NCBI GenBank assembly: GCA_020721205.1
Contig: DYNF01000023.1
Location: 1 to 51,449 of the forward strand
Direction: 5' to 3'
DNA length: 51,449 nt
From: Prochloron sp. SulCav_FS08_3_32_3330
GTDB lineage: Bacteria > Cyanobacteriota > Cyanobacteriia > Cyanobacteriales > DYNF01
Both the position numbers and the translations under genes were made by a program. The notes beneath the pieces are model-generated. The model worked only from the letters and a program-made list of their open reading frames with translations. It had not been told where the DNA came from and did no database searches. This document shows, piece by piece, positions 1 to 51,449 of this stretch (positions are counted from its first letter, which is position 1; each line of letters opens with the position of its first letter).

Positions 1-6
1 ATTTAG

Positions 7-249
7 TTTGTATTTACCGATCGCCCTTTTGAAAAAACTTTTCCATCTACTGATATAACCCATAGAGATGTAGCCGCCGCTCAAGTAATCAGAAATCGAG
101 GAATCGAAAATGCGTCAGGGCATGGCGTGTTCAAAAACGTCTGTGGAGATGATCTAACGGGGGCAATGGTAACATTGTCTAGTCCAGTATCTGTGAAGCA
201 GAAACTTTTAAATGTGAATTTAAGAATCCCCCGTTACAGCAAGGCTTAA
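7..249 (+). pseudogene. tnpB: C-terminal fragment of IS200/IS605-family TnpB (OrfB)
   Basis: An open frame of 80 codons follows an in-frame TAG at 4-6 and runs to TAA at 247-249. It contains THRDVAAAQVIRNRGIEN, which resembles the conserved C-terminal RuvC III motif (RDxxAAxN-like) of TnpB/OrfB RNA-guided nucleases. The last residues (NLRIPRYSKA) are encoded inside the element's right-end hairpin, as is usual in this IS family. Only the distal part lies in the window, so I cannot tell whether the TAG means a dead gene or whether the rest was simply cut off. Confidence 0.7.
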
Positions 250-265
250 CGGGGGAGTATGTCAA
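211..265 (+). mobile_element. Right end of an IS200/IS605-like element
   Basis: A perfect hairpin at 228-255 (arm CCCCCGTTA, complement TAACGGGGG) is followed six bases later by TCAA at 262-265. The same sequence, with one mismatch, lies inverted at the far end of the window (51395-51449), and a related hairpin lies at 33142-33179. Subterminal hairpins with a nearby tetranucleotide cleavage site, and no terminal inverted repeats, are the hallmark of IS200/IS605 ends. TCAA as the right cleavage site is known from IS608. Its use here is inferred from the three copies. Confidence 0.7.
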
Positions 266-351
266 CTGAATCAAAGTGTGATATGATAAGAACAGCGATC
301 GCTAATTAGCAAAAAATCAAAGGTAAAATTTATCTTAATAATTAAACGAAT

Positions 352-651
352 ATGATTGATATTGAACAAGTTAAAAAAGTGGCTCTTTTAGGACGTTTAG
401 AATTAACTCCTGAAGAAGAAAGTCAATTTTCCACTCAACTTAGTAGTATTTTAGATTATTTTGAGCAATTAAGTGAGTTAGATACTACTAATGTTCAGCC
501 TACTACCAGAGCGATCGAACTAAGTAATATAACTCGTCTTGATCAACAAAAAACCTACGGCGATCGGGAAGCTTTGTTAGATCAAGCCCCCCAAAGAGAT
601 GAGGACTTTTTTAGAGTGCCAAAAATTCTTAATACTGACGAAAATAATTAA
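352..651 (+). CDS. gatC: Asp-tRNA(Asn)/Glu-tRNA(Gln) amidotransferase subunit C
   Basis: This 99-residue protein has the normal length of GatC. GatC is the small subunit that stabilises the GatCAB amidotransferase, which converts mischarged Glu-tRNA(Gln), and in some species Asp-tRNA(Asn), to the amidated form. The N-terminal helical part ([20 protein letters not shown], residues 4-23) and the C-terminal FFRVPKIL are typical of the family. gatA and gatB are not nearby, as is common in cyanobacteria. No clear Shine-Dalgarno sequence precedes the ATG. A GCGATCGC octamer lies about 55 bases upstream. The gene is followed by a large palindromic repeat. Confidence 0.93.
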
Positions 652-658
652 ATAATTT

Positions 659-925
659 TGTTTGTTGTAGAGGCTCTAGCACGATTAATGCAGGGCGTTT
701 TTATTCTTTTTTTTACGACAGGTTAAAACCTCTCGCTACCCAAACAAAACCCGTCTTTACGGGTTATATGATTAAATATTAACTAATATTAAAAAATTAA
801 ACCTGCGTAGGCAGGTTTTGCTTATGTAGCAAGGGGTTTCAACCCTTTGCTACCCGAGAATGAAAACGCCCTGCTATTAATGTGGTGCTAAAAGCACGAA
901 TAAACTTATTTATTCTTAAAAATTT
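659..925. repeat. Nested palindromic intergenic element, copy 1
   Basis: This fills the 304-base gap between gatC and uppP. From outside in it has a weak arm pair (GTTTGTTG near 660, AATAAAC near 900), then GCAGGGCG / CGCCCTGC, then GGTTAAAACC-like and CAAGGGGTTTCAACCC-like palindromes. Two internal hairpins follow (ACCCGTCTTTACGGGT and AACCTGCGTAGGCAGGTT), joined by an AT-rich core containing TATTAACTAATATTAA. The same order occurs at 14451-14698 and, inverted, at 27327-27573 and 45308-45470. I see no open reading frame in it. A role in mRNA 3' processing or termination is possible but unproven. Confidence 0.75.
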
Positions 926-955
926 AGACTTATTTACTCTTAAAAATTTAAACCA

Positions 956-1849
956 TTGATTAATCATTTATTATTTAATTTTTTTCATTTAATTGTAACT
1001 CCTACAACGACGGATCCTCACACTCAAATTAACTGGTTTCAAGCGATTATTTTAGGCTTGGTACAAGGTTTAACTGAGTTTTTACCGATTAGTAGTACCG
1101 CCCATTTAAAAGTTATCCCCGTAGCATTCGGTTGGGGTGATCCGGGGGTTGCTTTTACGGCAATTATTCAACTCGGTAGTATTTTTGCGGTTTTATCTTA
1201 TTTTTGGCAGGATTTAACCCAAGTTTTCAGAGGTTCAATAAAAGCAATTAAATTTAAAAATTATGAGTCTAATGATTTTCGGATGGCTTTAGGCATTGCG
1301 ATCGGCACTTTACCCATTGTTTTTTTCGGTTTATTGTTAAAAATTCTTGTGCCTGACTTAGATAACTCAAATTTTCGGGGTTTAACTACCATTGCGATCG
1401 CCTCTATTATTATGGCTTTATTATTAGGTTTAGCAGAAAAAATCAGTAAACATGAGAGGAATTTTGATCATCTTAATACTAAAGATGGAATCTTAATGGG
1501 TTTAGCTCAGACTTTAGCTCTGATTCCCGGAGTATCACGCTCAGGATCAACGATTACGGCGGGGTTATTTATGGGTTTAGAGCGCTCAACTGCCGCCCGT
1601 TTTTCTTTTTTATTAGGGATTCCCGCTATAACTTTAGCAGGTTTAGTAGAATTAAAAGAGGTTTTAAGTGCAAGTTTTACAATTAATGAAATCATTGTTT
1701 TAATAATTGGCGTTATTTCCTCAGCAATTTTTTCTTATTTAGCGATCGCATGGTTAATTAAATATTTACAAAGAAAAGATACATGGATTTTTGTCTGGTA
1801 TCGTTTAGGTTTTGGGGTAGTAATTTTAATTAATCAATTATTATTTTAA
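956..1849 (+). CDS. uppP: Undecaprenyl-diphosphate phosphatase (BacA family)
   Basis: This integral membrane enzyme (297 residues, hydrophobic throughout) dephosphorylates undecaprenyl diphosphate to recycle the lipid carrier of peptidoglycan synthesis. Both family motifs are present: EFLPISSTAH (residues 41-50, with the catalytic Glu and Ser) and PGVSRSGST (191-199, with the essential Arg195). The frame opens just upstream at a TAA and has no ATG before the first helix, so TTG at 956 is the only plausible start unless the protein begins inside the first membrane segment. An imperfect hairpin follows the stop codon. Confidence 0.93.
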   Translation: MINHLLFNFFHLIVTPTTTDPHTQINWFQAIILGLVQGLTEFLPISSTAHLKVIPVAFGWGDPGVAFTAIIQLGSIFAVLSYFWQDLTQVFRGSIKAIKFKNYESNDFRMALGIAIGTLPIVFFGLLLKILVPDLDNSNFRGLTTIAIASIIMALLLGLAEKISKHERNFDHLNTKDGILMGLAQTLALIPGVSRSGSTITAGLFMGLERSTAARFSFLLGIPAITLAGLVELKEVLSASFTINEIIVLIIGVISSAIFSYLAIAWLIKYLQRKDTWIFVWYRLGFGVVILINQLLF

Positions 1850-1862
1850 AGATTAATTAAAG

Positions 1863-1923
1863 TAGGGTGGATAGGGGAAATAAATTGATCTTTTTCGATC
1901 AAAATTTAATTTCTTTGTCCACT
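1863..1923. repeat. Imperfect inverted repeat after uppP
   Basis: The arms are GTGGATAGGGGAAATAAATT with GATC, and GATC with the imperfect complement ending GTCCAC. They form a long stem with a short T-rich loop, and the repeat starts with GTAGGGTGG. The same GTAGGGTGG-type arm is found beside toxin-antitoxin loci at 16701, 17582 and 23576. It may serve as a transcript end for uppP, although no U-tract follows. Confidence 0.5.
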
Positions 1924-1981
1924 TTAAAAATTAACAAAATATGTTATTATATATAAAGAATAAATAAAGGAGTTAGTTTTT

Positions 1982-2482
1982 ATGAAATTATTAAATCGGG
2001 AAATTAACACTAATTTAGTTCAATCTCAAGTTAATTCATTAATCTTAGAATTTTTGCAGAGTGATGATCCCATAGCTGGGCAAATTAAAGAAATATTCAA
2101 AGATCAATCAATTAATGAAATTGCCGATAATTTAGCAAAGTTATGGTATTTAGAATCAGAAGATCAGGAAGATAATTTTTTAGATTTTTTTGTAACTCAT
2201 TCTGATGTAATCAAATCTCAAAATAACCGTAATGTTAGTTTAACTTATCCTCATTCTAATTTAGGATTAGTGGAATTAGTAGATGAATTATTAGATAAAT
2301 TAACAGAAATTTTTAGCAAAGCTCAAACAATTTTAGCCGTTAAAAATATAGAAGAAAATGAAGTCATATATGCTGATTTTTCGGAAATGGCTTATGATTT
2401 AGAATATCAGCAAGAGGCGTTAGAAATTGCCCAAGATTTTGCTTATACTGACTGGGAAGCATTAAAATTAAGTGAGGTTTAA
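1982..2482 (+). CDS. Unknown acidic protein directly upstream of MazF; candidate antitoxin
   Basis: I do not recognise a named family in this 166-residue, strongly acidic, mostly helical protein. It has no membrane segment and no obvious DNA-binding motif. A good Shine-Dalgarno (AAAGGAG, about 1968-1974) precedes the ATG. It is separated from the MazF gene by only three bases, so the two are surely co-transcribed and probably translationally coupled. An acidic partner just ahead of a MazF toxin fits an antitoxin role, but it is about twice the usual antitoxin length. It could instead be a conserved cyanobacterial protein of other function. Confidence 0.55.
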   Translation: MKLLNREINTNLVQSQVNSLILEFLQSDDPIAGQIKEIFKDQSINEIADNLAKLWYLESEDQEDNFLDFFVTHSDVIKSQNNRNVSLTYPHSNLGLVELVDELLDKLTEIFSKAQTILAVKNIEENEVIYADFSEMAYDLEYQQEALEIAQDFAYTDWEALKLSEV

Positions 2483-2485
2483 TTA

Positions 2486-2833
2486 ATGAAAAGAGGAGAA
2501 GTTTATTATGTTGATCTTAATCCCACAGAGGGATCAGAAATAAATAAAATACGTCCAGCAATTATTGTTAGTAATAATGAAATTAATCAATTTAGTACAG
2601 TTATTTTAATTGTACCTTGTACCACTTATAAAAAAGGAAGAAAAATCTATCGAAGTCAAGTATTAATCAAAGCTGATGAAGACGGTTTAACTAATGATTC
2701 TGTCGCTTTAGGAGAACAAATGAGATCAATTTCTAAAACTAGAATTAAAAGTAAGTTGGGTCAAATTTCTGATCAAGTTTTAACTAAAATAGATCAAGCT
2801 TTAGCTGTTGCTTTAAGTTTGAAATTGAAATAA
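2486..2833 (+). CDS. mazF: MazF/PemK-family mRNA interferase toxin
   Basis: This 115-residue protein has the MazF fold signature. It starts with the N-terminal strand RGEVYYVDLNPTEGSE and continues with KIRPAIIVSN (Arg23 of the active site, residues 21-30). The segment SVALGEQMRSISKTRI follows in the position of the conserved S/T-x-x-x-x-Q motif. MazF toxins cut single-stranded RNA at short sequence motifs and arrest growth when their antitoxin is lost. The gene follows a 166-residue acidic gene after three bases and precedes two small unknown genes, so the operon is longer than a standard two-gene pair. The cut-site specificity cannot be read from the sequence. Confidence 0.88.
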   Translation: MKRGEVYYVDLNPTEGSEINKIRPAIIVSNNEINQFSTVILIVPCTTYKKGRKIYRSQVLIKADEDGLTNDSVALGEQMRSISKTRIKSKLGQISDQVLTKIDQALAVALSLKLK

Positions 2834-2851
2834 AAATTTTAGGTGAATATT

Positions 2852-3271
2852 ATGACTTCTCTAATTAATAAAATTGATCAAAATAAAGTTAATAAAGCTT
2901 TTAATATGTTAGCAATGTCAGGAGAATTTAATCAAGATGATGGAGAAATTATTATTTTAATATCAAAAAATATTATAGAAAGAGGTGGCGAAATTTGGCA
3001 AAATTATATTCTTGATTTATCAATGGCAACAGATGTTATGATTAGTTATAATAAAAGAAAGCCTCTTTGTGTCCAATTAACCAGTTTATCAGATGAGTAT
3101 AACCAAAATAAATATCAAGATTGGCAAAAAACTCTTAAAAATTGGGGTATTGATCGAGGTTTATTTTTAAGCTATAATCCTAATGAGAAAAATTTTGTTA
3201 ATCAATTAGTTAACCTAGCTACTTATAATAGTGATCATCTAAAAACTGGTACTTATTTAAAATTTCCTTAA
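2852..3271 (+). CDS. Unknown 139-residue protein in the mazF operon
   Basis: The frame extends upstream to a GTG at 2843, but ATG at 2852 is preferred because AGGTG sits 6 bases before it, where a ribosome site should be. It starts 18 bases after mazF. No named family is recognised. The middle part has an acidic strand (ATDVMIS) followed by a strand PLCVQLTS, then a helix and GIDRGLFLSYNP. This order loosely recalls PD-(D/E)xK nuclease-like folds (D...QxK), but the lysine is missing, so a catalytic role is not supported. It is possibly an accessory or degenerate nuclease-fold protein. Confidence 0.6.
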   Translation: MTSLINKIDQNKVNKAFNMLAMSGEFNQDDGEIIILISKNIIERGGEIWQNYILDLSMATDVMISYNKRKPLCVQLTSLSDEYNQNKYQDWQKTLKNWGIDRGLFLSYNPNEKNFVNQLVNLATYNSDHLKTGTYLKFP

Positions 3272-3296
3272 TAAAACTTATTAATATTATTAAATT

Positions 3297-3785
3297 ATGG
3301 TTACTGCACAAAAAGCTAATCTTGAACAACAAAAACAAAAAATTGCTGATGCTTTAGCTGATGCTCAAAAAATGCAGGAAGATTGGCTAAAATATGGTTT
3401 AGATTTTGTTGATTTATATGTGGAAAATATAGATAGTGACTGGTTAGAAAATTGGGGTAATGATGAAGTATCTAAGCCATGTTTATTAAAGCAATTTTTC
3501 AATCAAAATTGTCAAAGTGTTAAGAAAATTAAGAACTTATTAGGTAATAAATTAGATCAATTTATTAATGATTGTGAAGTTTATCTTAATTTAGCTGATC
3601 AAGATGAACAACTTGAGCAAATTTTATTAGGTTTAAGAAACTGTTTAGGTTTAAATAATTCTGTTTTATTAGTAAGAGGAAATAACAATAACAATAACAA
3701 TTATAATTTTGATGAGGTTGAGTTATTGGAATTAGTTGAGAAATTATTAGAAGATTTTGAGGTATTTTCAAAGGATGAAAATTAA
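3297..3785 (+). CDS. Unknown acidic, coiled-coil-rich protein upstream of the CHAT gene
   Basis: This 162-residue protein starts 25 bases after the previous gene. The N-terminal 35 residues (KANLEQQKQKIADALADAQK) are predicted to be a helical coiled coil. The rest is acidic and leucine-rich. Near residues 128-136 there is a run of asparagines encoded by an AAT/AAC microsatellite (about 3680-3707), which may vary in length between strains. No catalytic motif is visible. It lies last in the four-gene group starting at 1982, with a 222-base repeat-containing gap before the TPR-CHAT gene. Any functional link to that gene is inference from position only. Confidence 0.55.
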   Translation: MVTAQKANLEQQKQKIADALADAQKMQEDWLKYGLDFVDLYVENIDSDWLENWGNDEVSKPCLLKQFFNQNCQSVKKIKNLLGNKLDQFINDCEVYLNLADQDEQLEQILLGLRNCLGLNNSVLLVRGNNNNNNNYNFDEVELLELVEKLLEDFEVFSKDEN

Positions 3786-3799
3786 AGATAAATTAAAAT

Positions 3800-3860
3800 A
3801 GTCGCTTTAGCAGACTTTTGCTATGAGCAATGAAATAAATTTCATTGCGAGATTAATACT
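3800..3860. repeat. Short palindromic repeat, uninterrupted form
   Basis: The hairpin GCAATGAAAT / ATTTCATTGC is preceded by CTTTAGCAGACTTTTGCTAT and followed by GAGATTAATACT. The same flanks occur at 49917-50090, where the hairpin is interrupted by about 115 bases containing another palindrome. This copy therefore looks like the empty site of a nested insertion. The rest of the 3786-4007 gap is AT-rich with no other feature seen. Confidence 0.6.
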
Positions 3861-4007
3861 CAAAACCTTTAACTTTAAAATAAGAGTAAGATTAATGATG
3901 ATAATATTTAACCCGCCTTGCAATAAATTGACAAGGAAACCAACAGCAAAAATCGGCTAAAGCGATTAAGATTAATTTTAAACCTTATTTAATAAAAAAA
4001 AATTAAT

Positions 4008-7000
4008 ATGTCTAAAGGATTTGGTCAACAAAATAAACCTCAAAATCAAAAACAACAATATCAAATTTATCGTAAATTTGTTGAAGATTTATTTAATGCT
4101 GTTTCACGCCAAAAAGCAAAAAAAATACTTATTAAAAATATACATAAGATAGATGTTCTGTTTATAGAAATATTTATTAAATATTACACTCAACTAATTG
4201 AGGAAAATTTAGAATCACACAAAGAACTAATTTCCAAAAAATTTTGTGCATTAATGGGATTGCTTCAAGAATTAAGTATTGATAATTTAGTAAAGAATAT
4301 AGAGGTTGCTATAATAGGGTTTAATTTTTTGCTTAGTCAATGTCAAAATAATTCGGAAATTGAGGTAATGGTAAAATACCAACTAGGAATTGCTTATCTT
4401 AAACGTATTAATGGCGAGAAACGAGAAAATATAGAGATAGCGATAACATTTTTTAAAAATGCTTTACAAGCATCTAATCGTGATCAATATGGGAAAATAC
4501 AAATTTTCTTGGGAATTGCTTATGTTGAACGCATTGAAGGCGAAAAAAGAGATAATTTAGAAAAGGCAATTACTTATTGTGAAAATGCTTTACAAATATT
4601 TACCCGTGAGTCTTTTCCTGAAAATTGGGCAATGATTCAAACTCTCTTAGCAAGAGTTTATATAATTTATATAAAACTTATAGAAGGACATCAAAAAGAG
4701 AATTTAGAAAAGGCAATTACTGATTGTGAAAACGCCTTACAAATATTTACCCGTAAGGCTTTTCCTGAAGATTGGGCTGAACTTCAAAATAACTTAGGGA
4801 TTATTTACAGAAACCGTATCAAAGGCGAGAAAAGAGAAAATATAGAAAAAGCGATAATATCTTTTAAAAATGCTTTACAAATATATAATCTTGAGGAAAA
4901 GACTCAAGACTGGGCTGGTATTCAAAGCAACTTAGCAATTTCTTATGCTCAAAGAATTGAGGGAGAAAAAAAGGATAATTTAGAAACAGCAATTGCTTAT
5001 TTTAAAGATGCTTTACAAATAATAAATTGTGAAAAAAATCCTTATGGTTGGGCTGATATTCAAAATAATTTAGGTGATACTTATTTAAAACTTCTTGAAG
5101 TAGATCAAAAAAATAATTTACAAATAGCAATTACTTGTTTTGAAAATGCTTTATCAGTATGTACTCATGAAGCTTTTCCTGAAAAATGGGCAATGTTTCA
5201 AGGTAATTTAGGAAATTGTTATTCACAAAGTACAGAAGGAGAAAAAAGAGATAATTTAGAAAAAGCAATATCTTATTATCAAAATGCCTTAGAAGTATTG
5301 ACTTTTGATTCTTTTCCTCAAGATTGGACAATGCTACAAACTAATTTAGGAATTGCTTACTTACAAAGAATCGAAGGTAAGAAAAAAGATAATTTTTTAA
5401 ATGCTATCATTTATTTTAAAAATGCTTTGCAAATTCATACTCCAAAAGCATTTCCTTTATCTTGTCTACAAAATGCCCGTAATTTAGGAAATATAGGAGT
5501 TGTTTTGCAAAATTGGCAATTAGCAATAGAAGGTTACAGTTTAGCAATTGAAGCAATAGAAATAACTCGTAGTTGGGCAAAAACTGATCAACGCCGTCAA
5601 GAAATTTTAGCTCAATCTCTTGATGTTTATGAAAATATGGTACAAGCTTGTATTAATGCAGGAGAATTAGAAAAAGCCATTGAAACAGTAGAAAGATCAC
5701 GGAGTAAATATTTAGTTGATTTAATGGCAAGTAATGACTTATATAATGATGGTAAAATACCGCCCGAAGTTGAATCTTTATTACAAAAATATCAAAAAAA
5801 ACAAAACCAAATTGACTTAGAACAATCTTTGCTTAAAAATAACTCTAATAATGAGAAAAAATTAGATCGGATTTCTTTTGATCGTTCTAATGAAACTATT
5901 GAAGAATTAAACAAAGAAAAACAACAAATTTGGCTAGAAATTCGTAAATTTGATCCCGTTTTAGCAGGAGAAATTAAAGTTGATCCCTTGCCATTTTCCG
6001 CAATGCAAAAATTAATTAAATCTCCTGATACTGCTATCCTTAGTTTTTATACCACTAAGACAGATACTCATATATTTATTATTAAACAGCCCTCACCCCC
6101 TGCCCCTCTCCCACAGGGCGAGGGGTGTAATGGAATTTACCTTTATACTTGTGAGGGAGAAGGTTTAGATAATTTACAAAATTGGCTTAGTGAAAATTGG
6201 TTACAAACCTATATTAATAATTATCAAAATTGGTTAGATAATATTAATAATATTCTCACTAAATTATCCCAAAAATTAAAACTTAATCAATTAATAGATC
6301 AACATTTAAACGATATTCAAGAATTGATAATTATTCCCCATTTAAGTTTACATTTAATACCCTTTTCTGCTTTACCTATTAATGAAAGCGAATATTTAGG
6401 CGATCGCTTTTTAATTCGTTATACTCCTAGCAGTCAAATCTTAAAATTTTGTGATGAAAGAAACCCCATTAAAACTAATCTTAAATATGGCACAGTAGAA
6501 GATGCTACAAATGATTTACCCTGTGCTAGTTTTGAAGGTGATCAAATAGCTAATTTATATAATATTCCTGATCAATTTAGATTACAAGGAAAGGCAAATG
6601 CTACCTGTGAAAATTATCGAGAATTAATGAAAAAAGTTAATATTATTCATTCTTGTCACCATGCAAAATTTAACTTAAATGATCCTTTAAATTCTGCTTT
6701 AGAATTAAGTGATGGTAAGATAACTTTAGGGCAATTAATGTCACCTTCATGGCGTTTTGATAAAACCTTATCTGATGTATTTTTATCCTGTTGTGAAACG
6801 GGTTTAGGTACACCTGAAATAACTGATGATATTTTAACTCTTTCAGCAGGTTTTTTATGTGCAGGGGCTAGAAGTGTAATTAGCACTTTATGGGCTGTAA
6901 ATGACCTTGCAACCGCTTTATTTTCACTTTTTTATTATCAATATCGTAATGAAGAAAAAACTCGTCCACAAGCTTTAAAACAAGCACAGATTAAGTTAAG

Positions 7001-7235
7001 AAATATGACGAAAAATGAATTAAGTGATTTTTCTATAATTATTAATCAAAAAAGAAAAGAAGCGAGAAATAATAAAAAATTAGTTCCCGAAAATTCTTTT
7101 GAATCTGAAAAATGGGATCAAGAATATCAAAAATATGTAAATTTAACTAATCAAATTATTAATTTTAAACAGTTAGATTATCCTTTTTCTCATCAACAAT
7201 ATTGGGCTGGTTTTATTTGTCATGGATTACAATAA
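4008..7235 (+). CDS. TPR-repeat protein with C-terminal CHAT (caspase-like) protease domain
   Basis: This 1075-residue protein has an N-terminal helical region, then eight tandem TPR-like repeats of about 45-50 residues (about 135-498, consensus I-x-GEKRDNLEKAI-x-x-F-x-NALQ). A linker follows, then a CHAT domain from about residue 790 to the end. The caspase-like dyad is present: His884 in HSCHHAKF (usually xxCHG) and Cys929 in LSCCETG (usually LSACETG). The distal AGARSVISTLWAVND motif is also typical. CHAT proteins are often peptidases activated by partners that bind the TPR part, and some act in defence or programmed cell death. Substrate and trigger are unknown here. Residues 695-706 (PSPPAPLPQGEG) come from an inserted DNA repeat. 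It converges with the export operon. Confidence 0.85.
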   Translation: MSKGFGQQNKPQNQKQQYQIYRKFVEDLFNAVSRQKAKKILIKNIHKIDVLFIEIFIKYYTQLIEENLESHKELISKKFCALMGLLQELSIDNLVKNIEVAIIGFNFLLSQCQNNSEIEVMVKYQLGIAYLKRINGEKRENIEIAITFFKNALQASNRDQYGKIQIFLGIAYVERIEGEKRDNLEKAITYCENALQIFTRESFPENWAMIQTLLARVYIIYIKLIEGHQKENLEKAITDCENALQIFTRKAFPEDWAELQNNLGIIYRNRIKGEKRENIEKAIISFKNALQIYNLEEKTQDWAGIQSNLAISYAQRIEGEKKDNLETAIAYFKDALQIINCEKNPYGWADIQNNLGDTYLKLLEVDQKNNLQIAITCFENALSVCTHEAFPEKWAMFQGNLGNCYSQSTEGEKRDNLEKAISYYQNALEVLTFDSFPQDWTMLQTNLGIAYLQRIEGKKKDNFLNAIIYFKNALQIHTPKAFPLSCLQNARNLGNIGVVLQNWQLAIEGYSLAIEAIEITRSWAKTDQRRQEILAQSLDVYENMVQACINAGELEKAIETVERSRSKYLVDLMASNDLYNDGKIPPEVESLLQKYQKKQNQIDLEQSLLKNNSNNEKKLDRISFDRSNETIEELNKEKQQIWLEIRKFDPVLAGEIKVDPLPFSAMQKLIKSPDTAILSFYTTKTDTHIFIIKQPSPPAPLPQGEGCNGIYLYTCEGEGLDNLQNWLSENWLQTYINNYQNWLDNINNILTKLSQKLKLNQLIDQHLNDIQELIIIPHLSLHLIPFSALPINESEYLGDRFLIRYTPSSQILKFCDERNPIKTNLKYGTVEDATNDLPCASFEGDQIANLYNIPDQFRLQGKANATCENYRELMKKVNIIHSCHHAKFNLNDPLNSALELSDGKITLGQLMSPSWRFDKTLSDVFLSCCETGLGTPEITDDILTLSAGFLCAGARSVISTLWAVNDLATALFSLFYYQYRNEEKTRPQALKQAQIKLRNMTKNELSDFSIIINQKRKEARNNKKLVPENSFESEKWDQEYQKYVNLTNQIINFKQLDYPFSHQQYWAGFICHGLQ
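6090..6125 (+). repeat. Palindromic repeat read in frame inside the CHAT gene
   Basis: This is a GC-rich block in an AT-rich gene with arms CCCCTC and GAGGGG. It encodes PSPPAPLPQGEG (residues 695-706) within a linker just before the CHAT region. The base composition differs sharply from its surroundings, and the length (36 bases) keeps the frame. I recognise this kind of sequence as a widespread interspersed repeat in bacterial genomes. Other copies in this genome cannot be checked from this window. Confidence 0.65.
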
Positions 7236-7278
7236 TAATGCTTGAATTTTGAATTTTATAATTAGAGTCTGATTACTG

Positions 7279-8823
7279 TTAACGGAGACCTTTTAATTTA
7301 TCTACATTTTTGGTAAATTTTTCAGTTAATAAACTTAAAACAGTGCGATCTTCCCTGACTTTAATATTAACAGAAATAGACATTCCCGACTGTAATTCAA
7401 TATTTCGCTCATTAATTGTTAGATATTGTTGCTTCAGTTTAACCTTAACCGGAAAACGATAATATTGATTAATTTGATCAGGCGGAAGTGCATCAGAAGC
7501 AACTAAAATTACTGTGCCATCTATATCTCCAAATTCACTAAAAGGATAAGAGTCAATTCTCACATCAACTGTCATTCCTTCCTTCACAAAACCAATATCT
7601 TTATTCGTAACAAGTACCTCCGCAATGAAATTATCATTAGGGACAATTTTTAATAAAGGTTCAGTTTGGGAAGGCACAAAACCTTCACTTGCTTTTAAAT
7701 CAAATACAGTGCCACTAATCGGTGCGGTTACTTCTTGAAATTCTAAAGTTACATCCATTTGCTTCGTTTGTTTATCAATATCACTAATTTGTTTTTCATT
7801 TTCCACAATAATTTTTGTTAGTTGACTATCAATTTCTGCAATACGTTGTTCATTAACAGCTAGTTGATTTCTCGTATCTCTTTCATAAATTGCTTCTGTA
7901 CTTTGGCGGGTATTTTGTTTTTGGTCAATATCTAAATTAAGTCTTTGTTCTTCTTCTCTTAATTGTTCTAATTCTGATTGAATATTCGCTACTTCTTGCA
8001 CTTGTTTTGTATATTGAAGTTTTGCGATCGCTCCATCTTCTAATAAGCTTTCAATTTTATTTTTTATTTCTGTTTCTGTTGCTAAACGATCTTGAGCATT
8101 ATCTATTTTCATTCTATTTTGAGATAATTGTTTTTGTAACTTATCTATTTCTAATTCATCAGCCTTAATGCGAGAAACTGATTCCTGTTTTGTAATATTT
8201 AATCTTGCTTGTTGTTGAGGATTTAAGTTAGTAGTAGTTGTTCCTTGAATTAATGCTTTTAAAAATTGAGTTTCTTCTACTAAAGATGTACGATTTCTTG
8301 CTAATAATGCCACTTCTTGAGGAATATCTAAACGGATAATTTCTGTTTCGATCGCATTACTTTGCAAAGCTTGACTCATCATAGTGCGATAAAAATTATT
8401 TTCTTGTACCAAAGATTGACGAACATTTTTTAAGGATTTTAATTCAGCCTCTGTAGAACGGGTATCAAAACGCATTAAAGACTCACCTTTTTCTACTGTG
8501 TCTCCATCATCCACTAACACTTCAGCAATAACGCCATTAACAGGGGCTTGAACCTCTTTAACTTTACCCAAAGGTTCTAATTTTCCCACAGCCGAAACAA
8601 CTTGTTCAATTTTAGCGATGGAAGCCCAACCTACTGTGGCAACGGTAACAGAGATAAGAGACCAAGTAATAACCCTTGACCAAATGGGCAACTGACGTAA
8701 AATAACAGGTTGATCAAATTCTTCATAAGAAGTTTGTGCAGATTGATAAATTTCCAAATCTTGATCATCTTTTGCATTTTTACCGTTCAAATTATTTTGA
8801 TTTTTTAATTTTTTATTGTTCAT
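7279..8823 (-). CDS. HlyD-family membrane fusion protein of a type I export system
   Basis: This 514-residue adaptor has a short cytoplasmic N-terminus, one membrane segment at about residues 52-70 and a lipoyl-like half motif (VSAVGKLEPLGKVKEVQAPV). A long coiled-coil hairpin follows (about 120-370, rich in Q, E and L). The second lipoyl half and beta-barrel domain (VTAPISGTVFDLKASEGFV onward) complete the fold. Such proteins bridge an inner-membrane ABC exporter and a TolC-type outer-membrane channel. The gene is last in a minus-strand operon behind the ABC exporter, with a heptamer repeat array filling the 73-base gap. The TolC partner is not in the window. Confidence 0.9.
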   Translation of the reverse strand: MNNKKLKNQNNLNGKNAKDDQDLEIYQSAQTSYEEFDQPVILRQLPIWSRVITWSLISVTVATVGWASIAKIEQVVSAVGKLEPLGKVKEVQAPVNGVIAEVLVDDGDTVEKGESLMRFDTRSTEAELKSLKNVRQSLVQENNFYRTMMSQALQSNAIETEIIRLDIPQEVALLARNRTSLVEETQFLKALIQGTTTTNLNPQQQARLNITKQESVSRIKADELEIDKLQKQLSQNRMKIDNAQDRLATETEIKNKIESLLEDGAIAKLQYTKQVQEVANIQSELEQLREEEQRLNLDIDQKQNTRQSTEAIYERDTRNQLAVNEQRIAEIDSQLTKIIVENEKQISDIDKQTKQMDVTLEFQEVTAPISGTVFDLKASEGFVPSQTEPLLKIVPNDNFIAEVLVTNKDIGFVKEGMTVDVRIDSYPFSEFGDIDGTVILVASDALPPDQINQYYRFPVKVKLKQQYLTINERNIELQSGMSISVNIKVREDRTVLSLLTEKFTKNVDKLKGLR

Positions 8824-8826
8824 AAT

Positions 8827-8916
8827 TATTGGTTATTAGTTATTAGTTATTTGTTCACTGGTAACTGGTAACTGGTCACTGTTCACTGTTCACTGTTCAC
8901 TGTTCACTGTTTCCCG
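8827..8916. repeat. Heptamer array overlapping the end of the ABC exporter gene
   Basis: Runs of period-7 units (TTATTAG, then ACTGGTA, then TTCACTG) fill the gap between the hlyD-like gene and the exporter gene. They continue into the exporter frame, where the repeat encodes the last residues NSEQ and the TGA stop (8897-8899). This belongs to the short tandemly repeated heptamer class known from cyanobacteria. Confidence 0.8.
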
Positions 8917-11900
8917 CTCCCTGTTGTTGATAGAGAGAATAATAATAGCCTCTTAAAGCTATTAATTCTTCATGAGTGCCTTGTTCCGCCACAGTTCCCG
9001 ACTCCATTAATACAATAGTATCAGCATCTCGAATCGTAGCTAAACGGTGGGTAATAAAAAAGACCGTTGTATCATGAAAAGTCTTTTTGAGATTAGCACA
9101 AACCTCATGTTCGGTTTTATAGTCTAAAGCACTGGTAGCCTCATCTAATACCAGTAAACGTGGTCTCTGTAAGACCGATCGGGCGATCGCAATCCGTTGA
9201 CGCTGACCACCGGAAAGAGAGGCTCCTCTTTCCCCCACTCTAGTATTATAACCATTAGGTAAACTCATAATAAACTCATGTGCCGCCGCCACTTTCGCCG
9301 CTTCAACGACCTGTTCAGTAGTCGCATCAGGATTAGTTAAAGCGATATTTTCCTGTACCGTACCCTGAAATAAAAGAGGATCCTGAGGTACAACTCCCAC
9401 CTGACGACGGAGGGAATAAAGCTCAACTTTATTAATATCATAACCATCAATTAAAATTCGTCCAGACTCAGCAGAATAAAGTCGAGATAAGAGTTTAGTG
9501 AGGGTACTTTTACCCGCTCCACTTTGTCCCACTACCGCCACAAAAGTTCCGGGTTGAATATCCAAATCCACCTTATATAGCTGTAAAGGTCCATTCTGTT
9601 TAAAGCGAAAACAAATATCTTCATAAACCACAGCCCCTTTAATATCAGGCATAGGGATATTATCCCGATCCTCCACCGCTTCTTGGGGTGTGTCCACAAT
9701 ATCACTTAAACGCTCTAAAGATAAAGCCGTTTCTTGGAAGTTTTGCCACAGTTGAGACAAACGTAATAAAGGGGAGGTCACATAACCTGAAATAATCCGA
9801 AAAGCGATTAATTGTCCTAAAGTTAACACATCAGGTCCTTGTAAAACTAAATATGTTCCTACCCATAAAATCAATAAAGATGAGAGTTGATTGAGAAAAT
9901 GACTGGTAGAACTTGCGGCTGTGGAAGTTAAAACATTTTTAAAGCCACTGGAAACATAACGAGCATAATTTTCCTGCCACCGCCAACGGGAACGTAACTC
10001 AATATTTTGAGCTTTTACCGTTTGAATACCGGACATTACTTCCACTAAATAAGACTGAGTTTCAGCATTTTTCTCAGCTTTTTCTCTTAATTGTTTTCTA
10101 ACAATTGGTGAAACAATAACAGTTAAAATCACAAAAATAGGAATTACTCCTAAAGCCACAAAGGTTAAAAGAGGATTGTAGATAAACATTACGACTATAT
10201 AGATTACACTAAAAATCGCATCTAAAACCACTGTTAATGCCGTTCCTGTGAGGAATTGACGGATATTTTCTAATTCATTAATCCGGGTAGAAATTTCCCC
10301 CACTGGACGCTTTTCAAAATAGCCTAAAGGTAGCCTCAGAAGGTGATCAATAATTTCTGAACCTAAACTCATATCAATGCGGTTAGTGGTATCTACAAAT
10401 AAATAAGTCCTTAAACTGGTTAAAATTGCTTCAAAAATTGCTAAAATTACTAATAAAACGCCAAAAAATTGTAAAGTATCGGGGCTATTTTGGACAATTA
10501 CTTTATCAATAATTTCTTGAATAACTAAGGGATTAGCTAAAGCAAATAGTTGTACAAAAAAGGAAGCAATTAATACTTCTAATAATACCCATTTATACTT
10601 AACTAAGGAAGGTAAAAACCAATTTAAGCCAAATTTTTGTTGAGGGGTATTTTGGGTTTTTTGTAATAATAAAACTTCCCCTTCACCTCCCCATGTATCA
10701 ATAAAATCTTGAGGTTTACGTCTAATAATACCAAGTTCCGGTACACCTATTATTAAACTTTGTTCACTAATTTCATAAAGAATTGCTAAACTATCTTGCC
10801 ATTGTACCAACAAAGGAGGCTCAAGTTTCGTAATCGCATGGGCTGGAATCTTTACCAGTTGAGCATTTAGCCCCATCAATTCTACGATCGCACCGCAAAC
10901 TGCTAAAGGTAAACTCCCTTGTCTCGTAATTTGTTCTTTAACCACCCTCTGAATCGTCTCTTTACGGAAAGGCATTTTAAAATGTTGACTTAACATCTGA
11001 AAACAGGCAACTGCCGCATCTATGGGAGATTTTCCTCTGATATAGGGATATTTTTTAAGAGAAGATTTAGAATATTTTTGATCCTTGATCATCGGATCAA
11101 TCGGGTTTAATGAGCCTTCGGGAATCTTTTCTCGCCAACCTTCCTCCGTTAAAACTTCCACTGTGGGGTTTAAACTTTCTCCTTCTTCAGCCCATGGATC
11201 TTTAAATTCGGATTCTGGAGTGGAAGATTTCAGTGCTAAACGATTAAAAATTTGTTGCCAATCTTGTGAGGAAAAACTAACTAAACGAGCAGAATTTATG
11301 CCTTTTATTTCTAAATAATTGTCATTTTCCGTTAATTTTAACTCACTTCTGAGCGGAAAATTTAGAATTTCTCCGCCACTCACAAACCAGATCGTATCTT
11401 TTCGTTCTAAAGGAAGGGTTAAATCCTCTCCTAATTTATATTTTCCGGGAGGGAGATGATAGGAGGTACTTTTCGGAGTGATTTCTAAAGCAAATTGTTT
11501 TAAATTTTCATTCACCTGTGCTTTTTGTGCCATTTGATGTGCTAAAATATCAAACACTTCTACAAGGGAGGATTGCCCTTGATATAAAGCTTTAAGGGTA
11601 TTAACACGGTTTAATAATTGGGAAAATTCCTGATAGGTAAAAGTTAAACAAACCACCTCTGTAGAGGCGATCGCCGTTTCACAGGCTATCCCCCTCACAA
11701 AATTAACCCAACCGATCATCGCTCCGGGTTGTAATAAAGCGAGGGGAAGATTCATTTTTTGTCCCGGATCATAGCCTAAATAACGCACTTGACCCTCATA
11801 AATAATCGAAACTTGATGAAGGGGTTTATCTTTAATTAAAATGGGCTGTCCCATGCGATAACGAAAAGGGGTTAAGCTTTTTGCTAAGATTTCTTGTTCC

Positions 11901-11971
11901 CCCGATGGTAGCTCATTAAAAGGGGGAGTTTGAGCAATAAAGTCTTGAATAGAAGTGTGAAGTTCAGTCAT
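8897..11971 (-). CDS. ABC exporter with N-terminal cyclic-nucleotide-binding-like and inactive C39-like domains
   Basis: This 1024-residue protein has a Crp/cNMP-binding-like N-terminus (about 1-130), then a C39-peptidase-like segment (about 310-455). Six membrane helices (about 460-750) and a nucleotide-binding domain follow: Walker A GQSGAGKST near 812-820, signature LSGGQRQR near 922, Walker B LLVLDEATSALD near 943 and H-loop ITHRL near 972. In the C39-like part the catalytic Cys is absent (SPIDAAVACF where active enzymes have a D-C-G-A motif) and the expected His is not seen. It should therefore bind but not cleave its cargo, as HlyB does. The upstream isomerase and downstream HlyD genes make a complete inner-membrane export unit. 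The cargo is unknown. The last codons lie in a heptamer repeat. Confidence 0.9.
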   Translation of the reverse strand: MTELHTSIQDFIAQTPPFNELPSGEQEILAKSLTPFRYRMGQPILIKDKPLHQVSIIYEGQVRYLGYDPGQKMNLPLALLQPGAMIGWVNFVRGIACETAIASTEVVCLTFTYQEFSQLLNRVNTLKALYQGQSSLVEVFDILAHQMAQKAQVNENLKQFALEITPKSTSYHLPPGKYKLGEDLTLPLERKDTIWFVSGGEILNFPLRSELKLTENDNYLEIKGINSARLVSFSSQDWQQIFNRLALKSSTPESEFKDPWAEEGESLNPTVEVLTEEGWREKIPEGSLNPIDPMIKDQKYSKSSLKKYPYIRGKSPIDAAVACFQMLSQHFKMPFRKETIQRVVKEQITRQGSLPLAVCGAIVELMGLNAQLVKIPAHAITKLEPPLLVQWQDSLAILYEISEQSLIIGVPELGIIRRKPQDFIDTWGGEGEVLLLQKTQNTPQQKFGLNWFLPSLVKYKWVLLEVLIASFFVQLFALANPLVIQEIIDKVIVQNSPDTLQFFGVLLVILAIFEAILTSLRTYLFVDTTNRIDMSLGSEIIDHLLRLPLGYFEKRPVGEISTRINELENIRQFLTGTALTVVLDAIFSVIYIVVMFIYNPLLTFVALGVIPIFVILTVIVSPIVRKQLREKAEKNAETQSYLVEVMSGIQTVKAQNIELRSRWRWQENYARYVSSGFKNVLTSTAASSTSHFLNQLSSLLILWVGTYLVLQGPDVLTLGQLIAFRIISGYVTSPLLRLSQLWQNFQETALSLERLSDIVDTPQEAVEDRDNIPMPDIKGAVVYEDICFRFKQNGPLQLYKVDLDIQPGTFVAVVGQSGAGKSTLTKLLSRLYSAESGRILIDGYDINKVELYSLRRQVGVVPQDPLLFQGTVQENIALTNPDATTEQVVEAAKVAAAHEFIMSLPNGYNTRVGERGASLSGGQRQRIAIARSVLQRPRLLVLDEATSALDYKTEHEVCANLKKTFHDTTVFFITHRLATIRDADTIVLMESGTVAEQGTHEELIALRGYYYSLYQQQGAGNSEQ

Positions 11972-12068
11972 TTTAAAGTTATTTTTTTCAGTCTAGTTTT
12001 AGATATAATTATAAAATAGAGTATTTTTGAAATAAATAGCAACATTAAATAAAAAGTTATTTTTAGGA

Positions 12069-12827
12069 TTAGTTTTGTCCCTCACAAGGATCGTCTGGAA
12101 TGGTTTGAATAGAGACTTTTTCCTCTACTTCTTGATTAAGCCATGTTAAAAATAATTCATTAAGTAACTTTTTTTCCATTATTTGATCTAATTGAGCGGG
12201 GATAAATTTTTCTAATCTGAGGATAACCCACCATTCTTGGATCCGCAAGGGAGACTCAATTTTTCCGGGTTGAGCTACCCTTAATCTTTGGGCGATCGCC
12301 GGATGAGGCACTGATAACTCCACCGGACCGATTAATCCTCCTGTTTGTGCCTCCGCTCCCTCTGAATATGCCTTTGCTACTTCGGCAAAAGGTTGTTCTC
12401 CTTCCAGAAGCCGAAAATAAAGCTCTTGGGCAATTCCTCCATCAGTAACACGAATTAAAGAGTAAATAATCCGATCTAATTGAGCTTTACGAGTAAGAAA
12501 ATAAGACTGAATTTGATGAGTAAATTGTGCCGTTTTAAACTTTTCTAATTTAATTCCTTTCGTTGAAATCTGAGGTAATTGTTCAATTTCTAAAGAATTT
12601 TGCTTTAACCAAGCGTGGAGTTTTTCCTCTGAATTAATTTGATTTTGTTGTAAAAACTGAGTTTTTGCCTGATTTTCCTCCTCTAGTGTACAAGTATAAT
12701 CAGCGATCGCCTGATCAATAATAAGTTCCCTCACAAATTGAGGAAACATTAAATGATTTCGCAATAAAGAAAGGAGATTTTCTGAGGGAATAATTTGAGA
12801 GCCAATTTGTAAAACTTGATGATTCAT
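12069..12827 (-). CDS. PpiC/parvulin-type peptidyl-prolyl isomerase of the export operon
   Basis: This 252-residue protein has a helical SurA-like N-terminal part and a rotamase domain at about 130-215. The rotamase is recognised by FAEVAKAYSEGAEAQTGGLIG and the later VILRLEKFIPAQ. No signal peptide is visible, so it probably acts in the cytoplasm, perhaps keeping the export cargo loosely folded. It is first in the operon, 97 bases ahead of the ABC exporter, and diverges from the acyltransferase gene across 234 bases. Isomerase-exporter-HlyD operons of this order are common in cyanobacteria. Confidence 0.85.
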   Translation of the reverse strand: MNHQVLQIGSQIIPSENLLSLLRNHLMFPQFVRELIIDQAIADYTCTLEEENQAKTQFLQQNQINSEEKLHAWLKQNSLEIEQLPQISTKGIKLEKFKTAQFTHQIQSYFLTRKAQLDRIIYSLIRVTDGGIAQELYFRLLEGEQPFAEVAKAYSEGAEAQTGGLIGPVELSVPHPAIAQRLRVAQPGKIESPLRIQEWWVILRLEKFIPAQLDQIMEKKLLNELFLTWLNQEVEEKVSIQTIPDDPCEGQN

Positions 12828-13061
12828 TTTGATTATAATTAATCATTAATAATTTTTATATTAAAAGTAACTCTATTTTATCAGAACACTGAATGGTAAA
12901 ATTGTCAATATATAAATTTTAATCCTCATTTAGTGAATATTTCTTTGCTTGTTACGAAAATTAAAGTTACACAGTTTTAGGATAAAATTTCAAAATCTCT
13001 CTTAGACTAAATTAATAGATAAAAATTTAATTGTTTAGATCAATTATTACTTAAAATAAAA

Positions 13062-14447
13062 ATGGTAGCTTTAATCGAACAAATTCAACCTTCTTTAAAA
13101 TTCATTCCTCCTGCTTTTAATTCTACAGTATTTAATATTTCTAAATTAATCTTACCTTGGTATTTAAAAAATAAAGAAGGTATTACAGATATTCAAACTG
13201 AAAATATTGAACAACTGGCACAACTTTATCAAGAATTTAATACAGGAAAAACCCGATTTTTATTAGCATTTCGTCATCCTTCCACCGCCGATCCTTTCTG
13301 TTTATCTTATTTACTTTGGCACATTTTACCAAAAGTTGCAAAAGCACAAAATATCAAATTTAAAAATCATTCTCATGCTCATTTTATGTATGATCGAGGT
13401 ATTCCGATTTGGGCTGGAACTATTACAGAGTGGTTATTTCCTAAATTGGGAGGAACTTCCATTCACAGAGGAAAATTAGATACAGCAGGGTTAAAATCCG
13501 CGCGCAATTTAATGATTAATGGGCAATTTCCTTTAGCCGCATCTCCCGAAGGAGGCACTAATGGACATAATCAAATTATAAGTCCTTTAGAGCCGGGTTT
13601 AGCACAAATTTGTTTTTGGTCTTTAGAGGATTTAAAAAAGGAAAATCGCCCTGAAAAAGTGTTAATTGTACCGATAGGAATACAATATCAATATTTAGAA
13701 CAACCTTGGGAAAATTTAACTAAAGTTTTAACACAATTAGAACAGGATTTAGGAATAAAAGAAACAAATATTTCTGATCTAAATTTAGCTAATTTTCCTA
13801 ATAATTTTAATGGACAGAAAGAATTATATTTAAGATTATTAAGAATTGGTGAAAAGTTATTAACTTTAATGGAAAAATTTTATACAGTTTTTTATGATCA
13901 AGCTTTGCCAGAAATTGGAAAAATAACTGACCCAAATGAGAACATTTCTATGCGGATGAATGCTTTATTAGAATTGGCTTTACAGGTGTCAGAAAAACAT
14001 TTTAAAATTCAGCCAAAAGGTTCATTAATTGACCGTTGTCGCCGTTTAGAACAAGCAGGTTGGAATCGCATTTATCGAGAGGATTATGATAATTTATCTC
14101 CCGTAGAAACTGGTTTAGGAAATTGGTTAGCATCGGAAGCTAGTTTATATATGCAACACATGAGAATTGTGGAAAAATTTTATGCTGTTACGGGAAAATA
14201 TATAAAGGAAAATCCCACTTTTGAACGGTTTGCGGAAACAATTTTATTAGTTAATCGTTTAATTAATTTAATTAAAGGTACAACTAAAAATGATTTACCA
14301 ATATTAGGTAAAAAACAGGTTAAAATGACGATTGGTGAACCTTTATCGGTGTCGGAAAGATGGGATAATTATAAAACAAGTCGTCGTCAAGCGGTGGAAA
14401 ATTTAACCCAAGATTTACAATTTAGTTTACAATCATTAATTAGTTAG
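13062..14447 (+). CDS. PlsC-like acyltransferase (1-acylglycerol-3-phosphate acyltransferase family)
   Basis: This 461-residue protein is longer than classical PlsC. It carries the acyltransferase block I motif H-x4-D as HPSTAD (His72, Asp77), a block resembling GGTSIHRGKLDTAG and the block III motif PEGGTNG. These bind the acyl donor and glycerolipid phosphate head. The long C-terminal extension (about 230-461) has no catalytic motif I can name. A role in membrane lipid synthesis is likely, but the acceptor could be another lipid. It is monocistronic by spacing and is followed by a large palindromic element. Confidence 0.8.
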   Translation: MVALIEQIQPSLKFIPPAFNSTVFNISKLILPWYLKNKEGITDIQTENIEQLAQLYQEFNTGKTRFLLAFRHPSTADPFCLSYLLWHILPKVAKAQNIKFKNHSHAHFMYDRGIPIWAGTITEWLFPKLGGTSIHRGKLDTAGLKSARNLMINGQFPLAASPEGGTNGHNQIISPLEPGLAQICFWSLEDLKKENRPEKVLIVPIGIQYQYLEQPWENLTKVLTQLEQDLGIKETNISDLNLANFPNNFNGQKELYLRLLRIGEKLLTLMEKFYTVFYDQALPEIGKITDPNENISMRMNALLELALQVSEKHFKIQPKGSLIDRCRRLEQAGWNRIYREDYDNLSPVETGLGNWLASEASLYMQHMRIVEKFYAVTGKYIKENPTFERFAETILLVNRLINLIKGTTKNDLPILGKKQVKMTIGEPLSVSERWDNYKTSRRQAVENLTQDLQFSLQSLIS

Positions 14448-14450
14448 AAT

Positions 14451-14698
14451 TGTTCGTTGTTGCGCTTTAGCACTATATAATTGTGGCGCTAAAGCAAGGC
14501 GTTTTCATTCTTTTTTTTTCAACGGGTTAAAACCCGTTGCTACTCAAACAAAACCCGTCTTCACGGGTTTTAAGATTAAATATTAACTAATATTAAAAAA
14601 TTAAACCTGCGTAGGCAGGTTTTGCTTATGTAGCAACGGGTTTTAACCCGTTGCTTACCGGAGAATGAAAATGCCCTGCTTTAGCGCAACAACGAACC
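14451..14698. repeat. Nested palindromic intergenic element, copy 2
   Basis: This is the best-preserved copy in + orientation. The outer arms are GTTCGTTGTTGCGCTTTAGC and its complement ending CAACAACGAAC. Inside lie AAGGCGTTTTCATTC and GAATGAAAATGCCCT, then self-palindromic CAACGGGTTAAAACCCGTTG and CAACGGGTTTTAACCCGTTG. The two core hairpins ACCCGTCTTCACGGGT and AACCTGCGTAGGCAGGTT are separated by the AT-rich core. It occupies nearly all the 282 bases between the acyltransferase and CbbY genes. Confidence 0.85.
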
Positions 14699-14729
14699 TA
14701 TTTTTTTGATTAATTTTAATTTTTAAATT

Positions 14730-15485
14730 ATGTTAAAAGCTTTAATTTTTGATGTGGATGGTACATTAGCAGAAACGGAAAGAGATGGTCATAGAATTGC
14801 TTTTAATCAGGCTTTTTCTTCTGTTAATTTAGATTGGTATTGGTCAGTAGATTTCTATGGTCAATTATTAGAAATTGCGGGAGGAAAAGAAAGGATTAAA
14901 TATTATATTTTTCATTATAAACCTAATTTTATTTATCCGAAAGATTATGATAATTTAGATCAATTTATTGCCTATCTTCATCAAACAAAAACTAAATATT
15001 ATACTCAACTTTTAACAGATCAACCGATTGCTTTAAGACCCGGAATTAAAAGATTAATTAATGAGGCAAAAAGGGATAATATTCGGTTAGCGATCGCCAC
15101 TACTGCCGCCTATCCTAATGCGATCGCCCTGTTAAAAAATTCCCTTGATCCGGAGGCTATTTCATGGTTTGAAATAATAGCCGCCGGGGATATTGTTGCC
15201 AAGAAAAAACCTGCTCCAGATATTTATTTATATGTGTTAGAAAAAATGAAATTATTACCAGAAGAATGTCTCGTTTTTGAAGACTCTCATCAAGGTTTAA
15301 TTTCCGCAACTAAAGCAGGTTTAAAAACAATTATTACTGTAAATAATTATACCAAAAATCAAGATTTTACTGGAGCTTTTTCCGTCTTAAATCATTTAGG
15401 AGAAAAAGATCAACCTTTTTCTGTGTTATCAGGAAAAAAATTTAAAGGTAAATATCTTAATTTAAAAATGTTACTTGAAAATTAA
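14730..15485 (+). CDS. cbbY: HAD-superfamily phosphatase, CbbY type
   Basis: This 251-residue protein has the HAD motif I FDVDGTLAETERDGHR (nucleophile Asp8, acid/base Asp10), a helical cap (about 17-90) and motif III lysine in AKKKPAPDIY. Motif IV acidic residues are in VFEDSHQGL. The TLAETERDGHR sequence after motif I is characteristic of CbbY, which removes the Rubisco inhibitor xylulose-1,5-bisphosphate. That assignment fits a photoautotroph. A less specific sugar-phosphate phosphatase cannot be excluded. Confidence 0.82.
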   Translation: MLKALIFDVDGTLAETERDGHRIAFNQAFSSVNLDWYWSVDFYGQLLEIAGGKERIKYYIFHYKPNFIYPKDYDNLDQFIAYLHQTKTKYYTQLLTDQPIALRPGIKRLINEAKRDNIRLAIATTAAYPNAIALLKNSLDPEAISWFEIIAAGDIVAKKKPAPDIYLYVLEKMKLLPEECLVFEDSHQGLISATKAGLKTIITVNNYTKNQDFTGAFSVLNHLGEKDQPFSVLSGKKFKGKYLNLKMLLEN

Positions 15486-15521
15486 AAAGTTCGTTGTGGT
15501 GCTTTTAGCACTACAATTATT

Positions 15522-16661
15522 TTATTTACTATTAACTGAAATTACCCCATTAATACCACCAAAACCAAAACTTAAACATAAAGCATTATTTACCTTTTGA
15601 AACTCAGCTTGATTAACAAAATTAAGAGTAAAATCAGGATTTTGTAAGCCCACACAAGGGGGCAAAATCTGTGTATTTAGAGTTTTAAGAGTGAAAGCAA
15701 AACCTAAAGCTCCAGAAGCCCCTAAAGTGTGACCAGTCGCACCTTTTGTCGAAGTAATAAAAACAGAAGGGGAAAATAAAGATTGAATTAAATCTGCTTC
15801 CATTCTGTCATTTAAAAGGGTACTTGTGCCATGAGTATGAATTAAATTAATATCATTTACAGATAAATTACTGTATTTTAAACAGTTTATAATTGCTTTT
15901 TTTGCTCCTTTACCGGATAAAGAAGGTGCAGTAATCTGATCACCGTCAGAGGTTAAACCAAAACCGAGGATTTCACCGTAAATTTTTGCTCCTCTTTTCT
16001 GAGCTAATTCTGCCGTTTCTAAAACAAAAACCGCTCCCCCTTCCCCTAAAACTAAGCCTTCTCTCCTCTGATCAAAAGGATAACAGCCAGTTTTAGCCAA
16101 TGCCCCAATATTTTTAAAAGCGGCTAAAGTTAAAGGTGTAATGGGGCTTTCCACCGCTCCAACTAATACCCGATCGCATTCTCCCATTTTAATTAATTCA
16201 AAACCTCGCGCGATCGCTACAATCCCCGTCGCACAAGCCGCCATCGGAGCAAATACCATTTTTTGAGAGCCTACAATTTGACTCGCAATAAGCGCACATT
16301 GATGAGGTAAACTCTCTAAAAAACGATTATTAGGGGGAACATCAGTTCGTCTTTGAGTGATTAAATCCTCTAAAATATATTGAAAACCTCGACTAGAGCC
16401 AATCACAATACCAGATTCAGGTAAAGGGGGAGTAAGTTGTGCATCTTGTAAAGCATCTTTAACAATTTTTCTAGTTAATTCCGTTAAATTAGTAGGTATA
16501 TTATCAATATTTGCTAAAGGAAAAGCCTCTAAATCTAAAAAAGGTTGTTGAATTTTAATAGCAGATTTTCCTTCTAATAAACTTTCCCAACTTTGACTTA
16601 AATTTCCTAAAGCAGAAATTAAACCGATTCCCGTTACTACTACCTCTGTTTCTAATGACAT
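15522..16661 (-). CDS. Beta-ketoacyl-ACP synthase (KAS II / FabF-like, divergent)
   Basis: This 379-residue condensing enzyme has the full Cys-His-His triad: Cys143 in MAACATG, His277 in HTHGTS and His311 in KGATGHTLGASG. The C-terminal SFGFGGINGV loop is typical. It is about 35 residues shorter than the usual FabF and clearly divergent. Cyanobacteria carry a second FabF-like synthase besides the canonical one, and this looks like that paralogue. It converges with cbbY 36 bases away, and a truncated hairpin repeat lies in the gap. Confidence 0.85.
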   Translation of the reverse strand: MSLETEVVVTGIGLISALGNLSQSWESLLEGKSAIKIQQPFLDLEAFPLANIDNIPTNLTELTRKIVKDALQDAQLTPPLPESGIVIGSSRGFQYILEDLITQRRTDVPPNNRFLESLPHQCALIASQIVGSQKMVFAPMAACATGIVAIARGFELIKMGECDRVLVGAVESPITPLTLAAFKNIGALAKTGCYPFDQRREGLVLGEGGAVFVLETAELAQKRGAKIYGEILGFGLTSDGDQITAPSLSGKGAKKAIINCLKYSNLSVNDINLIHTHGTSTLLNDRMEADLIQSLFSPSVFITSTKGATGHTLGASGALGFAFTLKTLNTQILPPCVGLQNPDFTLNFVNQAEFQKVNNALCLSFGFGGINGVISVNSK

Positions 16662-16700
16662 TAATTTTAATAATTAAATTCCTATTTTTTGATATTATGT

Positions 16701-16761
16701 AGGGTGGACAATTTTAAATTAAATTTGTATTCTAAACAATAACTTTAATAATTGCCCATCT
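16701..16761. repeat. GTAGGGTGG-type inverted repeat upstream of the DUF433/DUF5615 pair
   Basis: The repeat starts GTAGGGTGGACAATT and ends AATTGCCCATC, giving imperfect complementary arms around an AT-rich loop. A relative lies just after the toxin gene at 17582-17646, so the pair is bracketed by members of one repeat family. Confidence 0.5.
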
Positions 16762-16873
16762 TAAAAGTAAGATAAACAATCTTAAATTAAAAAGCAGGGC
16801 ATACTTTACAAACTCATTTTGAGTTATAATAAATTTTAATAAAGTCAAAAGTCTATTAATTTTAAAAATCACC

Positions 16874-17164
16874 ATGACAACAACTATTGACATCGGTACA
16901 TTAATCATAAACAATCCTAAAATTTGTAACGGAAAACCTTGTATTGCTGGAACAAGAGTTAGAGTTATTAATATAGTTATTGATTATCAAAACGGTAAAA
17001 CTCCAGAAGAAATTGCTCAAGAAAGAACTCATCTTACCCTAGCACAGATTTACTCAGCTTTAGCTTATTATCATGCTAATAAAGCAGAAATTGAACAAGA
17101 AATTTCTGATTATTCTGCTGAATGTTTATATTGGGAAAATCAAGCAAGAGAGGGCAAGATTTAA
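16874..17164 (+). CDS. DUF433-family antitoxin
   Basis: This 96-residue protein has the DUF433 hallmark NPKICNGKPCIAGTRVRV (residues 14-31) followed by a helix-turn-helix-like part with GKTPEEIAQE. DUF433 proteins are antitoxin/regulator partners of DUF5615 PIN-like toxins. The stop codon overlaps the start of the next gene by one base (TAATG), so the two are translationally coupled. Confidence 0.88.
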   Translation: MTTTIDIGTLIINNPKICNGKPCIAGTRVRVINIVIDYQNGKTPEEIAQERTHLTLAQIYSALAYYHANKAEIEQEISDYSAECLYWENQAREGKI

Positions 17165-17532
17165 TGAATTATATTTGTTGGTATCTTGATGAAGATGTTA
17201 TTCAAAAAAGTTTAATCACCGCTTTACTGAAAGAAAATTTAGATATTTTAACAACTGCTGATGTTAATAGATTGGGTTATTCTGATGAACAACAATTAAT
17301 TTGGGCAAAGGAACAAAATCGGGTTATTTATACCTTTAATGTAGGTGATTTTTGTCGCTTACATAAAAAATTTATTCCCCAAGGAAAAAATCATGCAGGA
17401 ATTGTTTTAGGACAACAACAACGCTATTCTATCGGACAACAATTACAAGGTTTATTAAATATTACTGCTCAAATTTCATCGGAACAAATACAAAACAAAA
17501 TTATTTTTCTTAGTAATTATATTTTATCATAA
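17164..17532 (+). CDS. DUF5615 (PIN-like) toxin
   Basis: The frame extends further upstream, but ATG at 17164 is chosen because it overlaps the antitoxin stop (TAATG) and begins the family's first strand. The product has 122 residues and starts with YLDEDV (acidic active-site candidates Asp9, Asp11). A later FNVGDF acidic motif also fits the PIN-like/Mut7-C nuclease fold. It is probably an RNase toxin neutralised by the DUF433 protein. Confidence 0.85.
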   Translation: MNYICWYLDEDVIQKSLITALLKENLDILTTADVNRLGYSDEQQLIWAKEQNRVIYTFNVGDFCRLHKKFIPQGKNHAGIVLGQQQRYSIGQQLQGLLNITAQISSEQIQNKIIFLSNYILS

Positions 17533-17581
17533 ATCTTGTAAATTTATCGTTATTGCCGTTTCTAAATCAAGAGTTTAATTT

Positions 17582-17646
17582 GTAGGGTGGGCAGTCTGTT
17601 ATAATTATCGTAAAAAATAGACAATCTTAATAACTGCCACTCTACA
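17582..17646. repeat. GTAGGGTGG-type inverted repeat after the DUF5615 toxin
   Basis: The arms are GTAGGGTGGGCAGT and ACTGCCACTCTACA, with an AT-rich interior. It lies 50 bases after the toxin stop and begins a 440-base gene-free stretch (17533-17972) made almost wholly of palindromic repeats. Confidence 0.65.
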
Positions 17647-17670
17647 AACTAATAGATTCAAAAGTCGGGT

Positions 17671-17725
17671 ATTTTCTTATTACTCATGATCGGATAATAA
17701 AATTAAGTAAAATCCCCGACTTTTA
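17671..17725 (+). repeat. Left member of a direct repeat bracketing vapBC
   Basis: This 55-base sequence, starting ATTTTCTTATTACTCATGAT and ending CCCCGACTTTTA, recurs at 18621-18675 with three mismatches by eye. With AAAGTCGGGT just before it (17661) it forms a hairpin whose arms are AAAAGTCGGG and CCCGACTTTT. Confidence 0.8.
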
Positions 17726-17730
17726 ACAAT

Positions 17731-17927
17731 CTGTAGGGGCATGACATCAATAACATTTGTCAATAACCATTTAATTATATTTTGTCATGCCCAACCCCAT
17801 CAATAACCATCAAAAATAAATCTAAATTTTGTTTTATTTTTAATGTAACGGTTAGGTTGGGCATGGCATTTTTTAGGTTAATTGTTGTTATCATAAATTA
17901 AGGATGCCATGCCCCTACAGAAATTTT
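17731..17927. repeat. Long palindromic repeat with GTAGGGGCATG ends
   Basis: The outer arms CTGTAGGGGCATG and CATGCCCCTACAG enclose a second inverted pair, CATGCCCAACC and GGTTGGGCATG. A partial relative occurs at 46690-46757. There is no open reading frame. It lies between the left direct repeat and the vapB-like gene. Confidence 0.7.
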
Positions 17928-17972
17928 AATTTTTTAAGATATAATTTAATTAAACTTGTTTGAGGTAAAATT

Positions 17973-18191
17973 ATGATCAAAACAATTGATGTCACAGACT
18001 TAAAACCAGAACAAATTAAACAAATACAAGCTATGATTGAACAATTAAAATCAAAAAATGATCTTGATCATACAATAATAAATCAAGATAAATCAAAAAT
18101 CATTGATAATATTGATATGACTGATATTTTCTTTGAAAGTGAAATTATCCAACCATTTGATCGGAGTATGCTTTATGGGAAAAGAGGCTAA
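17973..18191 (+). CDS. Small VapB-like antitoxin of a PIN toxin pair
   Basis: This 72-residue, charged protein starts after a plausible ribosome site (GAGGTAA) and overlaps the next gene by 17 bases. The N-terminus (IDVTDLKPEQIKQIQAMIEQ) is helical. The C-terminus, which probably wraps the toxin, is acidic until the last few residues. I assign it as antitoxin from size and overlap with the PIN gene. No named DNA-binding family is clear. Confidence 0.7.
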   Translation: MIKTIDVTDLKPEQIKQIQAMIEQLKSKNDLDHTIINQDKSKIIDNIDMTDIFFESEIIQPFDRSMLYGKRG

Positions 18192-18615
18192 TTTAATTTA
18201 TTTAGATACTAATATTTTGGCTTATGTTTCTAATACAAAATCACTTCAACATAAGACGGCTTTAGAAATATTTAGACCCTGTGAAACTGAAATTTTATGT
18301 GTTTCATCTCCTGTCTTAGCTGAGTTTTATTCTTATGTGACTAATCCTTCAATTTTAGTAACACCTTTAGATTCAAAATCAGCTATTCAACGCATAAAAA
18401 GAATTTGTCAAATGTCTCATATTCGAGTTTTACCAACCCCAGAGGATTTATTTGAACGCTGGTTAATTTTACTTGAACAAAGACCTGTTATTAATGGCGG
18501 AATTTTTGATTTAATTCATATTGCAATTATGTTAGCTTATGGTATCAAAAAAATCTATACATTTAATGTTAATGATTTTGTCTGGTGTTCTGAAATTGAG
18601 GTAATAGAATTATGA
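18175..18615 (+). CDS. vapC: PIN-domain toxin (VapC-like)
   Basis: ATG at 18175 is chosen over upstream starts because the protein then begins MGKEANLIYLDTN, with the PIN strand in its normal place. The product has 146 residues. Metal-binding acids are at Asp11 (LDTN), Glu50 (LAEF), Asp112 (IFDLIHIAIM) and Asp134 (FNVNDF), the full VapC-type set. VapC enzymes are Mg-dependent RNases, often cutting tRNA or rRNA. The repeat at 18621 starts six bases after the stop. Confidence 0.88.
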   Translation: MGKEANLIYLDTNILAYVSNTKSLQHKTALEIFRPCETEILCVSSPVLAEFYSYVTNPSILVTPLDSKSAIQRIKRICQMSHIRVLPTPEDLFERWLILLEQRPVINGGIFDLIHIAIMLAYGIKKIYTFNVNDFVWCSEIEVIEL

Positions 18616-18620
18616 AAAGC

Positions 18621-18675
18621 ATTTTCTTATTCCTCACGATCAGATAATAAAATTAAGTAAAATCCCCGACTTTTA
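18621..18675 (+). repeat. Right member of the direct repeat bracketing vapBC
   Basis: This matches 17671-17725 at 52 of 55 positions by eye. It lacks the GTCGGG left arm found beside the first copy, so it cannot form the same hairpin. It abuts the vapC stop codon. The rest of the gap to gltB is AT-rich with no feature that I can support. Confidence 0.8.
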
Positions 18676-18880
18676 TAGATTTAAGTCAATTTCTGGAGAA
18701 AGAATATCCTTCAAATAAATTTGCTTCCCCTTGTATCTTGCGATTAATCTAGCAAAAAATTTAAAAAAAGGAATAAATTATACAACAAAGTTATAAAATA
18801 ACAGGCACAATGGTAAAACTGTCAAGTTGTCCAAATAAAGCGAAAATAGTTACAATTTTACAACCAATATATTTTAACCT

Positions 18881-21800
18881 ATGCAAATGAATCAAAATAC
18901 ATTTCCAGAAAAACAAGGCTTATATGATCCGGCTTTTGAGCATGATGCTTGTGGTGTGGGCTTTATTGTTCATAAAAAAGGACAAAAATCTCATGATATT
19001 GTTCAACAAGCTTTAACTATTTTAGTTAACTTAGAACATCGGGGGGCTTGTGGCTGTGAGCCTAATACGGGCGACGGTGCAGGGATTTTAATGCAAGTTC
19101 CTGATAAATTTCTACAAAAAGTGGCTACTGCTGAAAATATTACTTTACCCTCGGCGGGAAAATATGCGGTGGGTATGATTTTTTGCTCTCCTGATGCTGA
19201 AGTGAGAAAAGAGCGTTTTGCTGAATTTGAAAAAATTGTAGCACAGCAAGGATTAAATATCTTAGGTTGGCGCAAAGTTCCCACGAATAATAGCCCCTTG
19301 GGTGATACCGCTAAAGCGTCTGAGCCTTGTGTTTATCAAGTATTTATTAGTGGCACAGGCATCTTGCCCGTATCTGATCAATCTGTCTCAAAAGAGGATC
19401 AGTTAGCTTTCGATCGCACCTTATTCGTGATTCGGAAATTAACTGGGAGTAATTTTCGAGCAAAAGACCCATTTTGGTACATTCCTAGCATTTCCTGTCG
19501 TACCCTAATTTATAAAGGAATGTTGACCACAATGCAAGTAGGACAATATTACCCGGATCTACAGGATCCTGATCTGGAGAGTGCTTTAGCTCTTGTTCAT
19601 TCCCGTTTTAGTACCAATACTTTTCCTAGTTGGGAAAGATCTCACCCCTATCGTTATATTGCCCATAATGGAGAAATTAATACTTTAAGGGGTAATATTA
19701 ACTGGATGTATGCTCGACAAGCTCTATTTGAATCTGAATTATTTGGAGATAATTTAAAGAAAGTTCAGCCTATTATTAATGCTAATGGTAGTGATTCTAG
19801 TATATTTGATAATGCTTTAGAAATATTAACTTTATCAGGGCGATCGCTTCCCCATGCTGTCATGATGATGATACCTGAGCCTTGGACTGGTCATGAGTCC
19901 ATGAGTCCAGAGAAAAAAGCATTTTATCAATATCACTCTTGTTTAATGGAGCCTTGGGATGGACCTGCTTCCATCGCTTTCACTGATGGGACAATGATGG
20001 GAGCTTGTTTAGATCGTAACGGTTTACGTCCTTCTCGATATTACGTTACTAAAGATGATTTAGTCATTATGGCATCAGAAGCGGGGGTTTTACCGATTCC
20101 CCCAGAAAATGTGGCTTATAAAGGACGTTTAGAACCGGGTAGAATGTTTTTAGTTGATATGGAACAAGGTAGAATCATTGCTGATGAAGAAATTAAACAG
20201 CAAATAGCTACAGAACACCCTTATCAAGACTGGTTAAATCAACATTTAGTTACCTTGGATCAACTTACTCAAACTGTAGAAATTCCTGAATCCGATCCTA
20301 ATAGTTTAGTTCAACGTCAAACAGGTTTTGGTTATACCTTTGAAGAAGTAAGAATGTTACTCGCACCGATGGCTCAAAATGGAGTGGAAGCGGTAGGAGC
20401 AATGGGAACAGATACCCCTCTAGCTGTACTTTCTGACCGTCCTAAACTATTATATGATTACTTTCAACAATTATTCGCTCAAGTAACAAATCCGCCGATT
20501 GATTCCATTCGAGAAGCGATTATTACTTCTGCTACAACTACCATTGGCTCTGAAAGAAATTTACTTAAACCAGAACCAGAAAGTTGTCATTTAATTGAGT
20601 TAAATAGTCCCATTTTAACGAATGAAGAATTAGCAAAATTAAAAGCATTAAATAATGATGGTTTTAAATCAATAACTCTCCCTATTCTGTTTAATCCAAA
20701 TGAAGGAGTTAAAGGATTAGAAAAAGTAATGGAGAGCATTTTTGCTCAAGCAGATCAGGCGATTAAAGATGAGGTAAATATCATTATTTTATCTGATCGA
20801 AATATGGACAAAAATAACGCTCCTATTCCCGCTTTATTAGCCGTTTCTGGACTACATCATCATTTAATTCGTGCGGGGACAAGAACTAAAGTTGGTATTG
20901 TTTTAGAATCGGGAGAACCTAAAGAAGTTCACCATTTTGCTGTGTTAATCGGTTATGGTTGTGGAGCGATTAATCCCTATTTAGTCTATGAAACTATAGA
21001 CTCAATGATTGAACAGAAATTAATCTTAAATATTGACCAAAAAACTGCTTGTAAAAATTATATTAAAGCAGTAACAAAAGGGGTAATTAAAATTGCTTCA
21101 AAAATTGGTATTTCTACTATTCAAAGTTACCGAGGCGCGCAAATATTTGAATCTATCGGTTTAAATCAAACGGTGATTGATCAATATTTCACTTGGACAG
21201 CTTCTCGCATCGAAGGTGTAGACTTAGAAGTGATTACTAAAGAGGCGATCTTGCGTCATCATAATGGCTACCCCGATCGGGATGTTAAAGTACCTGTTTT
21301 AGACGTGGGAGGGGAATATCAATGGCGTAAAGAAGGTGAGCGTCATTTATTTAGTCCTGAAACTATTCACACTTTACAACAGGCAACTTGGCATAATGAT
21401 TATGAGTTATATAAGAAATATGCGAACTTAGTTAATGACCAAACTAAAGAGCATTTCACCCTTCGAGGCTTATTAGAGTTTAAAGAGTGTACTTCCATTC
21501 CTCTGGAAGAAGTAGAGCCGATTGAGAGTATTATGACTCGGTTTAAAACAGGAGCGATGAGTTACGGCTCGATCTCGAAGGAAGCCCATGAATCACTGGC
21601 GATCGCCATGAATCGAATCGGCGGTAAATCCAATACGGGTGAAGGAGGCGAGGATCCTGAGCGTTTTACATGGACAAACGAGCGGGGAGACTCTAAAAAT
21701 AGTGCCATTAAACAGGTCGCTTCCGGGCGTTTTGGGGTGACAACGCAATATTTATCCCAAGCTAAGGAAATTCAAATTAAAATGGCACAAGGAGCAAAAC

Positions 21801-23497
21801 CGGGTGAAGGTGGACAACTTCCGGGCTTAAAGGTTTATCCTTGGATTGCCAAAGTGCGTCACTCTACACCAGGTGTAGGTTTGATCTCACCGCCCCCTCA
21901 CCATGATATCTACTCCATTGAAGATTTAGCCGAATTAATCCACGATCTGAAAAATGCTAATCGTGAAGCGCGGATTAATGTTAAATTAGTGAGTGAGGTG
22001 GGAGTGGGTACAATCGCCACAGGAGTAGCGAAGGCACACGCAGACGTGATCTTAATTTCCGGTTTTGACGGTGGTACAGGCGCATCACCTCAAACCTCGA
22101 TTAAACACGCAGGATTACCTTGGGAGTTAGGTTTAGCGGAAACTCATCAAACTTTGGTATTAAATAACCTCCGTAGTCGAGTGGTAGTAGAAACCGATGG
22201 ACAGATGAAAACCGGACGAGATGTAATCATAGCCGCCCTTTTAGGCGCTGAAGAATACGGTTTTGCCACTGCGCCCCTTGTCACTTTAGGCTGTATCATG
22301 ATGCGGGTATGTCATAAAAATACTTGCCCCGTTGGTATCGCTACCCAAAATCCAGAATTGCGGAAAAAATTTAGCGGAGATCCCGCCTATACCGTTAATT
22401 TCATGCGTTTTATTGCTCAAGAAATGCGAGAAATTATGGCTGAGTTAGGTTTCCGTAATCTTAATGAAATGATCGGACGAAGTGATATCTTAGAAGCCCA
22501 AAAAGCCGTATCTCACTGGAAAGCGAAAGGTTTAGACTTTTCTAAGATATTATATCAACCGGAAGTAGGAGAAAATGTCGGACGATATTGCCAAATCCCT
22601 CAAGATCACGGTTTAGATAAATCTCTCGATATCACTACCTTACTCGATCTCTGTCAATCAGCGATCGAAAAAGGTGAGAAAATTGAGGCTACTTTACCCA
22701 TTAAAAATATTAACCGGGTAGTAGGGACAATTTTGGGTAATGAAATCGTCAAAAAACATTGGGAAGGCTTACCAGAAGACACAATTCACCTTCATTTTCA
22801 AGGAAGTGCTGGTCAAAGTTTCGGAGCTTTTGTACCTAAAGGAGTAACTTTAGAATTAGAAGGAGACGGAAATGACTATGTTGGTAAAGGATTAAGCGGT
22901 GGTAAAATCATCGTTTATCCTGACAAAAAATCCACCTTTAAACCCGAAGAAAATATCATTATTGGTAACGTCGCCTTATACGGTGCTACCAGTGGCGAGG
23001 TTTATATATGCGGAGTAGCGGGAGAGCGTTTCGGTGTGCGTAATTCCGGCGTTAATACCGTAGTGGAAGCCATTGGCGATCACGGTTGCGAATATATGAC
23101 AGGGGGTAAAGTGGTGATATTAGGAGCTACCGGGCGTAATTTTGCGGCGGGAATGAGTGGCGGTATCGCTTATATTTTTGATGAAAAAGGCGATTTTGCC
23201 CCTAAATGTAACCGAGAAATGGCTGATTTAGAAACCCTTGAAGATCCAGAAGAAATTGCGGATCTTAAGCAATTAATTTCTAATCATGCTAACTATACGG
23301 GCAGTAAAAAAGCGACGGAAATTTTAACAAATTGGGAAGCAAGTGTTAAAACTTTTGTTAAAGTAATGCCTCGGGATTATAAGCGGGTATTACAAGCAAT
23401 TAAAAACGCTTTAGAAAAAGGTTTAAGTGGTGATGAAGCTTTAAGTGATGCTTTTGAGCAAAATGCCAAAGATGTCGCCCGAATCGGTGGAAGTTAA
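18881..23497 (+). CDS. gltB: Glutamate synthase large subunit, NAD(P)H (GltB) type
   Basis: This 1538-residue amidotransferase makes glutamate from glutamine and 2-oxoglutarate in the GS-GOGAT pathway. The domains are a class II glutaminase (nucleophile Cys24 in HDACGVGF after a 23-residue propeptide, to about 430), a central domain, an FMN/2-oxoglutarate synthase domain (about 830-1200) and a GXGXG helix domain (about 1270-1510). The 3Fe-4S cysteines are Cys1138, Cys1144 and Cys1149. [16 protein letters not shown] is of NADH-GOGAT type, unlike the GCMEHRGGCxADNDSGDG of ferredoxin enzymes. gltD is not adjacent. Residues 158-164 (GTGILPV) look like a translated repeat. ATG at 18887 is an alternative start. 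Confidence 0.93.
19352..19372 (+). repeat. Repeat-derived GTGILPV segment inside gltB
   Basis: This 21-base segment contains the imperfect palindrome ACAGGCATCTTGCCCGT and encodes GTGILPV (residues 158-164) in a stretch of the glutaminase domain where GltB relatives vary in length. GTGILPV is a peptide I recognise as a recurrent product of an interspersed repeat. In-frame insertion is inferred. Confidence 0.45.
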
Positions 23498-23506
23498 CGA
23501 ATAAAA

Positions 23507-23568
23507 GTCGGGGATTTAAGATAGGTTAATCTTAAAATCATAAGCTAATTAAAATCCCCGACTTTTAG
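23507..23568. repeat. Inverted repeat after gltB
   Basis: The arms AAAAGTCGGGGATTT and AAATCCCCGACTTTT are fully complementary over 15 bases around a 32-base AT-rich loop. The arms match those at 17661-17725. It starts 10 bases after the gltB stop and may fold at the 3' end of the mRNA. Confidence 0.75.
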
Positions 23569-23575
23569 ATTAAAC

Positions 23576-23647
23576 AAGGTGGACAACTATTAAAATTTAT
23601 TGCTAAAAACAAAAACTTAATGACAGTTGCCCACCCTACCAATACTT
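23576..23647 (+). repeat. Left direct repeat bracketing hicBA
   Basis: This 72-base sequence begins AAGGTGGACAACTATTAAAA and contains GTTGCCCACCCTAC near its end. It recurs at 24152-24223 with four mismatches by eye. Internally GTGGACAACT and AGTTGCCCAC are near-complementary. Confidence 0.85.
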
Positions 23648-23720
23648 GCTAATGATCAAAATTAATGTTATCATTAATTGGAATATATATTAATCCTAAT
23701 TAATTGACAAAAAAAAATTT

Positions 23721-23918
23721 ATGAAAATAAAAGCAATAATTCACACAGCAGAAGAAGGGGGTTTTTGGGCAGAAGTACCAATTTTTCAAGGCTGTTATAC
23801 CCAGGGGGAAACCATTGAAGAAGTATTAGAAAATCTCAAAGAAGTGATCAGTTTATATGTAGAAGATGAGCCGCAAAATCTTAGCCCTTCTGATCGGGTA
23901 GTGGAGTTAACAATATGA
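23721..23918 (+). CDS. hicB: HicB-family antitoxin
   Basis: This 65-residue protein has the HicB partial RNase H-like fold: KAIIHTAEEGGFWAEVPIFQ, then GCYTQGETIEEVLENLKEVI. It lacks a C-terminal DNA-binding domain, as many short HicB proteins do. Its TGA overlaps the next start as ATGA. The order hicB-hicA is the reverse of the classical E. coli arrangement but is common elsewhere. Confidence 0.9.
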   Translation: MKIKAIIHTAEEGGFWAEVPIFQGCYTQGETIEEVLENLKEVISLYVEDEPQNLSPSDRVVELTI

Positions 23919-24118
23919 AGACAATATCGGGTAAAAAATTAGCAGAAATTTTGCAAAAGAAAGGCTGGATTTTAATTAGAATTAAAGGAAGTCATCATCG
24001 TTTTCAAAAAGATAATATGAGTATTTCTATTCCTATTCACAGAAATCAAGATTTAAAAATTGGACTTTTAAAAAGTTTAATGAAACAAGCTAATTTAACT
24101 GAATCTGATCTTATTTAA
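23915..24118 (+). CDS. hicA: HicA-family mRNA interferase toxin
   Basis: This 67-residue dsRBD-like toxin has the family pattern SGKKLAEILQKKGW, then GSHHRF with the catalytic His (27 or 28), then ISIPIHRNQDLKIGLLKSLM. It overlaps hicB by four bases (ATGA), indicating coupled translation. HicA cleaves mRNA in a translation-independent way. The pair is bracketed by 72-base direct repeats. Confidence 0.93.
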   Translation: MKTISGKKLAEILQKKGWILIRIKGSHHRFQKDNMSISIPIHRNQDLKIGLLKSLMKQANLTESDLI

Positions 24119-24151
24119 TATAAAAAAATAGGTAATAAGAAATATATCGTT

Positions 24152-24223
24152 AAGGTGGACAACTATTAAAATTTATTGGTAAAAACACAAACTTAATTAC
24201 AGTTGCCCACCCTACGAATACTT
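24152..24223 (+). repeat. Right direct repeat bracketing hicBA
   Basis: This has 68 of 72 bases the same as 23576-23647 and starts 33 bases after the hicA stop. Sequence on both outer sides differs between the two copies, so the repeat ends are sharp. Confidence 0.85.
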
Positions 24224-24305
24224 ATTTTAAGAATAAAGTCATGATGGCTATAATAGAAAAAACTATATAAAAAAAATTTTTTTACCCTAATTTTTAGATA
24301 AAAAT

Positions 24306-25847
24306 ATGACTCTCTGTATTAATCCTCAATGTTCACAACCTAATAACCCTAATTCTAACCTGTTCTGTGCTAGTTGTGACTCAGAATTGTTGTTAGATGG
24401 TCAATATCGAGTTTTACAACGCCTTGGTGGTGGTGGTTTTGGGGAAACTTATGAGGTGATCGATGATCAAAATGTCCATAAAGTTTTAAAAATTTTAACT
24501 TTAAATAAACCTGAAGCTTTACGCTTATTTAAAAAGGAATATGAGGTATTAAGTAAATTAAATCATCCGGGTATTCCGAAAGTTGATCCTGATGGTTATT
24601 TTACCTTCACTCCGAAAAATGCTCAACAGCCTTTACATTGTTTGATAATGGAGAAAATAGAAGGGCAAGATTTAGCACAATATTTAACACAAACAGGTAA
24701 ACCAATTAGTCAGAAATTAGCTTTTAAATGGCTCAAACAATTAGCAGAAATTTTAGATAAAGTTCACACAGAAAACTTTTTTCATCGGGATATCAAACCC
24801 CCTAATATAATGTTACGTCCCACAGGACAATTAGTATTAATTGATTTTGGTACGGTTAAAGAAATTACAGCTACTTTTGTGGCACAACAGGAACAAGGTA
24901 GACCCGGCACTATTGCCTATACTCCCGGATATGCACCACCGGAACAGGAAAAGGGTTTTACCGTCTCTAATTCGGACTTTTTTGCCCTCGGACGAACTTT
25001 TGTTCATTTATTAACAAATAAGTACCCTCTTGCCTTCTATAATCCCCATAGCGATGAATTAATTTGGCGGGGTGCAGTGTCTTCAGAAATAAATCCTTTA
25101 TTATTGAATTTTGTAGATGAGTTGATGGGACGTTTATCGAAAGAGCGTCCTTATGATACAAGGGTTTTATTGAACAAGTTAAGGGTTTTAGAACAAAGAT
25201 TATATCCTTCTCCTGTCCCTCCTCAGCCAATTCAACCAACTATACCCGTTAATCCTGTTCAACAAAATCAACAAAAATCAGTTAAAAAACCGAAGTCTTG
25301 GACAAAGAAAATAATTATTACTGGTTTTGTATTATGTATTATAGATATCTCTATTTTAATTTTATATAACTATTATTTTGACTATTATAAAGAACCTTTA
25401 ATGATTAGTTTAAATAAGTCAGTTGTATCGATTCCTGATCCTAATATGTTTCCAATGATAGATGATAGTAAATTAGATAATCCTAAAGCACAAAAGGTAA
25501 TTCAAAAGTGGTTAGATGCCAAAAAAGTCGCTTTTGGTAAAGATTATCAAGGGGAAGAATTAGATAAAATTTTAGTTGACCCATTACTTTCAAAGCAAAA
25601 AAATCGAGTTGCATTTAATCAAAAAAGTGGAACTTATTATGAATATGAATATCAAATTGAAGTAACATCTGTGAAAGAAGATGAGACAGATCCATTAAAA
25701 GTAATTGTTACTGCTAATTTGAAAGAAATTGCTCAATCTTATAAAGGTGGTAGTAAAGCCGGAACTAATACCGATGATTTAATAGTTCAATATGATTTAT
25801 TTCGTAAAGATGATCAATGGTTTATTCAAAATATTACTGTTAAATAA
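24306..25847 (+). CDS. Membrane Ser/Thr protein kinase with zinc ribbon and C-terminal IMS (ARC6-like) domain
   Basis: This 513-residue protein starts with a zinc ribbon (Cys4, Cys9, Cys21, Cys24). A Hanks-type kinase domain follows: glycine loop GGGGFGETYE, ATP-binding Lys62, HRDIKPPN with catalytic Asp162 and DFG at 180-182. A membrane helix (about 337-360) and an extracytoplasmic IMS/DUF4101 domain (about 365-513, ending DLFRKDDQWFIQNITV) complete it. IMS domains occur in the plastid division protein ARC6 and in cyanobacterial kinases, where they may sense a partner. The loop has GG before GFG, and all key catalytic residues appear intact. Confidence 0.88.
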   Translation: MTLCINPQCSQPNNPNSNLFCASCDSELLLDGQYRVLQRLGGGGFGETYEVIDDQNVHKVLKILTLNKPEALRLFKKEYEVLSKLNHPGIPKVDPDGYFTFTPKNAQQPLHCLIMEKIEGQDLAQYLTQTGKPISQKLAFKWLKQLAEILDKVHTENFFHRDIKPPNIMLRPTGQLVLIDFGTVKEITATFVAQQEQGRPGTIAYTPGYAPPEQEKGFTVSNSDFFALGRTFVHLLTNKYPLAFYNPHSDELIWRGAVSSEINPLLLNFVDELMGRLSKERPYDTRVLLNKLRVLEQRLYPSPVPPQPIQPTIPVNPVQQNQQKSVKKPKSWTKKIIITGFVLCIIDISILILYNYYFDYYKEPLMISLNKSVVSIPDPNMFPMIDDSKLDNPKAQKVIQKWLDAKKVAFGKDYQGEELDKILVDPLLSKQKNRVAFNQKSGTYYEYEYQIEVTSVKEDETDPLKVIVTANLKEIAQSYKGGSKAGTNTDDLIVQYDLFRKDDQWFIQNITVK

Positions 25848-25972
25848 TTTTTATTAAAATCTGGCGGATGCGATGATTGCCCTCTCCCCTTTATAAACAA
25901 TTAATTGACAAAGCTGATTTGAGATATACACAACATTTAGAAAATTTATAATTAAAAAGGAGAACTTTCAAA

Positions 25973-26275
25973 ATGCCGAAAACATTAGCACAAATAATGA
26001 CAAAATTTACCAATGAAGAACAAGCAGAAATTCAAGTATTAGCAGATCAATTTATTGTTGAAGAAATTGCTCTAAAAAATTTAAGTAAAAAACTTGGTTT
26101 TTCTGAAGCAGAATTAGAACAATATTTAGCAATACATCAAGGTAAAATATCTCAATTTGAACAGCAACAAAATTCAGAATTAAGAATACTAAGAGCGTTA
26201 GTTAATGAGTTAGGTGGAACGATGGAAATTATTGTTAAAATTCCGAATAAACAACCAACATTACTTAGGGATTAA
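25973..26275 (+). CDS. Orphan XRE-type antitoxin-like protein
   Basis: This 100-residue protein has an N-terminal helix (TLAQIMTKFTNEEQAEIQVL), a helix-turn-helix-like middle (IALKNLSKKLGFSEAELEQY) and the C-terminal LRALVNELGGTMEIIVKIP. That order is typical of HigA/RelB-type XRE antitoxins encoded behind RelE-family toxins. No intact toxin gene is present on either side. A good ribosome site (AAAAGGAGAA) precedes the ATG. It may be a left-over antitoxin or a regulator. Confidence 0.7.
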   Translation: MPKTLAQIMTKFTNEEQAEIQVLADQFIVEEIALKNLSKKLGFSEAELEQYLAIHQGKISQFEQQQNSELRILRALVNELGGTMEIIVKIPNKQPTLLRD

Positions 26276-26318
26276 TAGAAAAAATTGGTTAAAACCGATT
26301 AAATAAAATTAATTAAAA

Positions 26319-27326
26319 ATGATGAAACCACAAGCAAAAACTATTAAAGAAATTGGTGAACAAGGATTATTAAAAATTATCCAAAAATATTGTCCTAGTA
26401 ATATTATAGGGGATGATGGTGCAGTAATAGCTACAGACAAAAATCAATTATTAGTAACTACTACAGATATGTTAGTGGAGAATGTTCATTTTAGTAATCT
26501 TACTACTTCTAACTATGATATTGGATGGCGATCGGCGGCGGTAAATTTATCAGATTTAGCGGCTATGGGAGCGACTCCTTTAGGTTTAACTGTGGGGTTA
26601 TCTTTACCCCCTGATACTAATATTAATTTTGTGGAAGAATTATATCAAGGTTTAGCAGATTGTTGTCAAAAATATAACTGTCCTATTATTGGAGGTGACT
26701 TATGTAAATCCTCAATTATTACTGTTTCTATTACCGCTTTAGGGCAGGTTTTTCCTGATAAAATTATTAGTCGTTTTACTGCTCAAAAAGATGATTTAAT
26801 TGTAGTAACAGGTAATCATGGAAGCTCAAAAGGTGGTTTAGAATTATTATTAAATAATGAATTGAAATCAAGTTTAAATATTGAAGAAAAAACAGCATTA
26901 ATTAATATTCATCAACGCCCTCAACCTCGTTTAGATGTTATTCCTTTTTTATGGGAAAATAATGATAATATTACTGTGTCAGGCATGGATAGTAGTGACG
27001 GTTTAGCTGATGCAGTTTTACAAATTTGTAAATGTAGTCAAGTAGGAGCAGAAATTAATGCTAATTTAATTCCAATTTCTCCTAGTTTAAAGAAATTAGT
27101 AGGAGAAAATAAGGCTTTAGAATATGCTTTATATGGAGGGGAAGATTTTGAATTAGTTTTATGTTTACCCGCTACTAATGCCGAAATTTTAGTTAAGAAG
27201 TTGGGTAAAAATTCAGCAATTATCGGAAAAATTACAGCAGAAAAAGAGGTTAAATTAATAGATAAAACGGGTAAAATTCCCGAACAAATTTTAAGTTTAG
27301 AAAAAGGTTTTCAACATTTTAAATAG
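26319..27326 (+). CDS. thiL: Thiamine-monophosphate kinase
   Basis: This 335-residue ATP-dependent kinase converts thiamine monophosphate to the diphosphate cofactor. Family signatures are GDDGAVI (residues 31-37), TTTDMLVENVHF (47-58), the AAVNLSDLAAMGATP stretch and GGDLCKS. These binding sites for Mg-ATP and substrate are intact, and the length is normal. Two consecutive ATG codons allow a start at 26319 or 26322. The stop codon abuts the third nested palindromic element. Confidence 0.93.
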   Translation: MMKPQAKTIKEIGEQGLLKIIQKYCPSNIIGDDGAVIATDKNQLLVTTTDMLVENVHFSNLTTSNYDIGWRSAAVNLSDLAAMGATPLGLTVGLSLPPDTNINFVEELYQGLADCCQKYNCPIIGGDLCKSSIITVSITALGQVFPDKIISRFTAQKDDLIVVTGNHGSSKGGLELLLNNELKSSLNIEEKTALINIHQRPQPRLDVIPFLWENNDNITVSGMDSSDGLADAVLQICKCSQVGAEINANLIPISPSLKKLVGENKALEYALYGGEDFELVLCLPATNAEILVKKLGKNSAIIGKITAEKEVKLIDKTGKIPEQILSLEKGFQHFK

Positions 27327-27573
27327 GTTCGTAGTTGGGCTTTAGCCCGATAAGATAGCAGGGCGTTTTCATTCTCGGTAAGCAACGGGTTGAAACCCTT
27401 TGCTACATAAGCAAAACCTGCCTACGCAGGTTTAATTTTTTAATATTAGTTAATATTTAATCCTAAAACCCGTAAAGACGGGTTTTGTTTGGGTAGCAAC
27501 GGGTTTCAACCCCTTGCCTTTTTGACTTTGAAAACACCCCGATAAGATAGGGCTAAAGCCCAACAACGAACCA
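27327..27573. repeat. Nested palindromic intergenic element, copy 3 (inverted)
   Basis: This is in opposite orientation to copies 1 and 2. The outer arms are GTTCGTAGTTGGGCTTTAGC and GCTAAAGCCCAACAACGAAC. GATAAGATAG occurs just inside both arms as a direct 10-base repeat (27348 and 27540). Inside are CAGGGCGTTTTCATTC, the CAACGGGTT palindromes and the two core hairpins. The same outer arm pair stands alone as a simple hairpin at 49970-50033, so this copy looks like a core inserted in a hairpin. Confidence 0.85.
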
Positions 27574-27577
27574 AAAA

Positions 27578-27871
27578 TTAAAGAGGATTAAGAATCATAA
27601 TCATTTGTCTAATTCTTAATAAAAAGATTAAATGTCTCAGTTTAGCGGCAATTTCGGGAGGATATTTACTTTGTGCTAACTCAGTTTCCAGTTGTGCATA
27701 TTCAGAGGCAGTTAAAGGCTCTCCATTGACAATAGATCGCCCTTCTGTAATAATTTGAATGCGTAATATTTCCTCTGGAATATCCTCCGGGGGTGGTAAA
27801 GAAATCGCCGGATTAACTTTAATTTGTGTTAACATTAAAGTAATTAAAATTAAGCAAATTTTCTTGTTCAT
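27578..27871 (-). CDS. Small exported protein of unknown function
   Basis: This 97-residue protein has a clear signal peptide (MNKKICLILITLMLTQIKVN, cleavage near AIS or shortly after). A proline-rich acidic start of the mature chain (LPPPEDIPEEILR) and LTASEYAQLETELAQ follow. It looks like a conserved cyanobacterial lumenal or periplasmic protein, but I cannot name its family. The 5' side faces ridA divergently. Confidence 0.7.
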   Translation of the reverse strand: MNKKICLILITLMLTQIKVNPAISLPPPEDIPEEILRIQIITEGRSIVNGEPLTASEYAQLETELAQSKYPPEIAAKLRHLIFLLRIRQMIMILNPL

Positions 27872-28044
27872 AATCTCACCATATTTAATAATTGTAAGTT
27901 TAATAATTTTTACCTTTAAAGATTAAATAAAAATTAAACTTAGGAAAACAAGATTGAATAAATATTAATTAAATGATATTATATGCTATTTTATGTTATT
28001 ATAAAATATCATCTTTAAATTTAGCAAATTATTAATTATTGATC

Positions 28045-28434
28045 ATGAAACGTATTATTCGCACCTCTAACGCCCCCTCCCCTGTAGGACCTTATAACCA
28101 AGCGATCGCCGCTAAAGGCGAAATGCTTTTTGTGGCTGGACAAATACCCCTTGATCCTCAAACGGGTGAAATAATTGGCTCAGGAGATATTACTCAACAA
28201 ACTACTCAAGTAATGAAGAATATTTCTGCTATTTTAAAAGAAGCGGGATCTTCTTGGGAAAATGTAGTTAAAACTAGCGTTTTTTTAACGAATTTAACTA
28301 ATTTTGTGCCAATGAATCAAGTTTATTCTCAATATTTTAATGAGGAAACTGCCCCCGCTCGCGCTTGTGTGGAGGTGTCACGTTTACCGAAAGATGTATT
28401 AGTTGAAATTGAATGTATTGCTATTATTAATTAG
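28045..28434 (+). CDS. ridA: RidA-family enamine/imine deaminase
   Basis: ATG at 28045 is preferred over the in-frame TTG at 28039, as it gives the standard N-terminus [20 protein letters not shown]. The product has 129 residues. Arg106 in APARACVEV matches the essential Arg of RidA, and the C-terminal [10 protein letters not shown] is typical. RidA hydrolyses reactive 2-aminoacrylate-type imines released by PLP enzymes and so protects branched-chain amino acid synthesis. Confidence 0.93.
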
Positions 28435-28440
28435 ATTAAT

Positions 28441-28473
28441 TTAGTCATTGGTCATTAGTCATTAGTCATTGAT
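28441..28473. repeat. Short heptamer array after ridA
   Basis: About four TCATTAG/TCATTGG units begin seven bases after the ridA stop. These are the same units that fill the rpo cluster gaps. Confidence 0.75.
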
Positions 28474-28548
28474 TATTCTTCTAATTTAATTATCAAACAA
28501 AATCTAATTAATGATAAAATTTGATGTTAAGAAAAAATCGTAAAAATT

Positions 28549-29385
28549 ATGAAAACACAAGAACAATTTAAAAGCGTTTATGGACCTCTCAAATCTTGGC
28601 GTTATGGCAATTCTTTAGGCATTGATCCCATTGGTAAAACTTCCGTTTGCTCTTTTAATTGTGTCTATTGTCAGTTAGGAGAAATTGAAATTATTACCAG
28701 CGATCGCCAGATTTTTATACCTACAGAAAGCATTTTACAAGACTTAAAAACTTTCGCACCTTGGGATGTAGATATTATTACATTAAGCGGTAGTGGAGAG
28801 CCAACTTTGGCATTAAATTTAGGGGAAATTTTACAAGAAATTAAACATCTTACAAATCAACCAACTCTCGTTTTAACTAATGGTACATTATTAAATAATC
28901 CTCAAGTTAGATTAGAATTAAATAAGGCGGATCAAGTATCAGTAAAACTTGATGGTTTAACTCAAGATCAATTGAGAAGAATTAACCGTCCTGTGGCTAA
29001 TCTTACCCTAGAAGAAATTGAAACAGGAATTGAAAAATTTGCTCAAGAATATCAAGGTAAAATGTCAATTCAAACGATGATTTTAACACCTTGGGATGAG
29101 GAAATGATCTCAAAATATTTAACAATTTTAGAAAAATTAAGTGAGTTTAGATCCCCTTCTAAACCGTTAGAAATTCAGCTTAATCTTCCCACTCGTCCTA
29201 AACCTTTAAAACGGCAATTAGAAGGGCGAGGAAATCACTCAAAAGCGAGAGAAAGAGATTATCCAATTGTTAGTTTAAAATGTATAGATTGGGAAATTTT
29301 ACAACAATTAGGGAATAAAATTAATGAAAAATTAGGTTTAACGGTTAGTCTTCCTCCTGATCCAACTAATAACGGCGTTGCATAA
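28549..29385 (+). CDS. Radical SAM protein (COG0731-like)
   Basis: This 278-residue protein has the radical SAM cluster motif C-x3-C-x2-C as CSFNCVYC (Cys34, Cys38, Cys41), then LSGSGEPTLA (SAM-binding GE motif) and VLTNGTLL. It resembles the small radical SAM proteins related to the wyosine synthase group. The substrate is unknown. The normal spacing of the cluster cysteines suggests an active enzyme. Confidence 0.85.
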   Translation: MKTQEQFKSVYGPLKSWRYGNSLGIDPIGKTSVCSFNCVYCQLGEIEIITSDRQIFIPTESILQDLKTFAPWDVDIITLSGSGEPTLALNLGEILQEIKHLTNQPTLVLTNGTLLNNPQVRLELNKADQVSVKLDGLTQDQLRRINRPVANLTLEEIETGIEKFAQEYQGKMSIQTMILTPWDEEMISKYLTILEKLSEFRSPSKPLEIQLNLPTRPKPLKRQLEGRGNHSKARERDYPIVSLKCIDWEILQQLGNKINEKLGLTVSLPPDPTNNGVA

Positions 29386-29398
29386 TTAAGGTATGATA

Positions 29399-29491
29399 AA
29401 ATCTCGCCAAGGCGCAAAGACGCAAAGAAATATTTTTAAATTATACCTCCATTCAGCAACGCCCAAATAACAAATAACAAATAACAAATAA
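29399..29491. repeat. Dispersed short repeats ahead of the 528-residue gene
   Basis: The sequence CGCCAAGGCGCAAAGACGCA is a GC-richer interspersed motif. It is followed by about four period-7 units ATAACAA ending just before the next start codon, which leaves that gene without a clear ribosome site. Confidence 0.55.
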
Positions 29492-29497
29492 CTGATT

Positions 29498-31084
29498 ATG
29501 TCTTCTCCCCCTGTTAGCCCTTATAAAAGTCGAGTTTTAAATGCGATTAATCGCACTTTTTTGAGTTGGAATGATCACAGTAAAACCAGTTTTAATAAAT
29601 TAAAAATTATCGCAAAATGGGGAGTTCAAATCTTACTTTATCCCCTTTATTTAGGCATACAAACTGCAAGAATGGCAGTTAAACAATTATTAAATCCTGC
29701 TTCAAATACGGATTCATCTATTAAGAATAAATCCCTGATCAATGGTACAATTGAGCAACCAATCGAGAAAATATTAGCAGGAATTAAACCTCAATTATCT
29801 ACCCCTATTAAAAGCATTGCAACGGAATTAGAAAATAAAAATTTAGTCTTAATTACTCAGGAAAATAAATTACTTCATTTAACGAATAAAAGTCAAGAAA
29901 AACAATTAGAAAATTGGATCAAATGGGAATTAGCCAATTATTATTATCAACAAAAAGCCTTAATTTTAAATAAAAATTCTCGTTATTTAGTTCCCATTAA
30001 AACTAATAATCCTCAAGTAATTTTTCCAGTAAATATTTTTTGGAAAATTATGGCATGGATTGAAAAAAGTCCTGTCGCCACTACTCTTAATTTATTTGGA
30101 GAAATACGCCTAATTTCAGATCAGAAAGATTATAATCAGGATCAGCTTTCTACTTCTTTAAATGTTCTTGAAAATAAGATTAAGTCAGAGTTTGATCCTC
30201 AGCAAATTAAGGAAAATCAAGAAACAAATCTTATTTTAAGTCCTCCAATTTTTCTTGATTTTTTAACAGAAATTGATCAAAAAATTGCAATTTTAGAAAC
30301 TAATGAAAAATTAACAAATATTGTTAATATTGCTCAAAAATTACCGCAAAAAATTAAAGATCAATTTCTCAGTTTAAATTTTAAAACTGATCCAAATAAT
30401 CCTTTTACGATTCAAGCAATTATTATTGCCGCTATTAATTACTTTTTTAGACAATCTCATCAAAATCAAAAATTTAGCTCAAATGATAACAATTCTTCTA
30501 TTAATAATCTTTTAGAAGAATTAGATCAAAGAGAATTTTTAACTTTAGAAGGAGACAATAATCATCCACAAAAAACCCTTAATTCTGTGACAATCGGAGA
30601 AAAGATTAAGGATCCTTGGTTAACTTCTCCTGATATTTTTACAACGGTTAATAATAAGATGGAAGAATCTAATCATACTCAATTTCCTCCTTATAATTAT
30701 CAATTAAATGGTTTTCATCTTATTCCCGAAAAACCGAAAAGCTCTCCTTTTGACAAAATTAAACAATTATTCAATATTCAATCTAAAAATCAAGATTCTC
30801 AGTCTTTAATCTTAAGGGAATTAAAAGATAATTCCCCTCAAATTTTAACAGATCATGGTTTAAAACCGACTACTCCTATTCAACCGGAGGAAATCTTTAC
30901 TACTTCAGAAATAATCCCTAATAATCAACAGGAAAAAGATGATAATTATATAGAAACTCCTGCCACTCATCTAGGTTATGAAAAACATTTTTTAGAACAT
31001 CTTTTAGGTTGGTTAGATGGTATAATGGTTTTAATTGAAGAATTATTTATTGATATTTTGAAATGGTTAAAACGCAAAATTTAA
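29498..31084 (+). CDS. Conserved-looking cyanobacterial protein of unknown function
   Basis: This 528-residue protein starts with a basic amphipathic region and one hydrophobic segment (GVQILLYPLYLGIQTARMAV, about 48-67). A long polar, N/Q/K-rich middle follows, then a C-terminal hydrophobic helix (FLEHLLGWLDGIMVLIEELF). I see no catalytic motif. The two amphipathic or membrane-touching ends suggest membrane association. Low complexity makes distant similarity hard to judge. It starts just after a heptamer run. Confidence 0.65.
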   Translation: MSSPPVSPYKSRVLNAINRTFLSWNDHSKTSFNKLKIIAKWGVQILLYPLYLGIQTARMAVKQLLNPASNTDSSIKNKSLINGTIEQPIEKILAGIKPQLSTPIKSIATELENKNLVLITQENKLLHLTNKSQEKQLENWIKWELANYYYQQKALILNKNSRYLVPIKTNNPQVIFPVNIFWKIMAWIEKSPVATTLNLFGEIRLISDQKDYNQDQLSTSLNVLENKIKSEFDPQQIKENQETNLILSPPIFLDFLTEIDQKIAILETNEKLTNIVNIAQKLPQKIKDQFLSLNFKTDPNNPFTIQAIIIAAINYFFRQSHQNQKFSSNDNNSSINNLLEELDQREFLTLEGDNNHPQKTLNSVTIGEKIKDPWLTSPDIFTTVNNKMEESNHTQFPPYNYQLNGFHLIPEKPKSSPFDKIKQLFNIQSKNQDSQSLILRELKDNSPQILTDHGLKPTTPIQPEEIFTTSEIIPNNQQEKDDNYIETPATHLGYEKHFLEHLLGWLDGIMVLIEELFIDILKWLKRKI

Positions 31085-31112
31085 ACATTTTTTCAACGGG
31101 TTAAAACCCGTT
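31085..31112. repeat. Solo CAACGGGTT palindrome (fragment of the nested element)
   Basis: TTTCAACGGGTTAAAACCCG and TTGC match the inner arm of the nested elements but without the core. It begins right at the stop codon of the preceding gene. Confidence 0.6.
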
Positions 31113-31157
31113 GCCTCTCGACGTTGATAACGCTATACTTGATCAAAAAATCGAGGA

Positions 31158-32465
31158 TCAATGAGATTTTTTGCCTTGAGTGCGTAAACTCACCGAATCC
31201 GCATGGGAAGGAAGCCCCTCCGCCTTAGCTAAAGCCTGAATCGCATTAGACACTTTTTTCAAAGCAAGGGGAGAATATTGAATAAGACTAGAATGTTTCA
31301 TAAAAGTCTCTACCCCTAAAGCCGAAGCATAACGAGCGGATCCCGAAGTAGGTAAAGTATGATTAGGTCCTGCTAAATAATCCCCGACCGCTTCTGGAGT
31401 AGAATTTCCTAAAAAGATCGCCCCCGCATGACGGATCTGATCTAATAATGCCCAAGGCTCTTGTACTTCTAATTCTAAATGTTCCGGGGCAAATAAATTA
31501 GATAATTCCACCGCTTCTTCAAGGGTATTTACCACAATAATTACACCATAATTAGCGATCGCTTTTTCCGTTAATAATTTTCGAGGATGATCCTGAAGTT
31601 GTTTTTCTACTTCTTTTTTGACATTTTCAGCGAAACCTTGATCCGTTGTAATTAAAATAGCCGCCGCCATCTGATCATGTTCAGCTTGTGCCAATAAATC
31701 CGCCGCCACATAGACAGGATGAGCATTTTCATCCGCAATAACTAAAACTTCCGAAGGTCCCGCTAAAGAATCAATCCCCACCCTACCATAAACCATTTTT
31801 TTCGCCAAAGTAACATAAATATTACCCGGACCCGTGATCACATCTACCGAGGGGATGGTTTCCGTGCCATAAGCCAAAGCAGCGATCGCCTGTGCGCCTC
31901 CCACCTTGTAAATTTCTTCTACTCCCGCTTCCTGTGCGGCGACTAACACAGCCGGATTAATTTTTAAATCTTTCCCCGGAGGAGTCACCATAATAATACG
32001 AGGCACTTTTGCCACTTTCGCCGGGATCGCATTCATTAAAACCGTACTCGGATAAGAAGCTTGACCACCCGGTATATATAAACCAGCCCGATCCACAGGA
32101 GTATAGCGTTTCCCTAATACCACATCATCCTCTTTAAATTGAACCCAAGATTTAGGTAAACGCTGACGATGAAACGCCTCAATATTAACACAAGCCCCTT
32201 TAATCACATCTAAAAGGTCTTTAGAAATTTGTTGATAAGCCGCATCCAACTCAGCGCCACTCACCCTTAACTGTTGTTGTGTCAGGGTTTGACCATCAAA
32301 TTTCTGGGTAAAATCAAGAAGCGCACAGTCCCCCTGTTTTTTCACCGCCTCAAGAATATCTTTTACTGCTTCTTCTTTTGGACCCATCAGGTCATCGTTA
32401 GTACGATGTTCAATGCGTCCAAGTTCGTGTTTCGCTTCTTCCCAAGAGTTAATAATTCGCAACAT
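31158..32465 (-). CDS. hisD: Histidinol dehydrogenase
   Basis: This 435-residue enzyme oxidises L-histidinol to L-histidine in two NAD-dependent steps, the end of histidine synthesis. Family features are AGLYIPGGQASYPSTVLMN, the GPGNIYVTLAKK loop and LAQAEHDQMAAAILIT, with zinc-binding Gln/His. The catalytic FAPEHLEL and GPNHTLPTSGSARY are also present. Length is normal. It diverges from rpsT, a conserved cyanobacterial neighbourhood. Confidence 0.96.
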   Translation of the reverse strand: MLRIINSWEEAKHELGRIEHRTNDDLMGPKEEAVKDILEAVKKQGDCALLDFTQKFDGQTLTQQQLRVSGAELDAAYQQISKDLLDVIKGACVNIEAFHRQRLPKSWVQFKEDDVVLGKRYTPVDRAGLYIPGGQASYPSTVLMNAIPAKVAKVPRIIMVTPPGKDLKINPAVLVAAQEAGVEEIYKVGGAQAIAALAYGTETIPSVDVITGPGNIYVTLAKKMVYGRVGIDSLAGPSEVLVIADENAHPVYVAADLLAQAEHDQMAAAILITTDQGFAENVKKEVEKQLQDHPRKLLTEKAIANYGVIIVVNTLEEAVELSNLFAPEHLELEVQEPWALLDQIRHAGAIFLGNSTPEAVGDYLAGPNHTLPTSGSARYASALGVETFMKHSSLIQYSPLALKKVSNAIQALAKAEGLPSHADSVSLRTQGKKSH

Positions 32466-32615
32466 TGACTCTCACTGCCTAATTTAGCTTAATTTAATAA
32501 TATCAATTTAATAAATTTCATTGTAACTCAAATTATTTTTTCTGGGAGGTGGGATTTTGTGCTATTATGTGTTACAATCGAATTTTGGAAAAAAGCAAAA
32601 AAAATTATAAATATC

Positions 32616-32645
32616 TTGTCATAATAACGTCAAAATTGCTATAAT
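32616..32645 (+). promoter_or_regulatory. Predicted sigma70-type promoter of rpsT
   Basis: A -35 element TTGTCA (32616-32621) is followed after 18 bases by a perfect -10 TATAAT (32640-32645). This would give a leader of about 48 bases to the GTG start. The -10 lies inside the palindrome ATTGCTATAATAGCAAT, which could bind a regulator or simply be chance. Confidence 0.65.
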
Positions 32646-32699
32646 AGCAATTCTGAATAAATTTATTATAAACCTTATCAACATTAAATAGGCATCACT

Positions 32700-32996
32700 G
32701 TGGCTAATTCTAAGTCTGCAATTAAAAGAATCGAAATCGCCGAGCGTAACCGACAAAGAAATAAATCTTATAAGTCCTCGGTTAGAACTCTCATGAAAAA
32801 ATATTTTACGGCTGTAGAAGCTTATTCTGCTGATCCTAAACCCGAAGCAATGGAGTTAGTGAATGAAAGAATGAATGAAGCTTACAGCAAAATAGATAAA
32901 GCGATTAAGCGTAATGTTTTACACAAAAATAACGGTGCTAGAAAGAAATCCCGTTTAGCAAAGGCTTTAAAAAAAGTAACCGCTAACGCTTCTTAA
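32700..32996 (+). CDS. rpsT: 30S ribosomal protein S20
   Basis: This 98-residue, very basic protein binds 16S rRNA in the 30S body. It begins with the typical [20 protein letters not shown] and ends in a lysine-rich helix. The start is GTG at 32700, as no ATG precedes the conserved N-terminus. It begins the rpsT-tatD-rpoB-rpoC1-rpoC2 arrangement known from cyanobacteria, but an IS remnant now separates it from tatD. Confidence 0.97.
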
Positions 32997-33019
32997 TTTT
33001 TCACCAATACTAGCGTTCG

Positions 33020-33179
33020 TGACCTACCGTGGCTTAGAGGATAAACTAAGTCTTAAAATGCTTGTTGAGTCTTTCCTACGGGGCTTTTACAGATTAATTT
33101 GGATGAGTTCCTTTAGGAGGCAATCTGAAAGAAACAAGAATCCCCCGTTAAATCAAAGATTGTAACGGGGGATTGTCAA
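33020..33179 (+). mobile_element. IS200/IS605-like right-end remnant between rpsT and tatD
   Basis: A hairpin with arms CCCCCGTTA (33142-33150) and TAACGGGGG (33163-33171) is followed by TCAA at 33176-33179. This is the same design as at both window ends, but with a different loop. The 120 bases before it have no long frame, yet end in codons for KETRIPR and a stop, like NLRIPR in the other copy. This is probably a decayed tnpB 3' end. The left boundary is a guess. Confidence 0.6.
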
Positions 33180-33215
33180 TAATCCAAAATCTCAATTCTA
33201 AAATTTACTATAATT

Positions 33216-34016
33216 ATGAATTTTGAATTAATTGACACCCATGTGCATTTAAACTTTGATAATTTCAAGGGAAAGTTGCCAGAGGTGCGTAAGCGTTGGC
33301 AAGAGGCTGGGATTGTTCATTTAATCCATTCCTGTGTGGAACCAAAAGAGTTCCCGATTATCCAAGCGATCGCTGATCAAATTCCTGAAATTTCTCTTTC
33401 GGTAGGTCTTCATCCTCTGGATGTAGAAAAATGGACAGATCACACCTGTGAAGAAATTTTAATTTTAGCTCAAAGTGATCATAGGGTGGTAGCTCTGGGA
33501 GAAATGGGACTAGATTTATATAAAGGAGATAATGTTAAGGAACAAATAACTATATTAGAAGCGCAATTACATATTGCCAAAAAATTAAATTTACCTGTAA
33601 TTATTCATTGTCGAGAGGGTGCTACTCTATTACGGGATCTGTTGAAAAAATTTATTTCTACTCAAGGAACTTTAACAGGAGTAATGCACTGTTGGGGAGG
33701 AAATGTGGAGGAAACTCAATGGTTTTTAGATTTGGGATTTTATCTTAGTTTTAGTGGCGTTGTCACTTTTAAAAAGGCTGAACAAATCCAAAAATCAGCT
33801 ATGTTTGTACCGAGCGATCGCATCTTAGTGGAAACGGATTGTCCTTTTTTAGCACCTGTGCCAAAAAGAGGGAAAAGTAATGAACCCTCTTATGTTCGCT
33901 ATGTGGCGGAATATGTGGCTAATCTTAGACAAACTTCTTTAGAAAATTTCGCTGTTCAAACTACGGCAAATGCTTGTAGTCTTTTCCCACTAAAAAAAGA
34001 TGAACTTCGTCATTAG
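33216..34016 (+). CDS. tatD: TatD-family metal-dependent hydrolase
   Basis: This 266-residue TIM-barrel enzyme has THVH at residues 8-11 (metal ligands His9, His11). Other metal ligands are in [19 protein letters not shown] and the late [12 protein letters not shown] with the conserved Asp. TatD proteins act as DNases or deacylases in DNA repair and quality control. The last codons CGT CAT TAG and the stop fall inside the heptamer array that follows, so the native C-terminus may have been altered by the repeat. Confidence 0.92.
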
Positions 34017-34140
34017 TCATTAGTCATTAGTCATTAGTCCGATAGCTTTTAACAAATGACAAATGACAAATGACAAATGACAAATGACAAAGGACAAATA
34101 ACAAAGGTCAACTATCAACTATCAACTGTCAACTATCAAC
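34010..34140. repeat. Heptamer arrays between tatD and rpoB
   Basis: TCATTAG units are followed by a centre AGCTTTTAACAAATG and then inverted-type units (CAAATGA, CAAAGGA). A second family (CAACTAT/CAACTGT) follows. The first two blocks are near complements and can form a long hairpin. The array runs up to the rpoB start, leaving no recognisable ribosome site. Confidence 0.85.
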
Positions 34141-34146
34141 TGTCAT

Positions 34147-37100
34147 ATGACTAATTTAATTCAAAATCCGTTGCCTGATTTAATTGAAATTCAGCGTTCT
34201 AGTTTTCGTCGTTTCCTTGAAGAAGGTTTAATCGAGGAACTAAATAGCTTTTCTCCTATCCGAGATTATACCGGAAAACTTGAGCTTCATTTTATAGGGG
34301 AAGATTTTAAACTCAAAGAACCGAAATATGATTTGAATGAGTCTAAACGACGGGATAGTACCTATTCTGTTCAAATGTATGTGCCTACTCGCCTGATTAA
34401 TAAGGAAACAGGTGAAATTAAAGAAATGGAGGTCTTTATTGGGGATTTACCTTTAATGACCGATCGAGGGACTTTTATTATTAATGGTGCAGAACGGGTA
34501 ATTGTGAATCAAATTGTTCGTTCTCCGGGAGTTTATTATAAGTCAGAAACGGATAAAAATGGACGTAGAACTTATAGTGCTTCTCTTATTCCTAATCGTG
34601 GTGCTTGGTTAAAGTTTGAAACGGATAAAAATAATTTGGTTTGGGTCAGAATAGATAAAACTCGCAAACTTTCCGCTCAAATCTTACTCAAGGCGATCGG
34701 TTTAACGGATAGTGAAATTTTTGATTCTTTAAGACACCCTGATTATTATCAGAAAACGATCGAAAAAGAAGGTAATCCTAGTGAAGAAGATGCACTGCTG
34801 GAATTATACCGGAAATTACGTCCGGGTGAACCTCCCACTGTAGGAGGGGGTCAAAGTCTCTTGAAATCTCGCTTTTTTGATAATAAGCGTTATGATTTGG
34901 GACGGGTAGGACGTTATAAACTGAATAAAAAATTAAGATTGAGTACCCCTGATACGATGAGGGTTTTAACTCCTGAAGATATTTTATCAGCGATTGATTA
35001 TCTGATTAACCTTGAGTTTGATATCGGAGAAATTGACGATATTGACCATTTAGGTAATCGGCGGGTGCGTTCTGTGGGAGAATTACTACAGAATCAAGTC
35101 AGAGTAGGCTTAAACCGTTTAGAAAGAATTATCCGGGAACGGATGACTGTGGGTGAAGCAGAAACCTTAACTCCTGCTTCTTTAGTTAATCCTAAACCAT
35201 TAGTAGCGGCGATTAAAGAGTTTTTTGGCTCGTCTCAATTATCTCAGTTTATGGATCAAACTAATCCTTTAGCTGAGTTAACTCATAAACGTCGTATTTC
35301 TGCTTTAGGTCCCGGTGGTTTAACCCGGGAAAGAGCAGGTTTTGCAGTGCGGGATATTCACCCCTCTCACTACGGGCGGATCTGTCCGGTAGAAACGCCA
35401 GAAGGACCTAACGCTGGTTTAATCGGCTCATTGGCTACTTATGCAAGGGTTAATGATTTCGGCTTTATTGAAACTCCTTATTATCGTGCGGAAAATGGAC
35501 GGGTTTTATTTGAAGAAGGGATTAAATATTTAACCGCCGATGAGGAGGATGATATTCAAGTGGCTCCCGGAGATGTGGCTACCGATGACGATGGTTATAT
35601 TGTAGGGGATCTGATTCCTGTGCGTTATCGTCAAGAATTTTCGACCACTACCCCTGATCAGGTGGATTATGTGGCTGTTTCCCCTTTACAGATTGTTTCT
35701 GTGGCTACTTCTTTAATTCCTTTCTTGGAACATGATGATGCGAACCGCGCTTTAATGGGTTCTAATATGCAACGTCAAGCAGTGCCTTTATTACGCCCGG
35801 AACGTCCTTTAGTGGGAACAGGCTTGGAAGCACAAACCGCAAGGGATTCAGGGATGGTGATCGTCTCTAAAAGTGAGGGGATTGTCAGTTATGTAGATGC
35901 TACTTTAATTAAAGTCACGGTTAAAGAGGGTGATGAGTTAACGGATCAAATAATTGAATATCCGATCCAAAAATATCAAAGATCTAACCAAGATACTTGT
36001 TTAAATCAACGTCCTCTAGTTTTTGAAGGGGATGACGTGGAATATGGTCAAGTATTAGCAGATGGATCGGCAACGGAAGGGGGAGAGATTGCCCTCGGAC
36101 AAAATATCCTTGTGGCTTATATGCCTTGGGAGGGTTATAACTATGAAGATGCGATTTTAATTTCTCAAAGATTAGTTTATGACGATGTTTATACCAGTAT
36201 TCACATTGAAAAATTTGAAATTGAAGCACGTCAAACAAAATTAGGACCTGAAGAAATTACCAGAGAAATCCCTAATGTGGGGGAGGAGGCACTCAGAAAC
36301 CTCGATGAACAAGGTATTATTCGCATTGGTGCTTGGGTAGAATCCGGTGATATATTGGTAGGTAAAGTAACTCCGAAAGGGGAATCGGATCAGCCTCCTG
36401 AAGAAAAGTTATTAAGAGCTATTTTCGGGGAAAAAGCAAGGGATGTCAGAGATAACTCTTTACGAGTTCCCAACGGTGAAAAAGGTCGTGTGGTGGACGT
36501 GCGGGTTTTCACAAGGGAACAGGGTGATGAATTACCTCCCGGAGCTAATATGGTAGTACGGGTGTATGTGGCACAAAAAAGAAAAATCCAAGTGGGAGAT
36601 AAAATGGCGGGTCGTCATGGGAATAAGGGGATTGTGTCCCGGATTTTACCGATCGAGGATATGCCTTATTTAGAAAATGGAAGACCTTTAGACATCGTTT
36701 TAAATCCTCTCGGTGTACCTTCTCGGATGAACGTAGGACAAGTATTTGAATGTCTTTTAGGTTGGGCAGGAGAACATTTAAACGCTCGGTTTAAAATGAC
36801 TCCTTTCGATGAGATGTATGGGGAGGAAGCTTCCCGTAACTCCGTTCACGGTAAAATTGAAGAAGGCTCAAAAAAACTCGGTAAGGACTGGATATTTGAC
36901 CCAGAAAATCCGGGCAAACTTAAGGTTTATGATGGACGTACGGGGGAACTATTTGATCGCCCGGTAACGGTGGGGATGGCTTATATGCTGAAACTGGTTC
37001 ACCTTGTAGATGATAAGATTCACGCTCGTTCTACGGGTCCTTATTCTCTCGTAACTCAACAACCTTTAGGTGGTAAGGCACAACAGGGGGGTCAAAGGTT

Positions 37101-37458
37101 TGGAGAGATGGAGGTATGGGCTTTAGAGGCTTATGGTGCTTCTTATATCTTACAGGAACTCTTAACGGTTAAATCCGATGATATGCAGGGACGTAATGAG
37201 GCTCTCAATGCGATCGTTAAGGGTAAACCGATTCCCCGTCCGGGTACTCCTGAGTCATTTAAGGTGTTAATGAGGGAACTTCAATCTTTGGGGCTAGATA
37301 TAGCTGTCCATAAGGTGGAAACTCAAGAGGATGGCACTACTCAAGATGTGGAAGTGGATCTGATGGCAGATGATAATCGTCGTCGGACTCCTTCCCGTCC
37401 TACTTATGAGTCTTTTAGTAGTGAAGACTTCCATCATCATGAGGAGAGCAAGTTTTAA
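34147..37458 (+). CDS. rpoB: RNA polymerase beta subunit
   Basis: This 1103-residue protein has normal cyanobacterial length. The start ([20 protein letters not shown]) matches the family N-terminus. Core signatures are intact, including [20 protein letters not shown], the rifampicin-region [13 protein letters not shown] and [15 protein letters not shown]. Repeats precede and follow the gene but do not enter the conserved frame. Its acidic/His C-terminal tail ([13 protein letters not shown]) is normal in kind. Confidence 0.98.
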
Positions 37459-37465
37459 CTAGGAT

Positions 37466-37718
37466 ATTTGGTCACTGGTCATTAGTCATTAGTCATTAGT
37501 CACTGGTCATTAGTCACTGGTCATTAGTCATTAGTCATTAGTCATTAGTCACTGGTCATTAGTCATTAGTCATTAGTCATTAGTCATTAGTCATTAGTCA
37601 TTAGTCATTAGTCACTGGTCATTAGTCATTAGGCTTTTAACAAAGGACAAATGACAAAGGACAAATGACAAAGGACAAATGACTAATGACTAATGACAAA
37701 GGACAAATGACAAAGTAT
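37466..37718. repeat. Heptamer array hairpin between rpoB and rpoC1
   Basis: About 23 units of TCATTAG/TCACTGG (37471-37632) are followed by centre GGCTTTTAACAAAGG and about a dozen units of CAAATGA/CAAAGGA/CTAATGA. The two arms are largely complementary, so the spacer mRNA could fold into one very long imperfect hairpin. Unit number is probably unstable between strains. Confidence 0.9.
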
Positions 37719-37743
37719 AATCATTTAATCATAGTAAATAATC

Positions 37744-39621
37744 ATGGTAAAAAATCCGACAGAACAAAGATTTGACTACGTTAAGATTGGACTTGCTTCC
37801 CCAGAGCGGATCCGTGCTTGGGGTGAAAGAACTCTCCCTAATAATCAAGTGGTAGGAGAAGTAACTAAGCCTGAAACTATTAATTATCGGACATTAAAGC
37901 CGGAAATGGATGGTCTTTTCTGTGAAAAGATCTTCGGACCTGCCAAAGACTGGGAATGTCACTGCGGTAAATATAAACGAGTTCGCCATCGTGGTATTGT
38001 CTGTGAACGATGTGGTGTGGAAGTGACAGAGGCAAGAGTGCGTCGTCATCGGATGGGTTATATTAATTTAGCCGCCCCGGTTACTCATGTATGGTATTTA
38101 AAGGGTATTCCTAGCTATATGAGTATTATCCTCGATATGGCACTAAAAGATGTGGAACAAATTGTTTATTTCAACTCTTATGTTGTCTTAAATAAGGGTA
38201 ATGCGGAAAATTTAAGTTATAAACAACTCTTAAGTGAGGATCAATGGTTAGAAATTGAAGAACAACTTTATAGTGAGGATACCGAGTTAGAAGGGATTGA
38301 AGTGGGCATCGGTGCTGAGGCGATTAGTCAATTATTAAGGGATTTAGACTTGGATACCGAGGCTGAAACATTAAGGGAAAATATTGCTAATTCTAAAGGA
38401 CAAAAAAGAGCAAAATTAATCAAACGATTACGTTTAATTGATAATTTTATTGCGACGGGTTCTCATCCTGAATGGATGGTGTTAGAGATTATTCCTGTGA
38501 TTCCTCCTGATTTACGTCCGATGGTGCAGTTAGATGGAGGACGTTTTGCCACTTCTGACTTAAATGATCTTTATCGTCGAGTGATTAACCGGAATAACCG
38601 TTTGGCAAGATTACAGGAAATTTTAGCGCCTGAAATTATCGTCCGTAATGAAAAACGGATGTTACAGGAGGCGGTAGATGCTTTAATTGATAATGGTCGT
38701 CGGGGACGTACGGTAGTAGGAGCGAATAACCGTCCTTTAAAATCTCTTTCGGATATTATTGAGGGTAAACAAGGACGTTTTCGTCAAAATCTTTTGGGTA
38801 AACGGGTAGATTATTCGGGACGGTCTGTCATCGTGGTGGGACCTAACTTACAGATTTATCAATGTGGTTTACCGAGGGAAATGGCGATCGAGTTATTTCA
38901 ACCATTTGTGATTCACCGTTTAATTAAAACTAATGTAGTGAATAATATTAAGGCGGCAAAAAAATTAATTCAACGCAATGATCCTGTAGTGTGGGATGTC
39001 TTAAAAGAAGTCATAGCGGGTCATCCGGTGATGTTAAACCGAGCGCCCACACTCCATAGATTGGGGATTCAAGCATTTGAACCTATTTTAGTGGATGGCA
39101 GGGCAATTCAATTACATCCTTTAGTTTGTCCAGCTTTTAATGCTGACTTTGACGGGGATCAAATGGCGGTTCATGTGCCTCTATCCTTAGAAGCACAAGC
39201 GGAAGCTCGTTTATTAATGTTAGCCTGTCATAATATTTTATCACCAGCAACGGGTAAACCGATTGTCGCTCCTTCTCAGGATATGGTTTTAGGTTGTTAT
39301 TATTTAACAGCAGAAAATCCGAAGGCGACGAAGGGTGAGGGGATGTATTTTGCGAATTTGGATGATGCGATTAAGGCATATACTCAAAATTTAGTAGACC
39401 TTCATGCTTGGGTTTGGGTACGTTTTAATGGCAATGTAGACACGAAAGAACCCGATAGTTCGGTTCTACAGCAGGAAACTTTGGAGGATGGAACAATTAT
39501 GAAACATTATCGTTTGCGTAAGGTACGAGAAACTGCTGAGGGTGAAATGATTACTCAGTATGTTAAGACTACTCCGGGTAGAATTGTTTATAACAAAACA
39601 ATTCAGGAAGCACTAGCTTAG
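37744..39621 (+). CDS. rpoC1: RNA polymerase gamma subunit (N-terminal half of beta')
   Basis: This 625-residue protein is found as a separate subunit only in cyanobacteria and plastids. Zinc ligands are Cys72, Cys74, Cys87 and Cys90. The catalytic Mg loop NADFDGDQ has Asp468, Asp470 and Asp472. It lies between two heptamer arrays. The last codons and first downstream bases (GCTTAGTTG) resemble those after rpoC2. Confidence 0.98.
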
Positions 39622-39981
39622 TTGAGAGTTGAGAGTTGACAGTTGATAGTTATTAGTCATTAGTCGTTTGTCATTGGTCATTGGTCATTAGTCATTGGTC
39701 ATTAGTCATTAGTCATTAGTCATTAGTCATTGGTCATTGGTCATTAGTCATTGGTCATTAGCTTTTAACAAAGGACAAAGGACAAAGGACAAAGGACAAA
39801 TGACAACTATCAACTATCAACTATCAATTATCAATTATCAACTAGCTTAGTTGACAGTTATTAGTTGACAGTTATTAGTTATTAGTTGTTAGTTATTAGT
39901 AGTTAGTTATTTATCAATTATCAACTATTAATTATCAACTATCAACTAAATTTTGAATTTTGAATTTTGAATTTTGAATTA
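39622..39981. repeat. Compound heptamer arrays between rpoC1 and rpoC2
   Basis: Several period-7 families follow each other over 360 bases: TCATTAG/TCATTGG, centre AGCTTTTAACAAAGG, CAAAGGA, CAACTAT/CAATTAT, AGTTATT and finally AATTTTG units. Complementary families alternate, so multiple hairpins are possible. Nothing coding is seen. The last family reaches to within seven bases of the rpoC2 ATG. Confidence 0.9.
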
Positions 39982-39987
39982 TTACCT

Positions 39988-42900
39988 ATGGAATCTCTTA
40001 CATTTTATAATCGGATTGTTGATAAAGGTCGTCTCAAAAAACTTGTGGCTTGGGCTTATGGCACTTATGGTTCTGCCCGATGTGCTGTTATGGCTGATAA
40101 ACTCAAAGACTTAGGTTTTCAATATGCTACAAAAGCAGGAGTTTCGATTAGTATAGATGATTTAACCATTCCCCCGATCAAAAAGGAAATGTTAGCTAAT
40201 GCTGAAGCAGAAATTTCAGCAACGGAAGAACGCTATGCTAAAGGAGAAATCACCGAAGTAGAGCGTTTCCAAAAAGTGATTGATACTTGGAATGGTACTT
40301 CAGAAGCACTTAAAGATGAAGTGGTGCGTAACTTTGAGGAAACCGATCGCCTTAACTCAGTTTATATGATGGCATTTTCTGGAGCGCGGGGTAATTTGTC
40401 TCAGGTGCGTCAGTTAGTGGGGATGCGGGGTTTAATGGCTGATCCTCAAGGGGAAATTATTGCTTTACCGATTAAAACTAACTTCCGGGAAGGTTTAACC
40501 GTTACCGAATATATTATTTCTTCCTACGGTGCGAGAAAAGGTCTAGTAGATACCGCCTTGCGTACGGCGGATTCTGGTTATTTAACCCGTCGTCTCGTGG
40601 ATGTATCCCAAGACGTGATTATTCGGGAGGATGATTGCGGGACAAATCGTTGTTTGACCGTACGTCCGATGAAAGATGGAGAACGGGTATTAATACCATT
40701 GGCAGATCGCCTGTTTGGACGGGTGTTAGCTCAGGACGTGATTGATCCAGAAACAGGAGAAGTGATCGCCACTCGTAATCAATATATAGATGAAGACTTG
40801 GGAGAAAAAATTGGTAAGACAGTAGAAGAAGTACAAGTGCGTTCACCCTTAACTTGTGAAGCCGCGCGCTCAGTGTGCCGTCATTGTTATGGTTGGAGTT
40901 TAGCACACGTTAAACCCGTAGATATGGGAGAAGCAGTGGGTATTATTGCCGCTCAATCTATTGGTGAACCCGGAACTCAGTTAACTATGCGTACTTTCCA
41001 CACCGGTGGGGTATTTACCGGGGAAGTTGCTCGTCAATTTAGTGCAGAGTTTGATGGTACGGTATCTTTTACTAAGGGTTTGAGAACTCGTAAAGTACGG
41101 ACTCATCATGGAGATGAACGGGAACAGGTGGAGATTGGTGGAACTCTTGTGGTAACAGGGTCAGGCAAGAAAAAATCCTCATTTCCAGTAGCTCCGGGTA
41201 GTATCTTATTTGTAGAAGATGGAGTGGAAGTTACAGCCGGGGAATTATTAATTGAAGAAGGGACTAGCCGTCCTAAGAGTACGGAAAGAGCGCAGAAAGA
41301 CGTAGCCACGGATCTAGCAGGAGAAGTGTTATTTGATGACGTAGTACCCGAAGAAAAAAGAGACCGTCAAGGAAATATGACCCGTATCGCCCAACGGGGT
41401 GGTTTATTATGGGTTTTATCGGGAGACGTGTATAATTTACCACCGGGGGCTGAACCTGTGGTGAAAAATGGCGATATGGTGGTTCATGGTGATACCCTAG
41501 CCGAAACAAAGCTCGTTTCTACTCAGGGTGGGGTTGTGCGTCGTCAAAATATAGAAAGTCGGGAAATTGAAATTATTACATCTTCCGTACGTCTGGATCA
41601 GGCAAAGGTTTTCCTTGAAAGTAGTGCTGGAACTGAGCATTATGTGATTGAGGGAGCAACGGGCGATCGCTTTTCCCTTAAAGCTACTCCGGGTACTAAA
41701 GTGGTGAATAATCAAGTGGTAGCGGAATTAATAGATGATACTTATCGTACTAATACGGGGGGTATTATTAAATATGCCGGGATTGAAACATCTAAAGGCA
41801 GTCGTAAATCTGGTTATGAAATTGAAAAAGGCGGTACTTTACTCTGGATTCCCGAGGAAGCTCATGAGGTAAATAAAGATAGTTCTTTACGGATTGTCGA
41901 ACAAGGTCAATATGTGGAAGCTGGTACGGAGTTAGTTAAGGATATTTTCTGTCAGTCTGCTGGTGTAGTGGAAGTGATTGAGAAAAATGAGATCCTACGA
42001 GAAATTATTGTGAAACCGGGTCTTCTCCATTTAATTGATGGAGATCAATATCATGAACAGTTAATTGAACCGGGGACTGATCTTGGGGAAGGATTAGTGA
42101 TTGAGGAGTTATGTTATGGGGAGTCGGTGGATACGACTCTTGGCTCTGGTTTATTATTACGTCCGGTTAAGGAATTTCCCGTCGCAGATCAACCAGCCGT
42201 GCCTTCTCAGGGTTCAATTAATCAAGATGGAGGTCGTAAAATTGAGTTACGCTCGGTACAACGTCTCTTTTATAAGGATGGGGAACGAGTAAAATCTATA
42301 GATGGTGTTCAGTTACTTAGCACTCAATTAGTGTTAGAAATTGAGGAAAAAGAGGGAGATCATTTTACTAATTTAAGTGCGGATATTGAGTTACATCCTG
42401 ATGAGGATGAGCCTGAAGTTTCTCGTTTACAATTAGTAATTTTGGAATGTTTGGTTTTACGTCGAGATATGGACAATGATCCTTTAGGCGGACAAATTCA
42501 AACTAAAGTGTTAGTAACAAGTGGAGACGAAATTCCTCCGGGTGCGGTAGTCGCTCGTACGGAAATTCAATGTAAGGAAGGCGGTATGGTGCGCGGTGTT
42601 GGCACTGGTGAGATCATTCGTCGTATTTTGATTATGCGCGAAAGCGATTTGATCAAAATCCCCCTACCAGGTTCGGCTTTTGTCCATCAGGATGATCTGA
42701 TTGTGGAAAAAACCGAGGTATGTGAGGGTGTAACGATTGATCATTCGGCTCAAGTTGTGGATGTGGATGATCAGACTCTTACTCTACGGAAGGCGCGTCC
42801 TTATCGAGTGAGTGCGGGGGCGGTTTTACACATTGATCACGGTGATCTAGTGCAACGGGGTGATAATCTAGTTCTCTTGATTTTTGAACGGGGGAAAACT

Positions 42901-43881
42901 GGAGATATTATTCAAGGTTTACCTCGGATTGAGGAGTTGTTAGAAGGTCGTAAACCGAAGGAGGCTTGTGTTTTGGCTCGTCGTCCGGGAACTTGTCAGG
43001 TGGTATACAGTGATGATGAAACCGTTGATGTGAAGGTGATTGAGGATGATGGCACGATCAGTGATTACCCTCTTTTACCCGGTCAAAATGTGTTAGTCAC
43101 TGATGGTCAATGGGTTGATGTGGGGGCGATGTTAACGGATGGTCAGGCTAATCCTCATGAAATTTTAAGTAATTTCTTTGAATATTATCGTGAGGAAAAA
43201 GGCTCTTATGAGGCGGCTTTATTCGGTTTAGAAAAAGCTCAATCTTTCCTCGTTGACCAAGTTCAGGCGGTTTATCAGTCTCAAGGGATTGATATTAATG
43301 ATAAACATATTGAGGTGATTGTGCGTCAAATGACCAATAAAGTCCGTATTGATGATGGTGGTGATACCATTCGTCTTCCGGGTGAGTTGGCTGAGTTACG
43401 GGAAGTGGAAAAGGATAATGTGACCATGTGTATTACGGGAGGCGCACCTGTTTGTTATACTCCGGTTTTACTGGGTATTACTAAAGCCTCTTTAAACACT
43501 GATTCTTTTATCTCGGCGGCGAGTTTCCAAGAAACGACCCGGGTTCTCACCGAGGCGGCGATCGAGGGTAAATCTGACTGGTTGCGTGGTCTGAAGGAAA
43601 ATGTGATTATTGGGCGTTTAATTCCGGCGGGTACGGGTTTTAATAATAATGGGAATGATGTTTTTCATAATGATGCTGATCGGGATCATTCTTATCTTTC
43701 TGAAACTCCGAAGGAATCTCCCCCAGAAAAACAACAAACGCCCCGACGTTCTCGTAAGGTCTTAAAAACAACGGAGGACGTGGTTTTAGATGATCAAACT
43801 GCCCGAGCGATCGCACAGGATTCAATGGTTTTTGATGATGACGATGATTTGAATTTAATTGACGATAACTCTCTAGCTTAG
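39988..43881 (+). CDS. rpoC2: RNA polymerase beta' subunit C-terminal half
   Basis: ATG at 39988 is preferred over an in-frame TTG at 39967, because the sequence between lies in an AATTTTG repeat and [17 protein letters not shown] is the usual start. The product has 1297 residues. It carries the bridge/trigger region ([18 protein letters not shown]), a zinc-binding cysteine set (CLTVRPM and the [12 protein letters not shown] stretch) and [21 protein letters not shown] long cyanobacterial insertion of sandwich-barrel hybrid motifs lies between about 350 and 950. No disruption is seen. Confidence 0.97.
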
Positions 43882-43884
43882 TTG

Positions 43885-44110
43885 TCCTTAAAATTCAAAA
43901 TTCAAAATTCAAAATTCAAAAGTTATTTGTCATTGGTCACTGGTCATTTGTCCTTTGTCAAAAGCCTAATGACCAATGACCAATGACCAATGACCAGTGA
44001 CCAGTGACAAATGACCAGTGACAAATGACCAGTGACAAATGACCAGTGACCAATGACCAGTGACAAATGACCAGTGACAAATGACCAGTGACCAATGACA
44101 AACGACTAAT
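43885..44110. repeat. Heptamer arrays after rpoC2 (inverted orientation)
   Basis: TTCAAAA units come first, then TCATTGG/TCACTGG and TCCTTTG, the centre inverted as CCTTTGTCAAAAGCC, and then about 20 units of TGACCAA/TGACCAG/TGACAAA. Compared with the rpoB-rpoC1 spacer, the long and short arms are swapped, so this copy sits the other way round. Confidence 0.9.
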
Positions 44111-44142
44111 AACGATTATTAATTGTTAAAATTAACTTGATT

Positions 44143-45279
44143 ATGGAAGAATATAATTACTCCTTTGAAATTGCATTAGAGTTAGTTCAAAAACAGATTT
44201 TTATCCATAGAAATGCTCATTTAACCTTACAAGAAATCAAAGTTTTAGAAGCGGCTTGGAATGATTTATCTTACGAAGATATTGCTGATCAATTATATTT
44301 AAGTAGTGGCTATATCAGAAATATTGCTTCCACTTTAGGTCAAACTCTTACTTTGATTTTTAATCATAAATTAACGAAAAGAAATTTTCGTTATATTATT
44401 TCTCAAATTTTGTCGGATCAAGAAGTAAACATACCTTTTGATCAAACAGAAGATGAAGATGATATTACTCAATATAAAGGCTATATATTTATTGTGGATG
44501 ATGAAGTTAATAATTTAAAAGTTTTGTCGTCAATTTTAAGAAATGATGGTTATAAAGTATATTGTGCATCTCAGATTAACGAAGTTTTATTATTTCTTGA
44601 TAATTGTCGTCATATTCCCATTGATGTATTTCTGATTGATATTATGATGCCGGATCTTGATGGTTATGAATTATGTAAAATTATTAAAAATACTAAGCAT
44701 ACTTCAGATATTCCGATTATTTTTATCAGTGCTTTAACGGAACTTTCCGATAAAGTAAAAGCTTTTAATTCCGGTGGTAATGATTATATTACTAAACCAT
44801 TTCAAGAAGAAGAAGTATTAGTTAGGGTATTTAATCAAGTCACAATTTATCAACAAAAAATTCAACTTAAACAAGAAATTCAAAGATATCAAACTACCGT
44901 AGAAATGCTTTATCAATCTCGCTCTATTTTAGCGAATATTCTGAATAATAGTATTCATGGTATTGCTACTTTTGAAACAGTGAGAAGTCCCAGCACCGGA
45001 GATATTATTAATTTTAAAAGTTTATTAATTAATCCCAGTTTTGCTAAACATTTTCAACTCAATCGCCATCACTTTTTAATGGAAAAAAATGCTGGTCAAT
45101 TTTTTGATCAAATTAATCCCCAATGGTTAAATTTATTTATTAATGTTGTGATCACTGGTCAATCTTTTCAAGAAATTCTGACTTATCAAACAAAAAAGTA
45201 TAAAATAACTGCGATGAAATTGGGTGATGGGATTTATTTAACTACAGAATTATTCAAAATTCAAAATTCAAAATTATAA
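44143..45279 (+). CDS. Response regulator with N-terminal HTH and C-terminal PAS-like region
   Basis: ATG at 44143 is chosen over TTG at 44137. The product has 378 residues. Residues about 5-85 resemble the HTH domain placed at the N-terminus of many cyanobacterial signalling proteins (LTLQEIKVLEAAWNDLSYED, then IADQLYLSSGYIRNIAS). A receiver domain (about 108-230) has Asp166 as phosphoacceptor in LIDIMMPDLDG and Lys218 in TKPF. The rest has a PAS-like pattern. The kinase is unknown. The last residues FKIQNSKL and the stop are encoded by TTCAAAA heptamers, so the C-terminus is repeat-derived. Confidence 0.82.
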   Translation: MEEYNYSFEIALELVQKQIFIHRNAHLTLQEIKVLEAAWNDLSYEDIADQLYLSSGYIRNIASTLGQTLTLIFNHKLTKRNFRYIISQILSDQEVNIPFDQTEDEDDITQYKGYIFIVDDEVNNLKVLSSILRNDGYKVYCASQINEVLLFLDNCRHIPIDVFLIDIMMPDLDGYELCKIIKNTKHTSDIPIIFISALTELSDKVKAFNSGGNDYITKPFQEEEVLVRVFNQVTIYQQKIQLKQEIQRYQTTVEMLYQSRSILANILNNSIHGIATFETVRSPSTGDIINFKSLLINPSFAKHFQLNRHHFLMEKNAGQFFDQINPQWLNLFINVVITGQSFQEILTYQTKKYKITAMKLGDGIYLTTELFKIQNSKL

Positions 45280-45307
45280 ATTCAAAATTCAGAATTATAA
45301 TTTCAAA

Positions 45308-45470
45308 AAAGAAGGCAACGGGTTTTAACCCGTTGCTACATAAACAAAACAGGCATACGCAGGTTTAATTTTTTAATATTAGTTAATATTTAATTATATA
45401 ACCCGTAAAGACGGGTTTTGTTTGGGTAGCAACGGGTTTTAACCCGTTGGGAAAAAAAGAATGAAAACCC
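45308..45470. repeat. Nested palindromic intergenic element, copy 4 (inverted, lacks outer arms)
   Basis: This has the CAACGGGTTTTAACCCGTTG palindrome at each end, the core hairpins (AGGCATACGCAGGTT, degenerate, and ACCCGTAAAGACGGGT) and the AT-rich core TTAATATTAGTTAATATTTA. GTTCG-type outer arms are absent. It occupies most of the gap between the convergent response regulator and PotB-like genes. Confidence 0.8.
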
Positions 45471-45506
45471 TTTCAAAGAGCAAGATTTAAAACCCTTTTT
45501 AAAAGC

Positions 45507-46445
45507 TTAAGTCGGCGATGTTTTATCTCCATATTTTATCAACAAAGCAATGGCAATACTAACAGCAAAAATTAAAACCATACTAACAGCAGAACCAAAA
45601 CCCCAATTTCGAGAATAACCTAAAAATTGATTATAAATTAAACGAGAAATGGTCATACTCGAAGCTCCTCCTAATAATTCTGGGTCTACAAAATCCCCTA
45701 AACCTGTAATAAATACCAGTAAAGATCCCGCCGCTATACCCGGGAAAGTTTGAGGAATTGTTACTTTCCAAAAAGTTTCTTTTGGTGTTGCTCCCAGATC
45801 AGCAGAAGCCTCTAATAATCGTTGATCTAGCTTTTCTAAAGATGCGTAAAGAATTAAAACCATATAGGGTAAATAGCTGTAAGCCATCCCTATTACTACC
45901 GCCCAAGGAGTGTATAAAATATTAATACTTGGTTGAATCCAAGCAAAGGTAAAATGATTATTTTCAAAACTAAAACTAGGAATATTAATTAAGCCAATAA
46001 TACTATTTAAAACTCCTGAAGGACGTAAAATTGCCATCCATGCGTAGGTGCGTAATAAAGAGGATGTCCAGAGGGGTAAAATGAATCCTAATAATAATAA
46101 ATTGCGCCAATTTTTCGGTGCCATTTGGGCGATCCAATAAGCAACAGGAAACCCGAATAATAAACAAACAATCATCGTTTCTACGGCAAATAAAGTAGAC
46201 CGAAAAACTACTTTTAGATTGGCAGGATCAAATACATCTAAATAGTTTTGAATATTCGTGGGATTAACTATTTCTCCCGGGCGAATACCGGGTACTAAAC
46301 TTAATTCAAAAATGACAAGAGTAGGTACAACTAATAATAAAAATAACCATAAGCCTGAAGGACCAAGTAAGATCAATCCTCCTAACCATTGAGGGGATAT
46401 TTTTTTATTTTTGGTGTCAATTATTTCTTTTATTTTATTAATCAT
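45507..46445 (-). CDS. ABC transporter permease, PotB-like (polyamine family)
   Basis: This 312-residue protein has six predicted membrane helices and the EAA loop EASADLGATPKETFWKVTIP that contacts the ATPase. The N-terminal part (WLFLLLVVPTLVIFELSL) and SSLLRTYAWMAIL are typical of spermidine/putrescine PotB permeases. No PotA, PotC or PotD genes lie nearby, so the rest of the transporter must be elsewhere or the substrate may differ. A perfect hairpin lies 20 bases upstream of the ATG. Confidence 0.85.
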   Translation of the reverse strand: MINKIKEIIDTKNKKISPQWLGGLILLGPSGLWLFLLLVVPTLVIFELSLVPGIRPGEIVNPTNIQNYLDVFDPANLKVVFRSTLFAVETMIVCLLFGFPVAYWIAQMAPKNWRNLLLLGFILPLWTSSLLRTYAWMAILRPSGVLNSIIGLINIPSFSFENNHFTFAWIQPSINILYTPWAVVIGMAYSYLPYMVLILYASLEKLDQRLLEASADLGATPKETFWKVTIPQTFPGIAAGSLLVFITGLGDFVDPELLGGASSMTISRLIYNQFLGYSRNWGFGSAVSMVLIFAVSIAIALLIKYGDKTSPT

Positions 46446-46465
46446 AATGTTAATATCTAATTTAT

Positions 46466-46500
46466 TAAAAATATAGTCAAACCTTTTGACTATATTTTTA
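46466..46500. promoter_or_regulatory. Perfect 16-bp inverted repeat in the PotB-like leader
   Basis: The arms TAAAAATATAGTCAAA and TTTGACTATATTTTTA are fully complementary around a three-base loop. It starts 20 bases upstream of the permease start codon. It could be an operator or an mRNA leader hairpin, and its AT-rich ends give a U-run on both strands like a bidirectional terminator. Confidence 0.6.
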
Positions 46501-46689
46501 TTATCCCATTATATATAGTATTTTTATTTAAAATTTGGGCATCTGGCATCTGTACCTGTGAGGGGCATCTTGACCTATCCTACATAACAGACAAGATGTT
46601 TCACAACAAACAAAGGACAAAAAATTAAGTTTTTACCACAAATCAATTAAGACTGCGATCAATTGCCTTTTGTATCTTAAAATATCTGT

Positions 46690-46757
46690 AGGGGAAACTT
46701 GGCATCGTTAATTTATGATCATAAAAAATAACCTAACAAATGCCATGCCCAACCCAA
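46690..46757. repeat. Partial GTAGGGGCATG-family palindromic repeat
   Basis: It starts CTGTAGGGGAAACTTGGCAT and ends ATGCCATGCCCAACCC, like the element at 17731-17927. It makes up part of the 349-base gap 46446-46794. The rest holds the hairpin at 46466 and a stretch with GGCATCTGGCATCTG near 46539, where I see no gene. Confidence 0.5.
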
Positions 46758-46794
46758 TATATAAAATCATTTAATCCCTAAAATTGTTAATTCA

Positions 46795-47502
46795 ATGCTT
46801 AATTATGTTTGGTTTGGTTTAATGTTTATATCAGTAATTATGGCAATAATTACCGATCTTACTAATAATATTAATGGGGTAATTCCACCCATAGATCCCG
46901 AAACAGGAGAAGCAGTCTTAAGTAAGATTGAATTAGTCACATCAGCCGCAATTTCTAGCGCAGAAACGGCGGTAGAATTAGCTATTGGTTTAATCGGTAT
47001 TATGGCACTTTGGTTAGGAATTATGAAAATAGCTGAAGCCTCCGGTTTAATCGCCTTAATTGCTAAATTAGTACGCCCTATTACAATTAAATTATTCCCA
47101 GATGTTCCACCAGATCATCCAGCTATTAGTGCGATTGTTCTTAATATGTCAGCTAATGTTTTAGGATTAGGAAATGCGGCTACACCTCTTGGTTTAAAAG
47201 CTATGCAGGAGTTACAAACTTTAAATCCTAATCAAGAAACTGCCACTAATGCCATGTGTACTTTTTTGGCAATTAATACTTCTAGTGTGCAGTTAATTTT
47301 ACCCGCAACGGTAGTAGGTTTAATGGGAGTAGAATCTAGTAAAATATTTATTACGACAATTATTGCAACAACTTTATCTACTACAGCCGCTATTATTGCA
47401 GTTAAATCTTTAGAAAAATTACCATCTTTTGCTTTTCAAACTAATGAAAATTTAACCATTAAAGATATTACTGAAAATTCCGAGGAAGATATTAATGATT
47501 GA
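46795..47502 (+). CDS. Nucleoside-recognition (Gate) domain membrane protein, SpmA-like
   Basis: This 235-residue protein has several membrane segments and the Gate-domain pattern GNAATPLGLKAMQELQTLNP, with conserved Asn/Pro in a membrane re-entrant part. In Bacillus, SpmA and SpmB are spore maturation proteins. In non-sporulating bacteria the pair is of unknown transport-related function. It overlaps the next gene by eight bases. Confidence 0.82.
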   Translation: MLNYVWFGLMFISVIMAIITDLTNNINGVIPPIDPETGEAVLSKIELVTSAAISSAETAVELAIGLIGIMALWLGIMKIAEASGLIALIAKLVRPITIKLFPDVPPDHPAISAIVLNMSANVLGLGNAATPLGLKAMQELQTLNPNQETATNAMCTFLAINTSSVQLILPATVVGLMGVESSKIFITTIIATTLSTTAAIIAVKSLEKLPSFAFQTNENLTIKDITENSEEDIND

Positions 47503-48043
47503 GACGATTTCTGATATTTTTAATACTACTGCTAAATATATTATTCCCTTACTTTTAATGGGAATACCCGGTTATGCAATTATCGTTAAAAAAGTCAAAG
47601 TTTATGAAGTTTTTACCGATGGTGCAAAAGAAGGTTTTGAAATTGCGATTAGAATTATTCCCTATTTAGTCGCAATTTTGGTGGCGATCGGAATGTTTAG
47701 GGCATCAGGCGCTTTAGACTTATTATTAAATTTACTTTCCCCTATTTTAGATAGCATTGGTTTTCCAAAAGAAAACATTTTACTTGCTTTAATGCGTCCT
47801 CTTTCGGGTAGCGGATCTTTTGGTTTATTAAGTGATTTAGTTAAAACTTATGGACCTGATTCTTTAATCGCAAAAATAGCGGCAACTATGTTTGGATCGA
47901 CGGAAACTACTTTTTATGTATTAGCTGTTTATTTCGGCTCTGTTGGTATTAAAAAAGTGCGTCATGCTCTCCTTGCAGGTTTAATCGCTGATGTAGTAGG
48001 CATTTTTAGTGCTGTTTATATTTGTCGTTTATTACTTATTTAA
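47495..48043 (+). CDS. Nucleoside-recognition (Gate) domain membrane protein, SpmB-like
   Basis: This 182-residue protein carries the SpmB-type sequence RPLSGSGSFGLLSDLVKTYG and MFGSTETTFYVLAVYFGSVG. It has about four to five membrane helices. The eight-base overlap with the SpmA-like gene shows they form one translational unit, and they probably act as a heteromeric membrane complex. Confidence 0.85.
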   Translation: MIETISDIFNTTAKYIIPLLLMGIPGYAIIVKKVKVYEVFTDGAKEGFEIAIRIIPYLVAILVAIGMFRASGALDLLLNLLSPILDSIGFPKENILLALMRPLSGSGSFGLLSDLVKTYGPDSLIAKIAATMFGSTETTFYVLAVYFGSVGIKKVRHALLAGLIADVVGIFSAVYICRLLLI

Positions 48044-48165
48044 AAAAAGTTTGTTGTGCATCTTTAACCCTTAATTAATTTATGATACAATAATTAATCT
48101 TATCAAGTATGCAATTAAATTAGTGCTAAAAGCATAATAACAAACCTGAATTATTTACTATTATT

Positions 48166-49854
48166 ATGGAGTCAAAAAACATTTATAATTTAGCAAAATT
48201 AACCTCAATTTTTAGCAGGTTTACTATTAATATCTGGACAGGTTTAGTTATTCTGATTGCCTTAATAATTTCTATTCCTGTTTTATTCGTTTTAAGCAGT
48301 ATTTTTTCCGATTCTGGTGACGCTTGGAGTCACCTAGCCTCAACAGTTTTACCTACTTATTTAACTAATTCTTTTTGGTTAATGATCGGCGTGGGAATTG
48401 GTACAACTGTATTAGGCGTGGGGACAGCTTGGATCGTTACAATGTGCAGATTTAAAGGTAGTCATATTTTTGAATGGGCTTTACTCTTACCGATGGCGGC
48501 ACCTGCTTATCTTTTGGCTTATACTTACACCGATCTTTTACAATATTATGGACTTATTCAAACAACATTAAGAGCTATTTTTGGCTGGAATAGTATTACA
48601 GATTATTGGTTTCCGAATATTCGCTCTTTAGGAGGAGCGATCGCCATGTTTATCCTAGTTTTATATCCTTATGTTTATCTATTAACAAGAGTCGCCTTTT
48701 TAGAACAGTCAGAAAAAACATTAGAAGCATCCAGAAGCCTTGGTAGTGGGGCATGGCGTAGCTTTTTAACAATAGCTTTACCCCTTGCTAGACCAGCAAT
48801 TATTTCAGGAATTTCCCTCGCTTTAATGGAAACCTTAAGCGATTTTGGCACAGTCGAATATTTTAGTGTCAGAACATTTACAACAGGGATTTATCGCACT
48901 TGGTTTGGACGAGATCAAAGGGTAGCGGCGGCACAGTTAGCGGCAGTTTTAATGTTATTTATTTTTATTTTAATTGTATTAGAAAAATGGTCAAGAAAAC
49001 AATCTCGTTATTATCAAAATACAAGTCGTTATCAACAGCAATCTCAATATAAATTAACAGGAATTAAAGAAATAGCATCTATTATATTTTGTTTAATTCC
49101 TATTAGTTTAGGCTTTCTAATTCCCACAGGTTTACTCTTAGAAATGACCATCAAAAACGCAGAGAAAACTTTAAATAATAATTTTTGGCACTTAACATCA
49201 AATAGTTTAATCTTAGCAATAATTACTGGAATTTTAGCCGTAATTTTAGCCATAATTATTGCTTATGGACAAAGACTTTTTCCCTCCTTATTAATGAGTT
49301 TAGGAGTGCGTATTTCAGCGATGGGTTATGCTATACCGGGATCTGTTATTGCTGTAGGGGTTTTAATCCCTGTGGGATGGCTTGACAATACTATTGACAG
49401 TGGGATGAAAACGAATTTTAATCTGTCCACAGGTTTAATTTTTAGTGGCACAATAACCGCTTTAATTTTTGCTTATTTAGTGCGATTTTTAGCGGTTTCA
49501 TTTGGTGCGATTGATTCTAGTTTAAGTAAGATTAAACCTAGTTTAGATGATGCTTCTCGTAGTTTAGGTTATAGCCCCACTAGCACATTAATAAAAATTC
49601 ATACTCCTTTAATGTGGGGAGGAGTTTTAACCGCAGGAATGTTAGTATTTGTAGATGTAATGAAAGAGCTTCCTGCTACTTTAGTAATACGTCCTTTTAA
49701 CTTTGATACCTTAGCAATAAGAGTCTATCAATATGCTTCTGATGAAAGATTGATTGAAGCCTCCGCCCCCGCTTTAGCAATTATTTTAGTCGGCATAATT
49801 CCGGTAATTTTCTTAAGTTTTAAAATTGCCCATTCTCGTAATAATTCTATTTAA
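48166..49854 (+). CDS. futB: Iron(III) ABC transporter permease, FutB-like
   Basis: This 562-residue protein has two tandem permease domains (about 60-275 and 340-555), each with an EAA loop: EASRSLGSGAWRSFLTIALP and DASRSLGYSPTSTLIKIHTP. The ETLSDFGTVEYFSVRTFTTG stretch is characteristic of ferric iron permeases (FbpB/SfuB/FutB). It would act with FutA-type binding proteins and a FutC ATPase, none of which is adjacent. No Fur box is evident in the short upstream region. Confidence 0.85.
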   Translation: MESKNIYNLAKLTSIFSRFTINIWTGLVILIALIISIPVLFVLSSIFSDSGDAWSHLASTVLPTYLTNSFWLMIGVGIGTTVLGVGTAWIVTMCRFKGSHIFEWALLLPMAAPAYLLAYTYTDLLQYYGLIQTTLRAIFGWNSITDYWFPNIRSLGGAIAMFILVLYPYVYLLTRVAFLEQSEKTLEASRSLGSGAWRSFLTIALPLARPAIISGISLALMETLSDFGTVEYFSVRTFTTGIYRTWFGRDQRVAAAQLAAVLMLFIFILIVLEKWSRKQSRYYQNTSRYQQQSQYKLTGIKEIASIIFCLIPISLGFLIPTGLLLEMTIKNAEKTLNNNFWHLTSNSLILAIITGILAVILAIIIAYGQRLFPSLLMSLGVRISAMGYAIPGSVIAVGVLIPVGWLDNTIDSGMKTNFNLSTGLIFSGTITALIFAYLVRFLAVSFGAIDSSLSKIKPSLDDASRSLGYSPTSTLIKIHTPLMWGGVLTAGMLVFVDVMKELPATLVIRPFNFDTLAIRVYQYASDERLIEASAPALAIILVGIIPVIFLSFKIAHSRNNSI

Positions 49855-49882
49855 TTTTTGATCAGATTAATTAATCAAAAAA
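49855..49882 (+). terminator. Possible weak terminator after futB
   Basis: TTTTTGAT (49855-49862) and ATCAAAAA (49874-49881) form an eight-base AT-rich stem starting at the stop codon. The U-run lies on the wrong side for a strong + strand terminator, so confidence is low. Confidence 0.3.
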
Positions 49883-49916
49883 TATAAAAAAATAGATAAA
49901 TTTTCATATTTTTTAA

Positions 49917-50090
49917 TCACTTTAGCAGATTTTGGCTATTAGCAATGAAAATGATCTTGTTGGCGAAATGTTCGTAGTTGGGCTTTAGCCCTATTTAGCA
50001 CTAGATAGTTAGGGCTAAAGCCCAACTACGAGCCTAATTTTTTTTAATTCGCCAACAGGATCATTTATTTCATTGCGGGATCAATACTTT
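49917..50090. repeat. Hairpin inserted inside another hairpin repeat
   Basis: The outer frame TTTAGCAGATTTTGGCTATT, GCAATGAAA ... TTTCATTGC, GATCAATACT matches the simple repeat at 3800-3860. Inside it are arms ATGATCTTGTTGGCGAA and TTCGCCAACAGGATCAT. Inside those is a hairpin of GTTCGTAGTTGGGCTTTAGC and its complement, the same arms that bound the nested element at 27327-27573. This occupies much of the 430-base gap 49855-50284. Confidence 0.75.
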
Positions 50091-50184
50091 AAAGGAAAAA
50101 TACTCAAAGTATTCTCTTAATAATTTCTTAAGAATCACCGCAAATCTTTACCCAGTCTCAAAAAATAGCAAAAAACATTAAATT

Positions 50185-50200
50185 TGTGATTAACATCACA
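50185..50200. promoter_or_regulatory. Perfect CRP-type site upstream of hli copy 1
   Basis: TGTGATTAACATCACA fits the TGTGA-N6-TCACA consensus of CRP proteins, including cyanobacterial SyCRP1, exactly. It lies 85 bases before the start codon. Actual binding is inferred. Confidence 0.6.
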
Positions 50201-50222
50201 AGAATATTTTTGTCAAGTCACT

Positions 50223-50250
50223 GTTACAATTCTTAACAATGTGTTACATT
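50223..50250 (+). promoter_or_regulatory. HLR1-like triple repeat upstream of hli copy 1
   Basis: Three octamers, GTTACAAT, TTAACAAT and GTTACATT, are spaced by two bases each, giving a 10-base period. HLR1, the RpaB binding site of high-light genes, is two such octamers of (G/T)TTACA(T/A)(T/A) separated by two bases. The middle unit here has two bases off consensus. AATATAAAT just downstream may be the -10 region. Confidence 0.72.
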
Positions 50251-50284
50251 AGTTAATATAAATAAACAAAAGGAATCATAAATT

Positions 50285-50527
50285 ATGCAAACATTAAACA
50301 AACCCGAACAAACATTCAATAACAGAGGCTTCTATATTGATGAAGCAGGTCAAGCTAACAACTTCGCTATTGAACCTAAAGTTTATGTAGACGAGTCAGT
50401 TAGTGCAGGTTGGACTGAATATGCCGAGAAATTAAACGGTCGTTTAGCAATGATTGGTTTTGTTTCTTTACTAGCAACAGAAATCTTAAGTGGACATACT
50501 TTATTTGGTATATTTACCAATCTGTAA
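50285..50527 (+). CDS. hli: High-light-inducible protein (Hli/SCP), copy 1
   Basis: This 80-residue protein has a single membrane helix with the chlorophyll-binding motif E-x-x-N-x-R-x-A-M (Glu48, Asn51, Arg53, Ala55, Met56). Hli proteins bind chlorophyll and carotenoid and protect photosystem II assembly under high light. The 40-residue N-terminal extension is soluble. AAAGGAA precedes the ATG as ribosome site. An HLR1-like element and a CRP-type site lie upstream. Confidence 0.95.
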
Positions 50528-50688
50528 GACTTATTTGAAAAGAGGTTTTAAGATTTTTCCTATTAAAAACTTTGTTCTAAACTTTATCTAAAAAATTTAT
50601 AAAATTAATATTCTTTACCCCCGAAAAAATATGATCTAAAACTAATTTATTTCTGTTTAAAAATTCTTCTCTCTAAAAAATGAATCTT

Positions 50689-50719
50689 AAAACTTTGGTC
50701 AATGATCAAAGTTTTTTTT
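50689..50719 (+). terminator. Rho-independent terminator of hli copy 1
   Basis: The stem AAAACTTTG / CAAAGTTTT has a nine-base loop and runs into eight T residues. It lies about 160 bases after the stop codon, and the long AT-rich 3' untranslated stretch 50528-50688 shows no other feature. Confidence 0.8.
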
Positions 50720-50823
50720 ATTAAACAATAAAGGAAAAATACTCAAAGTATTCTCTTAATAATTTCTTAAGCATTTCCGCAAATCTTTACCCAGTCTCAA
50801 AAAATAGCAAAAAACATTAAATT

Positions 50824-50839
50824 TGTGATTAACATCACA
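50824..50839. promoter_or_regulatory. Perfect CRP-type site upstream of hli copy 2
   Basis: This is the same 16 bases as at 50185-50200, carried in the duplicated unit. Confidence 0.6.
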
Positions 50840-50861
50840 AGAATATTTTTGTCAAGTCACT

Positions 50862-50889
50862 GTTACAATTCTTAACAATGTGTTACATT
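50862..50889 (+). promoter_or_regulatory. HLR1-like triple repeat upstream of hli copy 2
   Basis: This has the same three octamers with 10-base period as in unit 1, so both genes should respond alike to RpaB-type control. Confidence 0.72.
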
Positions 50890-50923
50890 AGTTAATATAA
50901 ATAAACAAAAGGAATCATAAATT

Positions 50924-51166
50924 ATGCAAACATTAAACAAACCCGAACAAACATTCAATAACAGAGGCTTCTATATTGATGAAGCAGGTCAAGCTAACAA
51001 CTTCGCTATTGAACCTAAAGTTTATGTAGACGAGTCAGTTAGTGCAGGTTGGACTGAATATGCCGAGAAATTAAACGGTCGTTTAGCAATGATTGGTTTT
51101 GTTTCTTTACTAGCAACAGAAATCTTAAGTGGACATACTTTATTTGGTATATTTACCAATCTGTAA
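50924..51166 (+). CDS. hli: High-light-inducible protein (Hli/SCP), copy 2
   Basis: The protein (80 residues) and, by eye, the nucleotide sequence are the same as copy 1, with the same ribosome site, helix and chlorophyll-binding motif. Transcription is probably separate from copy 1 because a terminator and a full promoter lie between them. The duplication may raise Hli dosage. Confidence 0.95.
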
Positions 51167-51327
51167 GACTTATTTGAAAAGAGGTTTTAAGATTTTTCCT
51201 ATTAAAAACTTTGTTCTAAACTTTATCTAAAAAATTTATAAAATTAATATTCTTTACCCCCGAAAAAATATGATCTAAAACTAATTTATTTCTGTTTAAA
51301 AATTCTTCTCTCTAAAAAATGAATCTT

Positions 51328-51358
51328 AAAACTTTGGTCAATGATCAAAGTTTTTTTT
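51328..51358 (+). terminator. Rho-independent terminator of hli copy 2
   Basis: This is the same nine-base stem as copy 1, with a T-run one base longer. Confidence 0.8.
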
Positions 51359-51394
51359 TATAAAATAAACTTGGTTGTCGAAATATATTACTCT

Positions 51395-51449
51395 TTGACA
51401 TACTCCCCCGTTAAGCCTTGCTGTAACAGGGGATTCTTAAATTCACATT
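51395..51449 (-). mobile_element. tnpB: Right end of a second IS200/IS605-like element
   Basis: The reverse complement matches 211-265 with one mismatch by eye. TTGA (51395-51398) is the complement of the TCAA end, and the hairpin CCCCCGTTA / TAACAGGGG (51405-51432, now with one mismatch) follows. A tnpB gene on the minus strand probably continues beyond the window. Only its last 13 or so codons could lie here. Confidence 0.68.

Follow-up and report, generated by a model that had tools for sequence, protein, structure and literature searches.

A gene for a MazF-type toxin and one for a caspase-like TPR-CHAT protease lie close together on one strand in the cyanobacterium Prochloron sp. SulCav_FS08_3_32_3330; do they form one system and, if so, which acts on the other? 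The window analysed here is the whole 51,449-nucleotide stretch at positions 1 to 51,449 of contig DYNF01000023.1 (GenBank assembly GCA_020721205.1). The original prediction, made from the letters alone, placed four small genes and the protease gene in one accessory block. Our analysis confirms that the five genes belong together, and the recurrence of a small domain beside the caspase-like protease suggests that the protease may activate toxins via cleavage of their antidotes. How living cells free toxins from their type II antitoxins, other than by general degradation, is in many cases unclear.

Gene content of the block

Five plus-strand ORFs were verified at 1982–7235 (Table 1). The block is flanked upstream by gatC and bacA/uppP, and downstream, on the opposite strand, by HlyD and C39-peptidase ABC transporter genes.

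Table 1. Features of the MazF and TPR-CHAT block, in positions of the window
Feature	Position	Strand	Basis or remark
A166, 166 aa; likely hybrid antitoxin (CTD domain and MazE-type MazF-binding tail)	1982..2482	+	
CTD domain of A166, residues ~15-112	2024..2317	+	Family alignments and AF2 model
R83 codon; conserved loop Arg, proposed cleavage point	2228..2230	+	Alignment conservation
MazE-type tail of A166, residues ~123-165	2348..2476	+	Similarity to short MazE-type antitoxins
MazF/PemK mRNA interferase-like toxin, 115 aa	2486..2833	+	PF02452; EndoA chain 4me7_A
B142, truncated B gene	2843..3271	+	142 aa from GTG; 139 aa from ATG at 2852
C162, 162 aa; inhibitor-like partner of B with divergent CTD	3297..3785	+	Homologue after B in relatives
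Intergenic stretch, mostly dispersed repeat	3786..4007	+	Own-genome matches
TPR-CHAT caspase-like protease, 1075 aa	4008..7235	+	PF12770 and TPR; dyad aligned to Csx29
CHAT domain, residues 760-1073	6285..7226	+	PF12770

Two of the products are readily named. MazF matches PF02452 over residues 2–109 with 106.1 bits (cut-off 23.1) and the solved EndoA chain with an E value of 7.5e-19, whereas the CHAT domain, preceded by TPR repeats, scores 135 bits against a cut-off of 24. All PDB chains that match the CHAT profile at E≤0.001 (seven sequences) are CHAT-domain or Csx29 proteins. The catalytic dyad had been described as intact, with His884 and Cys929, and intact it is: alignment to Csx29 retains C929 (6792–6794) and moves the histidine by one residue to H885 (6660–6662), within the motif HSCHHA at residues 881–886.

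The 222 bases in front of the CHAT gene had been held to weaken the link with MazF. This stretch has at least 82 repeat matches in its own genome, itself included, with 40 of 219 candidates scored; because most of it is dispersed repeat, it is weak evidence against linkage, and we have rejected it as an argument. A scan for promoters and terminators remained near shuffle level (42 vs 35.3, sd 5.7, and 1 vs 1.7).

A likely hybrid antitoxin and two partners

Neither A166 nor B142 nor C162 matches a Pfam family above cut-off or any NCBIfam family. We use the name CTD for a helical domain of ~95 residues, also without Pfam or NCBIfam match, which is carried by both the 166- and the 162-residue proteins, formerly two unknowns. 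In A166, residues 21–111 match the CTD HMM with E 1e-18, while the tail is 51–53% identical to short MazE-type antitoxins in four matches of one search and 49–54% in another. One of these antitoxins (L094) has its gene immediately ahead of a MazF gene, whose product shares 49% identity with the MazF of the window. The L094 antitoxin scores 19.9 for RHH_1, just below the cut-off of 20.5; the N-terminus of A166 has no Pfam match to a ribbon-helix-helix DNA-binding domain and instead holds the CTD, modelled as all-helical. On these comparisons, A166 is likely a MazF antitoxin into which another domain has been swapped.

The AF2 model of A166 has a mean pLDDT of 84 and a pTM of 0.64, and residues 80–83 form its sole segment with pLDDT<50. 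Its CTD is divergent within the family, with a best identity of 36% and a long branch. Similarity searches outside the family returned little: the best E value of the CTD against PDB sequences was 0.16, with no Csx30 chain matched by the CTD profile; that of A166 in Foldseek was 2.2; PADLOC gave one weak match (PDC-S21, E 0.0015); and the best VIA-align hit of A166 (Z 5.9) was part of a mitochondrial RNA polymerase, followed by mixed helical proteins.

The third gene had been described as encoding a 139-residue protein with a loosely nuclease-like strand order. Weak fold matches may point the same way; the gene gives 142 residues when read from its GTG and represents only the C-terminal half (B residues ~113–230) of a ~230-residue family. 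B142 is 53–62% identical to B of relatives in the order with a long-conserved B gene and 27–47% identical to B of more distant relatives, and at 53% identity it retains those residues that are invariant in this half of the family. A 162-like gene comes after most B genes, loci L088–L090 being exceptions with none. When a full-length relative was modelled with AF2, it aligned with Vsr at Z 5.0 (120 residues, 7.1 Å) and 4.6 (101 residues, 3.3 Å), and with VRR_NUC at Z 4.3 (88 residues, 3.9 Å); Foldseek gave VRR_NUC a probability of 0.95 but an E value of 0.09, and the best E value of B against PDB sequences was 0.045. The model thus weakly suggests a core resembling restriction-type nucleases. 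The D ... (D/E)-x-K motif was not found in the 17 rows of the B family, where an invariant D152 is followed by Q166-x-T168; K178, invariant in the same rows, is a candidate for a migrated lysine. With QxT in place of ExK, the data do not support a catalytically canonical site of the PD-(D/E)XK type in B142.

In C162, residues 64–154 match the CTD (E 7e-11) in divergent form, with Asn at the column where the family has a conserved Arg; its own loop Arg sits off the aligned column.

Recurrence of the CTD beside TPR-CHAT genes

Our CTD searches covered cyanobacteria. The domain was found in at least 84 of 291 genomes of the order (E≤0.001) and in at least 32 of 388 genomes of the class (E≤1e-4), four of the latter lying outside the order; the two samples overlap, and several genomes had only part of their candidates scored. 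In a CHAT scan of genome contigs, every one of the best 80 of 150 relatives bears a cyanobacterial title. Dereplication at 85% reduced 191 CTD ORFs to 115 representatives, after four CTD pieces with <75 aligned residues had been removed; one of these, in L225, looks like a chance match in a histidine kinase. Locus L226, a duplicate of L134, is excluded from the 115 ORFs of the regional survey and the 171 distinct sequences given below and included in the 191 ORFs, which also count some genomes present in both collections (L069 = L258, L177 = L231). In L138 the CTD gene was masked by a longer overlapping ORF, and direct translation confirmed it.

Among 171 distinct sequences, the CTD is attached to inhibitors of unrelated types, and each type has a partner gene of its own in front. 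XRE/HigA-type CTD proteins directly follow a Gp49/HigB-type gene (28 of 30), DUF1822-CTD proteins a sigma-like gene (55 of 67; no Pfam sigma match in the two representatives scanned), CTD-bearing C proteins a B gene (59 of 65) and N196 proteins x127 (2 of 2). Two genomes, L188 and L182, have the CTD fused to TRADD-like_N.

A regional survey found a same-strand TPR-CHAT gene starting ≤3.5 kb downstream of 41 of its 115 CTD ORFs, against a chance expectation of ~0.7% per gene if the CHAT density of other genomes equals that of this one. The linkage is present for 36 of 69 CTD ORFs without B before them and for 5 of 46 with B. Read from the protease side, 80 named CHAT loci, all eight seeds of which were CTD-linked, comprise 58 with a CTD gene upstream, 11 without, and 11 that were set aside as having <1.5 kb upstream and no CTD; this leaves 58 of 69 informative loci, with a median gap of 56.5 bp. 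In one HigA-type family, CHAT accompanies 9 of 11 CTD-bearing copies and none of 12 CTD-less ones, a control that comes close to a two-clade contrast because 11 of the 12 are distant (42–56% identity). Within the present genome, which possesses 18 CHAT genes in 4.73 Mb, no CTD neighbour was found for 16 of the 18. The genome has three CTD places, and of its eight PemK/MazF genes only that of the window is located at any of them.

The pairing of MazF with CHAT itself recurs in ESFC-1, where the order is HigB, a single XRE-CTD-MazE tail protein, MazF, a 199 aa protein and TPR-CHAT; hybrids of MazE tail and CTD occur in only two genomes among the loci read. B, C and CHAT stand together without MazF in Cylindrospermum FACHB-282 and in seven further named loci. 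The small families therefore recur beside TPR-CHAT genes in other cyanobacteria, and the objection that they might not co-occur falls away.

The position of R83 is conserved in at least 90% of 49 alignment rows. Among 56 CHAT-linked representatives, the CTD loop holds an Arg in 54, C162 included, and a Lys in two; at the aligned column itself there are 53 Arg, two Lys and one Asn, and no other residue in columns 75–133 is counted more than 29 times. Unlinked representatives also have the Arg in 37 of 59 cases, and the 22 that lack it all follow B. Fisher's test for loop Arg against CHAT linkage gives p 5e-6, a statistic that is not independent of ancestry, and a tree-based test with four supported independent pairs had no trend; we have accordingly rejected the Fisher result as proof of a link.

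A possible protease-gated switch

Which partner, then, might act first? We read the block, at close to evens, as a protease-gated toxin-antitoxin switch in which CHAT cuts the CTD and so releases MazF. A166 would neutralise MazF via its MazE-type tail, while the CTD would bind and present A166 to the neighbouring TPR-CHAT protease. Once a signal had activated the protease, the exposed CTD loop, which the one model leaves unstructured, would be cut after R83; the broken A166 would be degraded, and the freed MazF would cut RNA, perhaps in defence or cell death. After a cut at R83 one of the pieces would still carry the MazE tail, and the model therefore needs degradation to go further. B and C would form another pair of effector and inhibitor built along the same lines; since B is shortened and the CTD of C162 lacks the column Arg, the MazE hybrid may have taken over the switch from C.

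The original prediction had MazF acting before CHAT in a possible two-step arrest. The opposite order is better supported: by analogy with Csx29, Csx30 and their sigma factor CASP-sigma in type III-E CRISPR, CHAT would act first and free the toxin, though either direction is something we infer. According to PMC10028731, Csx29 cleaves the sigma-factor inhibitor Csx30 within its C-terminal domain, at a flexible loop remote from the part that binds the effector; cleavage at a loop outside the effector-binding part is likewise proposed for A166. Both systems have a TPR-CHAT protein with an alignable His/Cys dyad and, encoded nearby, an inhibitor of an effector, a putative one in the case of A166. 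Unlike in the Csx29 system, the four flanking genes scanned in the window (GatC, BacA, HlyD and ABC transporter) are not Cas genes; Cas7-11 was not found beside the TPR-CHAT gene, the genome's PF03787 RAMP-family matches lying only on contig C114. The inhibitors here are instead antitoxins, DUF1822 or C proteins, and whereas alanine scanning reported in PMC10028731 found no residue of Csx30 essential for cleavage, the CHAT-linked CTDs have a near-fixed Arg.

Other known systems share parts of this design. CalpL, CalpT and CalpS, a CRISPR Lon-SAVED protease, anti-sigma and sigma described as one complex in PMC11417357, likewise join protease, inhibitor and effector, with CalpT cleaved and the effector thought to be freed, but CalpL is a Lon-type protease switched by cyclic oligoadenylate and has no CHAT. 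In the EACC2-caspase neighbourhoods of PMC8195603 (eLife 2021), for which a death or immunity role is predicted, a caspase-fold protease has DUF1822 and an ECF sigma gene as neighbours, though that section makes no mention of CHAT, toxin-antitoxin modules or a CTD-like domain. With MazEF and HigBA type II pairs the block and its relatives share the toxin families (PF02452, PF05973), the MazE-type tail and the XRE-type antitoxin; they differ in the extra CTD, which in A166 replaces the DNA-binding domain. Elsewhere, a CHAT gene with Npun_ locus tags appears in a MoxR/VWA conflict-system neighbourhood in PMC12691664, DUF1822 in tables of PMC9679502, and Craspase in the review PMC11127173. In the open-access PMC literature we found no paper that deals with the CTD or with a link between CHAT and antitoxins.

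Three other readings should be weighed. TPR proteins are docking platforms, and the CTD might dock the antitoxin on TPR-CHAT and keep the protease inactive until antitoxin loss or toxin engagement frees it to cleave other cell proteins, the toxin-antitoxin pair being sensor and CHAT killer. The CTD-CHAT linkage data also speak for this reversal, and the persistence of an Arg-less CTD in those 22 unlinked representatives means that the domain has some role there other than Arg cleavage. We nevertheless consider it unlikely: it leaves unexplained why a loop that varies elsewhere retains one basic residue in almost every CHAT-linked CTD, and Csx29, the nearest solved relative, works the opposite way.

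Less probable still, the CTD would be a mere adaptor of the effector-associated-domain kind that gathers effectors and CHAT in one complex, its loop Arg being structural or a contact, without cleavage. That 55 of 56 representatives are basic at one and the same loop column seems to exceed what a plain adaptor would need, and the A166 model leaves the Arg unpacked in its sole very-low-confidence segment; in favour stand the TRADD-like_N fusions, the adaptor domain of predicted cell-death systems of multicellular bacteria in a section of PMC8195603, which also has DUF1822 and an ECF sigma factor beside caspase genes. The truncated B, the divergent CTD of C162, the repeat inside the operon and the rarity of such mazEF hybrids would suit a mazEF that recombined into a B-C-CHAT locus and was accidentally fused to a CTD remnant, as an addiction module only or as decaying debris, but we regard this as improbable, with every ORF open, B142 conserved as described, R83 and a complete MazE-type tail retained in A166, and a hybrid of the same logic and different N-terminus in ESFC-1.

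Cleavage of the CTD by CHAT remains the reading we prefer. Its extension is slightly more tentative: a cyanobacterial family of modular switches gated by caspase-like proteases, in which TPR-CHAT would cut a portable ~95-residue domain after a fixed Arg or Lys. With this domain grafted onto HigA- and MazE-type antitoxins, sigma regulators of the DUF1822 kind, B-inhibitors and TRADD-N adaptors, one protease design could free a variety of toxins or transcription factors, in some loci two of them.

Beside a toxin-antitoxin pair, the block encodes a caspase-like protease of its own together with a domain that is a candidate for cleavage, and offers a single residue to mutate. If the proposal is true, the Csx29-Csx30 principle would reach beyond CRISPR into toxin-antitoxin and sigma modules that are CRISPR-free, part of the large cyanobacterial CHAT repertoire would gain a function, and bacterial programmed-death proteases would be tied to growth-arrest toxins.

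Composition of the five-gene block

All five genes of the block are present in the window as first described. MazF and the TPR-CHAT protein are clear members of their Pfam families, and scans of Pfam and NCBIfam placed the other three products (A166, B142, and C162, named for their lengths in residues) in no Pfam family over the cut-off and in no NCBIfam family. When the CHAT protein is aligned to Csx29, one half of the catalytic dyad first read as His884/Cys929 holds, C929, and the histidine moves by one residue to H885.

From its sequence, A166 is predicted to be an antitoxin of hybrid make-up. The final ~40 residues match the C-terminal ends of short antitoxins from other cyanobacterial genomes (51–53% identity in four of the matches). 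The gene of one short antitoxin (locus L094) lies directly 5' of a MazF gene whose product is 49% identical to that of the window, and the front of this antitoxin scores just below the Pfam cut-off for ribbon-helix-helix (19.9 against 20.5). The front of A166 is a helical domain, here called CTD, that also makes up the back half of C162 and its relatives. Among the loci read, MazE-tail hybrids occur only in the window and in ESFC-1 (L177 = L231), where the gene order is a HigB-type toxin, one protein uniting XRE, CTD, and MazE tail, MazF, a 199-residue gene, and TPR-CHAT.

The genes of B142 and C162 form a recurring pair. Relatives of B142 occur in 18 of 194 class genomes, its own included, and are mostly of ~230 residues; since the window copy aligns only to residues 113–230, its front half is missing. 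A 162-like gene usually comes next after the B gene, and 59 of the 65 distinct C-type CTD genes stand directly after B. In Cylindrospermum FACHB-282 (L069 = L258), B and C are followed by TPR-CHAT and MazF is absent; the CHAT protein there is 45% identical to that of the window. In the full-length B model, the front is helical and the C-terminal part is weakly like restriction-type nucleases in its fold (Vsr, VRR_NUC, and Holliday resolvases), but QxT occupies the position of the expected ExK. Calling the 142-residue protein loosely nuclease-like was fair as to fold; activity is only putative.

Features of the window and of related loci
Coordinates	Feature	Observation
	Left flank of block	gatC, bacA
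	Right flank of block	HlyD and C39 ABC transporter
3786-4007	Dispersed repeat	82 genome matches including itself (40 of 219 candidates scored), some places in both orientations; similar to miniature inverted-repeat elements
6093-6125	TPR-CHAT protein, ahead of CHAT domain	Proline-rich SPPAPLPQGEG stretch, repeat-like look
L076:4810-5838	C-type N-terminus, downstream of B gene	RNase III domain (PF00636) in place of CTD
L095:4864-11019	Second CTD-CHAT locus of the window's genome (contig C90)	Gene judged sigma-like from its position and from reading, DUF1822-CTD, two small genes on the other strand (one looks XRE-like), TPR-CHAT of 1266 aa; 637-aa ORF further upstream
L188:4299-5249	CTD-TRADD-like_N (PF20694), with XRE	TPR-CHAT directly or shortly after
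L182:6982-7509	CTD-TRADD-like_N (PF20694)	TPR-CHAT directly or shortly after
L127:5332-5886	~190-residue gene	Separates CTD gene from TPR-CHAT
L177:5818-6417	~190-residue gene	Separates CTD gene from TPR-CHAT; no Pfam match
L340:3449-4695	HigB-type gene, XRE truncated ahead of CTD, N196 remnant	No CHAT found

A portable domain and its linkage to CHAT genes

A CTD profile found the domain in 84 of 291 genomes of the order and in 32 of 388 genomes of the class, four of them outside the order; the regions around the matches held 191 CTD ORFs (171 distinct sequences). The partner type ahead of each CTD architecture is nearly fixed: a Gp49/HigB-type gene precedes XRE-CTD (28/30), a sigma-like gene DUF1822-CTD (55/67), and x127 N196-CTD (2/2). 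The gene order is effector, then inhibitor with CTD. The sigma-like label comes from the DUF1822 context published in PMC8195603 and from our own reading, and the two representatives scanned gave no Pfam sigma match. TRADD-like_N is fused to CTD in two further genomes. Mapped on a tree of 115 rows, the architectures take 11 changes where the minimum possible is 5. Good support is limited to 15 of the 112 inner branches; repeated swapping is therefore likely, yet not proven.

Of the 115 CTD ORFs in the regional survey, 41 had a CHAT gene starting on the same strand within 3.5 kb (36/69 without B before them and 5/46 with B), the chance expectation being ~0.7% per ORF if CHAT density is as in the window's genome. 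Among 80 named CHAT loci (the best 80 of 150 relatives), CTD lay upstream in 58 and was absent in 11, while the other 11 had too little sequence for a verdict; all eight seeds were CTD-linked, so this set describes that CHAT subfamily only. Two of 18 CHAT genes in the window's genome were found to be CTD-linked, in the block and on contig C90.

As a control inside one antitoxin family, we compared 23 XRE homologues from the 291 genomes. CHAT adjoined 9 of the 11 with CTD (a contig end accounts for one of the two exceptions) and none of the 12 without, one of which has an opposite-strand CHAT gene nearby. Eleven of these 12 are distant (42–56% identity); the twelfth (G316, 76% identity) has lost CTD, and the stretch read holds no CHAT. 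The contrast is thus largely one between two clades, and its p of 7e-5 should not be taken as counting independent events. At L340, the loss of CTD may have gone along with that of CHAT. According to record titles, three CTD-CHAT loci (L232, L282, and L259) are plasmid-borne, in Nostoc carneum and Cylindrospermum, which suggests mobility.

A candidate cut site and a proposed route to free MazF

Both the length and the sequence of the loop ahead of the last CTD helix are variable, with the exception of a single basic residue. In the 56 CHAT-linked CTDs left after dereplication, the loop has Arg in 54 and Lys in two; the aligned column has 53 Arg, 2 Lys, and a single Asn, in the window's own C162, neighbour of the Arg-bearing A166. 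In the A166 model, pLDDT falls below 50 only at residues 80–83, the last of which is the loop Arg, R83. Of the unlinked CTDs, 37 of 59 keep Arg, and the 22 Arg-less representatives are all C proteins after B. The Arg-less cases seem to go back to few evolutionary events, and an independent-pairs test on the tree gave no support for an association of loop Arg with CHAT linkage; the argument for a candidate cut site in the loop therefore uses conservation of the basic residue, not a p-value.

In the PDB, the CHAT profile matched CHAT-domain/Csx29 chains only (E<=0.001). PMC10028731 describes Csx29 cutting Csx30, a sigma-factor inhibitor, at a small, flexible loop within the C-terminal domain of Csx30, sigma being bound by another domain than the one cut; the authors propose that the fragments are degraded further. 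On this precedent, TPR-CHAT would cut the CTD of A166 after R83 and so free MazF, a proposal whose chances we judge about evenly balanced. A166 poses the same puzzle as Csx30 and perhaps shares its solution: such a cut would keep the MazE tail on a fragment, which must then be lost. As rivals to cutting, the CTD could serve for docking only, or the system could run in the reverse direction.

Our search of open-access papers gave no description of CTD, or of CHAT in association with antitoxins; PMC8195603 already describes a context of DUF1822 plus sigma beside caspases. The kind of system, a protease cutting an inhibitor, is known, both from TPR-CHAT (Csx29-Csx30, PMC10028731) and from Lon-SAVED cutting CalpT (PMC11417357).

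What the first reader, a model, noticed from the sequence alone, without database searches (positions are those of the whole stretch)
17671..18675. vapBC cassette bracketed by 55-base direct repeats
The segment with the GTAGGGGCATG palindrome and vapBC lies between two copies (52 of 55 the same) of one sequence, the right one starting six bases after the vapC stop. Such an arrangement allows loss or gain of the cassette by recombination and may show how it arrived.
Basis: seen in the sequence. Interest (0 to 1): 0.6.

Follow-up and report, generated by a model that had tools for sequence, protein, structure and literature searches.

The report
Toxin-antitoxin cassette between duplicated flanks
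A two-gene toxin-antitoxin unit in a cyanobacterium lies between two nearly identical 55-base sequences, and unrelated units of this kind in this and other cyanobacteria also start and end exactly between two copies of their own local flanking DNA, which suggests how such units settle into chromosomes without a transposase.

Summary
In detail: 17671-17725 and 18621-18675 match at 52/55 and bracket vapB (17973-18191) and vapC (18175-18615), the right copy starting at the sixth base after the vapC stop. The repeat belongs to a dispersed 64-66-nt palindromic family (about 40 copies or more in the genome), but these two copies are each other's closest relatives (94%; next 89%). Close relatives are not held, so the window's own empty site could not be tested. 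Elsewhere the pattern is strong. Orthologous vapBC units in other cyanobacteria are bracketed by direct repeats of unrelated sequence: 7 clean cases of 29, 87-189 nt, right copy 1-17 nt after the vapC stop, left copy 12-134 nt before vapB. In G033 and G008 the repeats are duplicated native target (gene end plus mnmG start; gene X 3' end). Other TA families in the window's genome show the same (6/47 loci; controls 3/1109 windows, 2/119 short ORFs). I conclude that TA modules here enter by insertion with long target duplication, described before for restriction-modification systems. How the window's own pair arose is less certain: its right junction carries a relic of another TA module. Gain or loss by repeat recombination is not shown.

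The parts
17660..17724 (+).
17730..17921 (.). GTAGGGGCATG...CATGCCCCTAC palindromic MITE-like element M, a family with many hits in the genome; taken here as a later addition between left copy and vapB
   Evidence: I1; 116 hits of the whole query, most of them in this part
17973..18191 (+). vapB-like antitoxin, 72 aa, no Pfam match above cut-off, orthologous to the gene upstream of vapC in other cyanobacteria
18175..18615 (+). vapC, PIN-domain toxin, 146 aa, overlaps vapB; its last residues (EVIEL) replace the usual EVIDPS(H/N)L-like ending of orthologs
   Evidence: (PF01850, 52.4 bits, cut-off 23.6)
18598..18624 (+). 27 nt identical to a toxin-antitoxin junction on C95 (2074-2100): end of a small toxin gene plus start of a Phd/YefM-type antitoxin; relic of a second TA unit, the only other copy in the genome
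18621..18675 (+). Right copy of repeat A, lacking the left arm (profile positions 12-65)
16874..17532 (+). Neighbouring DUF433-DUF5615 pair (second likely TA pair, outside the bracket)
23503..23566 (.). Third full copy of repeat A, 6 nt after the gltB stop

Best explanation
[quoted passage not shown] In the window the duplicated stretch is a dispersed palindromic repeat. The locus was later reshaped: a MITE-like element lies between the left copy and vapB, and two short-homology deletions (about 9 nt each, TGAGGTAAT and ATTTyCTTA) removed most of a neighbouring TA module (toxin plus Phd-type antitoxin) and the end of vapC. Inferred mechanism: break repair or template switching that copies a module and rejoins upstream of the break. 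Such direct repeats would normally collapse by recombination, but loss of an addiction module is punished, so the scar persists. Shown: repeats, boundaries, relic, target duplication at other loci. Inferred: that the same kind of event made the window's pair, the repair mechanism, and the role of addiction.
For: Repeats and boundaries in the window; the two copies are sisters. Orthologous vapBC in other cyanobacteria bracketed by direct repeats of unrelated sequence, right copy 1-17 nt after the vapC stop, left copy 12-134 nt before vapB (L079, L080, L220, L225, L226, L228, L232); in the window the left distance is 248 nt, or 56 without the 192-nt M. G033: both copies contain the end of the upstream gene plus promoter and start of mnmG, i.e. 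the native junction is duplicated; in G075 (same genus) that junction runs on unbroken in the left copy, with a different 3.4-kb insert carrying its own 201-nt duplication. G008: gene X with its 3' end, vapBC, then a second copy of the gene X 3' end. Other families in the own genome: VapBC on C17 (65 nt; copies end 15 nt before and start 7 nt after), ParE on C151 (64 nt), YafQ on C4, YoeB on C163, small toxin plus Phd on C95. Enrichment 6/47 vs 3/1109 windows (p 2.5e-7) and vs 2/119 short ORFs (p 0.007); other genomes 3/24 and 1/25 vs 0/187.
Against: No empty site for the window could be examined. Repeat A is dispersed, so other routes to two copies exist. The vapC end is fused to a relic of another TA module, so the duplication may belong to that earlier module. 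Most TA loci (41 of 47) and most vapBC orthologs show no bracket. Against the matched short-ORF control the enrichment is modest. Several brackets in the set use dispersed repeats (L286, L394, L385) and may not be target duplications.
Confidence: 0.58

Rival explanations
1. The cassette was gained by homologous recombination between dispersed A repeats: a circle or transformed fragment carrying vapBC and one A copy recombined with a resident A copy, leaving one on each side.
For: A is dispersed with about 40 copies or more. Several other TA units in this genome lie between A or M-A copies (C4, C95, C163). In G079 and G301 TA units and other accessory genes are strung in arrays separated by copies of one sequence (gene X 3' ends).
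Against: The window copies are each other's closest relatives, and so are the two on C163; exchange between dispersed copies would mix lineages. In G033 and on C17 the repeat is the local gene flank, not a dispersed element. No circle was testable.
Confidence: 0.2
2. A tandem duplication of an A-plus-TA unit followed by decay of one TA copy left A-TA-A.
For: C4 (L073) shows a tandem array A-antitoxin-A-toxin-antitoxin-A-antitoxin with nearly identical units. L082 and L235 hold partial vapB copies next to repeat copies.
Against: In G033 the duplicated sequence is the unbroken junction of the two native neighbour genes, which a tandem duplication of a unit containing vapBC cannot give. No second vapBC remnant lies outside the window repeats; the relic found is of a different TA family.
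Confidence: 0.12
3. No mobility: A elements are ordinary palindromic intergenic (terminator-like) repeats that happen to stand on both sides, kept alike by gene conversion.
For: A copies stand right after genes (third copy 6 nt after gltB), fold into strong hairpins and form a large family.
Against: Tight bracketing is rare around control windows and short ORFs and more common around TA units, with boundaries at the toxin stop in unrelated families and sequences.
Confidence: 0.1

Closest known systems
Insertion with long target duplication of restriction-modification systems (Nobusato et al. 2000; Furuta et al. 2010; both known here only as cited in review PMC3874152)
   Same: Small addiction-type gene units without a transposase, flanked by long and variable (order of 100 bp) direct repeats of the target
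   Different: Here the units are type II toxin-antitoxin modules of several families in cyanobacteria; the right end is set at the toxin stop codon; arrays with repeated target 3' ends occur. I found no paper in the held library that reports this for TA modules, but the library is incomplete.
Type II VapBC toxin-antitoxin modules (cyanobacterial vapBC, e.g. Synechocystis vapBC10 and vapBC15, PMC3834315 and PMC5924515)
   Same: PIN-domain toxin downstream of and overlapping a small antitoxin gene
   Different: The antitoxin has no recognised Pfam DNA-binding domain; the focus here is the flanking duplication, not the toxin
Chromosomal TA modules at plastic insertion sites (E. coli ccdO157, mazEF, dinJ-yafQ and others, as reviewed in PMC7167474)
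   Same: TA units inserted between conserved neighbours in some strains only; the review says that the mechanism of integration is unelucidated
   Different: Long direct repeats at the ends give a testable signature of the integration
Integron gene cassettes and composite transposons
   Same: Small genes between repeated sites, arrays
   Different: No integrase or transposase between the repeats; repeat sequence differs from locus to locus

Membership tests
Insertion with long target duplication | Long direct repeats, tens to hundreds of bases, directly at the ends of the inserted unit | tested here: met
   Window 55 nt, 95%; orthologs 87-189 nt; other TA families 64-131 nt
Insertion with long target duplication | Repeat is the target itself, single copy at the empty site in a relative | tested here: inconclusive
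   For the window not testable (no close genome held). For the same vapBC family at mnmG: both copies hold the native gene junction, and G075 shows it unbroken in its left copy, although with another insert. G008: gene X plus second 3' end
Insertion with long target duplication | No transposase or recombinase within the unit | tested here: met
   Only vapB and vapC are credible genes between the repeats
Type II VapBC module | PIN-domain toxin above the curated cut-off | tested here: met
   PF01850 52.4 bits, cut-off 23.6
Type II VapBC module | Overlapping upstream antitoxin gene with DNA-binding domain | tested here: inconclusive
   Overlapping 72-aa gene conserved with vapC, but no Pfam domain above cut-off
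Type II VapBC module | Toxicity and neutralisation | not testable with these tools
   needs expression tests
Composite transposon or integron cassette | Transposase or integrase, terminal repeats common to all copies | tested here: not met
   None between the repeats; repeats of orthologous units are unrelated in sequence
Cassette exchanged by recombination of dispersed repeats | Flanking copies of different lineages, or circle and deletion junctions | tested here: inconclusive
   Copies are sisters; circles and junctions not testable

The most novel reading that the evidence does not exclude
Type II TA modules of many families in cyanobacteria are small mobile units in their own right: one transposase-free process inserts them with their right end at the toxin stop codon, duplicates 50-200 bases of target, and by repeated use of one target builds integron-like arrays (gene X 3' ends in G079 and G301), while addiction protects the direct repeats from collapse.
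Probability: 0.33. Interest if true: 0.85.

Novelty: new variant of a known kind. Interest (0 to 1): 0.62.

Why it matters
How toxin-antitoxin modules move and integrate is stated to be unelucidated (review PMC7167474). A duplicated-target signature with sharp boundaries makes the question testable by comparing sister genomes and by experiment, and would put TA modules beside restriction-modification systems as addiction units that insert with long target duplications. It also offers a reason why such scars persist: losing the unit by recombination between the repeats is punished.

Tried and rejected
Empty site in close relatives: gltB DNA in 60 relatives gave only same-order genomes (about 72% aa identity of gltB, no vapBC upstream); the single genome-contig scan gave at best 69%. 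Rfam: nothing in 16500-24000. Plasmids: only a 31% VapC, so no plasmid vehicle seen. PADLOC: no match. Terminator scan found none by its strict rule, although A folds strongly. Chance bracketing by a common repeat: rejected as sole explanation by the controls. Tandem duplication as general model: rejected for G033 because the native junction is duplicated. Control hits checked: a repeated nuclease-like gene and terminator-like repeats, not TA. Papers on RM mobility (PMC2853133) and ccdO157 (PMC2666520) are not held. No structure prediction was run: the fold of a PIN toxin would not bear on the question.

Full report
Observation. Between them lie the GTAGGGGCATG palindrome (17730-17921) and two overlapping genes, a 72-aa antitoxin-like gene (17973-18191) and a 146-aa PIN-domain toxin (18175-18615; PF01850, 52.4 bits against a cut-off of 23.6). 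The right copy begins at the sixth base after the vapC stop.

What the repeat is. The left copy is the larger part of a palindromic element of 65 nt (17660-17724) with arms AAAAGTCGGGTATTTT and AAAATCCCCGACTTTT; the right copy lacks the left arm. The element, called A here, is dispersed: about 40 copies or more in the 4.73-Mb cyanobacterial genome, one more of them in the window 6 bases after gltB (23503-23566). Interiors vary strongly. The two copies in question agree at 94%, their best other relatives at 84-89%. A few other places show the same: on C163 two A copies that are most like each other enclose an antitoxin and a YoeB toxin; on C4 three near-identical copies stand in an array with a HigB-like toxin and its presumed antitoxin; on C4 two M-A composites enclose a YafQ pair, 53 nt before the antitoxin and 17 nt after the toxin stop.

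Window history. 27 bases at 18598-18624, between vapC and the right copy, are identical to one other place in the genome, C95:2074-2100, where they are the end of a small toxin-like gene (RelE/ParE-like by eye, no Pfam match) and the start of a Phd/YefM-type antitoxin gene (Pfam match just under its cut-off). C95 itself has A, half of the GTAGGGGCATG element, this TA pair, A again, and a second TA pair. The window right junction therefore looks like vapC joined to a relic of such a module at a short homology (TGAGGTAAT), and the start of its antitoxin joined to A at another (ATTTyCTTA). This is inference from sequence. It means that the A...A bracket may predate vapBC.

Orthologous vapBC elsewhere. 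vapC relatives were found in 60 and then 391 genomes of the order. In 7 of 29 examined loci vapBC lies tightly between direct repeats, with unrelated repeat sequences: L079 87 nt 94%, L080 93 nt 95%, L220 170 nt 86%, L225 189 nt 88%, L226 105 nt 94%, L228 119 nt 80%, L232 164 nt 96%; two further loci with a masked or decayed vapBC (L234, L235) look alike. The right copy starts 1 to 17 nt after the vapC stop, the left copy ends 12 to 134 nt before vapB. In the window these are 6 (counted as base position) and 248, or 56 if the 192-nt GTAGGGGCATG element is a later arrival. The seven are not seven independent events: L079 and L226 are one site, and several share the gene X target described next.

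Evidence of target duplication at two of these sites. In G033 the right copy directly after vapC holds the last codons of the upstream gene (KIKFLQVVRLLQ, stop), the intergenic stretch and the start of mnmG; the left copy holds the same. In G075, same genus, the junction of these two genes is unbroken in the left copy, and a different 3.4-kb insert (two Uma2-like genes, a DUF433-DUF5615-like pair, an SMI1/KNR4-like gene; names by eye, DUF433 by similarity to the window gene) has its own 201-nt duplication. In G008 a long gene (X) is present with its 3' end, then vapBC, then a second copy of the last 22 codons of X. In G079 the intact gene X is followed by four fragments of its 3' end, with accessory units between them, vapBC being one; G301 has a similar string without the intact gene.

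Generality. Loci of PIN and ParE matches in the own genome (49 and 26 matches; 47 loci with enough flank) were tested for a repeat of at least 50 nt and 80% ending within 500 nt on one side and starting within 100 nt on the other side of the toxin domain: 6 of 47, against 3 of 1109 windows from 506 kb of contigs chosen by number (Fisher p 2.5e-7) and 2 of 119 short ORFs (p 0.007). The clearest is on C17: a DUF2281 antitoxin and a PIN toxin between two 65-nt copies (89%) of the leader of the next gene, 15 nt before the antitoxin and 7 nt after the toxin stop. ParE on C151: 64 nt, 92%, 9 nt after the stop. In other genomes relatives of these two toxins gave 3 of 24 and 1 of 25, controls 0 of 187; L393 duplicates 125 nt of the upstream gene, right copy 5 nt after the toxin ORF. 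Some brackets use dispersed repeats and are weaker evidence (L286, L394, L385).

Interpretation. [quoted passage not shown] For TA modules I found no report in the held library, and a 2020 review calls their mode of integration unelucidated (PMC7167474). The molecular step is not shown. Template switching during break repair would give a short insert flanked by duplicated target without any transposase; an addiction module would then be kept because loss by recombination between the repeats is costly. Both are inference. Recombination between dispersed A copies, tandem duplication with decay, and coincidence remain as rivals for the window itself.

Limits. No genome of the same family is held, so the window's empty site is untested. 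The genome is a draft of 209 contigs. The control of short ORFs is small. Counts of bracketed loci include related insertions. Toxin activity was not tested.

Noticed in passing
window 23503-23566: A third full copy of palindromic repeat A stands 6 nt after the gltB stop and folds at -23.9 kcal/mol; the family may serve as intergenic terminators.
   Followed up: partly
window 17580-17655: Another palindromic stretch (TTTGTAGGGTGGGCAG ... CTGCCACTCTACAAA) just left of repeat A, with partial matches on C163 and C34.
   Followed up: no
window 16874-17532: A DUF433-DUF5615 pair directly upstream, a second likely TA pair between the same two housekeeping genes; a similar pair is on C186 (L069) and in the G075 insert (L249).
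   Followed up: partly
window 46677-46757: A further fragment of the GTAGGGGCATG element in the same window.
   Followed up: no
L249 (G075:C202:5800-13000) 1686-5482: At the same mnmG site as the vapBC insertion of sister genomes, a different 3.4-kb insert is flanked by its own 201-nt duplication of the mnmG 5' end: an insertion hot spot.
   Followed up: partly
L259 (G079) 541-5793 and L261 (G301) 773-3696: Arrays in which TA pairs and other small accessory genes are separated by copies of the 3' end of one gene (gene X), resembling cassette arrays without an integrase.
   Followed up: partly
L073 (G000:C4:49000-53000) 1162-2977: Tandem array of repeat A with near-identical antitoxin-like genes and one HigB-like toxin.
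   Followed up: partly
L068 (G000:C95:1-6000) 1000-2650: Two TA pairs within one split GTAGGGGCATG element between ureG and ureD, with repeat A on both sides of the first pair.
   Followed up: partly
whole genome G000: Very TA-rich genome: 49 PIN and 26 ParE domain matches.
   Followed up: no
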